Source of the DNA: Leifsonia sp. PS1209
Lineage (GTDB): Bacteria > Actinomycetota > Actinomycetes > Actinomycetales > Microbacteriaceae
Length of the DNA stretch: 64,000 bases
Reading direction: 5' to 3'
Assembly: GCF_012317045.1 (NCBI RefSeq)
Contig: NZ_CP051154.1
Span: 3,844,001 to 3,908,000 of the forward strand
Below are positions 1-64,000 of the stretch, in pieces; position 1 is the stretch's first letter; each line of letters starts with the position of its first letter. The position numbers and the translations under genes are program-made. The notes under the pieces were generated by a model. It was not told the DNA's origin. It ran no database searches and saw only the letters and a program-made list of their open reading frames with translations.

Positions 1-40
1 CCGTCACCAGGACGCGACGTCCCTCCAGCTGATCGCCCAT
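1..40 (-). CDS. Short-chain dehydrogenase/reductase, N-terminus only (partial)
   Basis: The first 13 codons of a minus-strand gene that runs off the left edge. The peptide reads MGDQLEGRRVLVT, the usual opening of an SDR-family oxidoreductase (beta-1 strand leading into the glycine-rich NAD(P)-binding turn). A GGAGG ribosome-binding site sits about 9 bases upstream of the ATG at 40. It lies 52 bp downstream of the helicase-like gene on the same strand and may be co-transcribed with it. Substrate cannot be judged from so short a piece. Confidence 0.5.
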   Translation of the reverse strand, partial: MGDQLEGRRVLVT

Positions 41-92
41 GCTCTTGCTTCCTCCGACACGTTGACCCCGAGGTTGACCCCGGACGAGTCAA

Positions 93-2282
93 TCATCTCC
101 CGGCGCCGCTCCCCTCGGGCGTGGTGAGCACGACCAGCTGCTGCGTCGCGCGCGTCATCGCCACATAGTGGTCGACCGCCCCCTCGATCCCCGTCCCGAA
201 CGTCTCTGGATCGAGCAGCACGACGAGGTCGAACTCGAGGCCCTTCGACAGCTCGGGCGTCAGATACCGGATGCGCGGGGACGGCGCGAACAGGCCGGCG
301 CCGTCGCGGCCCGCCCCGATCACGCAGGCGATGCCCTCGCCCTCCTCGTGGTCGGCGAGCCACGCATCCAGGATCGGCTGCAGCTCTGTCGCCGGCGCGT
401 GGGTCACCGGCAGGCCGCTGCTCCGGATGGAGGTGGGCACGTTCGCGTCGGGCAGCACCGCCCGGATGACCGGCTCGGCCTCCGCCATGACCTCCTCCGG
501 GGTGCGGTAGTTGATGGTGAGCGAGGCCAGCTCGGCGTGCGGCAGGCCGATCCTGCCGAGGCGTTCCTGCCAGGTCTCCGTGAAGCCGTGCCTGGCCTGG
601 GCGCGGTCACCGACGATCGTGAAGCTGCGGGACGGGCAGCGGAGGAGCAGCATCCCCCATTCGGCGTCGGACAGCTCCTGCGCCTCGTCGACGATGATGT
701 GCGCGAATGGCCCGGCCAGCAGGTCGGGGTCGACGCTCGGCAGCGCCGCCTCGTCGATGAGACTGTTCTGCGCATCCGGTCTGCGCAGCATCGACATCAC
801 CAGCATCTCGGAGTCGTCTGCGGCGATCAGGTCGTCGATGACTTTCGCCATCTGCTCCCGCTCCGCCGCGAGGGTGGCGGCGCGGCGGCGGGCGCGCTTG
901 GACGCCTCCGGGTCGCCGATGCGCCGCCGGGCCGCATCCAGGTAGGGGAGGTCAGAGACGGTCCAGGCCCGCGCATTCCTCCGGTGCAGCAGCTCCGCCT
1001 GCTCCGGCCTCAGCCACGGCGCGCACACCCGCAGGTATGCGGGCACCGACCAGAGGTCGCCGACGACGCCGACCGGGTCGAGCACGGGCCACGCGCGCGC
1101 GAACGTGCGGGTCAGCTCCTCGTTCTGCAACAGCGCCCTGCGCACCTGATGCGGGGGAACCTCCTCGTCGTCGAACCCGTCGGTGAGGATGTCGAGCAGT
1201 GCCTCCCAGACCTGGTCGCGCGCCTCGTTGTGCGGCGTGCCGGGGTCGGGCGCGTCGAACGCCTCCGCCCACTCCGCGGGGCTCAGCCGGAGATCCATCC
1301 AGGGCGTCTCGACCGTCAGGGCTGTGGAGGGGGGAACCTCGTAATACCGGACGGCCGCCTCCACCGCATCCAGCAGCGCGCCGGACGACTTCAGCGCAGC
1401 CACCCGCCGGTCGGCCTCCTCCTGCGCGTCTGCGCCTTCGGCGACGAGGTCACGGAGGGTGCAGATCTGCACGCTCTCCTCGCCGAGACCGGGCAGCACG
1501 TCGTCGACGTACGCGAGATAGCCCTGGCTCGGCCCGACGAACAGCACGCCGTCGTCGCCGCGCGAGATGCGCGGGTCGGAGTAGAGCAGGTAGGCGGCAC
1601 GGTGCAGCGCGACGACGGTCTTGCCCGTTCCCGGCCCGCCGTCGACCACCAGCGGCCCCCGCGAGCCCGCCCGGATGATCGCATCCTGGTCGGACTGGAT
1701 GGTGCTCAGCACGTCGCGCATCCTGGGCGAGCGGCTGCTGCCGAGGCTGGCGATGAAGGCGGACTGGTCGTCGAGCGCCGCCGCGTCCTGCAGGCCGTCC
1801 TCGGTGAAGACCTCGTCCCAGTAGTCGCTGACCCTGCCGCGCGTCCACCGGTAGCGCCGACGGCTGACGAGCCCCTGGGGATGCGCGTGCGTCGCCGCGA
1901 AGAACGGCTCGGCCGCCGGCGCCCTCCAGTCGATGAGCAGCCGCTTGCCGTCGCGATCGGACAGGCTGAGGCGCCCGATGTAGACGGGTTCCGAGCCGTC
2001 GTCGGCCACGATCCTGCCGAGGCACAGGTCCAGGGTGAAGCGGCGCAGCGCACGCAGCCGGGCGGTCAGCCGGTGCACCTCGATATCGCGGTCGAGGGCG
2101 GCCTGCCCTTCGCCGACGGGCGCCAGCCGCTCCTCGGCGAGCCGCCGTTCCAGCTCGGCGATCTGCTCGTCGAGGCTCGTGGCGATGGCGGCGAACTGTT
2201 CCTCGTCGCGCGCGATCAGGTGGGCGTCCCGCTTGGCAGCGAGTCGCTCGGGCAGGGCGAAGGCAGAGGGGGAGAGAGTCAC
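93..2282 (-). CDS. helR: HelR/HelD-like RNA polymerase-interacting motor ATPase
   Basis: A UvrD/Rep-like superfamily 1 ATPase of 729 residues. HelR-type proteins bind RNA polymerase, displace rifamycin and recycle stalled enzyme. Visible: a charged N-terminal helical arm (residues ~5-75) as in HelD-family proteins, Walker A GGPGTGKT near residue 215, Walker B VDEAQE near 529, the VGDRAQ motif, and a C-terminal YVAMTRATQQ motif VI. I chose the GTG at 2282 because an upstream in-frame TTG at 2321 lies inside the palindromic regulatory element. There is no clear Shine-Dalgarno, and a CAGAAT box ends 8 bases before the GTG, suggesting a near-leaderless message. The rifamycin-associated palindrome just upstream supports HelR over a generic helicase. 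Confidence 0.85.
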   Translation of the reverse strand: MTLSPSAFALPERLAAKRDAHLIARDEEQFAAIATSLDEQIAELERRLAEERLAPVGEGQAALDRDIEVHRLTARLRALRRFTLDLCLGRIVADDGSEPVYIGRLSLSDRDGKRLLIDWRAPAAEPFFAATHAHPQGLVSRRRYRWTRGRVSDYWDEVFTEDGLQDAAALDDQSAFIASLGSSRSPRMRDVLSTIQSDQDAIIRAGSRGPLVVDGGPGTGKTVVALHRAAYLLYSDPRISRGDDGVLFVGPSQGYLAYVDDVLPGLGEESVQICTLRDLVAEGADAQEEADRRVAALKSSGALLDAVEAAVRYYEVPPSTALTVETPWMDLRLSPAEWAEAFDAPDPGTPHNEARDQVWEALLDILTDGFDDEEVPPHQVRRALLQNEELTRTFARAWPVLDPVGVVGDLWSVPAYLRVCAPWLRPEQAELLHRRNARAWTVSDLPYLDAARRRIGDPEASKRARRRAATLAAEREQMAKVIDDLIAADDSEMLVMSMLRRPDAQNSLIDEAALPSVDPDLLAGPFAHIIVDEAQELSDAEWGMLLLRCPSRSFTIVGDRAQARHGFTETWQERLGRIGLPHAELASLTINYRTPEEVMAEAEPVIRAVLPDANVPTSIRSSGLPVTHAPATELQPILDAWLADHEEGEGIACVIGAGRDGAGLFAPSPRIRYLTPELSKGLEFDLVVLLDPETFGTGIEGAVDHYVAMTRATQQLVVLTTPEGSGAGR

Positions 2283-2290
2283 GATGGACG

Positions 2291-2321
2291 ATTCTGCGCC
2301 CGACAGGGGGTCTTGCGGCAA
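2291..2321 (-). promoter_or_regulatory. Predicted promoter of the HelR gene
   Basis: On the minus strand TTGCCG (complement of 2316-2321) and CAGAAT (complement of 2291-2296) are 19 bp apart. The expected start point is at about 2284, two bases before the GTG start codon. The -35 box lies in the core of the rifamycin-associated palindrome. The long spacer suggests a weak or activated promoter. Prediction from sequence only. Confidence 0.4.
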
Positions 2322-2327
2322 GCCCCC
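2306..2327. promoter_or_regulatory. Rifamycin-associated element (RAE)
   Basis: A near-perfect palindrome: GGGGG, T, CTTGC, G, GCAAG, CCCCC. This matches the rifamycin-associated element, a roughly 19-bp G-run/CTTGC-GCAAG/C-run palindrome known upstream of rifamycin-inducible resistance genes in actinobacteria. It lies 24 bp upstream of the chosen HelR start. Its core (2313-2321) carries candidate -35 boxes in both directions. Confidence 0.8.
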
Positions 2328-2341
2328 TGGTGTGCTATATA
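2313..2341 (+). promoter_or_regulatory. Predicted opposing promoter inside the RAE
   Basis: TTGCGG (2313-2318), a 17-bp spacer and TATATA (2336-2341) make a better match to the housekeeping consensus than the HelR promoter on the other strand. No plus-strand gene follows: an intrinsic terminator starts about 4 bases after the predicted start point. The two opposed -35 boxes share the RAE core. Confidence 0.4.
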
Positions 2342-2351
2342 TTAGAAGTGG

Positions 2352-2383
2352 CGGAGGGAGTTTTCCCTCCGTTTTCGTTTGTT
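2352..2383 (+). terminator. Intrinsic terminator, plus orientation
   Basis: A perfect 8-bp stem (CGGAGGGA 2352-2359, TCCCTCCG 2364-2371) with a GTTT loop is followed by TTTTCGTTTGTT. Read on the minus strand there is no T-tract, so it should act only on plus-strand transcripts. No plus-strand gene lies upstream, so it would stop antisense transcription of the HelR gene or the short transcript predicted from the RAE. Confidence 0.7.
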
Positions 2384-2392
2384 AAGGGGCGG

Positions 2393-3016
2393 CTAGTCGG
2401 CCGGTCGCCACGGCTCGTCCGCGTGAGCGAGCCACACCTCCCGCGGGTGCAGCGACAGGATGAGCCGCTGCCCCTCGGTGCTGGGTTCGTCGAGCTCCCC
2501 GAACCACACGGCGGTGTCGCCGGCGATCACGATCGGCCTCTCGCCCGTCTCGATCACGACGATCTGGGATCCGCGGGTGTGGCCGGGAGCGGGCAGCAGC
2601 CGGACTCCCGCCACCAGCTCGTACTCGCCGTCCACGGCCGTGTACTGCACGCCGGGGGCGTCCACCCAGTCCGGGATCGTGTAATCGTCCAGCGTGCGGG
2701 CATCCTCGAGCTCCTGCCGCTGCACGTAGATCGGCCGACCGGCGAACAGGTGGTTGCCTCCGCAGTGGTCGAAATGCAGGTGGGTGTTGACCACCGCGGT
2801 GATGCTCTCGAGGTCCAGCTCGTCGTGCCGGTCGAGAGCATCGAGGCGCGGGTCCATGTCGGCCACCGCGGGGTGCAGCTGCGTCAGCCCGGTGTCGACC
2901 AGGATCCGCCCATCCGGATGGTCGATGAGATGCACGTAGACCGGCAGCCGCTCGTCCTCCCCGACGAGGAGACCAGCGACGCGGATGGGCGTGACGGCGA
3001 CCGGATCAAGAGACAT
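2393..3016 (-). CDS. Metallo-beta-lactamase-fold hydrolase, AHL-lactonase-like
   Basis: A 207-residue MBL-fold enzyme. The zinc motif HTHLHFDHCGGN lies near residues 77-88, then APGHTRGSQ and IAGDTAVW supply later metal ligands. Overall it resembles the N-acyl homoserine lactone lactonase (AttM/AiiA) branch, so quorum-signal lactone hydrolysis is plausible but other lactones are possible. No signal peptide: cytoplasmic. The ATG at 3016 starts the conserved region; the frame stays open upstream. A TACAGT box ends 6 bases before this ATG, which fits leaderless transcription better than a ribosome-binding site. It lies upstream of the HelR gene on the same strand, separated by the RAE region. 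Confidence 0.7.
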   Translation of the reverse strand: MSLDPVAVTPIRVAGLLVGEDERLPVYVHLIDHPDGRILVDTGLTQLHPAVADMDPRLDALDRHDELDLESITAVVNTHLHFDHCGGNHLFAGRPIYVQRQELEDARTLDDYTIPDWVDAPGVQYTAVDGEYELVAGVRLLPAPGHTRGSQIVVIETGERPIVIAGDTAVWFGELDEPSTEGQRLILSLHPREVWLAHADEPWRPAD

Positions 3017-3264
3017 GCGGACACTGTACACAGCGGGGCGGGCGGGCAGGGACGCGAGCGGCGCGTGCGAGGCATCGGCCTTTGCTCGCGCCGCGGTCGC
3101 CCGAAGCATCAGCGTGAGCCGCGGGGCGAAGTCCAGGGCCAGATGCCCCCGCTCTGGATGGCGCTCACGCGCAGCTGCACTGTGAGTGACGGTGGCGGCG
3201 GGAGCGAACAGTAGCTTCGCGCGGTCTCTCGTTCCACGGAAACCTGCCCACCATCGGAACCGCC

Positions 3265-3855
3265 CTAGGCGTAGGCAAGGTAGGCGCCGGACTGCCCGGG
3301 TAGCTGCACCCGGAACACGGGGCGGAGGCCGAGCAGCTCGAGCAGGGCGACCTGCTGGGGAACCTCCTCGTTCGTCATGGTGACCAGGTCGTGGAGACCC
3401 CAGTCGTCCGCGATCCAGCGGAGCACAGCGTCGAGCAGGCGCCGATCGAGCCCGTCGTCCAGCCGCGAGCTGCGCACCCAGAAGCTCACCGTGCCCCGGA
3501 CCCGGTCCCATTGGTTGCCGGCCAGAGGCGTGATCTCCGCAGTCGTGTACGAGCGCGCGTCACCAGGCATGAAATAGACACACCCGAGACACTCGGACTC
3601 GTCCGGCGTCAGCACCGTGTAGGTGAAACGCCGCCCGTCGCGGTGCCCGCGCTCCAGCCCTTCGACGTCGGCGAGGTCATCCTCGAGCGTGAAGTCGTCG
3701 GCCGGCCAGCCCGTCTGCTCCCACGGCCTCAACTGTTCCCGGCTCGCCATCACGGCGTCGTAGTCCAGCTCGACATCGGCGGCGACGAGCGGACGGAGCA
3801 CGAACTCCGGCGTCGTCAACCGCTCCGGCACGGAGACCAGATCGGCAAAGTCCAT
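3265..3855 (-). CDS. GNAT-family N-acetyltransferase
   Basis: A 196-residue GNAT-like protein. The N-terminal PEFVLRPLVAADVELDYDAV is the typical first strand and helix of RimJ/RimL-like acetyltransferases, and the central LGCVYFMPGDARSY region matches the strand leading to the acyl-CoA site. The canonical Q/RxxGxG/A loop is not obvious, so activity is uncertain. Stand-alone gene: 248 bp separates it from the MBL-fold gene downstream, a stretch in which I see no other gene. Confidence 0.6.
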   Translation of the reverse strand: MDFADLVSVPERLTTPEFVLRPLVAADVELDYDAVMASREQLRPWEQTGWPADDFTLEDDLADVEGLERGHRDGRRFTYTVLTPDESECLGCVYFMPGDARSYTTAEITPLAGNQWDRVRGTVSFWVRSSRLDDGLDRRLLDAVLRWIADDWGLHDLVTMTNEEVPQQVALLELLGLRPVFRVQLPGQSGAYLAYA

Positions 3856-3971
3856 GCGGTGATGCTAACCCGCCGCGGAACGGCTGAGTGCAAAGCTGAT
3901 AACTGCGTGCAGCGCGATGGTGCACTCATGGATCTCACCGACGATCAGCCCGGGCCGTCCCCGGACCGTCC

Positions 3972-4106
3972 GGAGGAACCTGGTTCAGCAGCTGGTCGTA
4001 CAACGGCGGCGGCGATTTCGCCAACGTGCTCCCGGGCTCCAACGTTGTGATGTCCAACGGCGCGGTCTGCCTGTCTGGCAGCCCTGGGGAGAACTTCCAC
4101 TCGTAG
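3972..4106 (+). pseudogene. Possible remnant of a secreted protein gene
   Basis: One frame reads like real protein without a start: GGTWFSSWSYNGGGDFANV continues to a stop at 4104-4106. It is rich in W, N, G and S like the C-terminus of a small secreted actinobacterial protein. Upstream of about 3972 the same frame becomes Arg/Ser-rich noise, and a nearby ATG at 3928 is in another frame, suggesting truncation or frameshift. I do not recognise the family. The rest of 3856-4114 shows nothing else. Confidence 0.3.
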
Positions 4107-4114
4107 GCAATTCG

Positions 4115-4145
4115 CGAAGGGCGAGGGTGCCTCCCTCGCCCTTCG
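4115..4145. terminator. Long perfect hairpin at a gene end
   Basis: A 13-bp perfect inverted repeat (4115-4127 and 4133-4145) with a 5-base loop. It follows the plus-strand remnant and directly abuts the stop codon of the minus-strand gene at 4146. There is no T-tract, as is common for actinobacterial terminator hairpins. Likely serves both directions. Confidence 0.55.
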
Positions 4146-4712
4146 TCATGCTCGCGCGAACCGCGTCAACGCCCGACCGTATGCGAAGGTATCTGATCGT
4201 GTCTGCGTCGAAACGAGCAGCGTCGACTCGCTGAGTCTCGCGGAGAACTCCCCCCGCACAGGAACATCGATGACGACACGCAGGCCCCTCTCCCACGCGG
4301 ATCGCAGATCCTCTGACGTGGCGAACTCTGCCGACGCATTGTTGTGGAGTCCTCGCTGCCAGCGCGCGAACTCCTCACCGGGTTCAACACCCAGCCGTGT
4401 CCACAATTCTGTAGCCTGCGGCGCCTTCCACAGGTCGGGTCGCTCGGAGACTCGTTCCGGATCCAGCTCGTGGACCATGCGAGTGTGCTCAAGCGCTCGG
4501 TCCCAGAACGCCTCCCACGCGATCACGGAAAACGGGTCCGTCGACTCAACGGGTGCCCACGGGAGATCCGCTGGAGGCAGATCAGCCGCAGCTTCACCTA
4601 CAGCCCGATGCCGCAGCCAAAGCAGTTCCACCAATGGTTCCGGATGCGCTGCGATCCTCACCTGCATCTCTGCAGGCCACCCCATCGACTCGTTATAACC
4701 CACGAACTGCAT
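4146..4712 (-). CDS. Hypothetical protein
   Basis: A 188-residue protein starting MQFVGYNESMGWPAEMQVR, tryptophan-rich in the middle (WEAFWDRAL, LWKAPQATELW) and with a basic C-terminus. No signal peptide or membrane segment. I do not recognise the family. I prefer the ATG at 4712, which has a GGGGGG run 5 bases upstream; an alternative ATG at 4739 would add nine residues. It faces the DUF1801 gene divergently across 190 bp. Confidence 0.55.
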   Translation of the reverse strand: MQFVGYNESMGWPAEMQVRIAAHPEPLVELLWLRHRAVGEAAADLPPADLPWAPVESTDPFSVIAWEAFWDRALEHTRMVHELDPERVSERPDLWKAPQATELWTRLGVEPGEEFARWQRGLHNNASAEFATSEDLRSAWERGLRVVIDVPVRGEFSARLSESTLLVSTQTRSDTFAYGRALTRFARA

Positions 4713-4889
4713 GTCGCCCCCCAAACCTTGAACACTCATCCGATCGTGCCTCACACTCACCGATCCCGTCGAGCATGATCGCCCCGGGCGCGCGGGCCCC
4801 GGCGCCACTTGATAGGGGATGAGCGCCGCACAGCCCAGGGCAATCCCGAGCAGCAACGTGGCGATCGACGCGCTGCTGCGTGGTGACTC

Positions 4890-4895
4890 TAGAAT
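4890..4895 (+). promoter_or_regulatory. -10 box for a leaderless transcript
   Basis: TAGAAT ends 7 bases before the ATG at 4903, placing the predicted start point on the A of the start codon. There is no Shine-Dalgarno, so a leaderless mRNA is likely. No convincing -35 is visible. Confidence 0.45.
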
Positions 4896-4902
4896 CGCGC
4901 TC

Positions 4903-5367
4903 ATGACAACCGGCGCGAGCGACGAACCCGGCGACCAGAGCGCGTGGACTCCGCCGGACGACATGACCACGGGCACGGCGAGCCCTGCGAAGGCGGCCGT
5001 TGGTGACCGGCCCGTCTTCGCGTACATCGCCAGCCTTCCGCAACCGCAACGCCGCATCGCCGAACGAGTGGATGAGCTGGCAGCCGAAACCCTTCCCGGG
5101 CTCCGCCGCTCAGTGAAGTGGGGCATGTCCTACTACGGAGTCGGGGACGGATGGTGCTTCAGCTGCGGAGCTTTCGCCGGCCACGTCAAACTCATGTTCA
5201 TCAACGGCGCGACGCTCGACCCGGTTCCGCCCGTCACACCACTCGGGATGGGCAAGGCAACTCGAGGCGTGGAGATCGAGTCCGTCGACGACATCGACGA
5301 AAATCAGCTTGCCGATTGGATGAAACAGGTCACCTCCCGGCCCGGACTGGGCGGCCCGAAGCGCTAG
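4903..5367 (+). CDS. DUF1801 (YdhG-like) protein
   Basis: A 154-residue protein. The conserved part begins near residue 40 (PVFAYIASLPQPQRRIAERV) and includes LRRSVKWGMSYYG, followed by aromatic and cysteine residues and HVKLMFINGA, typical of the DUF1801/YdhG family (small alpha/beta proteins with a frataxin-like fold; function poorly defined). I chose ATG 4903 because a -10 box lies 7 bases before it; the frame is open upstream to 4819 and an internal ATG at 4963 is also possible. The N-terminal ~35 residues are low-complexity and probably disordered. Confidence 0.7.
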   Translation: MTTGASDEPGDQSAWTPPDDMTTGTASPAKAAVGDRPVFAYIASLPQPQRRIAERVDELAAETLPGLRRSVKWGMSYYGVGDGWCFSCGAFAGHVKLMFINGATLDPVPPVTPLGMGKATRGVEIESVDDIDENQLADWMKQVTSRPGLGGPKR

Positions 5368-5431
5368 CAAGGCAACAGAACTCTCGCAACCAGCCTTCTG
5401 GACGCGGAATAGCGACGGCGGGCGTCGGACC

Positions 5432-5935
5432 TCAGTCGCTCTCGCCGAACTTCTCCGTCGCCTCGCGCCCGGCGGACGTCGCCCGCTGCAGGAACCCGGC
5501 GATGGTCTCCAGCTGCTCCGTGTCGTACCCGGCGCAGAGATCGTCCATCCGGGTGTTCATGTCGGCGTAGAGGCGGAACATGTCTCTACTGCGTTCGGGC
5601 AGTGCCCGGAGGAGGACCGAGCGACGGTCGGCGGGGTCGCGGTCGCGGGCGATCCAGCCGCCCTTCTCGAGCCGGTCCAGGATGCCCGTGAGCGTCGCCG
5701 GGTGGAGGCCGGTCAGCCGCGCGAGCGTGCTCGGGCTGATGGGGCCGTTGGCGGAGACGATGTCGAGGCAGTCGAGGTCGATGTCGCGGAGTTCGGCGGC
5801 CATCCCGACCTGGTGGTTGAGCACGGACAGCTGCACCCGGAGGTCGCGGAGGGACTGCTTGACGGACGCGGCGGCGCGGCGCTGCATCCGCTGGTTCGGG
5901 CGCTGTGCCGGGCGCTCAGATGATCCTGAAGTCAT
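5432..5935 (-). CDS. MarR-family transcriptional regulator
   Basis: A 167-residue winged-helix regulator. The recognition region PSTLARLTGLHPATLTGILDRLEKGGWIARDRDPADRRS (residues ~75-115) is a textbook MarR helix-turn-helix plus wing with the DxRS motif. The first ~20 residues are a charged tail. It is divergent from the NAD(P)-binding protein gene at 5990 across only 54 bp, so it probably represses both. A perfect TATAAT reads toward it (complement of 5952-5957), giving a leader of about 10 bases. Confidence 0.85.
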   Translation of the reverse strand: MTSGSSERPAQRPNQRMQRRAAASVKQSLRDLRVQLSVLNHQVGMAAELRDIDLDCLDIVSANGPISPSTLARLTGLHPATLTGILDRLEKGGWIARDRDPADRRSVLLRALPERSRDMFRLYADMNTRMDDLCAGYDTEQLETIAGFLQRATSAGREATEKFGESD

Positions 5936-5943
5936 ATGGTATC

Positions 5944-5965
5944 GTTTCCGTATTATATGGTTTCC
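5944..5965. promoter_or_regulatory. Candidate MarR operator, repeated half-sites
   Basis: On the minus strand GGAAAC occurs twice with a 16-bp period (complements of 5960-5965 and 5944-5949). ATATGGT also occurs twice on the plus strand, at 5934 and 5954. The repeats overlap the TATAAT box of the MarR gene and lie between the two divergent start codons, where an autoregulatory MarR site would be expected. Confidence 0.4.
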
Positions 5966-5989
5966 TAACCCAAGAGTAGCGGAGACAGC

Positions 5990-6685
5990 ATGGACATCGT
6001 CGTATTCGGGGCCAACGGCCCGACCGGCCGGCTCCTGGTCGGGCAGGCGCTGGCGGCGGGCCACGCCGTGACCGCCGTCACCCGCGATCCGGACGGCTTC
6101 CCCCTGAGTGACGCATCCCTCCGGGTGGTCGAAGCCGACGTGCACGACACGGCGGCGGTCGCCTCCGTGGTCCGCGGGGCGGACGCGGTGCTCTCCGCCC
6201 TCGGCGTTCCATACGGACGGCAGCCGATCACGGTCTACTCCGACGGCGCGACCAACATCCTGAACGGGATGCGCGCGGCCGGCGTGCGCCGCTTCGCCTG
6301 CGTGAGCTCCAGCGCCATCGACCCAGCAGCAGGACCGCACGGCGGCTTCTTCTTCGAGCGCGTCCTGCAACCCGTGATCGTCAACCTGTTCGGCAAGCAG
6401 CTCTACACCGACATGCGCCGGATGGAGGCGATCGTCACCGCGAGCGATCTCGACTGGACCATCGTGCGGCCATCCGGCCTGTTCGACGCATCCGGGGTGA
6501 GCGAATACGACTACGCGGAGCGGTACACCCCGGGCGCATTCACCTCCCGCGCCGACCTCGCCGATGCGCTCCTCCGCCAAGCGACGGAACCCGAATACGT
6601 GCGCACGATCGTCGCCGTGTCGACCTCGGCGGGCGCCCCCACCGTGCGCGAACTCATCGTGCGGGAGGCGCTGGGCAAGAAGTGA
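5990..6685 (+). CDS. NAD(P)-binding oxidoreductase, NmrA/atypical SDR family
   Basis: A 231-residue Rossmann protein. The N-terminus MDIVVFGANGPTGRLLV carries the GxxGxxG dinucleotide loop of atypical SDRs, followed by VEADVHDTAAV and VSSSAID strands. The classical YxxxK pair is absent, as usual for this group (flavin-reductase/BVR-B-like or NmrA-like). Substrate unknown. GGAG lies 6 bases upstream of the ATG. It is divergent from a MarR regulator, an arrangement typical of stress- or redox-responsive reductases. Confidence 0.75.
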   Translation: MDIVVFGANGPTGRLLVGQALAAGHAVTAVTRDPDGFPLSDASLRVVEADVHDTAAVASVVRGADAVLSALGVPYGRQPITVYSDGATNILNGMRAAGVRRFACVSSSAIDPAAGPHGGFFFERVLQPVIVNLFGKQLYTDMRRMEAIVTASDLDWTIVRPSGLFDASGVSEYDYAERYTPGAFTSRADLADALLRQATEPEYVRTIVAVSTSAGAPTVRELIVREALGKK

Positions 6686-6698
6686 CGCCGCCGCCCGG

Positions 6699-7313
6699 CT
6701 ACCTCACGGTGACGGAGTTGGCCTTGTCGTTCATCGAGCCGAGGTTCGTCGCGTTGGCGCTGTATCCGTACGAGGCGCCGGTGTAGTTCGTGCCCTGCCA
6801 CAGCTTCGTGGTGCAGTTCGAGAAGCTCTTGAACGAGCTGACCCTGCCGGACCAGCCGACGTTGCCGAGCGGCCCGAAGTACCAGACGGTGCTGCCGTTG
6901 CAGGCGCTCGAGTTGGTGATCTGGAAGAACGATCCGCCGTATCCCGCGTCGTCGAACAGCTGCGCTTGGACGAACGTGGCCTTCGCGCCGGCCAGGACTG
7001 CCGGGCCGGGCGCGCCGACCGGGGCGGCGAGCGCATCCACGGTGGCCCCACGCGCTCCGCTCGGGGCGACGACGAGGAGGTGCTGCTGCTCCAGGACCGC
7101 CTCGTTCAGGTCGTCTCCGTCGTCCACGCACACCACGGATCCGGTGCCGAGGTCGTATGAGCAGGACTGCGCCGGAGACGAGGGAGCCCCGGGCGCCTCC
7201 GCGGTGGCCCCGTTCGCCGCGCCGCCGACGGACAGGAACCCGGCCGACAGGGCGGCGACGCTCAGCGCCGAAGCGAGAAAACGGCGCGATCGAGCCGTGG
7301 TTGTGATTGCCAT
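6699..7313 (-). CDS. Secreted peptidase-inhibitor family I36 protein
   Basis: A 204-residue exported protein: an Arg-rich N-terminus, hydrophobic core ASALSVAALSAGFLSV and cleavage near residue 36. The C-terminal ~85 residues (YGGSFFQITN, WYFGPLGNVGW, SSFKSFSNCTTKLWQG, NDKANSVTV) match the beta/gamma-crystallin-like fold of family I36 inhibitors, known from Streptomyces metalloproteinase inhibitors. The region between signal peptide and inhibitor domain is an Ala-rich propeptide-like linker. GGGGGAG precedes the ATG at 7313. It faces the ECF sigma factor gene divergently, so the sigma factor may control it (inference). Confidence 0.7.
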   Translation of the reverse strand: MAITTTARSRRFLASALSVAALSAGFLSVGGAANGATAEAPGAPSSPAQSCSYDLGTGSVVCVDDGDDLNEAVLEQQHLLVVAPSGARGATVDALAAPVGAPGPAVLAGAKATFVQAQLFDDAGYGGSFFQITNSSACNGSTVWYFGPLGNVGWSGRVSSFKSFSNCTTKLWQGTNYTGASYGYSANATNLGSMNDKANSVTVR

Positions 7314-7450
7314 TGCGACTTCTCCCCCGAAGTGAAAACACGCCCGACCGATACCGGGCAGCCTCATTCTGTCTCTGGCTCGCCGGTGGCACAAGAAATC
7401 AGTTCCGAGTCCGGTTGAGAGGATTCGGCGTGGAGGCACATTTCTTAGGC

Positions 7451-8059
7451 ATGAGCGATTTGGCCGAGGTGAGGCCGGCGGGGGACGCGACGGGACGGTC
7501 CGAGTCCACGGACCGGGCCCTCCTGCGCGCGCTCTCCGGCGGTAGCACGACCGCGCTCAGCGCTCTCTACGACCGGCACAGCCGTGTGGTCTACGCGTAC
7601 ACCGCCGCGCGACTGGATGCCCGCGAAGACGTCGAAGAGGTGAGCCAGGACGTCTTCGTGACGCTCTGGCGCAAGCGCGCCACCATCGAACTCGCCGGGG
7701 AGTCTGCACTGCCCTGGCTCCTCGTGACGAGCCGCAATCTGATCGCCAACCGTCGACGCTCCCTCCACGTCCACCAGAAGAGACGCACAGACGACCCTGT
7801 CGACGGGTCGGTGCCGGACCCGCGCCCTGGGCCGGATGTGCTCGCCGAGCAGCAGCAACTGCTCGCATACGTCGAAAGCGTCGTCGCCGCGCTCCCCGAG
7901 CCGGACCGCACGGTGTTCGAGCTGTGCATCCGCGGCAGCCACAGCTACGACGAGGCCGCCGCGCAGGTCGGCATCACCCCCGGCGCGGTCCGCAACAGGC
8001 TGTCCCGACTGCGCGGACGCCTCAGAAGCGAACTCGAAACCCTCAGGGGGATGCCATGA
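7451..8059 (+). CDS. ECF-type RNA polymerase sigma factor
   Basis: A 202-residue sigma-70 family factor. Region 2 reads LSALYDRHSRVVYAYTAARL...EEVSQDVFVTLWRKR (residues ~35-80) and region 4 reads LPEPDRTVFELCIRGSHSYDEAAAQVGITPGAVRNRLSRLRGRLR (residues ~145-190). ATG 7451 has GGAGG about 15 bases upstream and a weaker TTAGG immediately before it. The stop overlaps the next start (ATGA), so the downstream membrane protein is probably its partner. Confidence 0.85.
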   Translation: MSDLAEVRPAGDATGRSESTDRALLRALSGGSTTALSALYDRHSRVVYAYTAARLDAREDVEEVSQDVFVTLWRKRATIELAGESALPWLLVTSRNLIANRRRSLHVHQKRRTDDPVDGSVPDPRPGPDVLAEQQQLLAYVESVVAALPEPDRTVFELCIRGSHSYDEAAAQVGITPGAVRNRLSRLRGRLRSELETLRGMP

Positions 8060-8562
8060 CCAACCCCACCTTCCTGCCGACCGACGATCGCTTCGACGAG
8101 CTCAAGCAGTCGATGTTCGCCGAGATCACCCGCGCCGAACGGCGTCGCACCCGCAAACACCGGATCGTCGCCCTCGGCATCGCAGGAACGATCGCCCTCG
8201 GCACCACGGCAGGAGCGATCGCCATCGCGGAAGCATCCCAAGGCCAGATCAACTACACCGCAGACTGCTACGGCGCCGCCGATCTGGGCGCCCGCCACGG
8301 AACCTCCCTCTACGGGCCGGGCGACCAGGATGCGAAGACACCGACACCGCTCAGCGAGCGCATCTCCCTGGCCGAGGAGATGTGCGCTGCGACCTGGCGG
8401 ATCGGCACGTTCTCCCCCGGCGGCTCCACGAACACGAAAGAGTTCCCCGTCCCCGACCTGGAAACCTGCCAGCTGCCCGACGGGCGACTGGCGGTCTTCC
8501 CCTCCGACCTGGCCGCGAGCGAGCTCTGCCCGCAACTCGGCCTCGCAAGCCCGCACGAATGA
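8056..8562 (+). CDS. Single-pass membrane protein coupled to the ECF sigma factor
   Basis: 168 residues: about 40 cytoplasmic residues rich in R, K and E, one membrane segment (IVALGIAGTIALGTTAGAIAI, ~residues 37-58) and an extracellular domain with four cysteines (DCYGA, EMCAAT, ETCQLP, ELCPQL). Start overlaps the sigma factor stop by 4 bp, so it is the obvious candidate anti-sigma factor or sensor. The zinc-binding HxxxCxxC motif of ZAS-type anti-sigma factors is absent, so this role is inferred from context only. Confidence 0.6.
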   Translation: MTNPTFLPTDDRFDELKQSMFAEITRAERRRTRKHRIVALGIAGTIALGTTAGAIAIAEASQGQINYTADCYGAADLGARHGTSLYGPGDQDAKTPTPLSERISLAEEMCAATWRIGTFSPGGSTNTKEFPVPDLETCQLPDGRLAVFPSDLAASELCPQLGLASPHE

Positions 8563-8593
8563 ACACGGGGAACCAGTTCGTGCGGAAAGGGAC

Positions 8594-8639
8594 GGTGCCC
8601 GCCGCATCACATGCCTGGGGGTGGGCAGCGGCGGGCACC
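8594..8639. other. 12-bp hairpin with 22-base loop
   Basis: GGTGCCCGCCGC (8594-8605) pairs perfectly with 8628-8639. It lies 30 bp after the membrane protein stop and about 75 bp before a small ORF. There is no T-tract. It could be a terminator, or a structured leader of the 33-codon ORF. Confidence 0.4.
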
Positions 8640-8713
8640 ATCCGACCAGACGTGAACACGGAACGGACCGGATGCCCACAGAGGGGCACCGGAGACAGAT
8701 ATGAGGAGATCCC

Positions 8714-8815
8714 ATGTCCACTCACTACATCGACCCGGCCGCCATCGAGCTGCCACCGACCGAACCGATCGACATGACGGCGCTGCTGGAGCGGGTGTTG
8801 GCGGAGACGCCTTAA
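8714..8815 (+). CDS. Small ORF, 33-residue acidic peptide
   Basis: ATG 8714 to TAA 8815 encodes a 33-residue peptide beginning MSTHYIDPAAIELPPTEP and ending in an amphipathic helix-like MTALLERVLAETP. A good ribosome-binding site (GAGGAG at 8703-8708, 5 bases before the ATG) supports translation. Two short hairpins follow. I do not recognise it: it could be a leader peptide, a small regulatory protein or the fragment of a larger gene. Confidence 0.4.
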   Translation: MSTHYIDPAAIELPPTEPIDMTALLERVLAETP

Positions 8816-8820
8816 AGTTT

Positions 8821-8870
8821 CACATTTAGCGTATTGAGCGGCAAATGTGTAGTCCGTAATTTTGCGGACT
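8821..8870. repeat. Two adjacent AT-rich inverted repeats
   Basis: CACATTT (8821-8827) pairs with AAATGTG (8843-8849), and AGTCCG (8851-8856) pairs with CGGACT (8865-8870). They follow the small ORF stop and precede the secreted protein gene by about 90 bp. The segment is visibly more AT-rich than its surroundings. Terminator or regulatory function is possible. Confidence 0.4.
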
Positions 8871-8956
8871 GGCGCCCGTAGGCGCGGCCCGTAATGCTGG
8901 AGTGACGGGGCGCGTCGAGGACTGCAGGCGGGGCCCCACTTTCGAAGCAGGGACAC

Positions 8957-9649
8957 ATGGCACAACGACGTCTGACAACAATCCTCACCGCCATTCTCGG
9001 CGCGGGAGCACTCGCCATTGGATCGGTCGCTCCCGCAAATGCGGAGCAGCCAGGTTCACAGGTGGGGGCCGCGGAGCGTGATTTGGGTGCCCCAGACGTT
9101 CGCCTGTACGTGCGCGGGAGCAGCGAGACCGTCGAACTCACGCCCGAGTTCGTCAGCGCCAACGCGCTCCCCGACCATGACCAATCCCGCGCGAACGCAC
9201 GACTTATTTCCTGGGACCAGTGGTTCGGCTGCTTCACTCTCAACAACGAGGCCGATATCTTCGGCGAGTACGCCTTCCCCTGGGATGGGGATCTGCGCCC
9301 GGTTCGCCTCAAATGCGGCAACGCGACGTACGGGTACAAGCACATCCGGAACAAAGAGTCGAACTGGCAAGACAAACTCGACACTGCGCGCGCCTACGGA
9401 TGGAATTCGGGGCACTACGGAATCCACAGTTGGGAAGATCTGATGTCGGCTACCACCGCCGCAATAGTGCGGTTCCCGGACTACATGGCCCACAACAGCG
9501 TCGGTAACAAGTGGTGCAGCAACACTGAGCTCTTCCTCCAGGATGTGAAGACCGGCAAGCCCGTCTATTCGTTCCGCGCGGAGGCCGCTTGGGCATCGGA
9601 CAGCGACAGGCTCATCAGCACGTTCCCATCGAGCCGACAGGTCTGTTGA
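8957..9649 (+). CDS. Secreted protein, possible RNase-type toxin domain
   Basis: A 230-residue exported protein. Signal peptide residues 1-29 (LTTILTAILGAGALAIGSVAPANA|EQ). The mature C-terminal half contains GYKHIRNK, then NKWCSNTELFLQDVKTG and DRLISTFPSS. This order resembles BECR-fold bacterial RNase toxins (HI..KH motif early, a ..R-ITAFP-like strand last), although the second histidine of the usual motif is replaced by E. The domain call is tentative; alternatively a secreted protein of unknown role. It stands alone on the plus strand and converges on two small paralogous genes. Confidence 0.5.
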   Translation: MAQRRLTTILTAILGAGALAIGSVAPANAEQPGSQVGAAERDLGAPDVRLYVRGSSETVELTPEFVSANALPDHDQSRANARLISWDQWFGCFTLNNEADIFGEYAFPWDGDLRPVRLKCGNATYGYKHIRNKESNWQDKLDTARAYGWNSGHYGIHSWEDLMSATTAAIVRFPDYMAHNSVGNKWCSNTELFLQDVKTGKPVYSFRAEAAWASDSDRLISTFPSSRQVC

Positions 9650-9707
9650 CCCGAGTCGACACAAGCGAGCCGACCACGCATGTCAACCAGGCCGTGGCCG
9701 GCTCCCG

Positions 9708-10121
9708 TCATTCGTGCCCACGTCGATGCTCCCTTGACACTTCCGCAAAGTCCCACACTTCGGCCTGAAGTCTGTCAGCGATGTCGTCGCCGCGAGTATT
9801 CCACTCGCGTCCGGTGGATGCGTCCAGCCAGCCAGAATCGAAGCGGAAGCCGGACTCCCAGGTCTCGTACCATTCGCGCATGTCATCGACGAGGCGCTCG
9901 CTGAGCCCGTAGACATCTGGCGTCGGTGTCGGGTCTTCGGTGTCGGACTCCCATAGCGGCCACGGGTTGCCGTGATCGGGAAAGAACCGGATTATCCTGA
10001 GCTCACCATTGTGCTGCAGCGCTGCGCGACGGAGCGCGCGCTCTCGAGACATTCCGGTGGCCACCCACACCTCGATCTGCGTGGTGGGGTGGACGATCCA
10101 TTCGCCGTCAGCCGCGTTCAT
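9708..10121 (-). CDS. Hypothetical protein, tandem paralog A
   Basis: A 137-residue acidic protein without signal or membrane segments. The core IRIIRFFPDHGNPWPLWES, then YGLSERLVDDMREWYETWE, is closely repeated in the next gene upstream, so the two are paralogs. This copy has an extra ~45-residue N-terminal region (WIVHPTTQIEVWVATGMSRERALRRAAL). ATG 10121 is preceded by GGGG; a GTG at 10130 is equally possible. The family looks common in actinobacteria but I know no function. Its position next to a possible toxin gene makes an immunity role conceivable. Confidence 0.55.
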   Translation of the reverse strand: MNAADGEWIVHPTTQIEVWVATGMSRERALRRAALQHNGELRIIRFFPDHGNPWPLWESDTEDPTPTPDVYGLSERLVDDMREWYETWESGFRFDSGWLDASTGREWNTRGDDIADRLQAEVWDFAEVSREHRRGHE

Positions 10122-10254
10122 AGTCCCCACGTTACCGACGGCGGAGGACTGGCCGTACGACAGAGATCCTGCACGTCAGGCATCCACGCGCGAATGGGTA
10201 GACGCGACGCGGAGTGGCTTGCAGTGGTCCCCGGCCGCGCCGAACCGCGAAACG

Positions 10255-10539
10255 TCACTCCACGCTCAGGCTTATCCCGTCTGGCAGCTCTGATCGGAGG
10301 AGCTGGATGACCTCGGTTCGGTCGCTGTCGAAACGCTGGAAGTTCTCCTCCGAGTCCCAGCCGTCGAACGGATCGGCGTGCTCGCTCCAGAAGTCGTAGA
10401 GCCGGCGGAGACGCTTGGTGAGCTCCTCGGAGAGACCGAAGTCGCTCGGCTCCATCGTGTACTTGTCTGTGCCGGACTCCCAGAGCGGCCAGCGGTGGCC
10501 CCAGTCGAAGAAGAACCTGATCGTGCGCGCGCCTGTCAT
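10255..10539 (-). CDS. Hypothetical protein, tandem paralog B
   Basis: A 94-residue paralog of the downstream gene: IRFFFDWGHRWPLWESGT, DFGLSEELTKRLRRLYDFWSEH, then an acidic stretch FDGWDSEENFQRFDSD and a C-terminal RTEVIQLLRSELPDG. It lacks the N-terminal extension of its partner. Rich in W, D and E; probably cytoplasmic. The pair is separated by 133 bp and most likely arose by tandem duplication with divergence. Confidence 0.55.
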   Translation of the reverse strand: MTGARTIRFFFDWGHRWPLWESGTDKYTMEPSDFGLSEELTKRLRRLYDFWSEHADPFDGWDSEENFQRFDSDRTEVIQLLRSELPDGISLSVE

Positions 10540-10661
10540 GGTGAACCGATGGCTTGTCAGCAGCTTCCCTTGGTCTTCGATGTGGCGGTGATGATCAGCT
10601 TATTGTTCTCGGACCACCGGCCGGCGGGCTCGAAACGCATCGCCAGTCTCCCGCCAAGCCG

Positions 10662-11282
10662 CTACCGCAGCACCCCGAGCGAGCGCGCCGTCGACACCGC
10701 GGCCGTGCGCGACGCGACGCCGAGTTTCGAGAACACGTGCACCAGGTGCGATTTCACCGTGGCGTCGGTGACGAAGAGGCGGCGGGCGATTTCGGCGTTG
10801 GATGCACCGTCGGCGACGAGTTGCAGCACCTCGATCTCGCGGGCGGAGAGGCTCACGCTGGGTGAGCGGAGTCGTTCCATCAGGCGGCCGGCGATGGCGG
10901 GGGCGAGCGCGCTCTCGCCGGCCGCCGCGCTGCGGATGGCCGCGATCAGGTCGCCGGGAGGCGCGTCTTTCAGCAGGTAGCCGCTCGCGCCGGCCTCCAC
11001 GGCGCCCAGGATGTCGCCGTCGGTGTCGTAGTTCGTGAGCACCAGCACGTACGGCGGCGCATCCAGGGCCCGGATACGCCTGGTCGCGTCCGCTCCGCTC
11101 TGGCCGTCGGCGAACTGCAGGTCCATGAGCACCAGCTCGGGGGCCGTCGACTCTGCGAGGGCGACGGCCTCGTCGGGGGTGGCGGCCTCGCCGATCACCT
11201 GCAGGTCGTCCTCGCCCTCCAGCAGCGCCCGGATCCCGGCGCGCACGACGGGATGGTCGTCGGCGATCACGATGCGGATCAT
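10662..11282 (-). CDS. NarL/FixJ-family response regulator
   Basis: A 206-residue regulator. Receiver domain residues 1-120: acidic pair in IVIADDH, phospho-acceptor Asp in LVLMDLQ (~residue 53), conserved T/S strand LVLTNYD and Lys in YLLKDA. A LuxR-type helix-turn-helix lies at ~residues 140-200 (LSAREIEVLQLVADGASNAEIA). The ATG at 11282 overlaps the kinase stop by 4 bp, so the pair is translationally coupled. The likely target is the divergent ABC exporter at 12616. Confidence 0.9.
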   Translation of the reverse strand: MIRIVIADDHPVVRAGIRALLEGEDDLQVIGEAATPDEAVALAESTAPELVLMDLQFADGQSGADATRRIRALDAPPYVLVLTNYDTDGDILGAVEAGASGYLLKDAPPGDLIAAIRSAAAGESALAPAIAGRLMERLRSPSVSLSAREIEVLQLVADGASNAEIARRLFVTDATVKSHLVHVFSKLGVASRTAAVSTARSLGVLR

Positions 11283-12466
11283 CGCGCATCCACCGGGAAT
11301 GTCACGGTCAGCGTGGTGCCGCGGCCGGGCGCACTGTCGACGCTGAGGTCGCCGCCGAGTTGCTCGACCCGTTCGGCGATGGCGCGCAGGCCGAACGAGT
11401 CGGAACCGGCCGCGCGGGCGCCCACCAGTTCCGGGGCGAAGCTGAAACCGTCGCCGTCGTCCGAGACCGTGAGCGTCACCTCGGTGTCCGTCGCGTCGAG
11501 CACGACCCTCGCGACCGTGGCGTGCGCGTGCTGGCGCACGTTCGCGAGTGCACCCTGAGCGATGCGCAGCAGGGCGGTCTGCACGGTCATCGGGAGGTGC
11601 CCGGTCTGCGACGTCTCGACCTCGATGCGGAGGTCGCCGTCGGTGCCCGGCTGCTGTTCGCCGAGGCGGGCGAGTGCTTGCGCGAGCCCGTCGTCGAGCA
11701 GCGGCGACGCCAGCTCCCGGATGAACCTGCGCGTGTCCGCGAGCCCTTCCGCCGCCGTCTCCCGCGCGAGCCGGACGTGCTCGGCCCCGGGCCGGTCGCC
11801 GTCCGCGCGCTCGGCGGCGTGCAGCAGCAACTGGATGCTCGACAAGCCCTGCGCGACCGTGTCGTGGATCTCGCGGGCGAGGCGGGAACGCTCGGCGAGC
11901 ATCCCCTGCTCTCGTTCGCTCTCGGCCAGGCGGTCCCTGGTCGCGACGAGTTCGGCGAGCAGCGCCTCGCGCTCGGCGGCCTCGCGGGCGAGTGCGCGGT
12001 AGCCCAGGCCGATCAGCAAGGCGACGGCGGCACCGACCACGGGGCCGATCACGCCTCCGACGGTGAAGCCGCCGTGCATCCCGAGCGCGACGATGGCGAC
12101 GCCGGTCGCGGCGACCACGGCCGCCGGGCCGAGCAGGCCGGGGAGCACGTGCAGGTAGAGGAAGAACATCGGGAAGACGAGGTACGCCGCCTCGGGCACC
12201 AGCACGATCAGGCCGATCCAGATGACAGACAGCCCCACGATCCAGAGAGCGGCAGCCGCTTTCCTGCGTCGCTCCGGCACGAACCGCATGAACGCGACCA
12301 GTGCGTAGACGACGGCGAACGCCGCCGTGAGCGCCAGCGACGGACCGAGCGACGGGCCGCCCACCAGGAACACCCGCACCAGCACCAGCACGAGCAGGCC
12401 GACGACGAGCAGGTGGAGGCCCGTGCGCAGCCCGACGAAGACGGGGGTGAGGGTGTTGTGCGGCAT
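11279..12466 (-). CDS. Membrane sensor histidine kinase, HisKA_3 family
   Basis: A 395-residue kinase. Residues ~1-155 hold several hydrophobic segments with short loops (intramembrane-sensing type, no large extracellular domain), then a coiled linker, the phospho-acceptor His in REIHDTVAQG (~residue 200) and an ATPase domain with VSDDGDGF and GRGTTLTVTFP. Start at ATG 12466 with GGAAG 8 bases upstream. Overlaps its response regulator. Kinases of this shape next to a small ABC exporter often sense membrane-active compounds (family knowledge, not shown here). Confidence 0.85.
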   Translation of the reverse strand: MPHNTLTPVFVGLRTGLHLLVVGLLVLVLVRVFLVGGPSLGPSLALTAAFAVVYALVAFMRFVPERRRKAAAALWIVGLSVIWIGLIVLVPEAAYLVFPMFFLYLHVLPGLLGPAAVVAATGVAIVALGMHGGFTVGGVIGPVVGAAVALLIGLGYRALAREAAEREALLAELVATRDRLAESEREQGMLAERSRLAREIHDTVAQGLSSIQLLLHAAERADGDRPGAEHVRLARETAAEGLADTRRFIRELASPLLDDGLAQALARLGEQQPGTDGDLRIEVETSQTGHLPMTVQTALLRIAQGALANVRQHAHATVARVVLDATDTEVTLTVSDDGDGFSFAPELVGARAAGSDSFGLRAIAERVEQLGGDLSVDSAPGRGTTLTVTFPVDAR

Positions 12467-12615
12467 GACGCTTCCAGCGTAAGGACTCGGCGCCTTGGGG
12501 GCATCCATCGAAAGTTCGAGCACAGCATCCACAGGCTTGACGATGACCGGGATGCGCGCGGAAACGAGGCTGGAAGACGTGCCGGGACGACGCTCCCGGC
12601 CGGAAAGGAGACACC

Positions 12616-13707
12616 GTGTTCGTCGCATGGCGCGACCTGCGGTTCGCCAGAGGCCGCTTCATCCTGATCGGCGCCGTCGTCGCGCTCATCACCGTCCTCG
12701 TCGGGTTCCTGGCCGGGCTGACCGGCGGGCTGGCGTTCCAGAACGTGTCCGCGGTGCTCGACCTGCCGGGAAACAGGCTGGTGCTGCAGCAGACGGACGG
12801 GAAGACGGCGGGATTCTCGGAGTCCGAGCTGTCCGAACGGACGGTGGAGGCCTGGCGGAGCGCGCCGGGGGTGCGCGAGGCGCTGCCGGTGAGCATCGTG
12901 CAGGGACGGGCGACGGCCGGCGGGACCGGCGGGACAACCACCGGCGTGGCCCTCTTCGGGATGCCCGCCGGCGATTCACCGGACGGTTCCTCACTGCGCA
13001 GCCTGGTCCCCGCGAACGACGACGAGGTCGGCTTGTCGACCGGAGCCGCCGCCGACCTGTCCGCCCGCGTGGGCGATCGGGTGAGCATCGCGGGCACCGC
13101 ATACCGGGTCGCGTCGATCGGCGGCGACCTCTGGTACAGCCACACCCCGGTGGTCGCTCTGACGAGCAGCGCGGCGGCCGAGGCGGAGAAGCGGATGGGC
13201 GGGAGCGGCGCATCCACGGTCCTGGCGGTGACCGGCGACCCCGACTGGGATGCCGTGGGCCGGTCGACGGGGACCGTCGCGCTCGCGCCGCTCGCCAGTC
13301 TGACCGCGCTGGAGACCTTCAAGTCGGAGATCGGCTCGCTGGCGCTCATGGTGGTGATGCTGTTCGGCATCTCGGCCCTGGTGGTCGGCGCGTTCTTCAC
13401 TGTGTGGACGATGCAGCGCTCCGGCGACATCGCCGTGCTCAAGGCCCTCGGCGGGACGACCGGCTCCCTGGTGCGCGACGCGCTCGGGCAGGCACTGGTT
13501 GTGCTCGTGGCAGGGATCGGCATCGGACTCGCCGCCGTTGTCGGGCTCGGCACCATCGCCGGCGGGGCGCTGCCGTTCCTGATCAGCCCGCTCACCACTC
13601 TCGTGCCCGCCGGGGCGATGGCCGTTCTCGGTCTCGCCGGCGCGGCCGTCGCCCTCCGGACCGTCACCTCGGCGGATCCCCTCACCGCACTCGGGAGCAA
13701 CAGGTGA
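12616..13707 (+). CDS. ABC transporter permease, FtsX/MacB-like
   Basis: A 363-residue permease of MacB topology: one N-terminal membrane segment (ILIGAVVALITVLVGFLAGLTGG), a large extracytoplasmic domain (residues ~45-250) and three C-terminal segments (LALMVVMLFGISALVVGAFF, QALVVLVAGIGIGLAAVVG, AGAMAVLGLAGAAVAL). GTG start with AGGAG 7 bases upstream. The stop overlaps the ATPase start (GTGA). Divergent from the two-component system, which probably controls it. Likely exports a lipid, peptide or drug. Confidence 0.85.
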   Translation: MFVAWRDLRFARGRFILIGAVVALITVLVGFLAGLTGGLAFQNVSAVLDLPGNRLVLQQTDGKTAGFSESELSERTVEAWRSAPGVREALPVSIVQGRATAGGTGGTTTGVALFGMPAGDSPDGSSLRSLVPANDDEVGLSTGAAADLSARVGDRVSIAGTAYRVASIGGDLWYSHTPVVALTSSAAAEAEKRMGGSGASTVLAVTGDPDWDAVGRSTGTVALAPLASLTALETFKSEIGSLALMVVMLFGISALVVGAFFTVWTMQRSGDIAVLKALGGTTGSLVRDALGQALVVLVAGIGIGLAAVVGLGTIAGGALPFLISPLTTLVPAGAMAVLGLAGAAVALRTVTSADPLTALGSNR

Positions 13708-14414
13708 TCACCCTCGACAACGTCACCCTCACCTTCCCGGACGGCGCATCCCGCGTGACGGCCGTGGATGCGGTCACCCTGCACGGCCGCGCCGGCCGCG
13801 TCACCGGGATCACCGGCCCGTCGGGCTCCGGCAAGTCGAGCATCCTGGCCATCGCCGGCACGCTCATCCGTCCGGACTCCGGTCGCGTGCTGATCGACGG
13901 GGTGGATGCGGCCGGGCTGTCGCGCACGGAGGCCACGGCGCTGCGGCGGTCGCGCATCGGCATCGTGTTCCAGCAGTCGAACCTGCTGCCGTCGCTCACC
14001 GCCCGCGAACAGCTGCAGGTGATGGGCGAGCTCGGCGACCGGCCGTCGCGCGGGCTGCGGCGTGCGGTGCGGGCGCGGGTGGACGACCTGCTCGACGCGG
14101 TGGGCCTGTCCGGCCAGGCCGACCGGCGCCCCGCGCAGCTGTCCGGCGGGCAGCGGCAGCGGGTCGCGATCGCGCGGGCGCTCGTGCGGGAGCCGCGGGT
14201 GCTGCTCGTGGACGAGCCGACCAGCGCGCTCGACCAGGAGCGCGGCGCGGCGATCATGGACCTCATCGGGCGCCTCAGCCGCGAACGGGACACGGCGACC
14301 CTGCTGGTGACGCACGACCTGGGGCACAGCGGCGCACTGGACGAGCTGGTCACCGTGGTCGACGGCCGCGTGGTCGAGGCTGCGGTCGGGACCACGGCCG
14401 CGAAACACCAGTAA
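13704..14414 (+). CDS. ABC transporter ATP-binding protein (MacB/LolD-like)
   Basis: A 236-residue ATPase with all hallmarks: Walker A GPSGSGKS (~residue 40), Q-loop VFQQSN, signature LSGGQRQR, Walker B VLLVDEPTSALD and the H-loop VTHD. GTG start overlaps the permease stop. The final residues AAKHQ and the TAA stop lie inside a dispersed palindromic repeat that begins at about 14398, so the C-terminus has been supplied by the repeat. The same tail ends the MarR protein at 15646. Confidence 0.9.
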   Translation: MITLDNVTLTFPDGASRVTAVDAVTLHGRAGRVTGITGPSGSGKSSILAIAGTLIRPDSGRVLIDGVDAAGLSRTEATALRRSRIGIVFQQSNLLPSLTAREQLQVMGELGDRPSRGLRRAVRARVDDLLDAVGLSGQADRRPAQLSGGQRQRVAIARALVREPRVLLVDEPTSALDQERGAAIMDLIGRLSRERDTATLLVTHDLGHSGALDELVTVVDGRVVEAAVGTTAAKHQ

Positions 14415-14462
14415 CTGTCGCGAAACTCCCGGGATGCGGCGCAGTTACTGGTGTCTCGCGGC
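14398..14462. repeat. Palindromic intergenic repeat, copy 1 of 3
   Basis: A ~65-bp element whose outer arms (CGCGAAACACCAGTAACTG on the left, CAGTTACTGGTGTCTCGCG on the right) are near-perfect inverted repeats around a CCCGGGATGCGGCG centre. It covers the end of the ABC ATPase gene and nearly reaches the convergent reductase gene. Nearly identical copies lie at 15630-15694 and, reversed, at 43549-43614. Confidence 0.8.
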
Positions 14463-14474
14463 GCGGAGCGGCGG

Positions 14475-15044
14475 TTACGCCTGCAGGGCGAAGCCGCCCG
14501 TCCAGGCGATCTGCTCGCCGACGGCGAGCGTCAGCTGCAGGAAGCCGAGGGCTTCGAGCTCGCGGGCGCGCTTGAGCGAGCCGGCGTCGACGGCCTTCAC
14601 GCCTCCGGCGGTGATGGCGGCGGCGAGCTCGGCCTTGGCCGCGTCGTCGTCTCCCGCGATGAGGACGGTGGTTTGCACGTCGCCGACCTTCTTGCTCGCG
14701 AGGGTGGCCGCGAACGTCGTGTTGAACGCCTTGACGACCTTCGAGCCGGGCAGCTTGGCGGCGATGACCGCAGCGGCCGAGCCGTCGGCGGGGACCACGA
14801 GGCCGTCGAAGGTGGCGAAGTCGAGCGGGTTGGTGATGTCGACGACCGTCTTGCCTGCGAGGGCGTCGCCGTACTGGGCGATCACGTTGTCGACCTCCGG
14901 ATACGGCACGGCGAGGACGACGATGTCGCCGTTCACTGCACTGCCGGTGCGGCCGAGGTACTCGACCGTGCTTCCGCCGTCGGCGACGACGCCGCCGATC
15001 GCCTTGGCCATGTTGCCGTTTCCGATGATGCTCACCGAGGTCAT
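14475..15044 (-). CDS. NADPH-dependent F420 reductase-like / NADP-binding oxidoreductase
   Basis: A 189-residue protein of the coenzyme-F420-dependent NADP oxidoreductase family. N-terminal SIIGNGNMAKAIG is the GxGxxA dinucleotide loop; VVLAVPYPEVDNVIA, VVDITNPLDF and VVKAFNTTFA follow in family order. Some members act as ferric or flavin reductases rather than on F420. Divergent from a MarR regulator over two identical operators; a perfect TTGACA -35 (complement of 15109-15114) reads toward it from within operator 2. Confidence 0.75.
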   Translation of the reverse strand: MTSVSIIGNGNMAKAIGGVVADGGSTVEYLGRTGSAVNGDIVVLAVPYPEVDNVIAQYGDALAGKTVVDITNPLDFATFDGLVVPADGSAAAVIAAKLPGSKVVKAFNTTFAATLASKKVGDVQTTVLIAGDDDAAKAELAAAITAGGVKAVDAGSLKRARELEALGFLQLTLAVGEQIAWTGGFALQA

Positions 15045-15070
15045 GATGCTCCTTCCGGCCGAAGCCGATT

Positions 15071-15117
15071 TAGTTGATGCTTCAACTATTACTCGGATTT
15101 AGTTGAAGTGTCAACTA
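15071..15117. promoter_or_regulatory. Two identical MarR operators
   Basis: TAGTTGA-N4-TCAACTA occurs twice: 15071-15088 and 15100-15117, centres 29 bp apart. Both are perfect 7-bp inverted repeats. They lie between the divergent reductase and MarR genes and overlap the predicted -35 box of the reductase gene. A MarR-type autorepressor site is the natural reading. Confidence 0.75.
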
Positions 15118-15136
15118 CTTTGCTAGAGTGGTGGTC

Positions 15137-15646
15137 ATGACAGACGCCGAGGCACTCGAGGGACGCGAGAAGGACGCGTGGCTCGGCCTCCTCGCGCTCG
15201 TCCAGCTCCTCCCCGGTGCGCTCGACACGCAGCTCAGCCGCGACTCCGCCGCCACGCACTACGAGTTCTTCGTGCTCTCCCGCCTGGCCGAGGCACCCAA
15301 CCACCGGATGCGGTTGAGCGCGCTCGCGACGGCGACCAACGCATCCATGTCGCGGTTGAGCCACGTCGCCAGCCGCCTCGAAGCGCGCGGGCTGATCCGC
15401 CGCCAGCCGTGCGAGGAGGACGGTCGCGCGACCAACGCGGTCCTCACGCCCGCCGGCGAGGACTTCGTGCGGGATGCATCCCCCGGCCACCTCGACACCG
15501 TCCGCTCGACGCTGCTCGGAGCACTGACGGCGGACCAGGTCGAGCAGCTGGCCGCGATCTCGACCACCCTGGTGACCGCGATCGACCCCTCCCGCCGCCC
15601 GAGCGACTCCTGCGCGAGCATCGTCGAGGCCGCGAAACACCAGTAA
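15137..15646 (+). CDS. MarR-family transcriptional regulator
   Basis: A 169-residue winged-helix regulator: dimerisation helices at both ends and a helix-turn-helix LSALATATNASMSRLSHVASRLEARGLIRRQPCEEDGRATNAVLT (residues ~58-105), with the DGRATN wing in place of the common DRRS. ATG 15137 is preferred; the frame also opens at GTG 15128. Divergent from the reductase gene over two identical operators. The last residues AAKHQ and stop are encoded by palindromic repeat copy 2. Confidence 0.85.
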   Translation: MTDAEALEGREKDAWLGLLALVQLLPGALDTQLSRDSAATHYEFFVLSRLAEAPNHRMRLSALATATNASMSRLSHVASRLEARGLIRRQPCEEDGRATNAVLTPAGEDFVRDASPGHLDTVRSTLLGALTADQVEQLAAISTTLVTAIDPSRRPSDSCASIVEAAKHQ

Positions 15647-15694
15647 CTGTCGCGAAACGCCCGGGATGCGCCGCAGTTACCGGCATCTCGCGGC
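15630..15694. repeat. Palindromic intergenic repeat, copy 2 of 3
   Basis: Same element as at 14398: left arm CGCGAAACACCAGTAACTG, centre CGCCCGGGATGCGCCG, right arm CAGTTACCGGCATCTCGCG. It begins inside the 3' end of the MarR gene, giving it the AAKHQ tail, and ends at the base before the stop codon of the convergent nucleotidyltransferase gene (15695). Confidence 0.8.
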
Positions 15695-16483
15695 TCAGGG
15701 GCGATCGAGCCAGCCGAGGCGGCGACGGACCGCGGCGGAGCCGGCGGCCGGGTAGTCGGGCCAGCCCGGGGCGAGCAGGTCGTCGGCGAGGTCGAGCATG
15801 GTGCGCGCCGCCGTCTCCGGGTCGGCGGCGAGCGCCGCGGCGATCCGGTGCGCCTCGCGTGGGTACGACTGCTCGAAGCGACGGCGCGCATCCAGGTTGT
15901 CGCGCGTGGCGGCGCTGGCGGGCACGCGCTCGGTGATCAGGTCGATGAGCGTCCCCTCCGCCTCCTCCCGGATGACGTGGGCCCCGCTGAGCAGTTCGCC
16001 GCGGCGGGTGCGGCCGACACCGACCAGCAGCTGCACCAGGAAGACCGCAGCGGCGGCGGCACCGGAGGTGTGGATGCGCGGCACGGTCGCGGTGGTGACC
16101 TCACGCATCCACTGTCTCACCTGGCCGCCGTCCCAGAAAACCTCGGACGCGTTCGCGGAGAACGTGCGCAGCTCGCTCTCGTCGACCACGGCGAACTCGA
16201 GCACGTGGCCGTCGTCGTAGAGCGCCTTGAAGCCGTCGTGGTGTTCCCGCCCGACCGCGACCAGGCGCCCATGATCCGGCAGCCAGGTGAGGTCGGTGCG
16301 GAAGCGCTCCTGCGCGCCGGGCACGGTCACGATCGCGAAGTCGTGATCCGACCACTCGTCGACCCGCCGGCGGTCGGCCGTTGAACCCATGCCGACGAAG
16401 CCGATCACGTCGGGCTCCGCCTCCGCCCACGCGCGCAGGCGGTCGATGAAGTCCTCGAACGCCGAGACGACGCCAGAATTCAT
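15695..16483 (-). CDS. Nucleotidyltransferase-domain protein, aminoglycoside adenylyltransferase-like
   Basis: A 262-residue protein. The N-terminal GMGSTADRRRVDEWSDHDFAIV (residues ~32-53) is a polymerase-beta-type nucleotidyltransferase signature (GS-x10-D-x-D) as in AadS/lincosamide or aminoglycoside nucleotidyltransferases. An alpha-helical C-terminal half follows. ATG 16483 with GAGGA upstream begins 4 bp after the GH31 stop, so it is the last gene of the glucoside operon by position. Substrate unknown; antibiotic modification is only one possibility. Confidence 0.65.
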   Translation of the reverse strand: MNSGVVSAFEDFIDRLRAWAEAEPDVIGFVGMGSTADRRRVDEWSDHDFAIVTVPGAQERFRTDLTWLPDHGRLVAVGREHHDGFKALYDDGHVLEFAVVDESELRTFSANASEVFWDGGQVRQWMREVTTATVPRIHTSGAAAAAVFLVQLLVGVGRTRRGELLSGAHVIREEAEGTLIDLITERVPASAATRDNLDARRRFEQSYPREAHRIAAALAADPETAARTMLDLADDLLAPGWPDYPAAGSAAVRRRLGWLDRP

Positions 16484-16487
16484 GAGC

Positions 16488-18797
16488 TCAGTCCTCGGCG
16501 GCGTCATCGTCTGCGGCGAACACCGGCAGCATGCGCCCCGCGGCCTCCGCGCGGACGAACACCGGGATCGCGTCGAGCGGGGTGTCCACCGTGACGGTCG
16601 CGCCTCCCGCGAACTGCTCGCCCGTCCAGGCGTCCACCCACGAACCGGCAGGGAGGTAGACCGGCCAGCTGGTCGCGCCCTCGGACAGCACGGGGGCGAC
16701 GAGGAGGTCGTCTCCGAGCATCCACTGCGGCTCCGTCGACCAGACGGCCGGGTCGGCCGGGTGGTCGAAGTAGAGCGGGCGCATCAGCGGGCGGGCGGTC
16801 GCGACCGTGATCGCCGCCTGCTCCGCCAGGTATGGCACGAGACGTTCGCGCAGCTTCGCGTACCGGCGGAACACCGGGATGACGCGGTCGTCGCCCGAAC
16901 GCTCCTGGATGTTCCACGGCGTGCGGTCGCGCGACGGCGTGCGATGGTGGTTGAACTCGGAGTGGTACTGCATGATCGGCACGAACGTCGCGGCGGCGAC
17001 CGAGCGGAGGAACAGCTCCGAGGAGGGCACGTCGCCGGAGAAGCCGGCCAGGTCCCAGCCCCAGTAGACGATGCCGCTCGCGGCGGCGGAGAGTCCGGCG
17101 AGCATCGACCAGCGGAACGCCTCCCAGGTCGAGTTCTCGTCGCCCGCCCAGAACGCGCCGTGCGCCTGCGAGCCGGTGAAGCCCGCGCGGCTGAACGTCA
17201 CGGGCGCCTTGCCCGCCGAGCGGAGCAGGTCGCCGTACGCCGCGGCGTACGCGACGGGGAAGGTGTTGTTCTTCTCGTCGCCGCGCCTGCCGTCGAGGTA
17301 GACGAGGTCGCTGCCCCAGGCATGCTCTCCACCGTCCGTCTTGAAGCCGTCGATGCCGACCTCCTCGACGAGGTAGCGGCGCTTCTCCGTCCACCAGCGC
17401 GCTGCGCGCTCGTCGGTGAGGTCGGGCATCAGGCCGAGCGGGAACCACCAGCCGCGGTTGCGGTACGGACGCAGGCTGCCGTCCGGGGCCTCCTCCCGGA
17501 TGAGCACGTTCTCCCTGATCGCCGCTGCGGCGTCCGCGGCGACCTGGTCGCGGGGGTGCGGGCGCATCTTGATGAGCGGGATCTGCCACAGGTGCAGCCG
17601 GATGTCCCTGGCGTGCAGTTCGTCCGTCATGCCCTTCGGGTCCGGCCACGCGCCGTCCTCGGGGAACTCGAAGTCGGCGAGGCGGTGCGGCGCGCCGTCC
17701 TCGGTGACGGCGGCGCGCGCATCCCGGAACGCGGTGAACGTGCTCTCGTCGCTCCACGCCTCGATCACCACGGAGCCGACGGGGATGTCGTGCTCGCGGT
17801 GCAGGTCGGCCTGGCGCATGACCTCGGCCTGCGTGTTCCACTCGTTGCCGCTCGCCCACAGCCGGAACACCCAGTCGGGCAGCTCGACCGGGGTGCCGGC
17901 CTCGGCGAGGAAGCCGCGCAGCACGTCCGTCGGGGATCCGTCGAAGAAAGCGACGGAGAGCAGGTCGCCGGAGGGACCGGATGCGTCGACCGGGGCGTCG
18001 AGCTCGGCCTCGACCCGCAGCTCGGAGGGGGTGGATGCGCCGACGTCGAACCAGACGCGACGGGACGTGCGGACGTGGAAACCCCATCCATCGCCGCCCA
18101 CGACGTGCGCGAACGGCATGGGCAGGTAGGTCTTCCGCTCCGCGCCCTGGTTCTTGTACTGCTCGAACACCACGGAGTCGAGTTCGGCGCCGCGGTGGTC
18201 GAGCGCGTCGTAGCGCTCGCCGAAACCGGTGACGTGCTCGCCGTCGGCCAGCGGGAGCGCGAACCGGATGCGCGTCGCCCGCTCGCCGTCGTGCAGCACG
18301 GAGACCGAGCCGGGGACGACGCGGGATGCACCGGATGCGCCGGATGCGGTCGCTACCGCCCCCGCATCCACCGGCTGCCACTGCGCCGCGCGGAACGAGA
18401 ACCAGCGCGTGCGCTCGCTGCGGCCGTCGGTGTGCGTGGCCGTGAAGCGGTAGCGGTATGCGCCGCCGAACCGGAGCGGCGGGGTCTCGACCTGCCAGCC
18501 ACCGACCGCTCGGGCGAGCCTGGCCTGCGCGGAGGCGAGGTGGCCGCCGTCCTCGGTGCGTCCGCGGGAGGAGCTGGCGACGCGGGCGAGCGGGAGCACG
18601 AGCGACTCGGGCGTGCCAGCATCCGCATCCAGGCCCGCATCCGGCCGCCAGGCGAACTCGACGGCGACCGCATCCACCATCCCACTGGCGCGCACGCCGA
18701 GCACGGCGGTCGAGCCGGCCTCGGGGATGACCGGCGAGCGCTGCTCGGTGTCGATCGAGTACGGGTGGCCGGAGCCGGACGGGCGGTGGCGGATCAT
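16488..18797 (-). CDS. Glycoside hydrolase family 31 (alpha-glucosidase/alpha-xylosidase)
   Basis: A 769-residue GH31 enzyme without signal peptide, so intracellular. A beta-sandwich N-domain (to ~residue 270) precedes the barrel. The nucleophile lies in GFKTDGGEHAW (Asp ~487) and the acid/base in AGDENSTWEAFRWS (~residue 551); the barrel ends with HYRTPSRDRTPW-like and LMRPLYFDHPAD segments. The GFKTDGGE nucleophile loop is of the alpha-xylosidase/sulfoquinovosidase-like type rather than the WxDMNE of maltases, so alpha-xylosidase is a good guess. Its ATG overlaps the GH15 stop by 4 bp. Confidence 0.8.
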   Translation of the reverse strand: MIRHRPSGSGHPYSIDTEQRSPVIPEAGSTAVLGVRASGMVDAVAVEFAWRPDAGLDADAGTPESLVLPLARVASSSRGRTEDGGHLASAQARLARAVGGWQVETPPLRFGGAYRYRFTATHTDGRSERTRWFSFRAAQWQPVDAGAVATASGASGASRVVPGSVSVLHDGERATRIRFALPLADGEHVTGFGERYDALDHRGAELDSVVFEQYKNQGAERKTYLPMPFAHVVGGDGWGFHVRTSRRVWFDVGASTPSELRVEAELDAPVDASGPSGDLLSVAFFDGSPTDVLRGFLAEAGTPVELPDWVFRLWASGNEWNTQAEVMRQADLHREHDIPVGSVVIEAWSDESTFTAFRDARAAVTEDGAPHRLADFEFPEDGAWPDPKGMTDELHARDIRLHLWQIPLIKMRPHPRDQVAADAAAAIRENVLIREEAPDGSLRPYRNRGWWFPLGLMPDLTDERAARWWTEKRRYLVEEVGIDGFKTDGGEHAWGSDLVYLDGRRGDEKNNTFPVAYAAAYGDLLRSAGKAPVTFSRAGFTGSQAHGAFWAGDENSTWEAFRWSMLAGLSAAASGIVYWGWDLAGFSGDVPSSELFLRSVAAATFVPIMQYHSEFNHHRTPSRDRTPWNIQERSGDDRVIPVFRRYAKLRERLVPYLAEQAAITVATARPLMRPLYFDHPADPAVWSTEPQWMLGDDLLVAPVLSEGATSWPVYLPAGSWVDAWTGEQFAGGATVTVDTPLDAIPVFVRAEAAGRMLPVFAADDDAAED

Positions 18798-19963
18798 CGG
18801 GTGGGTCCTTCCGGGAGCGACGTGAGCGACGTAAGCGAGGTGAGAGTCGGGTCGAGTTCGACGGCGAGACGGATGAGCATGGCGTGGCTCCACAGCAGCG
18901 GGGTGGCGACGGCGCCCCAGCGGTCGAGCCACTCCTGGCGCATGCCGGGGGCGATCAGGTGGCCGTCGACCTGCTCGGGGAGGTCGAGGTCGGCGGTGGC
19001 CGTCGATGCCGCCCACGCGAGCAGTTCCGCCGCGCGCTCCCGCTCGCCCGCCGCGGCGTGCGCCAGGCCGAGGAAGCAGCTGAGGATGGGCCAGCGGCCT
19101 CCGCCGTAGAAGGTGTCGCCGAGGTAGCGGTGCACGCCGCCGTCGACCGTGAGCTGCCGCTCCAGGGCGTCGATGGTTGCAGCGGCGAGCGCCGAGCGCG
19201 CGTCCAGCATCCCGAGCGGGGCGATGGCTGCTGCAAGGCTGCCGTCGACGGTGGCGACGCCGAGCCATTTGGTCAGGTGGCCGTCGCGCACGCCCCGCTC
19301 AGCGACGACCTCGCGGATGGCCCGGGATGCGGCCGTCGCCTCCTCGGCGCGCGTGCCGCTCACCAGGCCGGCGCGCACCGCGGCGTCCAACCCGGCCGAG
19401 ACGCAGGCCAGCGTGGAGACGTGCACGGACTCGCTGTGCTCCTCCCACCAGTCGTAGCACGGGCGGTCCCAGGAGCTGGTGAGGTAGTCGACCGTCAGCT
19501 CGGCCGCTTCGCGCCAGCCGGAGAGGTCGACGCCGTGCCGCTCGGCGTGGGCGACGAGCGCCCACAGCCAGGTGCCGTAACCGTCGAGCTGGAAGTCCCA
19601 CCACTCGTCGGTGCCGTCCTGGCCGTCGTACGTGAACCGCGCGGGAAGCATGTGCTCCCCGGCCGGCGGTCGTCCTGCCCTGGTCTCGTTGACGATCCAG
19701 TGGATGTGGTCCGCCCGCGCCGTGAGCACCCGCGCGCACCAGTCGAAGAAGGCCGTCGCCGATGCCTCGTCGCCGTAGGAGGAGACGCCATCCGCGATGA
19801 ACGATCCGTCGCGGAACCAGCAGTATCCGGCGTATGCGGAGAACGTGGGACTCGCCGGGTATGCGCCTTCCGGCGTCTGCAGCGCCGCGATCAGGCGGTG
19901 GCCGGAGGCGGCGAGGTCCGCGATCCCGGCGAGCGCGGTCTGCGGGGTGAAGGTGGTGGGCAC
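18794..19963 (-). CDS. Glycoside hydrolase family 15-type glucohydrolase
   Basis: A 389-residue (alpha/alpha)6-barrel protein resembling the single-domain intracellular GH15 enzymes such as isomaltose glucohydrolase. Visible: YCWFRDGSFIADG (substrate-binding W-x-R-D near residue 50), DEWWDFQLDGYGTWLWAL (acid region ~130-150), YLGDTFYGGGRWPILSCFLGLA and a late TPLLWSHAMLI (C-terminal catalytic helix). No signal peptide. GTG start with AGAAAGG 7 bases upstream. The C-terminus has three TSL repeats encoded by a 9-bp tandem repeat. Works with the transporter upstream in the operon. Confidence 0.75.
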   Translation of the reverse strand: MPTTFTPQTALAGIADLAASGHRLIAALQTPEGAYPASPTFSAYAGYCWFRDGSFIADGVSSYGDEASATAFFDWCARVLTARADHIHWIVNETRAGRPPAGEHMLPARFTYDGQDGTDEWWDFQLDGYGTWLWALVAHAERHGVDLSGWREAAELTVDYLTSSWDRPCYDWWEEHSESVHVSTLACVSAGLDAAVRAGLVSGTRAEEATAASRAIREVVAERGVRDGHLTKWLGVATVDGSLAAAIAPLGMLDARSALAAATIDALERQLTVDGGVHRYLGDTFYGGGRWPILSCFLGLAHAAAGERERAAELLAWAASTATADLDLPEQVDGHLIAPGMRQEWLDRWGAVATPLLWSHAMLIRLAVELDPTLTSLTSLTSLPEGPTR

Positions 19964-20032
19964 GACGGCCTTTCTGGTGTGTCCGTGACTCGGTGTTCGT
20001 GGTCGGCGTCCGTGGTCGACGGTCCGCGATGG

Positions 20033-20069
20033 GCGGCCCGGCCGGGGTGGGGGTGCCCGGCCGGGCCGC
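20033..20069. other. 14-bp perfect hairpin between binding-protein and GH15 genes
   Basis: GCGGCCCGGCCGGG (20033-20046) pairs perfectly with 20056-20069 around a 9-base loop. It starts 16 bp after the binding-protein stop on the minus strand. There is no T-tract. Such hairpins often protect or partially terminate the mRNA so that the binding protein is made in excess of downstream enzymes. Confidence 0.55.
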
Positions 20070-20084
20070 TCTGGCGGTGCGCTG

Positions 20085-21329
20085 CTACTTGAGCAGCGCG
20101 TCGACCTGCTTCGCCGTCGCCGGGATGGTGTCGGCGGTCTTGGACCTGCCCGCCGCGATCTCGCCGAGCGCGTTGGTCACGTCGTCCTGGATCTTCTGCG
20201 AGTTGGAGCCCAGGTTCGGCGCGGTGGCGATGTGCTCCAGCGAGTCGAACACGGCCTTGCGGTTCTCCGGGGTGCCGGCGGTGAGGTACGGCTTCAGCAG
20301 GGACTCGTCCGAGATGGCCGGGAGCTCCCAGCCCGCCTTGAGCCGCACATCCACCATCGTCTTCGAGCTGGACAGGTAGGTCGCGAACTTCTGCGCTGCG
20401 TCCTTGTGCTTGGAGTCGTTGGAGACGGCGACCGCGTTGGAGAACGTGGCGCTGGCCTTCTGGGTGTCACCCGGCTCGACCGCGACGTCCCAGCCGAACG
20501 GCAGCTTCCCGAGGGTGCTGAACATCCAGATGCCGGTGTGCCACATCGCGAGCTTGCCGTCCTTGAACAGGTTGGAGTCGAAGTCCGGGGTGCCTGCTCC
20601 GTCGGCGGCGGACGGCATGGTCACGCCGCTCTTGCCGGCGAGCCAGTCCGCGGCCTTCGTGCCGGCGTCGGAGTCGAACGCCGACTTCTTGCCGTCCTTG
20701 GTGAGGAACGACCCGCCGGCCTGCTGCACGGTCTTGTAGTACTCGTTGTACGTGATCGGCTGATAGTCGCCCCAGACGCCGGCCGCCTTGTCGGTCAGCT
20801 TCTTGGCCGCAGCCTCCTCGTCCGCCCAGGTCCACGAGTCCGTCGGGTATGAGACGCCCGCCTTGTCGAAGAGGTCCTTGTTGTAGAAGAGCACCACGTT
20901 GGAGAACGAGGTGGGCAGGCCGTACTGCTTGCCGTCCGTCTTGTAGGTGTCGAGCACCGAGGTGCGGTACGCCTTGGCATCCACACCGTCGAGCGGCGCG
21001 AGCACGCCGTCCGCCTGCAGGTTGCCGTAGCTGCCGAGGTCCACGTCGAACACGTCGGACTGCGTACCGGCCGAGAGGTCGGTCTGCAGCTTGGTGAAGT
21101 AGTTGGCGTAGTCGGTGGTCGACACCTTGACGGTGATGTCCGGGTTGGCCTTCTCGAACGCGCTCACGATGGTGGCGAGGTTCTTCTCGTTGCCGCCGTT
21201 GGAGATGAAGTTCGAGTATGTGATGGTCGTCTTCCCTCCGTCGGAGCCGGATGCGCTGCATCCACTCATCCCGACGGTGGCGAGGGCGGCGACCGCGAGT
21301 GCTGCGGTCGCGGCGAGTTTCTTGTTCAT
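20085..21329 (-). CDS. Sugar ABC transporter substrate-binding lipoprotein
   Basis: A 414-residue family 1 solute-binding protein. Signal peptide with lipobox VGMSGC (Cys24), so a lipid-anchored receptor. The body carries features of the maltose/oligosaccharide cluster: TTITYSNFISNGGNEKNL, DVFDVDLGSYGNL, LPTSFSNVVLFYNKDLF, GKLAMWHTGIWM. Strong ribosome-binding site AAAGGAG. Lies after MalF and MalG in the operon, which is less common than being first. Ligand likely an alpha-glucoside or xyloside, by the enzymes encoded with it. Confidence 0.85.
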   Translation of the reverse strand: MNKKLAATAALAVAALATVGMSGCSASGSDGGKTTITYSNFISNGGNEKNLATIVSAFEKANPDITVKVSTTDYANYFTKLQTDLSAGTQSDVFDVDLGSYGNLQADGVLAPLDGVDAKAYRTSVLDTYKTDGKQYGLPTSFSNVVLFYNKDLFDKAGVSYPTDSWTWADEEAAAKKLTDKAAGVWGDYQPITYNEYYKTVQQAGGSFLTKDGKKSAFDSDAGTKAADWLAGKSGVTMPSAADGAGTPDFDSNLFKDGKLAMWHTGIWMFSTLGKLPFGWDVAVEPGDTQKASATFSNAVAVSNDSKHKDAAQKFATYLSSSKTMVDVRLKAGWELPAISDESLLKPYLTAGTPENRKAVFDSLEHIATAPNLGSNSQKIQDDVTNALGEIAAGRSKTADTIPATAKQVDALLK

Positions 21330-21398
21330 GTGTTTGCTATCTCCTTTGATACGGATGGTGCGGATGCTGCTGCTGTGGTGATGGAGGTGATGGCGCGG

Positions 21399-22214
21399 CT
21401 ATTTCAGGCCGGTGCCGGCGACGCCCTGGACGATGTACTTCTGGGCGAAGAGGTAGAGCGCGAACATCGGGATGATGCTGACGACCGAGCCGGCCATGAG
21501 CACGTCCCACTGGGTGGAGTACTGCCCCTGCAGGCTCGACAGCGCCACCGGGAGCGTCTGCATCAGCGGGTCGCGCAGGATGATGAGCGGCCAGAGGAAG
21601 CTGTTCCAGGTGTTCAGGAAGCCGAACACCGCGAGCGTGGCGAGCGCCGGGCGCACCAGGGGGAGCACGATCTGGAAGAACACCCGGAAGTGGCCGGCCC
21701 CATCCAGCGTGGCCGCCTGGTCGAGCTCGTACGGGACCGTGCTGATCGCCTGCCGCAGCAGGAACACCCCGAAGGCCGACGCGACGGTGGGCAGGATGGC
21801 GCCCGCATACGTGTTGATGAGGCCGAGCGACTTCATCTCCACGAACAGCGGCACGATGAGCACCTGGAACGGGATCATCATGGTCGCCAGGTAGAGCACG
21901 AAGATCGCACCGCGGCCGCGGAACGGCATCCGGGCGAACACGTACGCCGCCATCGAGCTGGTGACCAGCTGGAACAGCGTGCTCACCACGGCGATCACCA
22001 GGCTGTTGACGATGACCTGCCCGAACGGCACCCGCTGGAACAGCTCGGCGTACGGCGCGAACGACGGGTTGTCCGGGATGAGCTTGGGCGTGCTGGTGAG
22101 GCTCGCGCCCGGGCTGATCGACGTGACGATCGTCCAGACGAACGGGAACACCATGATCAGCGCGCCCAGGATGACGGCCGTGTACAGCGACACTTTCGCG
22201 ACGGGACTACGCAT
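21399..22214 (-). CDS. Carbohydrate ABC transporter permease, MalG type
   Basis: A 271-residue permease with six membrane segments. The EAA loop that docks the ATPase is visible as LDQAATLDGAGHFRVFFQIVLPLVRPAL (residues ~170-200). The ATG overlaps the MalF stop by 8 bp. No ATPase gene is in the operon; such systems usually share an MsiK-type ATPase encoded elsewhere. Confidence 0.9.
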   Translation of the reverse strand: MRSPVAKVSLYTAVILGALIMVFPFVWTIVTSISPGASLTSTPKLIPDNPSFAPYAELFQRVPFGQVIVNSLVIAVVSTLFQLVTSSMAAYVFARMPFRGRGAIFVLYLATMMIPFQVLIVPLFVEMKSLGLINTYAGAILPTVASAFGVFLLRQAISTVPYELDQAATLDGAGHFRVFFQIVLPLVRPALATLAVFGFLNTWNSFLWPLIILRDPLMQTLPVALSSLQGQYSTQWDVLMAGSVVSIIPMFALYLFAQKYIVQGVAGTGLK

Positions 22215-23217
22215 AGTTCACCCACTTCTTCTGGCCGAGGAACTGGATGAGCGTGACGATCAGGATCACGATGAACAGCAGCCAGGAGAGCGCGGACGCC
22301 ATGCCGGCCTGCCCGTAGCGGAAGGTGAGGTCGTAGACCTGCTGCACCACGACGCGGCTCGAGTTGTTCGGTCCGCCGCCCGTCATCACGAACACCTGGT
22401 CGAAGACCTGGAAGCCGTTGATGAGGGAGAGCACGATGACGAAGAAGGTGGAGGGGGAGAGCATCGGGAGGGTGATGCTGAACAGCCGCCGCCACCATCC
22501 GGCGCCGTCGATCTCCGCTGCTTCGTAGAGGTCGGGGTTGATGGTCTGCAGCCCGGCCAGCAGGATGACCATGACGAAGCCGAGGTCCTTCCACGCCGAG
22601 GCCAGGATGATCGACGGCATCGACCAGGCGGGGTCCGCCCACCAGCCGGGCCCGTCGATCCCGATCAGCGACAGCGCCCAGTTGACGATGCCGACGCTGG
22701 GGTTGAGCAGCCAGCGCCAGACCAGCGCGACGACTACCCAGCTGGTGACCACCGGCAGGAAGTAGACGCCGCGGAGGAACGCGCGCCCCTTGATCCTGCT
22801 GTTGAGCGCGAGGGCCAGGCCCAGACCGCCGACGTAGACGAGCGGCAGGTAGCCGACGATGTAGTAGAGCGTGTGCAGGAAGGCCTGCTGCGTGCCGGGG
22901 TCGCTGACGAGGGTGGCGTAGTTGTCGAAGCCGACCCACTTCATCGGGCCGATCAGGTTCCACTCGTGGAAGCTCGTCCACGCGGCGGCGATCATCGGGC
23001 CGATGGTGAAGGCCAGCAGCGGGATGAGGCTCGGCAGCAGGAAGATCGCGACGATGAGGAAGTAGGAGAGGCGCTTCCTGCCTGGCCGGCGACCGGGGCG
23101 GCTGCTGCTTCCGCGCCCGCCGGACGGGGTGCGCGCGGCCCGCCGGCCGTCTGCTCCGCTCGCAGCACCGGATGCGCTCGGCGGCGCCCCGACCGGGCTG
23201 ATGCCCGAGACGGTCAT
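22207..23217 (-). CDS. Carbohydrate ABC transporter permease, MalF type
   Basis: A 336-residue permease. A ~48-residue cytoplasmic tail rich in S, G and R precedes six membrane segments beginning at LSYFLIVAIFLLPSLIPLLAF. EAA loop: LYEAAEIDGAGWWRRLFSITLPMLSPS (residues ~225-250). Its ATG overlaps the ROK regulator stop by 4 bp and its stop overlaps MalG by 8 bp. Confidence 0.9.
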   Translation of the reverse strand: MTVSGISPVGAPPSASGAASGADGRRAARTPSGGRGSSSRPGRRPGRKRLSYFLIVAIFLLPSLIPLLAFTIGPMIAAAWTSFHEWNLIGPMKWVGFDNYATLVSDPGTQQAFLHTLYYIVGYLPLVYVGGLGLALALNSRIKGRAFLRGVYFLPVVTSWVVVALVWRWLLNPSVGIVNWALSLIGIDGPGWWADPAWSMPSIILASAWKDLGFVMVILLAGLQTINPDLYEAAEIDGAGWWRRLFSITLPMLSPSTFFVIVLSLINGFQVFDQVFVMTGGGPNNSSRVVVQQVYDLTFRYGQAGMASALSWLLFIVILIVTLIQFLGQKKWVNYA

Positions 23218-24428
23218 GGCCGCACCCCCGCGCTCGACACCAGACGCTCGCGCATCAGGCGTCCCTGCTCTCCCGCCACCCCGTGGGTATCGAACGGGGT
23301 CGCGAGCACGAGCGCCGCTGCGCCCTGCGCCCAGCGGTCGTCCTGCCAGGTCTCGACGGCCACCTCGACCCCGCGCTTGCCGGGGACGAGGGATGCGCGC
23401 AGTGCGGGCTCGAACGACGGCGACCAGTGGTCCCACGCCTCTACGCCCTCGCCGAGGATCACGACGAGCTCGGGGTCGAGCATGTTCACCACACCGGCGA
23501 GCGTGCGCCCGAGCAGCCGGCCGGCGTCGTCGAACACGCGCACGGCCGCGGCGTTCCCGGCGTCTGCTGCTTCGCGCACATCCCGGATGTCCGCGCCGTC
23601 GTTCACGACGCCGTCCCGCACGGCGGTGGCGACCAGCGCACTCTCCCCCACGAACGCTTCGAGGCAGCCGTGGTTACCGCACTGGCAGAGCGGGCCGCCC
23701 TCCGCGACGGGAATGTGGCCGATGTCGCCTGCTCCGCCGGCCCTGCCGCGCAGGATCGAGCCGCCGGACACGATGCCGGCCCCGACGCCGGTGCCGATGG
23801 TGACCACCAGGAAGTCGGCGCAGTCGCGCCCCTGCCCGAACAGCCGCTCGGCGACGCTGAGCGCGTTGACGTTGTTCTCGACGACGACGGGCAGGTCGAG
23901 CGCCCGGCGGAGCGACGCGCCGAGCGGCACCTGGTTCCAGCGCAGCTGGGTGGAGTCCACGACGCCGATCCCCTGCTCGTCCACAGTGCCGGGGATGCCG
24001 ACGCCGATGCCGAGCAGCCGGTTGTCCCCTCCCGCCTCGATGAAGGTGCGGGCGAGTTCGATGAGCGCGGAGGTCGCGAGCGGCGACATCGCGTCGAACG
24101 GCTCGGTGGCCGAGCGGAGCACGGAGCCGTCGATGCCCACCTCCACGAACGCGACGTGATCGGCGACCACCTTGACCCCGATGGCGCAGGCGGTGCGGGC
24201 GACGACGCCGAGCATCCTGGCCGGGCGTCCCCCGCCCTGCGAGGTGGAGGTGTCGAGCTCCTCGATGAGTCCCTCCGCGAGCAGGTCGCGGGTGAGCTGG
24301 GTGACGAGAGCGGGCGAGACGCCGAGCATGCGCGCCAGGTCGGCGCGAGAGGCCGGCCCCTGGCCGCCGAGGCGGGCCAGGATCGCCGTGCGGTTCACGT
24401 CGGTGCGTGAGGGAGATGTGAGCGCCAT
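23214..24428 (-). CDS. ROK-family transcriptional regulator
   Basis: A 404-residue ROK protein. N-terminal winged helix (NRTAILARLGGQGPASRADLARMLGVSPALVTQLTRDLL, residues ~12-52) followed by a sugar-kinase-like domain with VVTIGTGVGAGIV and the zinc motif GHIPVAEGGPLCQCGNHGCLE. It is the first gene of the glucoside operon, so autoregulation would set expression of transporter and hydrolases together. AAAGGA precedes the ATG. Confidence 0.9.
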   Translation of the reverse strand: MALTSPSRTDVNRTAILARLGGQGPASRADLARMLGVSPALVTQLTRDLLAEGLIEELDTSTSQGGGRPARMLGVVARTACAIGVKVVADHVAFVEVGIDGSVLRSATEPFDAMSPLATSALIELARTFIEAGGDNRLLGIGVGIPGTVDEQGIGVVDSTQLRWNQVPLGASLRRALDLPVVVENNVNALSVAERLFGQGRDCADFLVVTIGTGVGAGIVSGGSILRGRAGGAGDIGHIPVAEGGPLCQCGNHGCLEAFVGESALVATAVRDGVVNDGADIRDVREAADAGNAAAVRVFDDAGRLLGRTLAGVVNMLDPELVVILGEGVEAWDHWSPSFEPALRASLVPGKRGVEVAVETWQDDRWAQGAAALVLATPFDTHGVAGEQGRLMRERLVSSAGVRP

Positions 24429-24446
24429 TGCATCCTTTTCTTCAGA

Positions 24447-24472
24447 ACTAAATAAACCATAAAAGATAGTTG
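24447..24472. promoter_or_regulatory. Candidate ROK operator
   Basis: AACTA and TAGTT are separated by 16 AT-rich bases, a spaced inverted repeat in a short AT-rich island 20 bp upstream of the ROK start codon. ROK repressors of the NagC/XylR type bind spaced AT-rich inverted repeats like this. The rest of the gap up to 24564 is purine-rich and shows nothing recognisable. Confidence 0.4.
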
Positions 24473-24564
24473 TGAAGACGTCAAGAACGGGATGCGCGGA
24501 GCGCCGAGAAGAGAGGCCCGACGAGGGAGAAAAGGGGAGAGGGCCGGAGAGGCAGAAAGAAGAG

Positions 24565-24604
24565 CGGCGGGCTGCCGGCCGTTGTCGCCAGTCGCAGCCC
24601 GCCG
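24565..24604 (-). terminator. Terminator of the D-amino-acid/peptide operon
   Basis: An 11-bp perfect stem (24565-24575 with 24594-24604) and an 18-base loop, followed on the minus strand by CTCTTCTTTCT. It starts 12 bp after the stop of the P1-family aminopeptidase gene. Confidence 0.6.
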
Positions 24605-24616
24605 ATTATGAAGACT

Positions 24617-25666
24617 CTATACGTTCGAATCCATGACGCGGACGACGCCGGCCGCGGCGAGCCGCTCGCGCACCGCCGGCAGCGGGATGGCGTGAGCGAT
24701 GTGGCCGTCGGCGTGGGACTGCGTGGTCGCGGCGAGGAGGGAATTCACGAGGGCCTCCTCGACCGCATCCATCGTCGCCTGGAACAGCGGAGAGAGCAGG
24801 GCGTCGTCGGGCGGCGCGGCCTGGCCGACGGAGAACGCGATGGCGTAGTCGCCGCTGCCCTGGGCGAAATCGGCTCCCACGCCCCGCATCGCGAAGACGG
24901 CACGCCGGGCGCCGCGGGCGAGCTGCCGTGCGTCGAGCGGCGCGTCGGTCGCGACGACGATCATGCACGAGTTGCCGACGGTCTCCGCGGTCGGGCCGGG
25001 GACGAGCTCTGCTGACGGCATCGGGACACCCGCGATCGAGAGCGTTCCGCTGAAGTTCGATTGCACGACCGCGCCGACGGTGTGCCGGGCGTCTCCCACA
25101 GTCACCGTCCTGGACGAGGTGCCGATGCCGCCCTTGAAACCGAGGGCGACGGTGCCCGACCCGGCGCCGACGCTGCCCTCGGCGACGGGACCGGAGGTGG
25201 CCGACGCGAGCGCCTCCTCGACGTGCTGCGTTCCGAGGGGACGGGAGCGGATGTCGGAGAGGAAGCCGTCGTTCGTCTCGCCGACGACGGGGTTGAGGGT
25301 CGTGGTCGTCTCGTAGCCGGGTCGCGACAGCATGTGCCCGAGGAGGGCGTCGGCGACCCGGTACGCGGAGAGCGTGCTGGTGAGGAGGATGGGCGTCTCG
25401 ATGGCGCCGAGCTCCTGGAGCTGTGTCGCGCCGACGAGTTTGCCGTAGCCGTTCCCGACGGCCAGACCGGCGGGAATCCACCGCCGGTCAGCGCCGATGA
25501 CCTCGGGGACGATCGCGGTCACGCCGGTGTTCAGCCGGTCGGTGTGGACGGTGGAGTGGCCGACGAGGACGCCGGGCACATCGGTGATCGCGTTGTGCCG
25601 CCCACGGGGATGGGGGCCGAGGGTGACGCCGAGATCCGCGAGGCGGAGACGGGGCTGCGCCGTCAT
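24617..25666 (-). CDS. P1-family aminopeptidase (DmpA-like)
   Basis: A 349-residue self-processing N-terminal-nucleophile hydrolase of family S58. The N-terminus LADLGVTLGPHPRGRHNAITDVPGVLVGHSTV is diagnostic. Autoproteolysis occurs before the Ser of the conserved GNSCMIVVATDAPLD segment (residues ~230-245). DmpA releases N-terminal L- and D-amino acids and some members cleave beta-peptides. No signal peptide. Start overlaps the S12 hydrolase stop by 4 bp. Last gene of a six-gene operon. Confidence 0.85.
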   Translation of the reverse strand: MTAQPRLRLADLGVTLGPHPRGRHNAITDVPGVLVGHSTVHTDRLNTGVTAIVPEVIGADRRWIPAGLAVGNGYGKLVGATQLQELGAIETPILLTSTLSAYRVADALLGHMLSRPGYETTTTLNPVVGETNDGFLSDIRSRPLGTQHVEEALASATSGPVAEGSVGAGSGTVALGFKGGIGTSSRTVTVGDARHTVGAVVQSNFSGTLSIAGVPMPSAELVPGPTAETVGNSCMIVVATDAPLDARQLARGARRAVFAMRGVGADFAQGSGDYAIAFSVGQAAPPDDALLSPLFQATMDAVEEALVNSLLAATTQSHADGHIAHAIPLPAVRERLAAAGVVRVMDSNV

Positions 25667-27207
25667 CGCGCACCCTCCCGTTCGACCTGGTGGTGGTCGG
25701 TCACGCGCGCGGCCTCGTCGCGCGGCTTGCGTCCACCCTCCCCGGCCACCTGGATCGTGAACTCCTGCACGACGGGCTCGCGCAGGCCGACGAGGTGCAC
25801 GTCGCACACGAGGGCGCCGCGCTCGCACGGGACGACCCAGCGAAGCGCCGAACGATCGGCGGCGGCGACGATGCGGTCGGCGAACGGCGCCGCGTCCGCC
25901 CGGATGGGCCCGACCTCGGCGAGCGCGGCAGCGAGCCGTTCTGCGCGCACGCTCTCCGGCACATCCAGCAACACGTTGGAGGCGAGAATGCCCGCCGCGT
26001 CGGAGAGGGGACGGTCGGCGGCGACGAGCTCGTCGATCCGGCGGGCCGCATCCAGTGTCTCCGGCCAGGGGCGCACGACGGCCGCAGGCGCATCCACACG
26101 GGTGAGCACGTCGGTGAGGACGTCGGTGGCGATGCGGCCGGCACCGAAGGCGTCCGAGTTGCCGAAGACGACCACGCCGATGCCGGTGGCCGGCTGCCAG
26201 CGCATGTGCGACGAGAATCCGGGGAGACCCCCGGCGTGCTGCACGATGCGGCCGAAGCGCCTGTCGTGCTCGACCACCAGGCCGTAGCCGTATCCGAGGC
26301 CGTCGAGCTCGCGCCCGACCGAGGGCGCTCCAATGGGGATCAGGGTGCGCGCCGTCTGCAGCTCCCGCCGGGAGGACGCACTCAGCACGGTGGTGCCGTC
26401 GGCGTCGGCGGTCTTGGCGTCGAACGCCGAGCCGAGGAAGCCTGCCCACACCGCGATGTCCCGCACGGTGCTGAACAGGCTGCCGATGCAGGCCAGCGCG
26501 CCGGAGCCGACGTATGGTTCCGGCGCGAACGTCGCTCCGTCGTCGAAGGTGCGGAACCCGCCGGCGAGGTCGCTGCCGGCCGGATAGAGGTCGGCAGCGG
26601 CGCGGGTGTCTGTGAGTCCGAGCGGATCGAGCATCCGCTCGCGCACCACCGCCTCGACCTCGCGCCCGGTGACGGCCTCGATGGCCCGGCCGATGAGCGA
26701 GATCCCGATGTTGGAGTACTGGTACTCGGTGCCCGGCTGGGTGGACGGCGTCAGCCCGGCGGCGACGACGGCCGCCAGTTCCGCTCGGGATGCGCCGAGC
26801 CGGCGGTCCCCCCACGCGTTGTCCTCGGCGAGGCCGGCCCGGTTCGACAGGAGTGCGTCGAGCGTGACCAATGCATCCCCCGCGTGCGCAGCGGCGAGTT
26901 CGGGGATGTACTCGGTCGCCGGCGCGTGCAGGTCGAGCAGGCCGTCGTCGCGCAGCGCGAGGGCGGTGGCCCCGAGGAAGCTCTTCGACATCGACGCGAT
27001 CCGGAAGACGGTGCTCTCCGCGGTCGCGGCACCGTCGCGGCGCGGCTGGCCGTGCGTGCTCACGGCGACGACGCGGCCCCGGTGCACGACAGCGGCAATG
27101 GATGCGGGTGCCCGCCGCAGCGTGGGCGTGTCGAGTCGCGCGGCGAGCGCGTCCCGGGCGTGAGAGACGAGGTCGGCGAGCGCTGAGCCCTCGGCATCGC
27201 CGGTCAT
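25663..27207 (-). CDS. Serine hydrolase of the beta-lactamase/D-aminopeptidase (S12) family
   Basis: A 514-residue penicillin-recognising-fold protein. SxxK motif in ASMSKSFLG (~residue 73), YxN in YQYSNIGISLIG, and an HAGG motif (VQHAGGLPGF) in place of KTG, as in family S12, which contains D-aminopeptidase, D-Ala-D-Ala carboxypeptidase and esterases. A C-terminal extension of ~150 residues follows the catalytic domain. No signal peptide. Overlaps both neighbours by 4 bp. A role on D-residue peptides is inferred from the operon. Confidence 0.75.
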   Translation of the reverse strand: MTGDAEGSALADLVSHARDALAARLDTPTLRRAPASIAAVVHRGRVVAVSTHGQPRRDGAATAESTVFRIASMSKSFLGATALALRDDGLLDLHAPATEYIPELAAAHAGDALVTLDALLSNRAGLAEDNAWGDRRLGASRAELAAVVAAGLTPSTQPGTEYQYSNIGISLIGRAIEAVTGREVEAVVRERMLDPLGLTDTRAAADLYPAGSDLAGGFRTFDDGATFAPEPYVGSGALACIGSLFSTVRDIAVWAGFLGSAFDAKTADADGTTVLSASSRRELQTARTLIPIGAPSVGRELDGLGYGYGLVVEHDRRFGRIVQHAGGLPGFSSHMRWQPATGIGVVVFGNSDAFGAGRIATDVLTDVLTRVDAPAAVVRPWPETLDAARRIDELVAADRPLSDAAGILASNVLLDVPESVRAERLAAALAEVGPIRADAAPFADRIVAAADRSALRWVVPCERGALVCDVHLVGLREPVVQEFTIQVAGEGGRKPRDEAARVTDHHQVEREGAR

Positions 27208-29102
27208 CGGGCCGTCCGCTCCCGCGCGAAGCTGTGCACGTGGTCGGCGAAGCCGCTGACGAGTGCGTGACTGGCCTGCGTGTTCTCCTCGTCCACGCCA
27301 CGCGCCTCCTCGATCAGCTCCGCCACGGGGCGGTCGCCCGGCGCCGGGGTGGTCGGCTCCTTCCAGCGCAGCAGGTCGTGCGCGCCGACCTCCGGGTGGA
27401 ACTGCAGCCCGTAGACGCGCTCGCCCAGCCGGAACGCCTGAATGTCCACGGCGTCGCTCGACCCGAGCAGCACAGCGGCGGGCGGCAGCTCCGTGATCAT
27501 GTCCTGGTGGTTCTCGATCATCGGCGCCGACGAGCCGAGTCCGCCGATGACGCGATCAGCGCGACCGGCGTCCGAGGTCGAGATGACCGTCGCCCCTCGC
27601 TCCTTCGGCCCGAAGGCCGCGCGCACCTCCCCGCCGGCGACATGGGCGAGGATCTGACCGCCGAGACAGATGCCCAGTGTCGGCAGGTCGGCGTCGATGG
27701 CCTCGAGCGCGAGAGCGCGCTCCTGCGCGAGCCACGGAGCGCGCGCATCGTCGTCGGGCATCAGGCCACCACCGAGCATCACGAGCCCGGCGTACCCGTC
27801 GAGGCTCTCCGGCAGACCGTCGGTTCCGAGCACCGGCTCGACGACGATGCCCTGCTCCTCGAGCCACCGGCCGAGGCGGCGAGGAGCCGACTCCTTCGCG
27901 TTGACGACCACGAGCACCCGCGGGGCAGCATCCGGTTCGCGCGGTTGCTGCGCATCCCGAGCTGCCGCATCCCGCGCAGCCGCATCCCGCGCCGCTGCAT
28001 CCACCGCCGTCGCTTCCCGCGCCGCTGCATCCACTGCCGGGGTCAGCGCAGCGGCCCGCGGGGGCGGCGCCGAACCGTCCAGGAAGGCGAGGTGGTCCGG
28101 GTCGGACGCTTCGAGCACGCGCAACACGTTCTCGTGGGCCAGCGCCGTGAGCTCTTGCTCCGACCAGCCGCGCGTGCGCAACTCGTCGAGGAGGTCCTGG
28201 TAGCGCGAGACGTCCCCGAGTCCGGCCGGCATGGAATCGGTGCCGTCGTAGTCCGCGCCGAGGCCGACCGCGTGGACGCCCGCGATGTCGCGCACATGCT
28301 CGATGTGGTCAGCGACGTCCGCGATGCCGACCGGCGGCGCCTCCCCCTGCTCGCCGCCGCGCACCCACGCGGCGCGAGCCGGGGACAGGAACGACGGGAC
28401 GAACGCCACCATCACCACACCGCCGACCGCGCCGATCGCGGCCAGCACGTCGTCCGGAACGTTGCGCGGATGGTCGCACAGCGCGAGCGCACAGGAATGG
28501 CTCACCATGACCGGGCGCGTGGAGACCGCCAGGGCGTCGCGCATCGTGGATGGCGCGACGTGCGCGAGATCGACCACCACACCGATGCGGTTCATCTCGC
28601 GCACCACCTCACGACCGAAATCGGTCAGGCCGCCGTGGCGCGCCTCGTCGGTGGCGGAGTCCGCCCAGTCCGTCGTGCGCGACCACGTCAGCGTGACGTA
28701 CCGTGCCCCGAGGCGGGCGAACTGCCGGAGAACCGCCAGCGAACCGTTGAACTGGTCGCCGCCCTCCACGCCGATCAGCGACGCGATGCGGCCATCGGCC
28801 ATCGCCGCGCGCACGTCGTCCGCCGTGCGCGCGAACCGCAGCTGCTCCGGATAGGCCTGCACCAGCCGGTGGACGAAGTCGATCTGCTCCAGCGTCGCGG
28901 TCACCTGCTCCGCCCCCTGCAGCACAGGGTCGACCCAGACCGACCAGAACTGGCCGCCGACCCCGCCGGCCGCGAGGCGTGGGAGGTCGGTGTGGAGGTC
29001 GGGGCAGGACGCATCCAGTGCGGCGACCGTGTATCCGTGGTGCTCGCGACGAGCCCAGGCGAGGTCGTTGTGGCCGTCGACGACGGGGATCTTCGCTGTC
29101 AT
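27204..29102 (-). CDS. Fusion: M19 membrane-dipeptidase family + class I glutamine amidotransferase-like domain
   Basis: A 632-residue two-domain protein. Residues 1-340 are an M19 (renal-type) dipeptidase: DGHNDLAW supplies the first metal ligands, GVEGGDQF the bridging Glu, then VMVSHSCALA and GLGADYDG. An Ala/Arg/Asp linker (residues ~350-385) is encoded by imperfect tandem DNA repeats. Residues ~390-632 form a class I amidotransferase-like domain with the Cys nucleophile in GICLGGQ (~478) and His-Glu in LQFHPEV (~570). M19 enzymes cleave dipeptides including those with a C-terminal D-residue. I do not recognise this fusion. It could also be two functions joined for coordinated expression. 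Confidence 0.85.
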   Translation of the reverse strand: MTAKIPVVDGHNDLAWARREHHGYTVAALDASCPDLHTDLPRLAAGGVGGQFWSVWVDPVLQGAEQVTATLEQIDFVHRLVQAYPEQLRFARTADDVRAAMADGRIASLIGVEGGDQFNGSLAVLRQFARLGARYVTLTWSRTTDWADSATDEARHGGLTDFGREVVREMNRIGVVVDLAHVAPSTMRDALAVSTRPVMVSHSCALALCDHPRNVPDDVLAAIGAVGGVVMVAFVPSFLSPARAAWVRGGEQGEAPPVGIADVADHIEHVRDIAGVHAVGLGADYDGTDSMPAGLGDVSRYQDLLDELRTRGWSEQELTALAHENVLRVLEASDPDHLAFLDGSAPPPRAAALTPAVDAAAREATAVDAAARDAAARDAAARDAQQPREPDAAPRVLVVVNAKESAPRRLGRWLEEQGIVVEPVLGTDGLPESLDGYAGLVMLGGGLMPDDDARAPWLAQERALALEAIDADLPTLGICLGGQILAHVAGGEVRAAFGPKERGATVISTSDAGRADRVIGGLGSSAPMIENHQDMITELPPAAVLLGSSDAVDIQAFRLGERVYGLQFHPEVGAHDLLRWKEPTTPAPGDRPVAELIEEARGVDEENTQASHALVSGFADHVHSFARERTAR

Positions 29103-29989
29103 GCCGTCCGCTCGTTCAGTGCGTCGTTCATCCGGTCGGTGGCGTGCGCGTCGACGGGCACCGGAGTGCCGTCGAGGGAGCGCACGGGGGCGGCGCCGCG
29201 CGTGCTGGAACACAGCCAGACGGCGTCGGCCGCGCGGAGCTCTGCGACGTCGATGACGCGGGTCTCGACCGGATCGCCCCCGGACGACAGCGCAGAGAAG
29301 ACGTCGGCCTGCGTGGTGCCCGGCAGCACCCCCAGCTCGGCGGGCGGCGTCACGTAGACACCTCCGATCCTGGCGATGACCGTGGAGTTCGGGCCTTCGA
29401 GAACGTAGCCGTCGCTGCTGACGAAGATCACATCCTGGGCTCCGCGGCGTCTGGCCTCGCGCAGGGCGGCCATGTTGACCGCATACGAGAGGGTCTTCGC
29501 GCCCTGCAGCAGCCACGGGGACGTCTGCGCGACGTCGTGTCGGTAGCCGCGGTCGAGCAGCACAACATCCACCTCCGGAGTCGTTCCTCCCGGGCGGCTG
29601 TCCGGGGCGAAACCGATGGCCCAGCCGGTCGGCACCGGCACGACGGCCTCCCCCGCCTCGTCGCCTCGCGACATCACGAACTTCACGGCTCCCCGCGCGG
29701 TGTGCTCGCGGAGCTCGTCGGCTGCCGCCAGGACGGCGAGTCTCCACAGGTCGCGGCGCGGCGCAGGAAGGTCGAGCATGGCGGCCGACCGCTCGAAGCG
29801 GTCGAGGTGCGCGTCGAGCGCCTGCGGGACACCGTCGACCACGACCACCGTCTCGAAGACGCCGTCGCCGCGCGTCGCCGAGAGGTCTGTGGCCGTCAGG
29901 AGGGCGGAGCGCGGGTCGATGCTGGTCAGGCAGTCCGCCGCCTGGGCGTCGGAACCGAGGTCCAGGCGGTGCAGAGTGAGCGTCATCAT
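29099..29989 (-). CDS. PLP-dependent class IV aminotransferase
   Basis: A 296-residue fold-type IV PLP enzyme. Visible: RGDGVFETVVVVDG (N-terminal domain), catalytic Lys in QGAKTLSYAVNM, and VLEGPNSTVIARIGG plus LPGTTQADVF for phosphate binding. This family holds D-amino-acid transaminase, branched-chain transaminase and aminodeoxychorismate lyase; sequence alone does not separate them here. Between a racemase and a dipeptidase gene, D-amino-acid transamination is attractive. AGGAGG precedes the ATG at 29989. A 13-bp gap to the racemase gene is the only one in the operon. Confidence 0.75.
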   Translation of the reverse strand: MMTLTLHRLDLGSDAQAADCLTSIDPRSALLTATDLSATRGDGVFETVVVVDGVPQALDAHLDRFERSAAMLDLPAPRRDLWRLAVLAAADELREHTARGAVKFVMSRGDEAGEAVVPVPTGWAIGFAPDSRPGGTTPEVDVVLLDRGYRHDVAQTSPWLLQGAKTLSYAVNMAALREARRRGAQDVIFVSSDGYVLEGPNSTVIARIGGVYVTPPAELGVLPGTTQADVFSALSSGGDPVETRVIDVAELRAADAVWLCSSTRGAAPVRSLDGTPVPVDAHATDRMNDALNERTA

Positions 29990-30002
29990 GGTGTCCTCCT
30001 GA

Positions 30003-31127
30003 TCAGCCGGCCGCGGCCGAGACGTCGAGCGTGCGAGACGCGTTCTGCATCACCCAGTCCACGTCCACCTCGTGGCCGATGCCCGACTCGGTCGGCACCT
30101 GCACGATTCCGGCCGTGGCGACGACGGGCGGCACGATCACGTCGCGCGCGTAGTACTTGTCGGAACCGGACACGTCCGAGGGCAGCGTGAAGTTCGGCAG
30201 CGAGGAGATGGCGACGTTCGCCGCCCGCCCCACCCCGAACTCGTGCATCCCGCCGCACCAGACTGGGATGCCCGCATCCCGGGCAACGTCGTGGGCGGTC
30301 CTGGCCGCCGCGAGCCCGCCCATCCTGGACACCTTGATGTTGAGCACCCGTCCCGCGTCGAGCGCGAGCATGGTGTGCAGATCGTCGACGGCCACGACCG
30401 ACTCGTCGAGGCAGACCGGGGTGTCGATGACGGCCTGCAGGCGCGCGTGCGCGACGAAGTCCCGCGGGGCGAAAGGCTGCTCGATCATCGTCAGGCCGTG
30501 GCCGTCGAGGGCCAGCATCACCGCAGTGGACTCCTCCGACTCCCGGTACGCGCCGTTGGCATCGACATGCAGATCCAGCCCGGGATGCACGGCGCGGACC
30601 GCGCGGACGGGCTCGACGTCCCATCCTGGCGCGATCTTGAGCTTCACGCGCTTGTACCCCGCATCCACCTGGCGGGCGACCTGCGCGAGGAGTTCGTCCA
30701 CCGTCGACTCGATGCCGAGCGAGACGCCGGCCTCCACCGCAGCGCGCGTCCCGCCGAGCTGCGACGAGAGCGAGCGGCCGGTCGAGCGCGCGAACAGGTC
30801 CCAGCCCGCGATGGAGAAGCCGGCCTTGGCGAACTCGTGACCCCGGATGCGCCCCCACGACGCCTCCAGTTCCTCGGGCGTCTCCCAGGTGACCCCGAGA
30901 ACGGCGGGCACGAGGTAGCGCTCCGCGATGCTCCACGCGGTGTGCGTGGTCTCCGACCCGTAGTACGGGTCGGAGGGGGTGGCGATCTCGCCCCAGCCGA
31001 CCCGGCCATCCGCGTCCGTCGCCTCGACGAGAAGGTGGTTGAGCCCCGTCTTGCGGTGCGAGCTCGTCTCGAAGCTGTGGACGAGGGGAAGGGTCACATC
31101 GAACAGGCGCAATCGGTCGATTCTCAT
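30003..31127 (-). CDS. N-acylamino acid racemase / o-succinylbenzoate synthase family
   Basis: A 374-residue enolase-superfamily enzyme of the NAAAR/OSBS group. Visible: catalytic KxK in VKLKIAPGWDVEPV (~residues 162-175), metal ligands in HVDANGAY, IEQPF and CLDES, the second Lys in LNIKVSRMGG, and the very typical PVWCGGMHEFGVGRAANVA and SLPNFTLPSD. These fit N-succinyl/N-acyl amino-acid racemases better than dipeptide epimerases. No menaquinone genes are nearby, and a GNAT overlaps its start, favouring the racemase role over OSBS. Start overlaps the GNAT stop by 4 bp. Confidence 0.85.
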   Translation of the reverse strand: MRIDRLRLFDVTLPLVHSFETSSHRKTGLNHLLVEATDADGRVGWGEIATPSDPYYGSETTHTAWSIAERYLVPAVLGVTWETPEELEASWGRIRGHEFAKAGFSIAGWDLFARSTGRSLSSQLGGTRAAVEAGVSLGIESTVDELLAQVARQVDAGYKRVKLKIAPGWDVEPVRAVRAVHPGLDLHVDANGAYRESEESTAVMLALDGHGLTMIEQPFAPRDFVAHARLQAVIDTPVCLDESVVAVDDLHTMLALDAGRVLNIKVSRMGGLAAARTAHDVARDAGIPVWCGGMHEFGVGRAANVAISSLPNFTLPSDVSGSDKYYARDVIVPPVVATAGIVQVPTESGIGHEVDVDWVMQNASRTLDVSAAAG

Positions 31128-31960
31128 ACGGAGGGCTCCTTGCCGGAATCGGGGTGGGACGGACGTTCGACGGCGAGATAGACGGCTGTGGACGGATCGA
31201 CGCGCACGCAGGAGACGAGGACAGCTCCGCTGCCGATCAGAGTAGCCAGCGACTGACGCACGTTCGCGCGCAGCAGGTCATGTGATGCACGCTCCTCTCC
31301 GTCGTCGGAGACGGCGGGCGCCTGCGCGGGCACGGCGAGCCAGGCGGCCTCCTCGACGGAGCCGTCCCGGCGGGAGAGCGGCCCGTGGACGACGCGGCCC
31401 CAGTCGGCGCGGCCGAGAGCGGGCGGCTCGACACGGCGCAGGTCGTCGAACGGGTCGTCGTCACGCGTCAGCCGCCACTCGACCACCACTCGATCCGTGC
31501 CCGCCCTGCCGTAGTAGTCGGGCACGAACCCGACACCCTCTGCACCGAGCGAGGTGAAGTTGAAGTGGGCGTTCCTCGAGAGCACGGGATCGAATGTCCA
31601 GCGCATCGTGCGGTGCCCCCACCCGAGCGCCACATCGCGCTGACGCTCTTTGAGCATCCGGCCGACGCCTTCGCCCTGGTGCGCCGCATCCACCACGGCC
31701 GCCTGCGAATAGTGGAAGTCACGGCCCCGAGCGTCGCGCCCGGCGAAACCGTACGCGAATCCGATCAGCTCGTCGTCGGCCGTGCGCACGCCGACCGCGG
31801 ACCCTCCGTTGCGCGCGAGAGCGCTGAGAAGATTGGGGTTGAGCGAGAACTCGGGACGCTCGTAGCCGAAAACGCGGGTGTACAGAGCCGCGGCCGCGCG
31901 GAACTCCTCGCCGGAACTCAGCGTCTCCGCGCGAAGCGAGGAAAGGGAAGCCTGGGGCAC
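31124..31960 (-). CDS. GNAT acyltransferase, candidate D-amino-acid N-succinyltransferase
   Basis: A 278-residue GNAT-superfamily protein with LIGFAYGFAGRDARG and the acyl-CoA loop AAHQGEGVGRMLKERQR (residues ~92-108), then a long C-terminal domain. Proteins of this predicted-acetyltransferase group often sit beside NAAAR/OSBS genes; in Geobacillus such a GNAT succinylates D-amino acids for the racemase. GTG start with AGGA 9 bases upstream. First gene of the six-gene operon, divergent from an M20 hydrolase. Confidence 0.7.
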   Translation of the reverse strand: MPQASLSSLRAETLSSGEEFRAAAALYTRVFGYERPEFSLNPNLLSALARNGGSAVGVRTADDELIGFAYGFAGRDARGRDFHYSQAAVVDAAHQGEGVGRMLKERQRDVALGWGHRTMRWTFDPVLSRNAHFNFTSLGAEGVGFVPDYYGRAGTDRVVVEWRLTRDDDPFDDLRRVEPPALGRADWGRVVHGPLSRRDGSVEEAAWLAVPAQAPAVSDDGEERASHDLLRANVRQSLATLIGSGAVLVSCVRVDPSTAVYLAVERPSHPDSGKEPSV

Positions 31961-32005
31961 GATACGTTTCCTATGTTTGGTCGCACGAGGCGTGGACCGC
32001 CAGGT

Positions 32006-32044
32006 TATCGCTCCGATAGCGCCCGATCAAGCAAACGATATGAT
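32006..32044. promoter_or_regulatory. Divergent control region, palindrome and -10 box
   Basis: TATCG-CTC-CGATA (32006-32018) is a perfect 5-bp inverted repeat midway between the GNAT operon and the M20 gene. TATGAT (32039-32044) is a good -10 box for the M20 gene, 26 bp before its GTG. A shared regulator of both transcription units is plausible. Confidence 0.4.
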
Positions 32045-32070
32045 TCGTAAAACAAGCGACAGGAGTCGGC

Positions 32071-33240
32071 GTGACGCACGAGGTGAACGACGAAGCAGGT
32101 GAGACCCTCGCCCGGTTGGAGCGCCTCGCGCGGATCGAATCGCCCTCCTTCGACGCGGGCGCGAGCGAGCGCATGACGAGTCTCCTCGCCGAATGGTGGG
32201 ATGCAGCGGGCGCCGACGTGCGCATCGAGACGTCGGAGGCCGGCGCCAACCTCGTCGCCGACCTCGAGGGCGTCGGCGAGCCCCTTCTGCTCGTCGGCCA
32301 CTCGGACACGGTCTGGCCGCACGGCGCGATCGAGGATCAGGTGCCGTGGTCCGTGGACGGCGACACCGTGCGCGGCCCAGGCGTCTACGACATGAAGAGC
32401 GGGCTGCTCGTGATGCTCGCGGCCGCCGAGCGCCTGCGAGGACGCCCCCACCGGAGCGTGCGCGTCGTGATCGTGTGCGACGAGGAGGTCGGCTCGCCCA
32501 CCACGCAGGCGCTGCTCCTGTCGTGCGCCGATGGCGTTTCCGGTGCCATCGGCTTCGAGTCCCCGCATCCGGACGGAGCGCTGAAGGTGGGGCGGCGCGG
32601 CAGCACCCGGGTGGGCCTGACGGTTCGCGGACGCGCTTCCCATGCCGCGCTCGACCCGGACGGGGGCATCTCGGCCATCGACGAACTCGTCGACCAGCTG
32701 GTGGCGGTCAGGGGCATCGTCGCCGACGCGTCTCAGCACTCGGAGGTGCTCTGCAACGTCGGGACGATCGCGGGCGGCGGGCGGGCGAACGTCGTCCCCG
32801 CGGAAGCCGAGGCGGAGATCGGCCTGCGGTTCTTGGACGGCCAGACGGAACACGCCGTCCTCGAGGCGCTGCGCACTCTCTCCCCGGTGCGGAGCGGCGC
32901 CGTGGTCGAGACGACGCTGCGCAGCCACCGTCCTGCGTGGAGCCCGTCTGCCGCAGACGGCGACCTGCTGTCGGCGATCGCGGCCGCGGGGGCGCGTGTC
33001 GGGCAGACGGTCACCGGCAGGCCGGCGAGCGGGGCAGGGGACACGAATCTGCTCGGGAGCCTGGGCATCCCGACGGTCGATGGCTTCGGCCCCCGGGGCG
33101 GCGGCGCTCACGCGGTCGACGAGCGGGTGTCGCTCCGTTCGCTCGGCGAACGGATCGACCTCCTCACGGCGGTGCTCGGCGGTCCGGAGCTCGCGGCCAT
33201 CGCACCCCGCGCGCCTCACACGCCTCACGCCGGGGACTGA
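32071..33240 (+). CDS. M20-family metallohydrolase, candidate N-acyl-L-amino acid hydrolase
   Basis: A 389-residue M20 enzyme similar to glutamate carboxypeptidase/ArgE/DapE. Metal ligands: GHSDTVW (His), GVYDMKSG (bridging Asp), CDEEVGS (catalytic and metal Glu), and a late GGAHAVDERV (His). The lid domain begins near RGRASHAALDPDGG. No signal peptide. GTG start with AGGAG 7 bases upstream. Divergent from the racemase operon. In the known D-to-L conversion pathway an M20 enzyme removes succinate from N-succinyl-L-amino acids, which fits here; carboxypeptidase activity on peptides is the alternative. Confidence 0.75.
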   Translation: MTHEVNDEAGETLARLERLARIESPSFDAGASERMTSLLAEWWDAAGADVRIETSEAGANLVADLEGVGEPLLLVGHSDTVWPHGAIEDQVPWSVDGDTVRGPGVYDMKSGLLVMLAAAERLRGRPHRSVRVVIVCDEEVGSPTTQALLLSCADGVSGAIGFESPHPDGALKVGRRGSTRVGLTVRGRASHAALDPDGGISAIDELVDQLVAVRGIVADASQHSEVLCNVGTIAGGGRANVVPAEAEAEIGLRFLDGQTEHAVLEALRTLSPVRSGAVVETTLRSHRPAWSPSAADGDLLSAIAAAGARVGQTVTGRPASGAGDTNLLGSLGIPTVDGFGPRGGGAHAVDERVSLRSLGERIDLLTAVLGGPELAAIAPRAPHTPHAGD

Positions 33241-33254
33241 CCGCCGCGCTCCCG

Positions 33255-34400
33255 TCACCACTCCCCCTCCGCGCTCGGAGGGAGGGTGTGACCACGCGGC
33301 ACGATCAGGTAGACGGTGCGGCGACTGTGCGACCAGGCATCGTCGAACGCACGGCGGGGGTAGGTGCGCAGCCCGGCATCTCCGCCGGGGTTCGACGGGT
33401 CGGCCACCAGCACATCCCCGTCGGCGTCGAAGCCGCGGATCACGAGCAGGTGACCCGGGGTGTCGTAATCGGCCCCCGGCAGCTCGCCGGGCGCGAACGA
33501 AATCGACGCCACGAGCGGAATCCCCGCATCCGTCAGCGTGCGGGCCGAGCGCAGGGACGACAGCCTCGTCACCAGGGCATCGAAGCCGAGCGCTCCGGCG
33601 AGAGCGACGTTGAACGACCAGTTGCCCGTCCCGTCGTATGCCGCGTCGTACACGGCCCGCGCCACCCACGGGATGCGCGGGTCGGCTCCGGCCGGAACGT
33701 CAGCCGATCCAGCGGCCGGGATGCGGGCACCCCAGGCGCCCGCGATCATGGTGAGCGAGGTCGGAGAACACCACGCGGGACCTCCACCGCCGAGGTGGGC
33801 GCGGGCGGGGTACGCCCGCTGGGACAGCGACTGCACGGCCGAAGCGGCGCCGACCATTCCTGCCTCGGCCGGGCCGGGAGTCGCGTCCGGTGCCGACGCT
33901 GAGGCTGAGGCTGGCGCGCCACCATCCGGTGCGCTGAAGCTCACCGCGGCCAGGCGCAGCGCATCCCTGGATGCGGCGCGCTCGCCCTCCCGGCCTTCAC
34001 CCTGGCCTTCGTGGCCGAGCGTGATGCGCAGCTGCACCGCGTCGAACGAGCCTGCGCTCCCTGCCGTCAGAACGTCGGTCTCCATCGTCGGCGCCCCGGA
34101 CGTAGCGCCGGCTGCGCCTCCCGGCGCCGCGCTACTGCGCCGGCCGATGTCGCCCCACAGAGCGACGGTCTGCCAGGGATGCCAGCGTTCGCCGGCCGTG
34201 CGCGCACGGAGCTCGACGACAGCGGTCGCGTCCGGGTCGAGGTTCCACGAGGCGACGGCCTGGTCGGCGCCCGCGTCGCCCGCCCAAGCCGGTGCGAGCA
34301 CATTCGACGTCCATTGACGGCCCGTCCATCCCTCGTCCGTTTCGGCGCGCACCAGGCTGGTGCGCCACTCTGATGCGTCGGCCTCCAGTGTTCCTGGCAT
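33255..34400 (-). CDS. C39-like cysteine peptidase family protein
   Basis: A 381-residue protein. The N-terminal ~150 residues form a beta-rich domain (VLAPAWAGDAG, VASWNLDPDATAVVELRA). The C-terminal half (residues ~195-380) is a papain-like C39-type domain: Cys in GPAWCSPTSLTMI, His in YDTPGHLLVIRGFD and Asp in LVADPSNPGG. No signal peptide is visible at this start; AGGAGGAG lies 2-3 bases upstream of the ATG. An Ala/Ser/Pro-rich linker separates the domains. Divergent from the peptide-import operon, suggesting a peptide or cell-wall-peptide role. Confidence 0.7.
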   Translation of the reverse strand: MPGTLEADASEWRTSLVRAETDEGWTGRQWTSNVLAPAWAGDAGADQAVASWNLDPDATAVVELRARTAGERWHPWQTVALWGDIGRRSSAAPGGAAGATSGAPTMETDVLTAGSAGSFDAVQLRITLGHEGQGEGREGERAASRDALRLAAVSFSAPDGGAPASASASAPDATPGPAEAGMVGAASAVQSLSQRAYPARAHLGGGGPAWCSPTSLTMIAGAWGARIPAAGSADVPAGADPRIPWVARAVYDAAYDGTGNWSFNVALAGALGFDALVTRLSSLRSARTLTDAGIPLVASISFAPGELPGADYDTPGHLLVIRGFDADGDVLVADPSNPGGDAGLRTYPRRAFDDAWSHSRRTVYLIVPRGHTLPPSAEGEW

Positions 34401-34451
34401 CGCTCCTCCTCGCCCGAATGGATTATCCGGTACGCATCATCCTCCACCAGC

Positions 34452-34475
34452 AACCGATATGGACGAATATCGGTT
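34452..34475. promoter_or_regulatory. Palindromic operator candidate, 9-bp arms
   Basis: AACCGATAT (34452-34460) and ATATCGGTT (34467-34475) form a perfect inverted repeat with a 6-base spacer. It lies 51 bp upstream of the C39 gene and ~245 bp upstream of the peptide-import operon. The remaining intergenic DNA to 34720 is relatively AT-rich and gene-free. Confidence 0.55.
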
Positions 34476-34720
34476 TCAGCGTGAATAGGCAATTTGCACA
34501 CGATTTGCGCGCTGAAACGCATCCCGATGGGCACTTTGCGGTGCGAGGGAGTGCGATTGTGCACATTATCGGCAAACCCACCCTTAACCGCGCCACCCGC
34601 ATGGCGTTACGAATTCATTAACATCTGTCACGAATACGTTGACCAGGACGTGCTCCATGCTGTTCCATTACTGCAACCCTCGTGGTCCTGCTCTGGACCT
34701 CGGCCGATGGAAGGACTCCC

Positions 34721-36577
34721 ATGCGCACCAGGCACCGCAAACATCTGATCCGAGCGCTGTCATTCGTTGCAGCAGCAGCGATCATCGCCGCGCCCGCCGG
34801 CGCAGCGAACGCGGCGGAGCCGCACAGTGTCCAGGCCGCCGACCCCACCTCGTCCCCGACGTCCGGCAAAGATGCCAAGACGATGAGGATCGCGACCTCC
34901 GGGTTCGTCGACAGCTTCAACCCCTGGACCTCGATCTATCTGCTCCCGACCAACCTCTTCCGCTACATGTACGAGAACCTGGTGCAGAACAGCGACGTCG
35001 ACGGCTCGCCGACGAAGGGCCTCGCCGACCACTGGAAGGTCGAAGAGGGCGGCAAGAAGTGGGTGTACACCCTGCAGGACGGTCTCACCTGGTCCGACGG
35101 GAAGGCCATCACCTCGGCCGACGTGAAGTACACCTTCGATCAGATGATGACCAACCCCGACCTCGCCGTCGCCAACGGCAATTTCCTCGCCAACTTCTCC
35201 GACGTGAAGGCGCCGGACGCCAAGACCGTCGTCATCGATCTCAAGGCGCCGCAGGCTCCGAACCCCGGCATCGAGGTCCCGATCCTCCCCAAGCACGTCT
35301 GGGAGAAGATCTCCGACCCCGCCACGTACGCGAACGACAAGGACGTCGTCGGCTCCGGACCGTTCCTGCTGGAGAGCTACAAGGCCAACCAGTTCATCAC
35401 CATGAAGGCCAACCCGAAGTTCTGGAAGGGCGCCCCGAAGATCGACACCATCCAGTACGTGTACTACACGAACTCGGATGCGCAGGTTCAGGCCCTCCGC
35501 TCCGGCGACGTCGACTTCGTGACCGGCCTCACCCCCACCCAGTACCAGGCGCTGAAGGGCGCGGAGGGGATCACCGAGCACTCGGGGATCGGCCGCCGGT
35601 TCTCGTCGCTCAGCTTCAACTCCGGCGTCAAAACCGTCGACGGCCAGCCGTTCGGAAACGGGAACCCGGCCCTGCAGGACGTGAACGTGCGTCAGGCCAT
35701 CCGGATGGGCACCGACACCAAGACCCTGCTGTCGAAGGTGCTCAACGGCCTCGGCAACCCCGGCACGAGCTTCATCCCGTCCTCGTACCCGCAGTGGACG
35801 CTGCCCACGGACGACTCGGCCGTGAAGGCACTCGCATACAGCCCGGACAAGGCCAAGGCCAAGCTCGACGCCGCCGGCTGGAAGGTCGGAGCGGACGGCA
35901 TTCGCGTCAAGGACGGCCAGCGCCTCTCGCTCCGCCTCTTCGTGGACTCGACGGACCCGCAGGAGCAGACGGTCGCGCAGTACTTCCAGCCGTGGATGAA
36001 GACGATCGGCATCGACATCCAGCCGATCTCCACGGACTCCGACACGATCAACGCCGACACGCTGAAGGGCAACTACGACATCTACTTCAGCGGCTGGAGC
36101 GTCGGACCCGACCCGGACTACCAGCTCAGCATCAACACCTGCTCGAGCCTGCCGACCAAGACCGACGGCACCGGCGCGACCTCGCAGGATGGCTGGTGCA
36201 ACCCGGAGTACGACAAGCTCTACAAGGAGCAGCAGACCGAGACGGACGCCAAGAAGCGTGAAGCCATCGTCCAGAAGATGCTGCAGCTCAACTTCACGGA
36301 CACCGCGCAGATCGTGTACTGGTATGCCAACGGGCTCGAGGCCTACCGCTCCGACCGGTTCACCGACTTCCGGATGATGCCGGCGAAGGGCGGGATCATC
36401 GCCAACCAGTCCGGCTACTGGGGCTTCATGGACGTCGCACCCGTCGGAGACGGCGCGAGCAGCGACTCCGGCCCCAACGTCGGCCTCCTCGTCACGGGTG
36501 GGGTGATCGTCCTCATCGTGATCGGTGCGATCATCTTCTTCGTGGTGCGCCGACGCTCGAGCGCCGACGTCGAATAG
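34721..36577 (+). CDS. Peptide ABC transporter substrate-binding protein with C-terminal membrane anchor
   Basis: A 618-residue family 5 (DppA/OppA-type) solute-binding protein. N-terminal Sec signal (residues 1-31, cleavage after AGAANA) without a lipobox cysteine. Family landmarks: DSFNPWTS, LADHWKVEEGGKKWVYTLQDGLTWSDG, VVGSGPFLLESYK. The end is unusual: a membrane segment VGLLVTGGVIVLIVIGAIIFF followed by VVRRRSS, so it is probably anchored by its C-terminus rather than by lipid. ATG 34721 with GGAAGG 8 bases upstream. First gene of the operon. Confidence 0.9.
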   Translation: MRTRHRKHLIRALSFVAAAAIIAAPAGAANAAEPHSVQAADPTSSPTSGKDAKTMRIATSGFVDSFNPWTSIYLLPTNLFRYMYENLVQNSDVDGSPTKGLADHWKVEEGGKKWVYTLQDGLTWSDGKAITSADVKYTFDQMMTNPDLAVANGNFLANFSDVKAPDAKTVVIDLKAPQAPNPGIEVPILPKHVWEKISDPATYANDKDVVGSGPFLLESYKANQFITMKANPKFWKGAPKIDTIQYVYYTNSDAQVQALRSGDVDFVTGLTPTQYQALKGAEGITEHSGIGRRFSSLSFNSGVKTVDGQPFGNGNPALQDVNVRQAIRMGTDTKTLLSKVLNGLGNPGTSFIPSSYPQWTLPTDDSAVKALAYSPDKAKAKLDAAGWKVGADGIRVKDGQRLSLRLFVDSTDPQEQTVAQYFQPWMKTIGIDIQPISTDSDTINADTLKGNYDIYFSGWSVGPDPDYQLSINTCSSLPTKTDGTGATSQDGWCNPEYDKLYKEQQTETDAKKREAIVQKMLQLNFTDTAQIVYWYANGLEAYRSDRFTDFRMMPAKGGIIANQSGYWGFMDVAPVGDGASSDSGPNVGLLVTGGVIVLIVIGAIIFFVVRRRSSADVE

Positions 36578-36646
36578 TCGACCGGGTGGCCGCGGCGGAC
36601 TCCCGTCGCGGCCACCGCTCTCCCGTCGCGTCAGAAGAGAAGGCAT

Positions 36647-37687
36647 ATGAGCAACGCAACCCCCGTCACAGAGGCGGTGATCCTCGAGGAAAAAGGCGAG
36701 GCGACCGTCCGCAGCGCCCCAGCGCTGAAATACGCGCTGAACAAGATCGGCGGAGCGGCGATCAGCCTCGTGATGGTGATCATCCTCGGGTTCTTCGCCT
36801 TCAAGATCCTGCCGGGCGACCCGGTCGCCGCGATGGCGCGCGAGCACCCGATGACGTCCGAGCAGATGGCGCAGCTGCGCGAGCAGCTCGGCCTCGACAA
36901 GCCGCTCTGGCAGCAGTTCGGCGAGTACATCGGCAACGTCGTCACTCTCAACTTCGGCCAGAGCTACGTCTACAAGCAGAGCGTCGCATCGCTCATCGGC
37001 GAATACTTCTGGAACACCATCCTGCTCACCGGAACCTCGGCGATCCTGGCCATCGCCCTCGGTCTCTGGCTCGGCCAGAAGGCGGGCTGGCGACCGGGTT
37101 CGATGTTCGACAAGGTCACCACGGGCACCTCGCTGGTGCTGTGGTCCGTGCCGACGTTCTGGCTCGCGCTGATCCTGCTCATGGTGTTCGGCGGAACCCT
37201 GCACTGGTTCCCGACCGGCGGCATGACGTCGCCGAACCCTCCGGACGATCCGCTCGGCATGGTTCTCGACGTGGCGTCGCACATGGTGCTGCCGGTGATC
37301 ACGATGGTCGCCGTCGTCTACGCCCAGTACGTGATGGTGATGCGCGCATCCGTGATGGAAGAGAAGAGCGCCGACTACCTGGTCACCGCGCGCGCCAAAG
37401 GGCTGAAGGATGACGACCTCCGCCGTCGCCACGCCGTCCCGAACGCGCTGCTGCCGACCGTGACGCTGGTCTTCATGCACATCGGCGGGCTGATCGCCGG
37501 CGCCGTCACCGTCGAGACCGTCTTCTCCTGGCCAGGACTCGGCAAGCTCACCTACCAGGCGATCCAGGGACCGGATCTTCCGCTCCTGCAGGGAACGTTC
37601 GTGGTCTTCTCGGCCATCATCATCGTCATGAACCTCGTCGCGGACTTCGTGTACCGTCGGCTCGACCCGAGAGTGAGGCGCGGATGA
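36647..37687 (+). CDS. Peptide ABC transporter permease, DppB type
   Basis: A 346-residue permease with a ~30-residue N-terminal extension before the first membrane segment (ISLVMVIILGFFAFKILPGDP). EAA-type loop: YLVTARAKGLKDDDLRRRHAVPNALLPTV (residues ~240-270). AGAAGG ribosome-binding site. Stop overlaps the DppC start by 4 bp. Confidence 0.9.
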   Translation: MSNATPVTEAVILEEKGEATVRSAPALKYALNKIGGAAISLVMVIILGFFAFKILPGDPVAAMAREHPMTSEQMAQLREQLGLDKPLWQQFGEYIGNVVTLNFGQSYVYKQSVASLIGEYFWNTILLTGTSAILAIALGLWLGQKAGWRPGSMFDKVTTGTSLVLWSVPTFWLALILLMVFGGTLHWFPTGGMTSPNPPDDPLGMVLDVASHMVLPVITMVAVVYAQYVMVMRASVMEEKSADYLVTARAKGLKDDDLRRRHAVPNALLPTVTLVFMHIGGLIAGAVTVETVFSWPGLGKLTYQAIQGPDLPLLQGTFVVFSAIIIVMNLVADFVYRRLDPRVRRG

Positions 37688-38604
37688 GCGGCACCACCAC
37701 CGCAACCGCACGGCGTTCGCCCCGCAGCATGGCGTGGGCCAGGCGAAGGGACGCGTTCGGCAGCTTCTGCCGGGAGTTCTCGCACAGCCGCGCCGGAATG
37801 GCCGGGCTGATCTTCCTCGTCGTCGTGATCCTGCTCGCGCTCCTCGCCCCGGTGCTCGCGCCGTCGTGGATGCTCGACGTCACCAAGCTCCTCGACCAGC
37901 CGCGGTTCGCGCCGCCGTCGATCGCGCATCCACTGGGCACAGACGACCAGGGGCGCGAACTGTGGGTGCGGATGATCTGGGGAGCGCGGGTCTCGCTGCT
38001 CGTCGGCTTCGCCGCCACCGCCGTGTCGATGATCATCGGCACCATCGTCGGCATCGCGGCCGGCCACTTCACCGGCTGGACCGGCGGCCTGCTGATGCGC
38101 ATCATCGACTTCTTCCTCGTGCTGCCGTCGCTCATCCTCGCGATCGTCCTCTCGTCCGTGCTCTCGCGCGGCGTCTGGACGATCGTGATCGCCATCGGGC
38201 TCACCTCCTGGGCGGGGACCGCGCGCGTGGTGAGGGCGCAGACCCTCTCCGTGGAGTCGCGCGACTACATCGAGCGGGCCAGGGTGCTCGGCGCCGGGCA
38301 CTGGCACATCATCGTGAAGCATCTGCTCCCCGCCGTGCTGCCGCTCGTGCTGGCGAACACGACCCTCACCGTCGGGTCGGCGATCATCGCGGAGTCCACC
38401 CTGTCGTTCCTCGGGCTCGGCGACACCACTCTCCAGTCGTGGGGCTCGGTCCTGAAGAACTCGATGGATGTGTCGGCCGCGACGGCGGGCTACTGGTGGT
38501 ACATCCTCGTGCCCGGCATCGCGATCGTCCTGGTCGTCCTCGCCTTCACCCTCATCGGCCGCGCCGTCGAGACCATCGTGAACCCGACGCTGAGGAGCCG
38601 CTGA
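37684..38604 (+). CDS. Peptide ABC transporter permease, DppC type
   Basis: A 306-residue permease: N-terminal segment AGLIFLVVVILLALLAPVLAP, the characteristic HPLGTDDQGRELWVRMIWGARVSLLVG, and the loop YIERARVLGAGHWHIIVKHLLPAVLP for ATPase docking. Stop and next start overlap by one base (TGATG). Confidence 0.9.
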   Translation: MSGTTTATARRSPRSMAWARRRDAFGSFCREFSHSRAGMAGLIFLVVVILLALLAPVLAPSWMLDVTKLLDQPRFAPPSIAHPLGTDDQGRELWVRMIWGARVSLLVGFAATAVSMIIGTIVGIAAGHFTGWTGGLLMRIIDFFLVLPSLILAIVLSSVLSRGVWTIVIAIGLTSWAGTARVVRAQTLSVESRDYIERARVLGAGHWHIIVKHLLPAVLPLVLANTTLTVGSAIIAESTLSFLGLGDTTLQSWGSVLKNSMDVSAATAGYWWYILVPGIAIVLVVLAFTLIGRAVETIVNPTLRSR

Positions 38605-40256
38605 TGCCCGACCTGACCTTCGACGACGTCAGCATCACCTACCGCACGGCGGGACGCAACGACGAGGGCGAGATCGCCGCGGTCAAGAGCGTGTCCCTGC
38701 AGCTGCCCACCGGCGGCACCCTCGGGATCGCCGGCGAGTCTGGATCGGGCAAGTCGACCCTCGCCATGAGTGTGCTGCGGCTCCTGCCCGCAAACGCCAG
38801 GCTGGACGGCCGCGTGCTGATCGGCGACACCGACATCGCCGACCTGCGGTTCGGCGAGCTGAGGGCCCTGCGCTGGGCGGAAGCATCCATCGTCTTCCAG
38901 GGCGCGATGCACTCCCTCAACCCCGTGCGCACGGTCGGGCAGCAGATCGTCGAGGCGCTCGAACTGCACGTCTCCGAGGCCTGGCGCACCGACAAGGCCC
39001 GCAAGGCGCGCGCGCTCGAACTGCTGTACGCGGTCGACCTGGCACCCGCGAAGGCGGAGGCCTACCCGCACGAATTGTCCGGCGGCCAGAAGCAGCGCGT
39101 CATGATCGCGATGGCGCTCGCCTGCGAGCCGGACATCATCATCGCCGACGAACCGACGACGGCCCTCGATGTGATCGTGCAGAAGCAGATCCTGGACATG
39201 ATCAGCACCCTGGTCTCCGAGCGCGGCATCTCGATGCTGATGATCAGCCACGACCTCTCCGTGCTCGCCACCGCCTGCGAGCGGATCGCGATCATGCGCG
39301 ACGGCGAGCTCGTCGAAGTGGGCGACGGATACGAGGTGTGCACGAATCCGCAGCACCCGTACACGCGTCAGCTGGCCGAGGCGTTCCCGACCATCGGCGA
39401 CCCCGCGTCCAGGCTCAACCCGGTGACCCGCCGCGCGGACGCGGTCACGGTCACCGACAGATCGCGCGTCCTCTCGGACGAGGTGGTGCTGGAAGCGCGC
39501 GGGGTCACCGTCACGTATCACGGGCGCGGCAAGCCACTCGCGGCCGTCAAAGACGTGAGCCTGAGCCTCCGGCGCGGCGAGATCCTCGCGCTGGTCGGGC
39601 AGTCGGGGTCGGGCAAGACCACCCTGGCCCGCACGATCGTCGGGTTGCAGCGGGCGGACGACGGCTCGACCATCCGGTTCCGTGGCAAAGACATCCCGCA
39701 CCGGGGACGCGCGCTGCGCGAGTTCCGCAGCGAGGTGCAGATGGTCCTGCAAGACCCGTCGGCAGCACTGAACCCCAAGATCAGCGTCTACGAGTCCGTC
39801 GCCGAGGGCCTGCGCGTGCAGCGCTTCCAGGGCGACGAGCAGGAGCGCGTCGCGCAGAGCCTCGCCGATGCCGAACTGCTCCCGCCGGAGCGTTTCTTCC
39901 GCGCCATTCCGCAGGAGCTGTCCGGTGGTCAGCGCCAGCGCGCGGTGATCGCCGGTGCGCTGGCGGTCGGTCCGCAGCTGCTGGTCGCCGACGAACCGGT
40001 CGCGTCGCTGGACGCCTCGGTGCGTGGCGAGATCCTGGCGCTGCTGCTCTCGCTGCGCGACAGGCTGGACCTGAGCGCACTGGTCATCACGCACGACCTC
40101 GGGCTGGCGTGGAACATCGCCGACACTGTCGCCGTCATGTACGAGGGCGCCCTCGTGGAGTACGGACCGACGGAGCAGGTGCTCCTCGATCCGCAACACC
40201 CGTACACGCGCAGGCTGCTCGCTGCCGCGCCGAGCATCGAGCGGAGGCTCGCATGA
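38604..40256 (+). CDS. Peptide ABC transporter ATPase, DppD-DppF fusion
   Basis: A 550-residue tandem ATPase. First unit: GESGSGKST (~residue 45), LSGGQKQR, IIADEPTTALD. Second unit: GQSGSGKTT (~residue 335), LSGGQRQR, LVADEPVASLD. Each ends with the NPQHPYTRQL/DPQHPYTRRL tail of Dpp/Opp ATPases. A single chain serves both nucleotide-binding sites. Overlaps DppC (1 bp) and the LD-carboxypeptidase gene (4 bp). Confidence 0.92.
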   Translation: MPDLTFDDVSITYRTAGRNDEGEIAAVKSVSLQLPTGGTLGIAGESGSGKSTLAMSVLRLLPANARLDGRVLIGDTDIADLRFGELRALRWAEASIVFQGAMHSLNPVRTVGQQIVEALELHVSEAWRTDKARKARALELLYAVDLAPAKAEAYPHELSGGQKQRVMIAMALACEPDIIIADEPTTALDVIVQKQILDMISTLVSERGISMLMISHDLSVLATACERIAIMRDGELVEVGDGYEVCTNPQHPYTRQLAEAFPTIGDPASRLNPVTRRADAVTVTDRSRVLSDEVVLEARGVTVTYHGRGKPLAAVKDVSLSLRRGEILALVGQSGSGKTTLARTIVGLQRADDGSTIRFRGKDIPHRGRALREFRSEVQMVLQDPSAALNPKISVYESVAEGLRVQRFQGDEQERVAQSLADAELLPPERFFRAIPQELSGGQRQRAVIAGALAVGPQLLVADEPVASLDASVRGEILALLLSLRDRLDLSALVITHDLGLAWNIADTVAVMYEGALVEYGPTEQVLLDPQHPYTRRLLAAAPSIERRLA

Positions 40257-41221
40257 GCACGTCGGCCCTCGCGGTGGACAGGTCCGCGTACCTCGACACG
40301 GCGCCGCTGAAGCCGGGCGACCGCGTGCGGTTCGTGTCGCCGTCCGGACTGGGAAGTGCAGAGAGCCTCGAGCGCGCGGTCGGTTACTACCGCGACTGGG
40401 GGCTCGACGTGGTGGTCGGCGAGCACGTGCTCGACCCGCATCCCCACGCGAGCTACCTCGCCGGGCCGGACGACGGGCGCCGCCAGGACCTGGTGGATGC
40501 GTGGATGGACCCCGACGCGGACGCCGTGGTGTGCATCCGGGGCGGCTACGGGGCGATGAGGCTGCTCGACGGGCTCGACTGGGAGCAGCTGCGGGATGCG
40601 GCTCTGCGGCGCGACGGACGGCCGAAGCTCCTCACGGGCTCCTCCGACATCACCGCCCTGCACGAAGCGTTCCGGGTGAACCTGGATGTGCCGACGCTGT
40701 TCTGCCCGATGGTTGGGAACGACGTGTTCCGCGACTCCGAATTCGTGCGCGACGACGTGCGCAGTTGGTTGTTCGAGTCGTGGCGGGGACGCGAGATCGT
40801 CGGGCCGAAGACGTCGGTGCTCGTGCCCGGTGTCGCCGAAGGGCGGTTCACGGGAGGCAACCTGAGTCTGCTGGCCGGTGCGATGGGAGCGCGGGAGTCG
40901 CTCGACCGGCCGGGCGGCATCCTGTTCCTCGAAGACGTGGACGAGCAGAAGTACCGGATCGACGGATTCCTCGTGCAGCTCGGTCGCGCGGGACGGCTGG
41001 CGGACGCATCCGGGATCGTGCTCGGATCGTGGGACAACTGCGGCGACCTGGACGCCATCCGGGAGCTCGTGGACGAGCTGCTGCCCGGCCTCGGCGTGCC
41101 CGTGCTGTGGGAGCAGGGCTTCGGGCACGACCCCAACGCGCTCAGCATCCCGCTCAACGTGGACGGTGCGCTGGTCGCACAGCCGGACGCGATCCGGCTG
41201 ACGGTGGGGGCGTCGCTGTGA
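40253..41221 (+). CDS. S66-family LD-carboxypeptidase-like peptidase
   Basis: A 322-residue LdcA-family protein. N-terminal GDRVRFVSPSGLG, CIRGGYGAMRLLDGLDW, nucleophile Ser in LLTGSSDITALHEAF (~residue 130), GGNLSLLAGAMG and the Glu/His region ILFLEDVDEQKYRIDGFL ... EQGFGHDPNALSIPL. LdcA removes the terminal D-Ala from murein tetrapeptides; family members also act on related peptides. No signal peptide. Translationally coupled to the peptide importer upstream and the serine hydrolases downstream. Confidence 0.85.
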   Translation: MSTSALAVDRSAYLDTAPLKPGDRVRFVSPSGLGSAESLERAVGYYRDWGLDVVVGEHVLDPHPHASYLAGPDDGRRQDLVDAWMDPDADAVVCIRGGYGAMRLLDGLDWEQLRDAALRRDGRPKLLTGSSDITALHEAFRVNLDVPTLFCPMVGNDVFRDSEFVRDDVRSWLFESWRGREIVGPKTSVLVPGVAEGRFTGGNLSLLAGAMGARESLDRPGGILFLEDVDEQKYRIDGFLVQLGRAGRLADASGIVLGSWDNCGDLDAIRELVDELLPGLGVPVLWEQGFGHDPNALSIPLNVDGALVAQPDAIRLTVGASL

Positions 41222-42072
41222 CGGCGGTTGCGCTGCCCGAGCTCGACCCGCGGGTGCGGTGGTCGATCTGCGTCGTCGACGCTGGCAGCGGCAGCGGCAG
41301 CGGCAGCGACGGCAGCGGCGGCGTCCTCGCGGCGCACGAGCCGCACGTCGTCTGCGAGACGGCGAGCGTCGGCAAGGTGTTCCTGCTGATCGAGGTGGCG
41401 CGCAGGCTGGAGGCCGGGGAGCTCGACCCCGGCCAGCGCATCCAGATCCCCGAGGAGCATCGCGTGGCAGACTCCGGACTGCTGTACCGGATGCGCGACC
41501 AGCGTGTGACCGTGGAGGACGCCGCGCTGCTCGTCGGCGCGGTCAGCGACAACCTCGCCACCAACGCGCTCCTGTGGCTGTGCGGGCTGGACACCGTGCG
41601 CGCGGTCGCGCCGTCGCTCGGCTTCACCGACACGTCGCTGCACGACTTCATCCGCAACGAGCGAACGCCCGACCTGCCGTGGACACCGTCGTACGGCACG
41701 GGGGCAGAGCTCGCGGAGCTCATGCGTCGCCTCGGCTCCGGCGACGTCGTCTCGCCCGCCGTGAGTGCGCGCGTGCTGGACTGGCTGGCCGCCGACGTCG
41801 ACACATCCATGGTCGCCGATGCGCTCCTCCTCGACCCTCTCGCACACGTCGATGACGAGTATCAGGGCATGATCCTGCGCCACAAGACGGGGAGCACGTC
41901 GTTCGCCCGCATCGACATCGGACACCTCTCCGGCCCGGCCGCCACCGTCGCCTACGCGGTCGCGGCGAACTGGAAGGACGCGGCAGACGATCTACGCGCG
42001 CCCGTCCTCGCGGCCATGCACGCCATCGGCGAGCAGCTGCGCGCGCACGTCACCGGAATCCCCGCCTCGTGA
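41218..42072 (+). CDS. Class A beta-lactamase-fold serine hydrolase, copy 1
   Basis: A 284-residue protein with the three motifs of the class A/penicillin-recognising fold: SVGK (Ser ~50), SDN (~108) and KTGS (~222). It lacks a signal peptide and lacks the ExxLN omega loop of true class A beta-lactamases, so a cytoplasmic D-peptidase or amidase is more likely than antibiotic resistance. A Gly-Ser stretch near residue 23 is encoded by a GGCAGC microsatellite. GTG start overlaps the S66 stop. Confidence 0.75.
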   Translation: MTAVALPELDPRVRWSICVVDAGSGSGSGSDGSGGVLAAHEPHVVCETASVGKVFLLIEVARRLEAGELDPGQRIQIPEEHRVADSGLLYRMRDQRVTVEDAALLVGAVSDNLATNALLWLCGLDTVRAVAPSLGFTDTSLHDFIRNERTPDLPWTPSYGTGAELAELMRRLGSGDVVSPAVSARVLDWLAADVDTSMVADALLLDPLAHVDDEYQGMILRHKTGSTSFARIDIGHLSGPAATVAYAVAANWKDAADDLRAPVLAAMHAIGEQLRAHVTGIPAS

Positions 42073-42881
42073 GCGTGCCGTTCGCCGAGCTGGAGCAGGA
42101 ACTGCCCGGCCTCCGGTTCTCCGCGCTCGCCGTCGACATCGACTCGGGCGAGACTCTGTTCCGTCACCGGCCGGACGTCGTGCTCGACACCGCCAGCGTC
42201 GGGAAGGTGTTCCTGCTGCACCGGCTGCTCACCGAAGTGGATGCGGGCACCCGCTCCCTCGACGAGCGCGTCACCCGGCGTCCATCCGAATGGATGGACA
42301 ACTCCGGGCTCTGGTACCTGCTGCAGGCCGACACGCTGTCCCTCTACGACGTGGCCGCGCTGATCGGGGCCGTCAGCGACAACGCGGCGACGAACACGCT
42401 CTGCCGGGTGATCGGCCTTCCCACAGTGCAGGAGCACACCCGCGCCATCGGCTACGAGCACTCCGGTCTCGATGACATCGTCCGCTGGCCGCTGCCTCCC
42501 GGCGCCCCGCGCACGCTCTCGCACGCGAACGCCGACGAGCTCGTGCGCTTCGTCACCCGCACCGCGCAGGCCACCGACCTCAGCCCGGCCTCCTCCGACA
42601 CGCTGCAACGCTGGCTGGGCGCCGGGATGGACCTGTCGATGGTGGCGTCCGCGTTCGGCCTCGACCCGCTCGCGCACTACCTCTTCGATCGCGGCGTGTG
42701 GCTGTGGAACAAGACGGGCACCATCTCCACGGTGCGTGCGGACACCGGCCTCGTGATGACCCCCGACCGACGCGTCGCATACGCGGTGCTCGCCAATTGG
42801 CAGCGCGGCTCCGACGTGCGCGACCGGGTGCTCTCCGCCATGCGCACCGCGGGGGATGAACTGCGGAGGAATCTCCTGTGA
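42069..42881 (+). CDS. Class A beta-lactamase-fold serine hydrolase, copy 2
   Basis: A 270-residue paralog of the preceding gene: SVGK (~44), SDN (~102), KTGT (~215), with LDTASVGKVFLL and LIGAVSDNAATNTL nearly shared between the two. No signal peptide. GTG start overlaps the copy 1 stop by 4 bp. The tandem pair likely arose by duplication and may act as a heterodimer or on different peptide substrates. Confidence 0.75.
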   Translation: MSVPFAELEQELPGLRFSALAVDIDSGETLFRHRPDVVLDTASVGKVFLLHRLLTEVDAGTRSLDERVTRRPSEWMDNSGLWYLLQADTLSLYDVAALIGAVSDNAATNTLCRVIGLPTVQEHTRAIGYEHSGLDDIVRWPLPPGAPRTLSHANADELVRFVTRTAQATDLSPASSDTLQRWLGAGMDLSMVASAFGLDPLAHYLFDRGVWLWNKTGTISTVRADTGLVMTPDRRVAYAVLANWQRGSDVRDRVLSAMRTAGDELRRNLL

Positions 42882-42891
42882 TACTGCTCCT

Positions 42892-43548
42892 ATGTCGTCA
42901 GAAGGGCGCGATGTGAATCCCGGAGAACTCAACAGCCCGCACGAGCGCTACGACGCCCGGGTGCAGCGCAGATCGGCCCTCGTCCTCAAACGCCGTGTGG
43001 TCGAACAGGAGCGCGAGCAGCTCGCTCACGCGCTCGACTGGGCCAAGGACGATCCGGCGTTCGAACTGATCGCCGGGATGATCGTCGCCGCGCGCCGCCG
43101 GTTCGTGCTCGGCGCAGCGAAGTCGTTCACGTACGCATCCCTGCTGGCGATGGACCTCAGCGCCGGGCTCGCGAACGTCACCCTCATCGATGGCACGATC
43201 GTGCGACCGCTCGACGTGCTCAGCGACGTGCGCACCAGTGACGTGCTCGTGGCCTTCTCGCTCGCCCGCTACCGCAAATACACGATCGACTTCGCCGAGC
43301 TGTTCAAGCAGGCGGGCGGAACGCTCGTCGTGATCACCGACGCGCCGGATGCGCCCCTCGTCGCCATCGCGGACGAATCCCTCGTGGTCGACACGGCCAG
43401 CGCATCCTTCGCCAACTCACCGACCTCGGTGGCGCTGGTCATCCACATCCTCACCACGCTGACCACGGCGAGCGCCAAGGGCGCAGGCCGCCGCCTCCTC
43501 GAACGGGACAGGCTCGGCGAACAGCTCGGCCTCTACGTCGAAGACTGA
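42892..43548 (+). CDS. SIS-domain protein related to RpiR/MurR C-termini
   Basis: A 218-residue protein. Residues ~65-205 are a SIS (sugar isomerase) fold: RRRFVLGAAKSFTYASLLAMDLSAGL and VLVAFSLARYRKYTIDFAELFKQAGGTLVVITDAPDAPL match the effector domain of RpiR regulators. The N-terminal HTH of that family is replaced by a charged helical region (ALVLKRRVVEQEREQLAHALDWAKDD), so DNA binding is not evident. ATG 42892 lacks a clear ribosome-binding site; GTG 42913, preceded by AGAAGGG, is an alternative. MurR-type proteins sense MurNAc-6-P, which would fit the cell-wall theme. Confidence 0.65.
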   Translation: MSSEGRDVNPGELNSPHERYDARVQRRSALVLKRRVVEQEREQLAHALDWAKDDPAFELIAGMIVAARRRFVLGAAKSFTYASLLAMDLSAGLANVTLIDGTIVRPLDVLSDVRTSDVLVAFSLARYRKYTIDFAELFKQAGGTLVVITDAPDAPLVAIADESLVVDTASASFANSPTSVALVIHILTTLTTASAKGAGRRLLERDRLGEQLGLYVED

Positions 43549-43614
43549 CCGCGAGATGCCAGTCGCTGCGGCGCATCCCGGGCGTTTCGCGACAGTTGGT
43601 GGTGTTTCGCGCGG
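43549..43614. repeat. Palindromic intergenic repeat, copy 3 of 3 (inverted)
   Basis: Reverse complement of the elements at 14398 and 15630, with a few arm changes (CCAGTCGCTG, CAGTTGGTGG). It fills the space between the SIS gene stop and the convergent membrane-protein stop (43615). Here it does not enter either reading frame. Confidence 0.75.
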
Positions 43615-44016
43615 CTAGCGGCGGCGCAGATAGGCGGACGCGGCGGGCGACCACATCATGATGCCCGCCGCGAGGGTGAGCGCGAGGAGCAGGATGCCCA
43701 GCAGGTCTCCGACGAACAGCGAGGGCAGCGAGGTGAGGATCGTCAGGGCGCCCAGGATGGTGAGGATGATCCTCGCCCAGTTGACGCCCTTCGCCAGGAA
43801 GACGGCGATGACGACGCGGAGGCCGGCACCGACGATCGCGCCGACGACCGTGCCGGACAGCACGGCGGTGGCGGCCGAACCGGATGCGCCGGCTTGCACA
43901 GACGCGACAACGCCGACGATCCCGGCCAGGAAGGAGACGGCAGCGCTGACGATCCACAGCCAGAAGGAGGCGCGGAGGATGCTGGGTGCTGCGGAGATCG
44001 GGCGGAGATCGGACAC
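43615..44016 (-). CDS. Small integral membrane protein
   Basis: 133 residues with four predicted membrane segments (LRASFWLWIVSAAVSFLAGIVGVVA, VLSGTVVGAIVGAGLRVVIAVFLA, ARIILTILGALTILTSLPSLFV, LLGILLLALTLAAGIMMW) and a short basic C-terminus YLRRR. Family not recognised with certainty; similar small proteins are widespread in actinobacteria. It converges on the SIS gene over palindromic repeat copy 3. Confidence 0.65.
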   Translation of the reverse strand: MSDLRPISAAPSILRASFWLWIVSAAVSFLAGIVGVVASVQAGASGSAATAVLSGTVVGAIVGAGLRVVIAVFLAKGVNWARIILTILGALTILTSLPSLFVGDLLGILLLALTLAAGIMMWSPAASAYLRRR

Positions 44017-44103
44017 GGGTGGGCCTCTCGGTCTGGGCGGCGGTCATCTCACCCTATCGACACCGCCGCGCGGCGTGCGAAGATCGGCCGTGGAGGGGAC
44101 ACG

Positions 44104-44637
44104 ATGAACGACGACGGTGGCAGGAACAGCACGAACGACGACCACGACGGCGACGACATCGCCGGGGCGTTCACGGTGGTGCGGACGTTCGACGCCCCGC
44201 CCGAGCGCGTGTTCGCGGCGTGGACGGAACCGGAGCACCTCGGCTGGTTCTTCAGCGGCAACGGCGAGGTCACCGAGCCGATCGCCGCCGACGCGACCGT
44301 CGGCGGCGCCTGGCGTCAGCGGATGATCGTCGATGACGACACCAGCTACGTCACGGGCGGCATCTACCGCGAGCTCGTCCCCGGCGAGCGCCTCGTGTTC
44401 GACTGGGGTGCGGTCGGCGGCTGGCCCGAACTTCCAGTGGATGCGTGGACCCGCGACGCCGTGGACGTCCCGCGCGTGACGATCACCCTCATCCCGCTGC
44501 CCGGCGACCGCACCGAGCTGCGGCTGCACCAGGCACTCCCCAGCCACCTCACCGACGAGCAGCGCGCGGAGTGGGACAAGATCGACTGCTACGCGGGGTG
44601 GTCGCAGACGATCGACCGGCTTCCCGCGTCGCTGTGA
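44104..44637 (+). CDS. SRPBCC/AHSA1-domain protein
   Basis: A 177-residue Bet v1-like (START superfamily) protein: VVRTFDAPPERVFAAWTEPEHLGWFF (residues ~24-50) is the standard AHSA1 start, followed by ATVGGAWRQRM and a C-terminal helix WDKIDCYAGWSQTIDRL. The N-terminal ~20 residues are an Asp/Asn-rich tail. GGAGGGG lies 5-6 bases before the ATG. Usually a hydrophobic ligand-binding protein of unknown substrate. Confidence 0.75.
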   Translation: MNDDGGRNSTNDDHDGDDIAGAFTVVRTFDAPPERVFAAWTEPEHLGWFFSGNGEVTEPIAADATVGGAWRQRMIVDDDTSYVTGGIYRELVPGERLVFDWGAVGGWPELPVDAWTRDAVDVPRVTITLIPLPGDRTELRLHQALPSHLTDEQRAEWDKIDCYAGWSQTIDRLPASL

Positions 44638-44689
44638 CGCGCATCCACCCTCTCGCGCCCACCCTGCCCGCCGTGGGAGGATCGGGGGC

Positions 44690-45619
44690 GTGACCGGGCG
44701 AACGATGCTTCTGGACAGTGCTTCCCTGTATTTCCGCGGATTCTACGGGGTCCCTGACACGGTCCGCGCGCCGGACGGCACCCCCGTGAATGCCGTCCGC
44801 GGCTTCCTCGACATCATCGCCAAGCTGGTCACCGACTTCGGGCCGGACGAGCTGGTGGCGTGCTGGGACGACGACTGGCGTCCTCGCTGGCGGGTCGACC
44901 TCATCCCGAGCTACAAGGCCCACCGGGTGGCGCGCGAGGTTCCGGACGGCGTGGATGTGGAGGAGACGCCGGAGGCCCTGGTGACGCAAGTTCCGATCAT
45001 CCGGGAGGTGCTGGATGCGCTCGGCATCCCGGTCGTCGGCGCTGCGCAGCACGAGGCGGACGACGTGATCGGCACGCTCGCGACCGGCCAAGCGCATCCG
45101 GTGGATGTGGTCACCGGCGACCGCGACCTGTTCCAGCTCGTCGACGACGCCGCAGACGTGCGGGTCATCTACACGGCCCGCGGCATGAGCAACCTGGAGA
45201 CGCTGACCGAGTCGGTCGTGGTCGGCAAGTACGGCATCCGGCCGCAGCAGTACGCGGACTTCGCGGTGATGCGCGGCGACAGCTCCGACGGCCTGCCCGG
45301 CGTCGCCGGAATCGGCGAGAAGACGGCGATGACCCTCCTCACCGAGTACGGCGACCTTGACGGCATCCTCGCAGCGGCAGCCGACCCGGCCAGCAGCATG
45401 AAGGCGCCGATGCGCGCCCGCTTCGAGGCGGCCGCCGACTACCTGAAGGTCGCACCCCGCGTGGTCGAAGTGGTGCGCGACCTCGACCTGCCGACCGTGG
45501 ATGCGCGCATCCATGCCCCCGACGACGACCGGCGCGCCACCCTCGAGCAGCTGTCGGAGAAGTGGGGCCTCGGCGGCTCGCTCGACCGCGTGCGGCAGGC
45601 TCTCACCACGGGGCGCTAG
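44690..45619 (+). CDS. 5'-3' exonuclease (Pol I N-terminal domain-like)
   Basis: A 309-residue FEN-family nuclease. Metal-binding acidic residues appear in LLDSASLYFRGFYG, VACWDDDW, QHEADDVIGTLA and VTGDRDLFQL, and the helix-hairpin-helix in LPGVAGIGEKTAMTLL. It corresponds to the stand-alone form of the Pol I 5' nuclease common in actinobacteria, acting on flap or RNA-primer ends. GTG 44690 with GGGAGG upstream is preferred; ATG 44705 is possible. Confidence 0.85.
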   Translation: MTGRTMLLDSASLYFRGFYGVPDTVRAPDGTPVNAVRGFLDIIAKLVTDFGPDELVACWDDDWRPRWRVDLIPSYKAHRVAREVPDGVDVEETPEALVTQVPIIREVLDALGIPVVGAAQHEADDVIGTLATGQAHPVDVVTGDRDLFQLVDDAADVRVIYTARGMSNLETLTESVVVGKYGIRPQQYADFAVMRGDSSDGLPGVAGIGEKTAMTLLTEYGDLDGILAAAADPASSMKAPMRARFEAAADYLKVAPRVVEVVRDLDLPTVDARIHAPDDDRRATLEQLSEKWGLGGSLDRVRQALTTGR

Positions 45620-45654
45620 CCGGCCCTACCCTCTGAGCTCCCAAGGACGGACTG

Positions 45655-46272
45655 ATGACAGAAACCGACGCTCCCGACGCGCTCGTGCGTGACATCCCGT
45701 GGAGTCAAGGCAACTGGCGGAACCCGCCCGCCTCCGTGACGGAGACGCCAGGCGGCGGCCTTCGCGTCGAAGCGGTGAAGGGCAGCGACGCCTGGCAGAA
45801 GACGTCGTACGGGTTCGAGCGAGACTCCGAGCACGGTCTGCTCCGCCTCTTCGAGCTCGGCACGGCTGTGGAAGTCGAGTTCGTCGCCGGCATGTCGCAG
45901 CAGTTCGACCAGGCCGGGGTGCTCGTACGCGTCGACGAGGAGCACTGGGTGAAGGCCGGCGCCGAATACGCGGACGGTGTCCTCCGGCTCTCGACCGTCG
46001 TCACGGACGTGTACTCCGACTGGTCCACAGCGCCCGTACCGCACTGGCAGGACACGACGGTCACCATCCGGGTGAGCTGGGCGACAGGCGCGATCTCCGT
46101 CCGCGCCAAGGCCGAAGGCGAGGAGTTCGAACTCATCAGGCTCGCGCCATGGTCACCCCACGAGAACGCCGTGGTCGTCGCAGGCCCGTATCTCTGCGCG
46201 CCGGAGCGCGCGGGCTTCACGGCCGAGTTCGTGAAGTGGCAGGTCGGGCCCTGCGACTCGGCCCTCCATTAG
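45655..46272 (+). CDS. DUF1349-domain protein (concanavalin-like fold)
   Basis: A 205-residue protein of the DUF1349 family (a beta-sandwich related to yeast Ree1 and lectin-like glucanase folds). WQKTSYGFERDSEHGLL, FDQAGVLVRVDEEHWVKAGAEYADG and the late FELIRLAPW...VVVAGPYLCAPERAGFTAEF are typical. No signal peptide. Function unknown; carbohydrate-related by fold. Convergent with the fuconate dehydratase gene. Confidence 0.75.
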   Translation: MTETDAPDALVRDIPWSQGNWRNPPASVTETPGGGLRVEAVKGSDAWQKTSYGFERDSEHGLLRLFELGTAVEVEFVAGMSQQFDQAGVLVRVDEEHWVKAGAEYADGVLRLSTVVTDVYSDWSTAPVPHWQDTTVTIRVSWATGAISVRAKAEGEEFELIRLAPWSPHENAVVVAGPYLCAPERAGFTAEFVKWQVGPCDSALH

Positions 46273-46304
46273 ACCTCAGCTCTCGGAGCCCTCCCCAAAA
46301 GGCT

Positions 46305-47630
46305 CTACACCCACGGGTCCGCGCGGGCGGGCAGAGCGTGCCAGTAGCTACCGTCAGGGTACGAATACTGGGCGACGGATTCATCGAACATCTCGGCGCT
46401 GTACCCGGGCTTCGACGGGAGCGTGTAGTTGCCGTCGACGACGATGCACGGGTCGGTGAAGTGCTCGTGGAGATGGTCCACGAACTCGGTGATCCGGTTC
46501 TCCAGGGTCCCCGAGACTGCGACGTAGTCGAAGATGGAGAGGTGCTGCACCAGCTCGCACAATCCCACGCCGCCGGCGTGCGGGCAGACCGGCACGTTGA
46601 ACTTCTTTGCCATCAGGTAGACGGCGAGGATCTCGTTGACGCTCGCGAGCCGAGCGGCGTCGATTTGGCAGAAGTCGATGGCCTCGGCCTGGAACATCTG
46701 CTTGAACAAGACCCGGTTCATGCCGTGTTCGCCGGTGGCGACGCCGATAGGTGCGACGGCCTTGCGTACCGCCGCGTGGCCGAGGATGTCGTCCGGGCTT
46801 GTCGGTTCCTCGATCCACAGCGGATTGAACTCGGCGAGCCGCCGCACCCACTCAATGGCCTCCGGCACATCCCACACCTGGTTGGCGTCGATCATGACCT
46901 TCGCATCCCAGCCGATGACCTCGCGTGCGATCCGGAGTCGACGGATGTCGTCTTCCAGGTTCGCGCCGACCTTGAGCTTCACGTGCCGGTAGCCCTCATC
47001 CACAGCCTCGCTGAGCAGACGACGGAGCTTTTCGTCGCTGTACCCGAGCCAGCCGGCACTCGTGGTGTAACAGGGGTAGCCGCCGCGTGCTTCGAGGTCG
47101 TGGATGCGTTGAGCGCGGGTCGGGGACATCTCGGTGAGGATACCGATCGCCTCGTCCCGGGTGAGAGCGTCGGAGAGATACCGGAGATCGGTGGCATCGA
47201 CCAGCTCCTCCGGTGTCATCTCCGCCAACAGGCGCCACAGCGGCTTGCCTGCACGGCGCGCGGCGAGGTCCCACACGGCGTTCATGACGGCGGCCATCGC
47301 CAGGTGCACGACGCCCTTCTCCGGCCCGAGCCAGCGCAACTGGGTGTCGGATGCGAGCAAACGGTAAATTGCGCCGAGGTCTCCGACCACCTCCTCCACC
47401 GAGCGGCCGATCAGCGGAAGCGCCCGCTGGCGAGCGGCCTCGACGCACAGGTCGTTGCCACGGCCGATCGTGAAGGTGAACCCGAACCCGCTGAGGTCGG
47501 GGTCGTCCGTGTCGAGCACGACATAGGCGGCGGAGTAGTCGCCGTCCTTGTTCATCGCGTCCGAGCCGTCGAGGCTGAGCGAAGTGGGGAAACGCACGTC
47601 GAAGACGCGGGCGCCGGTGATCGTCGTCAT
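46305..47630 (-). CDS. L-fuconate dehydratase (enolase superfamily)
   Basis: A 441-residue enolase-superfamily dehydratase, matching the ~440-residue length of FucD/ENOSF1. Diagnostic: [20 protein letters not shown] at the N-terminus, KxK in [13 protein letters not shown] (~residue 216), [32 protein letters not shown] and the His in [16 protein letters not shown]. It turns L-fuconate into 2-keto-3-deoxy-L-fuconate in the non-phosphorylated fucose pathway. Last gene of the fucose operon, 8 bp after the GH39 stop. Confidence 0.9.
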
Positions 47631-47638
47631 TGCGGCGC

Positions 47639-49267
47639 CTAGAGCTCGTAGACCGATGCCACGGCCCAGGGGGTCAGGACGAGGTCGATCTCGAGGGCAC
47701 CACTCGCGGAGGCGACCAGGGTGTGACGTTGGAGGGCGTCTCCCTGCTCGCGCAGGTACGCGGCCTGGGCACGCGAGAGGTTGAGGGGCTCGCCAATGGC
47801 GCTCCACGCCTCGGCGGCGTCACCGTGCCCGGGAGCGAGAACCTCGACCGCGAAGACCGCGCCCGGCTCGAGTCCTCCGATCGCGTGCCGCACGCGCTGC
47901 TCAGGCCCTATGCCGGCCAGGTCGCGCGTCGCCTCGTACGAGCTGCGCGAGCCAACCGAGCGGCCGTTCATGTCGTCGGGATAGTTGTAGAAGAGCGCGA
48001 CCAGCGTTCCGGTCGCGCTGTGCTGCGAGACGACGCCGCGCGTGGTCGAGGCGATCAGCCTGTCACCCAGCCGGTTCAGCATCTCGAAGGCGTGGAAGGT
48101 CGGCTTGTGGATGCCCTGCTCGTTCACCAGGCCGAACCCGCCGTGGAACGGGCCGATCCCGGCTCCGCCCTCCTCGAAGATGTCGGTGAACGTCCAGTAG
48201 GAGATGGAGTCGGCCAGATCTGCGGAACGGAGGTAGGCCCGCACGATGTATGTGGCGGCAAACACCGTGTCGTGGATGTGGTCGCGGCTCGACGGCGAGC
48301 TCGACCACTCGGTGATGTGCACCTCCGCATCCGGATACGCGCTCTCGCCGATCAGCCTCCGCAACACCGTCAAGTCGTCCGGCGTCGCATCCGCGTACCG
48401 AGTGAGGCTGACGGCCTCGCCATTGGCCCCGAAAGCGAAGTCGGTGGGATAGAGATGCGTCGAGATGAAATCGACCGGCAGCTCCCGCTCTGCGCACCAG
48501 ACCAGGAAGTCCTCGATCCACACCGGTCGCCAGTCGAGCGCATCCGGGTCGGATGCCGCGGCGGTGCCGTGCTCGGCCGAGCGGTCCTCGGTCTCGCCCG
48601 CGTACCGCTCATCGGGCACGAAGACGCTGGTCGAGGGGCCGCCGACCTTCAGTTCGGCGTCGATCGCCTTGATGGCCTGCACCGTTCGCGCGTAGAGCTC
48701 GAAGTACTCGGTCTTCGTGCCGGTCCAGAAATGCGGGACGAGGTTGGGCTCGTTCCAGACCTCGAACCGCCACTCCCGTACCTCGGCGAGACCGTAGCGC
48801 TCGATCCAGTGCTCCACCGAACCCGTCACTAGCTCAACCCAGCGATCCATGTCGTTCGGCGGGCTGCAGTGCGCACCCCACCAGAACACGGTCGCGGTCT
48901 GCGTCGCCAGCTCACGCGGCATGAAACCGAGCTCCACGAACGGCCGCACTCCCAGGTCGACCAGAAAGTCGAACACTTTGTCCACGTATGAGAAGGTGTG
49001 CACCGGGCTCTCGAGGGGCACGTCCGGCCCGAAGCCTCCGCCATAGGCACCGCGGTACACGAACATGTCGTCGTGGAACACGCCGTGGAAGCGCAGGTAG
49101 CGGAACCCGAGGCGATCCACAGCCTCCCGGAACTGCTGTCGCCAGTCGGCCCGAAGGGCCTCATTGGCTCGGCCGGCCCCTGCGCACATGCTCCAGACGT
49201 GCGGGAGAACAGTCGATTCGGCGACGCGGTTGTCGACGGTGATGACGGGAAGCGAGGCGGATGGCAT
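47639..49267 (-). CDS. Glycoside hydrolase family 39
   Basis: A 542-residue GH39 enzyme (beta-xylosidase/alpha-L-iduronidase clan). Acid/base Glu in [14 protein letters not shown] (~173) and nucleophile in [10 protein letters not shown] (~320); opening [27 protein letters not shown]...DDM is typical. A C-terminal beta-sandwich begins near residue 430. No signal peptide, so it acts on imported oligosaccharides. ATG 49267 with GGAGATC upstream. Between beta-galactosidase and fuconate dehydratase genes. Confidence 0.85.
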
Positions 49268-49305
49268 GGGGCTGATCTCCAGGTGATGTTGTCGAGTGGT
49301 GCCGG

Positions 49306-52578
<3,273 letters not shown>

Positions 52579-52586
52579 TCAGCGCG

Positions 52587-53000
52587 TCAGCGCAGGCCGA
52601 TCGTGAGCAGCAGATTGCCGTACAGGCGTTCGTCCCCCGTGGCGATGACGACGCCGACATCCGGCGAGCGCACCCGCTCGTAGAACGCGAACCGGTCGAC
52701 TTTGTCGATATGCACATCACTGCCGAGCCTGCGTGCATAGTCGTCCTGCGCCGGGGCTGAGACCCCGGCCGGGGTCTGCATGACTGTTGCCGATTCGATG
52801 TTGACGACGGTGAGCACGGCGTCGAGCACAGCAGTGACGTCGAGCATCCCGGGGCGCAGGTTGAGGTGGATCAGGCGCACGCCGGGTCCGGTGGCGGTCA
52901 GGTACGGATAGTTCCCGTCGGCGATCAGCACCCCGGAGCCGTGACCGGACGAGGCGAGCGCCTCCAAGAGCGGAGGGTGGACGAGCGGGCCGGTGATCAT
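52587..53000 (-). CDS. fucU: RbsD/FucU-family sugar mutarotase
   Basis: A 137-residue protein of the RbsD/FucU family. The N-terminal ALASSGHGSGVLIADGNYP holds the catalytic His (~20) and Asp; VRLIHLNLRPGMLDVTAVLDAV and the final ERLYGNLLLTIGLR are family signatures. Within this operon L-fucose mutarotation is the natural role. ATG overlaps the aldo/keto reductase stop by 4 bp. Confidence 0.85.
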   Translation of the reverse strand: MITGPLVHPPLLEALASSGHGSGVLIADGNYPYLTATGPGVRLIHLNLRPGMLDVTAVLDAVLTVVNIESATVMQTPAGVSAPAQDDYARRLGSDVHIDKVDRFAFYERVRSPDVGVVIATGDERLYGNLLLTIGLR

Positions 53001-54043
53001 GCGGACACCCCCGCTGTCGCGCGGTCTGCCGCGTAGCCGTCCCAGCCGGGGATCGTGCCGTCGACATCCCACAGGTCGAGCCAGCTGCCAGCCCCGCGCC
53101 ACAGGAATACCTGGCCCTTGATGAGGCGGCTGTTCTGTTCCGCCGATCGCAGCTCCTCGAGTTCGGCGGGAGTCAGGGGATCCTCGACCACCGCCCGCAG
53201 GTTGGAAGCCAGCTGCGACTCCTTCACCGAGAACGGGATCGGGATCTGGCCGCGTTGCACCGCCCATTTCAGGCAGATCGACGCCGGATGCACGCCGTGC
53301 GCTCTGGCGATCGAGAGCACGACGGGATGCTCCATGTCCGAGACGTCCGAGACGACGCGGTCACGTTCTGGACGCGACGGCGAGCCCAGGGGTGAGTAGC
53401 CCACGGGCTGGATCCCATGATCGAGGCAGAACCGGAAGAGCTCGGGCTGCTGAAAGCAGGGGTGCAGCTCCATCTCGTTCAAGGCCGGTGCGATCCGCGC
53501 GTCGGCGAGGATCGCTGTGAGCTTCGGGATGGTGACGTTCGAGGTCCCGAGGTGTCGCACGACTCCCTCGTCGACGAGCCCCTCCAGGGCGTGCCAGAGC
53601 GCCATGTACTCCTCGTGGATGTAGGGGCGCGCGTCCGGGTCACGGTCGGCCGCGTCGGCGAACGGCGCGTGGTGGTTCGGGAACGGCCAGTGCACGAACA
53701 CCGCGTCGAGCACGTCGAGTCGGAGGTCGCGTAGTGACCGACGGACCGAGGCGATCGCCGCGTCGGGCTCATGCGCATCGTTCCACACCTTCGACATGAC
53801 GAAGAACTCCTCGCGGGGCACACCGCCGGCGATCGCCCCCTGAAGGACGGTACCGACCTGCGCCTCGTTGCCGTACACCGAGGCACAGTCGATGAGGCGG
53901 TAGCCGGCCCGGATCGCTTCTCCGACCGCGGCGGCCACCTCCCCCGGCTGGTAGTGGTCGGACCCGAAGGTCCCCACTCCGATCGCGGGCATCACAGCCC
54001 CGCTCGCGAGACGCCGGGTCGGGACGCTGTCGATCCTGGTCAT
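52997..54043 (-). CDS. Aldo/keto reductase
   Basis: A 348-residue AKR with the full catalytic tetrad: Asp and Tyr in LIDCASVYGNEAQVG (~residues 51-56), Lys in FVMSKVWND and His in VFVHWPFPN. NADP-binding SVKESQLASNL near the C-terminus. A ~50-residue C-terminal extension (WLDLWDVDGTIPGWDGYAAD) is typical of plant-like/bacterial aldose reductases. Could be an L-fucose (aldose) dehydrogenase feeding fuconate formation. GGAG precedes the ATG. Confidence 0.8.
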   Translation of the reverse strand: MTRIDSVPTRRLASGAVMPAIGVGTFGSDHYQPGEVAAAVGEAIRAGYRLIDCASVYGNEAQVGTVLQGAIAGGVPREEFFVMSKVWNDAHEPDAAIASVRRSLRDLRLDVLDAVFVHWPFPNHHAPFADAADRDPDARPYIHEEYMALWHALEGLVDEGVVRHLGTSNVTIPKLTAILADARIAPALNEMELHPCFQQPELFRFCLDHGIQPVGYSPLGSPSRPERDRVVSDVSDMEHPVVLSIARAHGVHPASICLKWAVQRGQIPIPFSVKESQLASNLRAVVEDPLTPAELEELRSAEQNSRLIKGQVFLWRGAGSWLDLWDVDGTIPGWDGYAADRATAGVSA

Positions 54044-54095
54044 ATGTGTGTTCTCCGTTTCCTTCGGTTCTGGGGGTGTCTCGGCGGACGGCGCT

Positions 54096-55091
54096 TCACT
54101 GGAGCCGCACTAACGCCTTGACGACCTCACCGCGCGCGATCGCGTCGAAGGCGTCAGAGATGTCCGGGAGGTCGACGCGGTGCGTGACGTAAGTGTCGAC
54201 GGCGAGGTAGCCCGACTGCACGAGCTGCACGATGTTCGGCAGCACAGCGGTCTCATGGGTGGATGCGACGCGGAGGGTCACGTCGCGCGGCGCCGCCATG
54301 AGGTCCAGCTCTGCGGTGCCCTCCGGCGCGCTGTAGATGACGAGCCGACCACCCGGGCGTAGCCAGCCGTATTCGAGATCGACCATCGACGCCTGGCCGG
54401 AGGCTTCGAAGACGATGTCGGCGTCATGGCGCCGACGGAGCTCATCAGCGGCGTCGGCGGCGAGCAGAGTCTCCGTCGCCCCGGCACGTTTCGCTTGCTC
54501 GAGCCGCTCGGGCCGGCGCCCGACGCCGATGACCTGGGCCGCGCCGAGCAATGCGGCGTACCGCATGAGCGAAAGACCTGCGACGCCGGTGCCGGTGACG
54601 ACGACCCTCGCCCCCAGCACATCTTCCCGGCAGGCGACGCTGAACGTCTCGCTGAGGCTGATCGCGAGTGCCGCCGACACCGGGTCGGTCTCGGGCGGGA
54701 GCCGCACCCAGGGCGCCGCGCCCGCAGTGACCCCCCGATCCGCTGCCTCCGCACGGACATCCCGGACGACGCCGCGCTCCGCGAATCCGCCCCAGTACAT
54801 CGCGATAGGCGCTGACTCCGTCCCGTAGGCGGCCGGCCGCGTGACGATGTCGCCGATCGCGAGATGGCGTACCCCGGAGCCGATCGCCGTCACGCGGCCC
54901 ACCGACTCGTGGCCCAGGATGCTCGGATAGGAGACACCTCCACGGAAGGTGCCGGCGCGCAGCATCCTGTCAGTGCTCGAACACACTCCGCACCAGAGCA
55001 TCTCGACCTCGGCGTCGTAGTCGCCGATCCGCGGATCGGGCACCTCGACGACCGAGCCGCGGCCGGGTCCGTCCATCACGAAGGCTCGCAT
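54096..55091 (-). CDS. Zinc-type medium-chain alcohol dehydrogenase
   Basis: A 331-residue MDR protein. Catalytic zinc Cys in LWCGVCSSTDRM and Glu in LGHESVGRV; Rossmann loop VVVTGTGVAGLSLMRYAALLG. The four-cysteine structural zinc lobe is missing, which shortens the N-domain. Substrate may be L-fucose or a sugar alcohol, by context. Sits between the GH29 and AKR genes with a 4-bp gap to GH29. Confidence 0.8.
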   Translation of the reverse strand: MRAFVMDGPGRGSVVEVPDPRIGDYDAEVEMLWCGVCSSTDRMLRAGTFRGGVSYPSILGHESVGRVTAIGSGVRHLAIGDIVTRPAAYGTESAPIAMYWGGFAERGVVRDVRAEAADRGVTAGAAPWVRLPPETDPVSAALAISLSETFSVACREDVLGARVVVTGTGVAGLSLMRYAALLGAAQVIGVGRRPERLEQAKRAGATETLLAADAADELRRRHDADIVFEASGQASMVDLEYGWLRPGGRLVIYSAPEGTAELDLMAAPRDVTLRVASTHETAVLPNIVQLVQSGYLAVDTYVTHRVDLPDISDAFDAIARGEVVKALVRLQ

Positions 55092-55095
55092 GCCG

Positions 55096-56646
55096 CTAGA
55101 TGTTCAGTCCGTGGAAGAAGTCGATGCGCGTCTCGGCAGCCTCCGGCGCCAACTCGATTCGCACGACGGCGCCACCGGGGCCTGCCATCTCGGAATCGGG
55201 AAGCACGACCTCCAAATGCTCGCCCGTGCGGATCCACTCCGGCTGCTCCCGCGAGCCCAGAATCCGCACATCGACGATCGGACGGTCGACGAATCGGCTG
55301 TCTGAACCGAAGCTGCGGATCCGCATGCGGCCGTCCTCCGGACGGACGAGCCCGATCCCGTAGACGTAATCGTGGCCGACCTCGGTCATCCTCGTGAACC
55401 GGATGTCCTCCGCGCTGTACACGGCCGCCGCTGCGTCGGTGAACGATCCGGCAGCGGGAGCCGTCGGCCCCTCACCGAACACGACCCACGGACTGGAGCC
55501 GTAGATCGCTTCACCGTGCACGGCCAGCCAGTCGCCGACAGCCTCCAGAAGCGCCGCCTCCTCCTGGGGGATGGTCCCGTCGTGCCGGGGGCCGATGTTG
55601 AGGAGGAGGTTTCCGTTCTTCGCGACCACATCGACGAGCTCCTGGATGAGCTCGGAGGCGTCCTTGTAGTCGTGCCCCTCCACCCAGCTCCACGACGTCC
55701 GCGACACCGACGTGTCGTTCTGCCAGACGTCCGGCCGGATGCCGCCCATCGTGCCGCGCTCGATGTCCAGCACCGCTGAACCGGGCCGAAAGGACTCCCA
55801 CTTGTAGTTGATGACGACTTCGCGCCCCCACTCCGCCGCACGGTTGTAGTAATACGCGGCGAGTCTGCGGATGTATGGCTCGAACGACGGCTCCTCGATT
55901 CCGGTGTCGAAGTAGAGGATCTGTGGCCGGTAGGAGTCGATGATCTCGACCGTGCGCAGCAGCCAGTCCTCAAGGAACCGCTCGGTGGGGTTCATCTCCT
56001 TGCGCAGCGCAGGGCCGTACAGGTCGGCGTACGCGGGATCGCGGACGTCGGAGTCGAACTGCGCTCCGCCATTCATGAAGAACCAGTGCTCCGCCCGGTG
56101 GGTCGACGCACCGGTGATCAGCCAGGCCTGGTCGACGGCCGCGAAGAGATCTCCCATCACGTCGCGCTCCGGGCCCACCTCGGTCACCTTCCAACGCGAG
56201 CGTGCGGTGTCGTACATCGTGTAGCCGTCGTGGTGCTCCGCGACCGGGACCACGAACTGCGCGCCCGCCCGCTTGAACAGCGCGACCCACTCCTTCGGGT
56301 CGTAGTGCTCCATGCGGAAGTGAGGAAGGAAGTCTTTATACCCGAAGCGGTCGTGCGGTCCGTATGTCGCCACGTGGTGCTCGAACGCGGGCGTGCCCCG
56401 CTGGTACATGGTGCGCGGGTACCACTCGTTGCCGAAGGCCGGCACCGAGAAGGCTCCCCAGTGCAGGAAGATGCCGAACTTGGCGTCGCGGTACCACTGC
56501 GGAGCGCGATAGCGGGACAGTGACTCCCACGTAGCGTCGTACGGCCCGGCTTCGATGACGGCATCCACCATCGAGAGCGCCGGACGATTGTCCGACACGT
56601 CGACCGGCGCCGGCAGCGTCGTGGGGTCGAGTGGTTCGAGGTTCAC
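55096..56646 (-). CDS. Glycoside hydrolase family 29 alpha-L-fucosidase
   Basis: A 516-residue GH29 fucosidase. Hallmarks: WYRDAKFGIFLHWGAFSVPAFGNEWYPRTMY, FVVPVAEHHDGYTMYDT, nucleophile Asp in ILYFDTGIEEP (~247), GTMGGIRPDVWQNDTSVS and NGNLLLNIGPRHDGTIPQEE. A C-terminal beta domain follows. No signal peptide: it releases L-fucose from imported oligosaccharides. GTG 56646 with GGAG 8 bases upstream. Directly downstream of the transporter genes. Confidence 0.92.
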   Translation of the reverse strand: MNLEPLDPTTLPAPVDVSDNRPALSMVDAVIEAGPYDATWESLSRYRAPQWYRDAKFGIFLHWGAFSVPAFGNEWYPRTMYQRGTPAFEHHVATYGPHDRFGYKDFLPHFRMEHYDPKEWVALFKRAGAQFVVPVAEHHDGYTMYDTARSRWKVTEVGPERDVMGDLFAAVDQAWLITGASTHRAEHWFFMNGGAQFDSDVRDPAYADLYGPALRKEMNPTERFLEDWLLRTVEIIDSYRPQILYFDTGIEEPSFEPYIRRLAAYYYNRAAEWGREVVINYKWESFRPGSAVLDIERGTMGGIRPDVWQNDTSVSRTSWSWVEGHDYKDASELIQELVDVVAKNGNLLLNIGPRHDGTIPQEEAALLEAVGDWLAVHGEAIYGSSPWVVFGEGPTAPAAGSFTDAAAAVYSAEDIRFTRMTEVGHDYVYGIGLVRPEDGRMRIRSFGSDSRFVDRPIVDVRILGSREQPEWIRTGEHLEVVLPDSEMAGPGGAVVRIELAPEAAETRIDFFHGLNI

Positions 56647-56666
56647 ATTTCTCCGTCCGTCGGGGC

Positions 56667-57536
56667 TCAACGGCCGCCGAAGGCGCCCGCGCCGATCGCG
56701 GCCACCAGTTGTCTCTGGGCGAACGCGACCACGACCACCACAGGAGCGATTGTCATCACGCACGCCGCCATCAGCAGCTGCCATTGCGTTCCGGTCTGGG
56801 TGGTGAACCCGGCGATCCCGATGGGGATCGTCCACTTGTCGGAGCTGTTGAGGATGATCAGCGGCCACAGGAAGCTGTTCCAGCTGCCCAGGAACGCGAA
56901 GATCGAAAGCACCGACAGGGCCGGCCGGACCAGCGGGACGATGACGCTGATGAGGATGCGCCAGGTCGTTGCCCCGTCGAGCCGAGCGGCCTCCTCCAGC
57001 TCTGCCGGAATCTGGAGCATGAACTGCCGGAGCAGAAACGCTCCGAAGGCGCCGAACAGTCCGGGCAGGATCAGAGCCACCCACGTGTCCGCTAGCCCCG
57101 CCTGGTCGAAACCGAGGAACAGGGGAACGACGGCGACCTCGCTCGGCAGGGTCAGCGTGATGACGAACAGCAGGAAGACGGCGCTTCGACCCGGGAACTT
57201 CAGCCGCGCGAACGCGAACGCGGTGAGGGTGGCCACGATCAGCGTCAGCACCGTTGAGATGGCGGCCACGACCAGGCTGTTCAGGAGCAGGCGTCCGAAG
57301 TCGACCTCGGTCCACGCATCCACGAAATTGGACCAGAGGACCTTCGATCCGATGAAGGTGATCTGCGCCGCGAACACCTCGTTCGCCGGCTTCAGCGCGG
57401 TGAAGAATGTCCAGATCAGCGGGAACGAGAACACGATCGCGAACAGCCACGCCACAGTCGTGTTGGCGGCGAACCCGATGGTCCGTCCCCGGCGTCGCCA
57501 GCGAGAGCTCGAGGCCGGTAACTGGTGCTCAGTCAT
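56667..57536 (-). CDS. Carbohydrate ABC transporter permease, MalG type (fucose locus)
   Basis: A 289-residue permease with six membrane segments (first at TTVAWLFAIVFSFPLIWTFFTAL) and the EAA loop LEEAARLDGATTWRILISVIVPLVRPAL (residues ~190-218). The ATG overlaps the MalF stop by 8 bp, the same arrangement as in the glucoside operon. No ATPase gene nearby. Confidence 0.9.
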   Translation of the reverse strand: MTEHQLPASSSRWRRRGRTIGFAANTTVAWLFAIVFSFPLIWTFFTALKPANEVFAAQITFIGSKVLWSNFVDAWTEVDFGRLLLNSLVVAAISTVLTLIVATLTAFAFARLKFPGRSAVFLLFVITLTLPSEVAVVPLFLGFDQAGLADTWVALILPGLFGAFGAFLLRQFMLQIPAELEEAARLDGATTWRILISVIVPLVRPALSVLSIFAFLGSWNSFLWPLIILNSSDKWTIPIGIAGFTTQTGTQWQLLMAACVMTIAPVVVVVAFAQRQLVAAIGAGAFGGR

Positions 57537-58488
57537 AGTGGACCCACTTCCTCTGTCCCCAGAGTTGGAACAGCGTGAAGATCGCGATGATCACGAACAG
57601 CACGGTGGCGATAGCCGACGCGTAACCGAGCTGGTTGTTCGTGAAGGCGGTCTGATAGAGGTACAGCATGATCGTCATCGTGCTGTTGCCGGGGCCGCCG
57701 CCCGTGATCACATAGGCCTGAGCGAAGGTCTGCCAAGCGCCGATCACGGTCAGCACCGTGGTGAAGAACAGGGCCGGGCTGACCAGCGGCAGCGTGATCG
57801 AGAAGAAGCGTCGGAACCGGCCGGCCCCGTCGATCCGCGACGCCGCGACGACATCGGGGCTGATCGAGTCGATGCCGGCACCGAGCACGATCATGTTGTA
57901 CCCGAACGACTGCCAGAGCGAGACGCCGATCACGACGGTCAGAGCCCAATTCCCGTCGCTGAGCCAGGGGATCGGAGCAAGCCCGATGCCCGTCAACGCC
58001 TGGTTGACGGCTCCATCCTTCTGAAACAGCAGACGGAAGACCGCGGCGTTCGCCACCATCGGCGACAGCGCCGGGATCAGGAAGATCACGCGGAGCCAAT
58101 TGCGGCCGGCAATGCGCGTCTTCAGCCAGAGCGCCATCGCCATCGAGATCGCGATGTTCGCCGGGACATAGATGAGCACGAAGATCGCTGTCACCATGAC
58201 GCTGTTGAGGAACTGCGGGTCGCGCAGCAGCCGGAGGTAGTTCTCGGCCCCGGTGAACTGGGTGCCTCCCAGCAGGGTCGAGTCGGAGAATCCCAAGATC
58301 AGCGAAGCGACCTGCGGGATGACGATGAACACCGCCAGCCCGATGAGTCCGGGGAGCACGAAGGCCCACCCCACCCAGCGGGGGCCCCCGAGGAGCCGGC
58401 GACGAAGCCGGCCCCTCGGGGGTTCCGGTTGGGCGACGGACCCGTTGGAGACCTCTTTCTCCGCACGGTCCAGACGCACGAATGTCAT
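57529..58488 (-). CDS. Carbohydrate ABC transporter permease, MalF type (fucose locus)
   Basis: A 319-residue permease. A basic N-terminal tail (RGRLRRRLLGG) leads into WVGWAFVLPGLIGLAVFIVIPQV; EAA loop VVAASRIDGAGRFRRFFSITLPLVSPALFF (residues ~210-240). The region coding for the tail contains a long near-perfect inverted repeat (58385-58422). Start overlaps the binding-protein stop by 4 bp. Confidence 0.9.
   Translation of the reverse strand: MTFVRLDRAEKEVSNGSVAQPEPPRGRLRRRLLGGPRWVGWAFVLPGLIGLAVFIVIPQVASLILGFSDSTLLGGTQFTGAENYLRLLRDPQFLNSVMVTAIFVLIYVPANIAISMAMALWLKTRIAGRNWLRVIFLIPALSPMVANAAVFRLLFQKDGAVNQALTGIGLAPIPWLSDGNWALTVVIGVSLWQSFGYNMIVLGAGIDSISPDVVAASRIDGAGRFRRFFSITLPLVSPALFFTTVLTVIGAWQTFAQAYVITGGGPGNSTMTIMLYLYQTAFTNNQLGYASAIATVLFVIIAIFTLFQLWGQRKWVHYD
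58385..58422. repeat. Intragenic 16-bp hairpin
   Basis: CCCCCGAGGAGCCGGC (58385-58400) and GCCGGCCCCTCGGGGG (58407-58422) pair with a single mismatch around a 6-base loop. It lies within codons ~23-35 of the MalF-type permease gene, where a stable mRNA hairpin would be expected to slow translation or lower expression relative to the binding protein. Confidence 0.6.
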
Positions 58489-59753
58489 TGTCCGAGGCCG
58501 GCCTTGACCTGCTGCAGCACCTCGGTCACCGTGCTCTTACCGGAGAAGGCGTTCACCTCGTACTGCGTCAGAAGCGTGTCGATCTGAGCCTGGTTCGACG
58601 GAACAGGCGAGGGCGTCGCGTCGCCGGTCATCTGCTTGATCACCGTGGTGAACTCCGGCGACCCGACGTTGGTGGACCATGCGTCCAGGGCGTCGATACG
58701 CGCGGGCACGGATGCCTGCGACTTCGTGACGAACTCGAGTCCGCTCTTGCTCGTCATCGCCTCGATGGCCTTGAATGCCTTCTGCTTGTCGCCACAGGTC
58801 TTCGTGATGCCGAAGCCCGATCCGCCGATGAAACCCTTCGAGGTGCCGCTCTTGCTCGGAATGACGGCGATGCCGACGTTGTCCTTGCCGAGGCTCTGCT
58901 GCGCGTGCTGCAGATCCCACAGCCCCTGCATCTCCATGGCCGACTGACCGGTGTTGAATGCGTCGATGTCGGGGAAAGTGCCGCCCGCGGCTGCCTCGAG
59001 CGGCTTCGCAACCTTGTACTTGTTCGACAGGTCGACGAGCAGCTGCAGCGCGTCGCGGAAGTTCGGGTCGGTGAACTTCGGGCCGTTCTCGTCTGCCCAC
59101 GGGTGTCCGTCGGCAGCCATGAGGGTGCTGATGGGGTTCGACCCCTGAGGGATGGCGAAGCCGTACACACCGTTCCTCGTGGTCGCCTTCGCTGCCGCGA
59201 TGAAGTCGTCGGTCGTCCAGCTGTTGCTGGGGTCGGCCACGCCGGCTTCCTTGAACATCTTCTTGTTGTAGAGGACGACCGTGGGCCCGGCGTTGAACGG
59301 GATGGAGTAGAGCTTTCCGTCGACGCTGAGCTGCTCCAGCATCGCCGAACTGTACGCCGACAGGTCGAGCTTGTTCTTCTTCGCGAGGTCGTCCAGAGGC
59401 TCCAGCCCCTGCACGTACTGGTTCACCCGGCCGTTCTGGAACGTCACCAGGCACGGTGCGCTGCTGCTCTTCATCACCGTGGGGAGCTTCGTGTAGTAGT
59501 CGCCGATCGGCGGACCGGAGAAGCTCACCGCCATCTTCGGATCGGCGTGCTTTCCTCCGGCGATGTAATCGCTCCACTGCTGCTTGTCGGCCTTGCCGCC
59601 GATCCACGTGTACATCTTGAGCGTGCCGCCGTCGAGGCCCGAGGTCGCGCCTCCGCCCCCCGAGCATGCAGAGAGACCGAGGGCGAGCACGCCCGCGACC
59701 GCGACGAAGACGCCGACGCGTCCCCGTCTCCTCGTGTTTTTCAACCGTGACAT
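58485..59753 (-). CDS. Sugar ABC transporter substrate-binding lipoprotein (fucose locus)
   Basis: A 422-residue family 1 solute-binding protein. Arg-rich n-region, hydrophobic core VGVFVAVAGVLALGLSAC with lipobox Cys30. Body: GTLKMYTWIGGKADKQQWSDYI, LYSIPFNAGPTVVLYNKKMF, GQSAMEMQGLWDL. Very strong ribosome-binding site AAGGAGGAG. First gene of a ten-gene minus-strand unit ending with fuconate dehydratase. Ligand probably a fucosylated oligosaccharide. Confidence 0.88.
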   Translation of the reverse strand: MSRLKNTRRRGRVGVFVAVAGVLALGLSACSGGGGATSGLDGGTLKMYTWIGGKADKQQWSDYIAGGKHADPKMAVSFSGPPIGDYYTKLPTVMKSSSAPCLVTFQNGRVNQYVQGLEPLDDLAKKNKLDLSAYSSAMLEQLSVDGKLYSIPFNAGPTVVLYNKKMFKEAGVADPSNSWTTDDFIAAAKATTRNGVYGFAIPQGSNPISTLMAADGHPWADENGPKFTDPNFRDALQLLVDLSNKYKVAKPLEAAAGGTFPDIDAFNTGQSAMEMQGLWDLQHAQQSLGKDNVGIAVIPSKSGTSKGFIGGSGFGITKTCGDKQKAFKAIEAMTSKSGLEFVTKSQASVPARIDALDAWSTNVGSPEFTTVIKQMTGDATPSPVPSNQAQIDTLLTQYEVNAFSGKSTVTEVLQQVKAGLGQ

Positions 59754-59779
59754 CTTGAACTCCTCCTTGAGTACTAGGG

Positions 59780-59791
59780 CGAAACGTTACG
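59780..59791. promoter_or_regulatory. LacI-type operator candidate in the binding-protein promoter
   Basis: CGAAACGTTACG is a near-palindrome with the central ACGT/CG typical of LacI-family operators. It lies 27 bp upstream of the binding-protein ATG. A second copy, CTAAACGTTTCG, lies at 59848-59859 inside the 3' end of the upstream oxidoreductase gene. Both differ from the tandem sites at 61706-61740. Confidence 0.45.
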
Positions 59792-59827
59792 ACTTAGGTG
59801 AATGCTAGAAGTTTCGGTGATGCGAAG

Positions 59828-60838
59828 TCAAGAGTTTCCGTCCACCACTAAACGTTTCGTGCGCTCCGTCTCCTTCAGCAGATCGTGCGCGAGGATGGTC
59901 TCTGCGACGGTCATCGTTTTCAGCGCATCGCCGAAATGCGACGACGGCAGACGACGCGTGCGCACCGCCTCGATGAACTCGGCGCTCTTGGCCCGAAAGC
60001 CTCCGCGCACGTGGAGGTCCGAGGAACCCGCCGAGTCGGCGGCATCCAACTCCTCGCGCCCGTCGGCGTCCCAGACGGTGCCGCCGACCTCGAGATCGCC
60101 TTCCGCCACGATCCCCTGCCCGTGGATTTCCACGCCGAACGTCCTCCGGCCGCTCGTCCAGTTCGTGATCATGACCCCGACCGCGCCCGTGTCGAACTCG
60201 AGCGTCGCCGCAATGAAGTTGATGTCGTCGACGATCACGCGGCGCGTCACATCCGAGACGGCGATGACCTCGCCGCCGCAGAGGTGCCGGAGGGTGTCGA
60301 TCACGTGGACGCCGTCGTCCATCATCCGGTCGCGCGCCGACACCATCGGGGTCGGATCGTTCTTGTAGAACCGGCACACCGCATGGACCACCTCGCCGCG
60401 CTCGCGCACCCGGCCGACCATGCGCGCCAGCAGGGGGGACGCACGCCGCTGGAAGCCCACCTGCGTGACGCAGCCGTTCTCGTCGGCGAGGCGTGCGAGC
60501 GTGCGCGCCTGATGAACAGTCAGGCCGAGCGGTTTCTCGACGAAGAGATCGAGGCCGCGCACGAGGCACTCGCACCAGATGCCGAACATGATCTCGGGCG
60601 GCCCGATCACGTAGACGGCGTCCGGACGCGTCTCGTCGAGCATCGCCGACCAATCGGCGAATAGAGCAGTGATACCCCATCGTTCGCCGGTCTCCCGGAG
60701 CCGTTCCGGCGAGAGATCGCAGATGCCCGCGATCTCCACATCCGGAAGCGACGTCAACGACGGGTAGTGGACGAGGTTCGCCATCTGTCCGGCGCCGATG
60801 ACGGCGACGCGCACAGGCCCCCTCTCCGCTGCGCTCAT
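59828..60838 (-). CDS. Gfo/Idh/MocA-family oxidoreductase
   Basis: A 336-residue NAD(P)-dependent sugar dehydrogenase-like protein: Rossmann loop VAVIGAGQMANLVHYP, the LFVEKPLGLTVHQA motif with catalytic Lys (~residue 97), and the C-terminal beta domain with DDGVHVIDTLRHLCGG supplying a possible catalytic His. Substrate unknown, probably a sugar or sugar acid linked to the locus. ATG overlaps the TIM-barrel gene stop by 4 bp. Confidence 0.82.
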   Translation of the reverse strand: MSAAERGPVRVAVIGAGQMANLVHYPSLTSLPDVEIAGICDLSPERLRETGERWGITALFADWSAMLDETRPDAVYVIGPPEIMFGIWCECLVRGLDLFVEKPLGLTVHQARTLARLADENGCVTQVGFQRRASPLLARMVGRVRERGEVVHAVCRFYKNDPTPMVSARDRMMDDGVHVIDTLRHLCGGEVIAVSDVTRRVIVDDINFIAATLEFDTGAVGVMITNWTSGRRTFGVEIHGQGIVAEGDLEVGGTVWDADGREELDAADSAGSSDLHVRGGFRAKSAEFIEAVRTRRLPSSHFGDALKTMTVAETILAHDLLKETERTKRLVVDGNS

Positions 60839-61656
60839 CGGAGTGCCCCCGCGACGCCCTGAGCAGCGGTTCGCAGGCTTCGCGCGTATTCGAGGTCCCG
60901 TGTCACTTTCGCGACGAGGTCGCTCTCGTCCGTGTATTCCGCGGTGAGGCAGATCGCGCCGGCGAACGCATGCTCCACGAGGTAGCTGATCGCGCGACCC
61001 CATTCCGCCATACCGCTGCGGGCGTCGGTGAAGACCGGTTCCCAGGCAGGATCCCCCTGCGAAGACACCCGCTCGTAGTATGCGCTCTTGAGGTTGACCA
61101 TCCCGAGCCACGGCCACAGCAGTTCCAGACCATGCTCCGGCCGCTTGCGAGCGAGGGCGTCGTGCGCCGCGTCCCAGATCGCCGCGACGAATCGGGGATC
61201 GACGTCCTGGAGCAGCGCGAAGAGCTCCGAAGAGTCGGCGATGTAGTCGTCGTAGTGCGGCTGGATCGCGACCCGAACGCCATGGCGTTCGGCCCTTTCG
61301 GAGAGGCCGGCGAGTGTCCGGCGTATGTCCGCGCCCGTTGCGGCGTAGCCACCGGACCCGATGGGCACCATGATTCGGATGAGCGGCACGCCCGCCTCCG
61401 CACACGCGGCGAACGTCGCCTCGTCCGTACCCGAGGCGATGCTGGAGACGGCGACCCCGGCTCGCGCGAGTTCCCGCACCGCCGTCGGGAGGGCCGTCGA
61501 CACGTCATCCGGCGTCACCTGATAGCCGGGCCGCACGGGTAGCTCGACGGCGTCGAAGCCCATGGTCGCCACCAGCTCGCCGAGATCGCCGATGCGTGGC
61601 TCTCGCCACGGTTTGGTGAAGACGCTCCAGGTCGTCGTGGGATCAATGTGTGGCAT
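60835..61656 (-). CDS. Sugar phosphate isomerase/epimerase-type TIM barrel
   Basis: A 273-residue AP-endonuclease-2-like barrel: FDAVELPVRPGYQVTP early, then RHGVRVAIQPHYDDYIADSSELFALL, FVAAIWDAAHDAL and GMVNLKSAYYERV placing the usual metal-binding residues. Family includes hexulose epimerases and inosose dehydratases. GAGGAG precedes the ATG at 61656. First gene of a two-gene unit with the Gfo/Idh/MocA gene, facing the LacI gene across tandem operators. Confidence 0.75.
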   Translation of the reverse strand: MPHIDPTTTWSVFTKPWREPRIGDLGELVATMGFDAVELPVRPGYQVTPDDVSTALPTAVRELARAGVAVSSIASGTDEATFAACAEAGVPLIRIMVPIGSGGYAATGADIRRTLAGLSERAERHGVRVAIQPHYDDYIADSSELFALLQDVDPRFVAAIWDAAHDALARKRPEHGLELLWPWLGMVNLKSAYYERVSSQGDPAWEPVFTDARSGMAEWGRAISYLVEHAFAGAICLTAEYTDESDLVAKVTRDLEYARSLRTAAQGVAGALR

Positions 61657-61705
61657 GTCGGACTCCTCGTCAGGGACGTCGCGGGGAGGACGCCCGGAAA
61701 ATTTT

Positions 61706-61740
61706 GTGCAACGATACAGTAGTTCGTGCAACGATACAGT
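61706..61740. promoter_or_regulatory. Tandem LacI-family operators
   Basis: GTGCAACGATACAGT occurs twice (61706-61720 and 61726-61740) with a period of exactly 20 bp, about two helical turns. Its core TGCAACGATACA is a LacI/CRE-like imperfect palindrome with central CG. The pair lies between the divergent TIM-barrel and LacI-type genes, 30 bp before the regulator start. Confidence 0.75.
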
Positions 61741-61769
61741 GAATCCGAAGCTCGTCAATCAGAGAAGGG

Positions 61770-62804
61770 GTGAGAGCGATCGCGACCATCAGGGATGTGG
61801 CTCAGGCCGCCGGAGTCTCGCCCTCGACCGTTTCGAACCTGCTCAACGCGCGCGACCATCTCATGCAGCCCGAGACACGCCGCCGCGTGCTCGAAGCCAT
61901 GGAGTCGCTCTCCTACCGGCCGAGCCGGGTGGCCAGGCAATTGCGTGGCGCGCCGAACCCCACGCTCGGCCTGATCGTCCCCTCGGTGGCCAACCCGTTC
62001 TGGGGATCGTGGGCTGCCCACCTCGAGGCGGCGTTCCACGCGCAAGGGCGGCAGATCTACCTCTGCAACAGCGAACGCGATCCTGAGCGCGAACGCGCGT
62101 ACGTCGAGCAACTCTGGGCTGACGGCATCGAGCACATCGTGCTCTCCACCTCCCTCCCGTCGCTCGAGCACCTGCGGCCCGCCATGGACGCCGGCGTGCA
62201 GATCATCGCGTTCGACCGTGAGCATCAGGCAACGGACCCGCCGGAGCTGCTGAACGTCAGCATCGACAACGAAGCGGGCGCGTGGATGGCCACGCAGCAC
62301 CTCATCGAGCGAGGCCACAGGCGCATCGCATTCGTGTCCGGCGCGATGCGCACCATCAGCAGACAGCGTCGCTTCGCCGGCTACTGCCGAGCGCTCGCCG
62401 AGAACGGCATACCGTTCGACGACGCACTCGTCCCGCGCTCGTCCGACTTCGGCGATGCGGACAGCGGCCCACTTGCCAGCAAGGCGGTGAACGCGCTGCT
62501 GGCACTCGACGACCAGCCCACCGCCCTGGTCGCCGTCAACGACATGTTTGCCCTCAGCGCATCGGCCGCGATCCGGGATGCGGGCCGCGAGATCGCCGAA
62601 TTCGCCGTCGCCGGGTTCGACGACATCCCGGTCGGAAGCCTCATCTCGCCCGCTCTGACCACCGTCCAGCAGCCGCTGCGCGAGATGGCGGAGGCGGTCC
62701 TCCGACTCACGGCGGGCGGTGCCGACGCCGGTGAGCCCAGCCCCTCGCTCGTGTTCCCGCCGACCCTCGTGGTGCGGGCCTCGACGGAACGGAGAATCGC
62801 GTGA
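61770..62804 (+). CDS. LacI-family transcriptional regulator
   Basis: A 344-residue LacI-type regulator. HTH ATIRDVAQAAGVSPSTVSNLLNARDHLMQPETRRRVLEAM (residues ~4-44) with the YRPSRVARQLRG hinge, then a periplasmic-binding-like effector domain (LGLIVPSVANPFWGS, IIAFDRE, RGHRRIAFVSG, AVAGFDDIPVGSLISPALTTVQQP). GTG start with AGAAGG close upstream. Tandem operators lie just before it. Its stop overlaps the start of an SDR gene, so regulator and dehydrogenase are co-transcribed. Effector probably fucose or a pathway intermediate. Confidence 0.9.
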   Translation: MRAIATIRDVAQAAGVSPSTVSNLLNARDHLMQPETRRRVLEAMESLSYRPSRVARQLRGAPNPTLGLIVPSVANPFWGSWAAHLEAAFHAQGRQIYLCNSERDPERERAYVEQLWADGIEHIVLSTSLPSLEHLRPAMDAGVQIIAFDREHQATDPPELLNVSIDNEAGAWMATQHLIERGHRRIAFVSGAMRTISRQRRFAGYCRALAENGIPFDDALVPRSSDFGDADSGPLASKAVNALLALDDQPTALVAVNDMFALSASAAIRDAGREIAEFAVAGFDDIPVGSLISPALTTVQQPLREMAEAVLRLTAGGADAGEPSPSLVFPPTLVVRASTERRIA

Positions 62805-63523
62805 CAGCATCCGGAGCCAGAGTGCTCATCGCAGGCGCCGCCGGCGGGGTCGGCCGCGCCGTCGCCCTGGCGGCGGCGTCAGAGGGCGCGACCGTGCTGC
62901 TGCTCGGACGCGATCGCAACAAGCTCGATGCCGTGCGTGCAGAGGTGGCCGAGGCCGGAGGAACCGCACACGTCGCGGTCGCCGATGCGACCTCGGCGGT
63001 GCAGGTCGACGACGCCGTCGCGGCGCTGCGGCGCGACGCGGGCGGAATCGACGTCGTCGTGAATGCGGTCGGCGTCAATCTCAAAGGCCGTCGCCTCGAC
63101 GAACTGGACGAAGCCGGCTGGCGCTCGGTGCTCGACGGCAACCTCACCGCAGCCTTCTTCCTCACCCGGGCGGCGGTTGCCGGTTTCCGTTCCGACGGTG
63201 GCGGACTGCTCATCCACATCTCCTCCGTCGCCGCTCTGGTTCCCGACCTCTCCGGAGCGGCGTACCAGGCCAGCAAGGCTGGTCTTGCCGCTCTCGCGCG
63301 CGCCACGGCTCTCGAGACCGGCGGCGACGGCGTGCGGGTCACGACGATCTCGCCGGGCCTCATCGACACCGGCTTCGTCCGCCACCGCGCAGCGCCGCCC
63401 ACGCCCGAAGAGCTGGCGGGAGCACTACACCCGGAGGACGTCGCCGACATGTGTCTCGCCGTCATCCGGATGCCCGCCCGGGCGACCGTCAGCGAGATCG
63501 TCATGAGACCCACCGGGCGCTGA
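62801..63523 (+). CDS. Short-chain dehydrogenase/reductase
   Basis: A 240-residue classical SDR: TGxxxGxG variant AGAAGGVGRAVA, VVNAVGVN (NNAG equivalent), catalytic Ser in HISSVAAL and YxxxK in YQASKAGLAALARATALE. Ends with EIVMRPTGR. Candidate L-fucose dehydrogenase or 2-keto-3-deoxyfuconate dehydrogenase by context. GTG start overlaps the LacI-type gene stop by 4 bp. Confidence 0.82.
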   Translation: MTASGARVLIAGAAGGVGRAVALAAASEGATVLLLGRDRNKLDAVRAEVAEAGGTAHVAVADATSAVQVDDAVAALRRDAGGIDVVVNAVGVNLKGRRLDELDEAGWRSVLDGNLTAAFFLTRAAVAGFRSDGGGLLIHISSVAALVPDLSGAAYQASKAGLAALARATALETGGDGVRVTTISPGLIDTGFVRHRAAPPTPEELAGALHPEDVADMCLAVIRMPARATVSEIVMRPTGR

Positions 63524-63564
63524 CCTCGAGTACGTCCCCAGTTCCGACCGAGACGGAGATCTCC

Positions 63565-64000
63565 ATGACCGCACCCTCCACCCCACGAACCGTCCTGATC
63601 ACCGGCGGCGCGACCGGCATCGGGCTCGGCATCGCCGAGGCCTTCCTGCGCGCGGGCGACCGCGTGGCGATCACGACGAATGCCTCGCCGGTGCCCGAGC
63701 ACGTGGCCGACCGGGTGATCGCCGAGCGGATGGACGTTACGGACAGCGCCCAGGTGACGACGACCGTCGCGCGCATCTGCGAGGCCCTCGGAGGGAGCAT
63801 CGACGTACTGGTCAACAATGCCGGCGGCCTCGTCGCGCGCCGTCCGATGGACACAGCAGACGACGCGCATTGGCAACACGTCATCGAACTCAACCTCTCG
63901 AGCGTCTTCTACGTCGTGCGCGCGGCCCTCCCTGCGATGACCGACGGCGGCCGCGTCGTCAACATCTCCTCGCTGGCGGCGCACAACGGCGGCGGCCAGG
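63565..64000 (+). CDS. Short-chain dehydrogenase/reductase (partial, runs off the window)
   Basis: The first 145 codons of a second classical SDR: TVLITGGATGIGLGIAEAFLRAG, MDVTDSAQVTTTVA, IDVLVNNAGGLVARRP, ELNLSSVFYVVRAALPAM and VVNISSLAAHNGGGQ; the catalytic YxxxK lies beyond the edge. GGAG lies 9 bases before ATG 63565. It follows the previous SDR by 41 bp and is probably in the same operon. Confidence 0.85.
   Translation, partial: MTAPSTPRTVLITGGATGIGLGIAEAFLRAGDRVAITTNASPVPEHVADRVIAERMDVTDSAQVTTTVARICEALGGSIDVLVNNAGGLVARRPMDTADDAHWQHVIELNLSSVFYVVRAALPAMTDGGRVVNISSLAAHNGGGQ

What the first reader, a model, noticed from the sequence alone, without database searches (positions are those of the whole stretch)
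2291..2383. HelR gene controlled by a rifamycin-associated element that holds two face-to-face promoters and an immediate terminator
The palindrome at 2306-2327 matches the actinobacterial rifamycin-associated element. Its core TTGC-G-GCAA gives a -35 box in each direction: minus TTGCCG with a 19-bp spacer to CAGAAT, driving the near-leaderless HelR gene, and plus TTGCGG with an ideal 17-bp spacer to TATATA. The plus promoter leads nowhere: an intrinsic terminator starts about 4 bases after its predicted start point. A strong dead-end promoter opposing a weak resistance-gene promoter could act as a polymerase-occupancy sensor, where a drug that blocks early elongation shifts the balance between the two. 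The palindrome, boxes and terminator are seen; the RAE link is established knowledge; the sensing model is inference.
Basis: partly seen in the sequence, partly recalled or inferred. Interest (0 to 1): 0.8.

Follow-up and report, generated by a model that had tools for sequence, protein, structure and literature searches.

The report
Back-to-back promoter switch for rifamycin resistance
The DNA element in front of many rifamycin-resistance genes looks, from its conserved sequence, like two promoters set back to back, one reading the resistance gene and a stronger-looking one reading only a tiny dead-end RNA, which suggests a way in which RNA polymerase itself could sense the drug.

Summary
The palindrome before HelR matches the rifamycin-associated element (RAE). 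In 72 non-redundant HelR-linked RAE sites, a TAnnnT box lies exactly 19 bp from the -35 that faces away from the gene in 70, and an nAnnnT box exactly 19 bp from the gene-facing -35 in 72. Over all 194 unique pattern-fetched sites 177 have both, against 11 of 38,800 random anchors. The outward -10 begins with T; the gene-side -10 does so in 4 of 229. In 91 of 229 dual sites a hairpin starts within 2 nt of the predicted outward start; predicted RNA about 32 nt. Rox, Rgt, Rph and Arr genes, including arr in Stenotrophomonas, show the same layout.

Mutual exclusion alone cannot induce, so a further step is needed: I propose a polymerase held by the dead-end loop; a drug-responsive protein is the main rival. 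No transcription was measured here.

The parts
96..2282 (-). HelR coding region, 729 aa, GTG start at 2282 (stop codon at 93-95)
   Evidence: NCBIfam NF041254 motor_HelR 1204.1 bits, cut-off 750; start placed by the GTG kept in relatives
2291..2296 (-). gene-side -10 box CAGAAT, 19-bp spacer
   Evidence: nAnnnT at exactly 19 bp in 72 of 72 HelR-linked sites
2316..2321 (-). gene-side -35 box TTGCCG
   Evidence: core kept in relatives
2307..2327 (.). RAE palindrome
   Evidence: only match in window, 0.01 expected
2313..2318 (+). outward -35 box TTGCGG, overlapping the gene-side -35 by 3 bp
   Evidence: core kept in relatives
   Evidence: TAnnnT at exactly 19 bp in 70 of 72 HelR-linked sites, 0 at 17 bp
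2350..2381 (+). predicted dead-end RNA of about 32 nt, predicted start G2350
   Evidence: +1 is G in 219 of 229 dual sites; fold -16.8 kcal/mol, z -4.04; not measured
2351..2380 (+). terminator hairpin (stem 2351-2359 with 2364-2372) and T-rich tail to 2380
2393..3016 (-). upstream neighbour, metallo-beta-lactamase-fold hydrolase; not part of the element
   Evidence: best NCBIfam match AHLLactAiiA E 2.9e-31, below its cut-off; no homologue found upstream in L003, which keeps the element

Best explanation
The RAE before HelR is a pair of overlapping promoters set back to back on one palindromic -35 core, each with a 19-bp spacer (shown by conservation; promoter activity inferred). The gene-side promoter has the poorer -10 (C at -12). 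The outward promoter has the better -10 and a predicted product of about 32 nt that is little more than a terminator hairpin. The two can hardly be occupied together (inference from overlap). Proposed working: without drug, polymerase is mostly taken by the outward promoter, terminates within about 32 nt, stays on the DNA and restarts there, so that a captive polymerase keeps the gene-side promoter shut. Rifamycin-bound polymerase cannot go past 2-3 nt, so the loop breaks, the arrested enzyme leaves or is removed by HelD-type proteins, and free polymerase reaches the gene-side promoter. Polymerase would then be its own drug sensor. Everything after the architecture is inference.
For: Exact 19/19 spacing: 70 and 72 of 72, 177 of 194 unique sites, 37 of 46 loci chosen by HelR protein and not by the element, 25 of 30 mycobacterial pattern loci, the other 5 without boxes or a recognised resistance gene; 11 of 38,800 random anchors. 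Asymmetry: gene-side -12 is C 199, G 24, T 4, A 2 of 229, while the outward -12 is T in 70 of 72 sites not selected for it. Outward product: hairpin score 7 or more in 91 of 229, starting at predicted +1 in 86 of 91, at least 4 T in the next 8 nt in 64 of 91; TTTT after in 47 of 91, AAAA before (tract of the opposite direction) in 3 of 91. Same layout before Rox, Rgt, Rph and Arr and in two Stenotrophomonas isolates, where L169 has a stem followed by a T run; so the layout persists outside Actinobacteria. E. coli polymerase usually stays on DNA after intrinsic termination and can restart nearby in either direction (abstracts of PMC6978380, PMC7957599, PMC6978322). A toy model with such recycling can induce: maximum 53.7-fold at recycling 0.99.
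Against: No start site, RNA or drug response was measured. Most dual sites lack a clear terminator: 138 of 229 have no hairpin of score 7 or more at the start, and 27% of 70 pass the strict terminator score. With nearest relatives as donors the hairpin covariation shrinks (75 versus mean 40.9, maximum 50, at score 8 or more) and the mean score (5.56) is within the swapped range (maximum 5.63). The toy model needs very high recycling: with 2% of polymerase drug-bound the maximum is 1.2-fold at r 0.9 and 3.0-fold at 0.99, so sensitivity to low drug is poorly explained; the large maxima are at zero bulk drug-bound enzyme and 60% hits per round. Recycling is shown in E. coli, not in Actinobacteria. 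In Bacillus, bringing the two promoters close enough to clash abolished induction (PMC12802891 section 48). The 2022 review reports two sense starts for M. smegmatis helD and mentions no outward start in the passages I saw. 9 of 46 HelR-selected loci lack the full layout.
Confidence: 0.4

Rival explanations
1. The palindrome is the operator of an unknown rifamycin-responsive protein that opens or chooses between the two promoters; the outward promoter and terminator only set the basal state or shield the neighbour.
For: This is the published guess (PMC12802891 and PMC10719064 passages). Arms outside the -35 boxes are conserved; positions 10-13 are equal on both sides in 13 of 229 sites against mean 4.8, maximum 10 in 200 swaps.
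Against: In six of the 46 HelR-selected loci one arm is G-rich instead of C-rich while both boxes stay at 19 bp when present. The layout is kept in Stenotrophomonas and a Xanthomonadaceae MAG, which would need the same protein. A symmetric operator does not explain a better -10 on the non-gene side. No such protein was found in the papers seen; I made no search for one.
Confidence: 0.3
2. Plain occupancy competition: drug shifts the balance between two mutually exclusive promoters.
For: The -35 boxes overlap and the -10 boxes differ in quality.
Against: If drug-bound polymerase binds like free polymerase, relative gene-side output is (1-f)(1+K)/(1+(1-f)K+fK'), never above 1; scans give a maximum of 1.00 (with r=0).
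Confidence: 0.05
3. The outward RNA acts itself, for example as a short regulator of polymerase or of the gene-side mRNA, and drug removes it.
For: Its start and hairpin are conserved; a Northern-detected antisense RNA of about 90 nt falls with drug at B. subtilis helD (PMC12802891 section 45).
Against: Stem sequences vary with compensating changes and hairpins are not found in 138 of 229 sites; no known RNA family matches.
Confidence: 0.1
4. The conserved outward box is really the upstream sense promoter (P1) reported for M. smegmatis helD, or an AT-rich aid to the gene-side promoter.
For: The 2022 review places a second sense start about 20 bp upstream of the RAE; TATATA reads the same on both strands.
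Against: The box ends in T on the outward strand at a fixed 19 bp and is asymmetric in relatives (TACGTT, TAAGTT, TATCCT). A sense start 20 bp upstream of the RAE would need its -10 further out, in the hairpin arm. T tracts lie on the outward side.
Confidence: 0.1
5. The outward promoter is a by-product of the palindrome or serves a divergent neighbour gene.
For: A coding-like divergent gene starts nearby in 46 of 218 classified sites, and 8 more have both kinds called.
Against: 164 of 218 have no such gene, yet the box is kept in 70 of 72 HelR-linked sites; a by-product would not keep a -10 nearer consensus than the useful one.
Confidence: 0.05

Closest known systems
Rifamycin-associated element (RAE) of Actinobacteria (original papers not read; seen through passages of PMC10719064, PMC12802891, PMC8655204)
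   Same: Palindrome of about 19 bp upstream of HelR, Rox, Rgt, Rph or Arr genes, overlapping the -35 of the gene promoter.
   Different: Published accounts seen here describe it as a palindrome possibly bound by an unknown protein; the outward promoter, the 19/19 spacing and the dead-end hairpin are not described in the passages seen.
B. subtilis helD and pps dual-promoter rifampicin alarm (PMC12802891)
   Same: Weak sense and strong antisense promoter, short terminated antisense RNA, helD-type gene; the two B. subtilis antisense promoters also have 19-bp spacers.
   Different: There the promoters converge and are separated (39 bp between starts); here they diverge with overlapping -35 boxes, so collision cannot be the mechanism. 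The paper states that actinobacterial helD genes use the RAE instead.
M. smegmatis rpoBC two-promoter response to rifampicin (described in PMC10719064 passage)
   Same: Drug changes the balance of two promoters of one gene.
   Different: Tandem promoters in the same direction.
Bidirectional bacterial promoters from -10 symmetry (recalled, no call)
   Same: One DNA element with starts in both directions.
   Different: There the -10 is shared; here the -35 is shared and the -10 boxes are separate and unequal.

Membership tests
Rifamycin-associated element | Palindrome GGGNCTTGCNGCAAGNCCC-like | tested here: met
   exact match at 2307-2327
Rifamycin-associated element | Lies directly upstream of a rifamycin-resistance gene | tested here: met
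   HelR 729 aa above NCBIfam cut-off
Rifamycin-associated element | Required for induction by rifamycin | not testable with these tools
   needs an experiment; reported for M. abscessus in the review passage
HelR (class II HelD) | Match to the HelR family model above cut-off | tested here: met
   NF041254 1204.1 bits, cut-off 750
HelR (class II HelD) | PCh loop that displaces rifamycin from polymerase | not tested
   no structure was predicted
Dual-promoter rifampicin alarm (B. subtilis helD/pps type) | Two opposed promoters upstream of the gene | tested here: met
   by sequence conservation only
Dual-promoter rifampicin alarm (B. subtilis helD/pps type) | Promoters convergent and separated | tested here: not met
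   divergent with overlapping -35 boxes; the paper's search asked for 45-100 bp between promoters
Dual-promoter rifampicin alarm (B. subtilis helD/pps type) | Antisense promoter stronger and faster to clear | tested here: inconclusive
   -10 sequences point that way; no kinetics
Dual-promoter rifampicin alarm (B. subtilis helD/pps type) | Antisense RNA ends at a nearby intrinsic terminator | tested here: met
   in this window; in relatives only in part of the sites

The most novel reading that the evidence does not exclude
Across Actinobacteria and some other bacteria, rifamycin-resistance genes are switched by a captive-polymerase loop: RNA polymerase cycles on a promoter whose whole transcript is its own terminator and so holds a back-to-back resistance promoter shut; a drug hit on that polymerase opens it. 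No dedicated regulator protein is needed.
Probability: 0.2. Interest if true: 0.92.

Novelty: new variant of a known kind. Interest (0 to 1): 0.8.

Why it matters
How the RAE works was still called unresolved in January 2026 (PMC12802891 Discussion passage). Reading it as two back-to-back promoters with exact 19/19 spacing and a dead-end product makes that question directly testable with purified polymerase and small-RNA mapping. If true, Firmicutes and Actinobacteria would use polymerase as its own drug sensor with two different geometries. A promoter whose transcript is almost only its terminator would also be an unusual transcription unit.

Tried and rejected
Plain occupancy as the sensor: rejected by algebra and scans. 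TATATA at 17 bp as the conserved box: TAnnnT at 17 bp in 0 of 72. Terminator belonging to the upstream gene: T tract on the far side (47 of 91 versus 3 of 91) and presence not tied to gene context (14 of 46 divergent, 22 of 80 upstream gene ending there, 21 of 84 neither, 2 of 8 both). A viral link: three RAE-pattern matches in viral contigs, 0 of 3 with the dual boxes. A second palindrome just after the gene-side -10 in some sites: arms of 6 or more in 24 of 229, against 11 in one shuffled set, too weak; my first test of it demanded a gapless centre and was unsuitable. Known RNA family: no Rfam match in 2150-2550. Published start-site tables: supplements were not open to me.

Limits of the counts. 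Duplicates dropped: 74 to 72 HelR-linked sites, 196 to 194 sites; two more dropped for short flanks (70). The 229-site set was selected for having both boxes, so its -10 columns are fixed by construction; its gene-side -12 and its +1 are not. In one search, 11 loci labelled non-actinobacterial gave 3 dual, 2 one-sided, 6 none; the 183 others gave 174 dual, 7 one-sided, 2 none, but those 183 still held five non-actinobacterial loci whose titles I saw only (L184, L189, L219 dual; L192 one-sided; L205 none). A motif score put HelR on the outward side in 2 of 194 sites. The reversed-pattern control columns were not summed. In one search, 56 of 299 genomes matched and only the loci of the first 30 rows were used; L252 and L269 are the same places as L138 and L031. 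The HelR-selected set of 46 includes the window's own locus. One search aligned only a cut piece of L003 and cannot show where similarity ends; one search does.

Full report
What is there. The window lies in a 4.09-Mb single-contig genome. The family is Microbacteriaceae by inference: genome G572, listed as same family, has a contig of the same length as a record of Diaminobutyricibacter (now Leifsonia) tongyongensis. Minus strand 96-2282 encodes HelR (NF041254, 1204.1 bits, cut-off 750). Upstream lies an exact match to an RAE-like palindrome, 2307-2327. On the minus strand TTGCCG-19 bp-CAGAAT leads to a GTG start 8 nt after the -10. On the plus strand TTGCGG-19 bp-TATATT leads to a predicted start at 2350, where a hairpin with a T-rich tail begins. 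The two -35 boxes overlap by three bases, so the promoters diverge.

Is it more than chance? They gave 196 sites, 194 unique. In the 72 non-redundant sites next to a HelR-like gene, the outward side has TAnnnT at spacer 19 in 70 and in at most 1 at any other spacer from 13 to 24. The gene side has nAnnnT at 19 in 72, and at 21 and 22 in 3 and 11, shifted readings of the same box. Of 194 unique sites 177 have both boxes at 19/19; other spacer pairs give 0-2, except 29 and 31 for 19/21 and 19/22, the shifted readings. Random anchors in the same loci give 11 of 38,800.

Free of the pattern. Loci chosen by HelR protein in the genus and family gave 46 upstream regions, the window's own included; 37 are dual at 19/19 around a core TTGnnnCAA. 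Nine are not: L263 has the outward box without its first T, L272 lacks the core by one base, and L012, L013, L015, L265, L268, L273 and L276 have no such core in the 420 bases searched. In six of the 46 (L006, L009, L014, L017, L018, L277) one arm is G-rich rather than C-rich while both boxes keep their spacing. A mycobacterial sample fetched with a looser pattern gave 25 dual of 30; the other five show neither box and no recognised resistance gene.

Direction and end of the outward transcript. In 229 unique dual sites the predicted +1 is G in 219. A stem of score 7 or more beginning at +1 to +3 occurs in 91; it begins at +1 in 86 of these, has at least 4 T in the next 8 nt in 64, and gives a median predicted RNA of 32 nt (26-46). 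Own 3' halves pair better than swapped ones: 75 versus mean 18.7, maximum 27, at score 8 or more. With nearest relatives as donors the excess shrinks to 75 versus mean 40.9, maximum 50, and the mean score no longer stands out (5.56, swapped maximum 5.63). TTTT follows the hairpin in 47 of 91; AAAA precedes it in 3. The strict terminator score is passed by 27% of 70 sites outward, none on the opposite strand, 1% on the gene side and 3% of 700 shuffles. So the terminator is clear in a minority, while the promoter box is nearly universal. Terminator presence does not follow the neighbour gene. Window and L003 share one block, 2283-2394, 93% identical, covering promoters and terminator; beyond it no significant match is found and L003 has no homologue of the window's upstream gene there.

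Which genes and organisms. Of 106 non-HelR sites with a called gene, 52 match rifampin monooxygenase, 16 Rgt and 14 Rph models at E 1e-20 or better (proteins cut at 320 residues, so I claim family resemblance, not cut-offs; not every called gene need be the regulated one). Eight short proteins scanned for it are Arr above cut-off (L169, L184, L204; L192, L109, L147, L126, L216). Outside Actinobacteria the dual layout is present in two Stenotrophomonas maltophilia records (L169 before arr; in L165 the stretch ends before the gene), an uncultured Xanthomonadaceae MAG before arr (L184) and three Chloroflexi MAGs before rph-like or monooxygenase-like genes (L171, L189, L219); MAG contigs may be misbinned. 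In L169 the outward stem GGGAGGCGC/GCGCCTCC runs into a T tract. L192, an alphaproteobacterium with arr, has the core without the full 19/19 boxes. Seven other non-actinobacterial loci (L111, L117, L125, L129, L142, L157, L205) have neither layout, and L139 and L162 show one box, consistent with chance matches to the pattern.

Strength. The -35 boxes are nearly the same by symmetry. The outward -10 begins TA; the gene-side -10 begins with C in 199, G in 24, T in 4 and A in 2 of 229. On general knowledge of the -10 element this makes the gene-side promoter the weaker one; strength was not measured.

Mechanism. Rifampicin blocks RNA beyond 2-3 nt (PMC12802891 passage). A Rox homologue, the helD helicase and Arr genes are among the most induced genes in M. 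smegmatis after 20 min of drug (PMC6529629 passage); whether each has an RAE was not tested here. Two promoters with overlapping -35 boxes can hardly be occupied together. If drug-bound enzyme binds like free enzyme, gene-side output relative to no drug is (1-f)(1+K)/(1+(1-f)K+fK'), never above 1. So exclusion alone cannot be the sensor. In Bacillus, induction needs separated convergent promoters and was lost when they were brought close (PMC12802891 section 48). What the RAE adds is a terminator about 32 nt from the start. E. coli polymerase mostly stays on DNA after intrinsic termination and can restart nearby in either orientation (abstracts). If it restarts at the outward promoter with probability r, it can hold the element for many rounds, and a drug hit breaks the loop. 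The toy model then gives maxima of 1.5, 5.8, 11 and 54-fold at r 0.5, 0.9, 0.95 and 0.99, but these are at no bulk drug-bound enzyme and 60% hits per round. With equal drug-bound fraction and hit rate, 2% gives at most 3.0-fold and 10% at most 10.7-fold at r 0.99, and 1.2 and 1.9-fold at r 0.9. The model is therefore possible but demanding. A drug-responsive protein on the palindrome is the main rival, helped by weak symmetry of the outer arms.

Relation to print. Searches for the element, HelR, and related promoter terms listed no paper that, in what I saw of it, describes an outward promoter at the RAE. The library holds open-licence papers and no preprints; the original RAE and HelR papers were not read (one look-up failed). 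Papers seen: PMC12802891 abstract, passages and sections 37, 45, 47, 48; PMC10719064, PMC8655204, PMC6529629, PMC11077062 and PMC13246000 passages; PMC11464796 a term search without hits; PMC6978380, PMC7957599 and PMC6978322 abstracts; others as search listings only.

Verdict. I hold the dual-promoter architecture very likely (about 0.9), outward transcription likely (about 0.8), a role in rifamycin sensing plausible, and the captive-loop version speculative (about 0.2).

Noticed in passing
L268, L273 (upstream of HelR): A TATCCTGGA-like outward box seems kept although no TTGnnnCAA core was found; possibly decayed or altered elements.
   Followed up: no
L276, L012, L013, L015, L265: HelR-like genes with no such core upstream; how they are controlled is open.
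   Followed up: no
L192:4947-5357: Alphaproteobacterial record with arr behind an RAE-like core whose boxes are not at 19/19.
   Followed up: partly
gene-side leaders of some sites, e.g. L049, L067: Inverted repeat of the type CTGGCC-GA-GGCCAG just after the gene-side -10; weak over the whole set (24 of 229 with arms of 6 or more, 11 in one shuffled set).
   Followed up: partly
G000:C1:3186815-3189037 (L002): A second HelR/HelD-like gene in the same genome, 38% identical, with one TAG inside the match; the only place in this genome with the RAE pattern is the one in the window.
   Followed up: no
window 2393-3016: Metallo-beta-lactamase-fold, lactonase-like gene directly upstream, not shared with L003.
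   Followed up: partly
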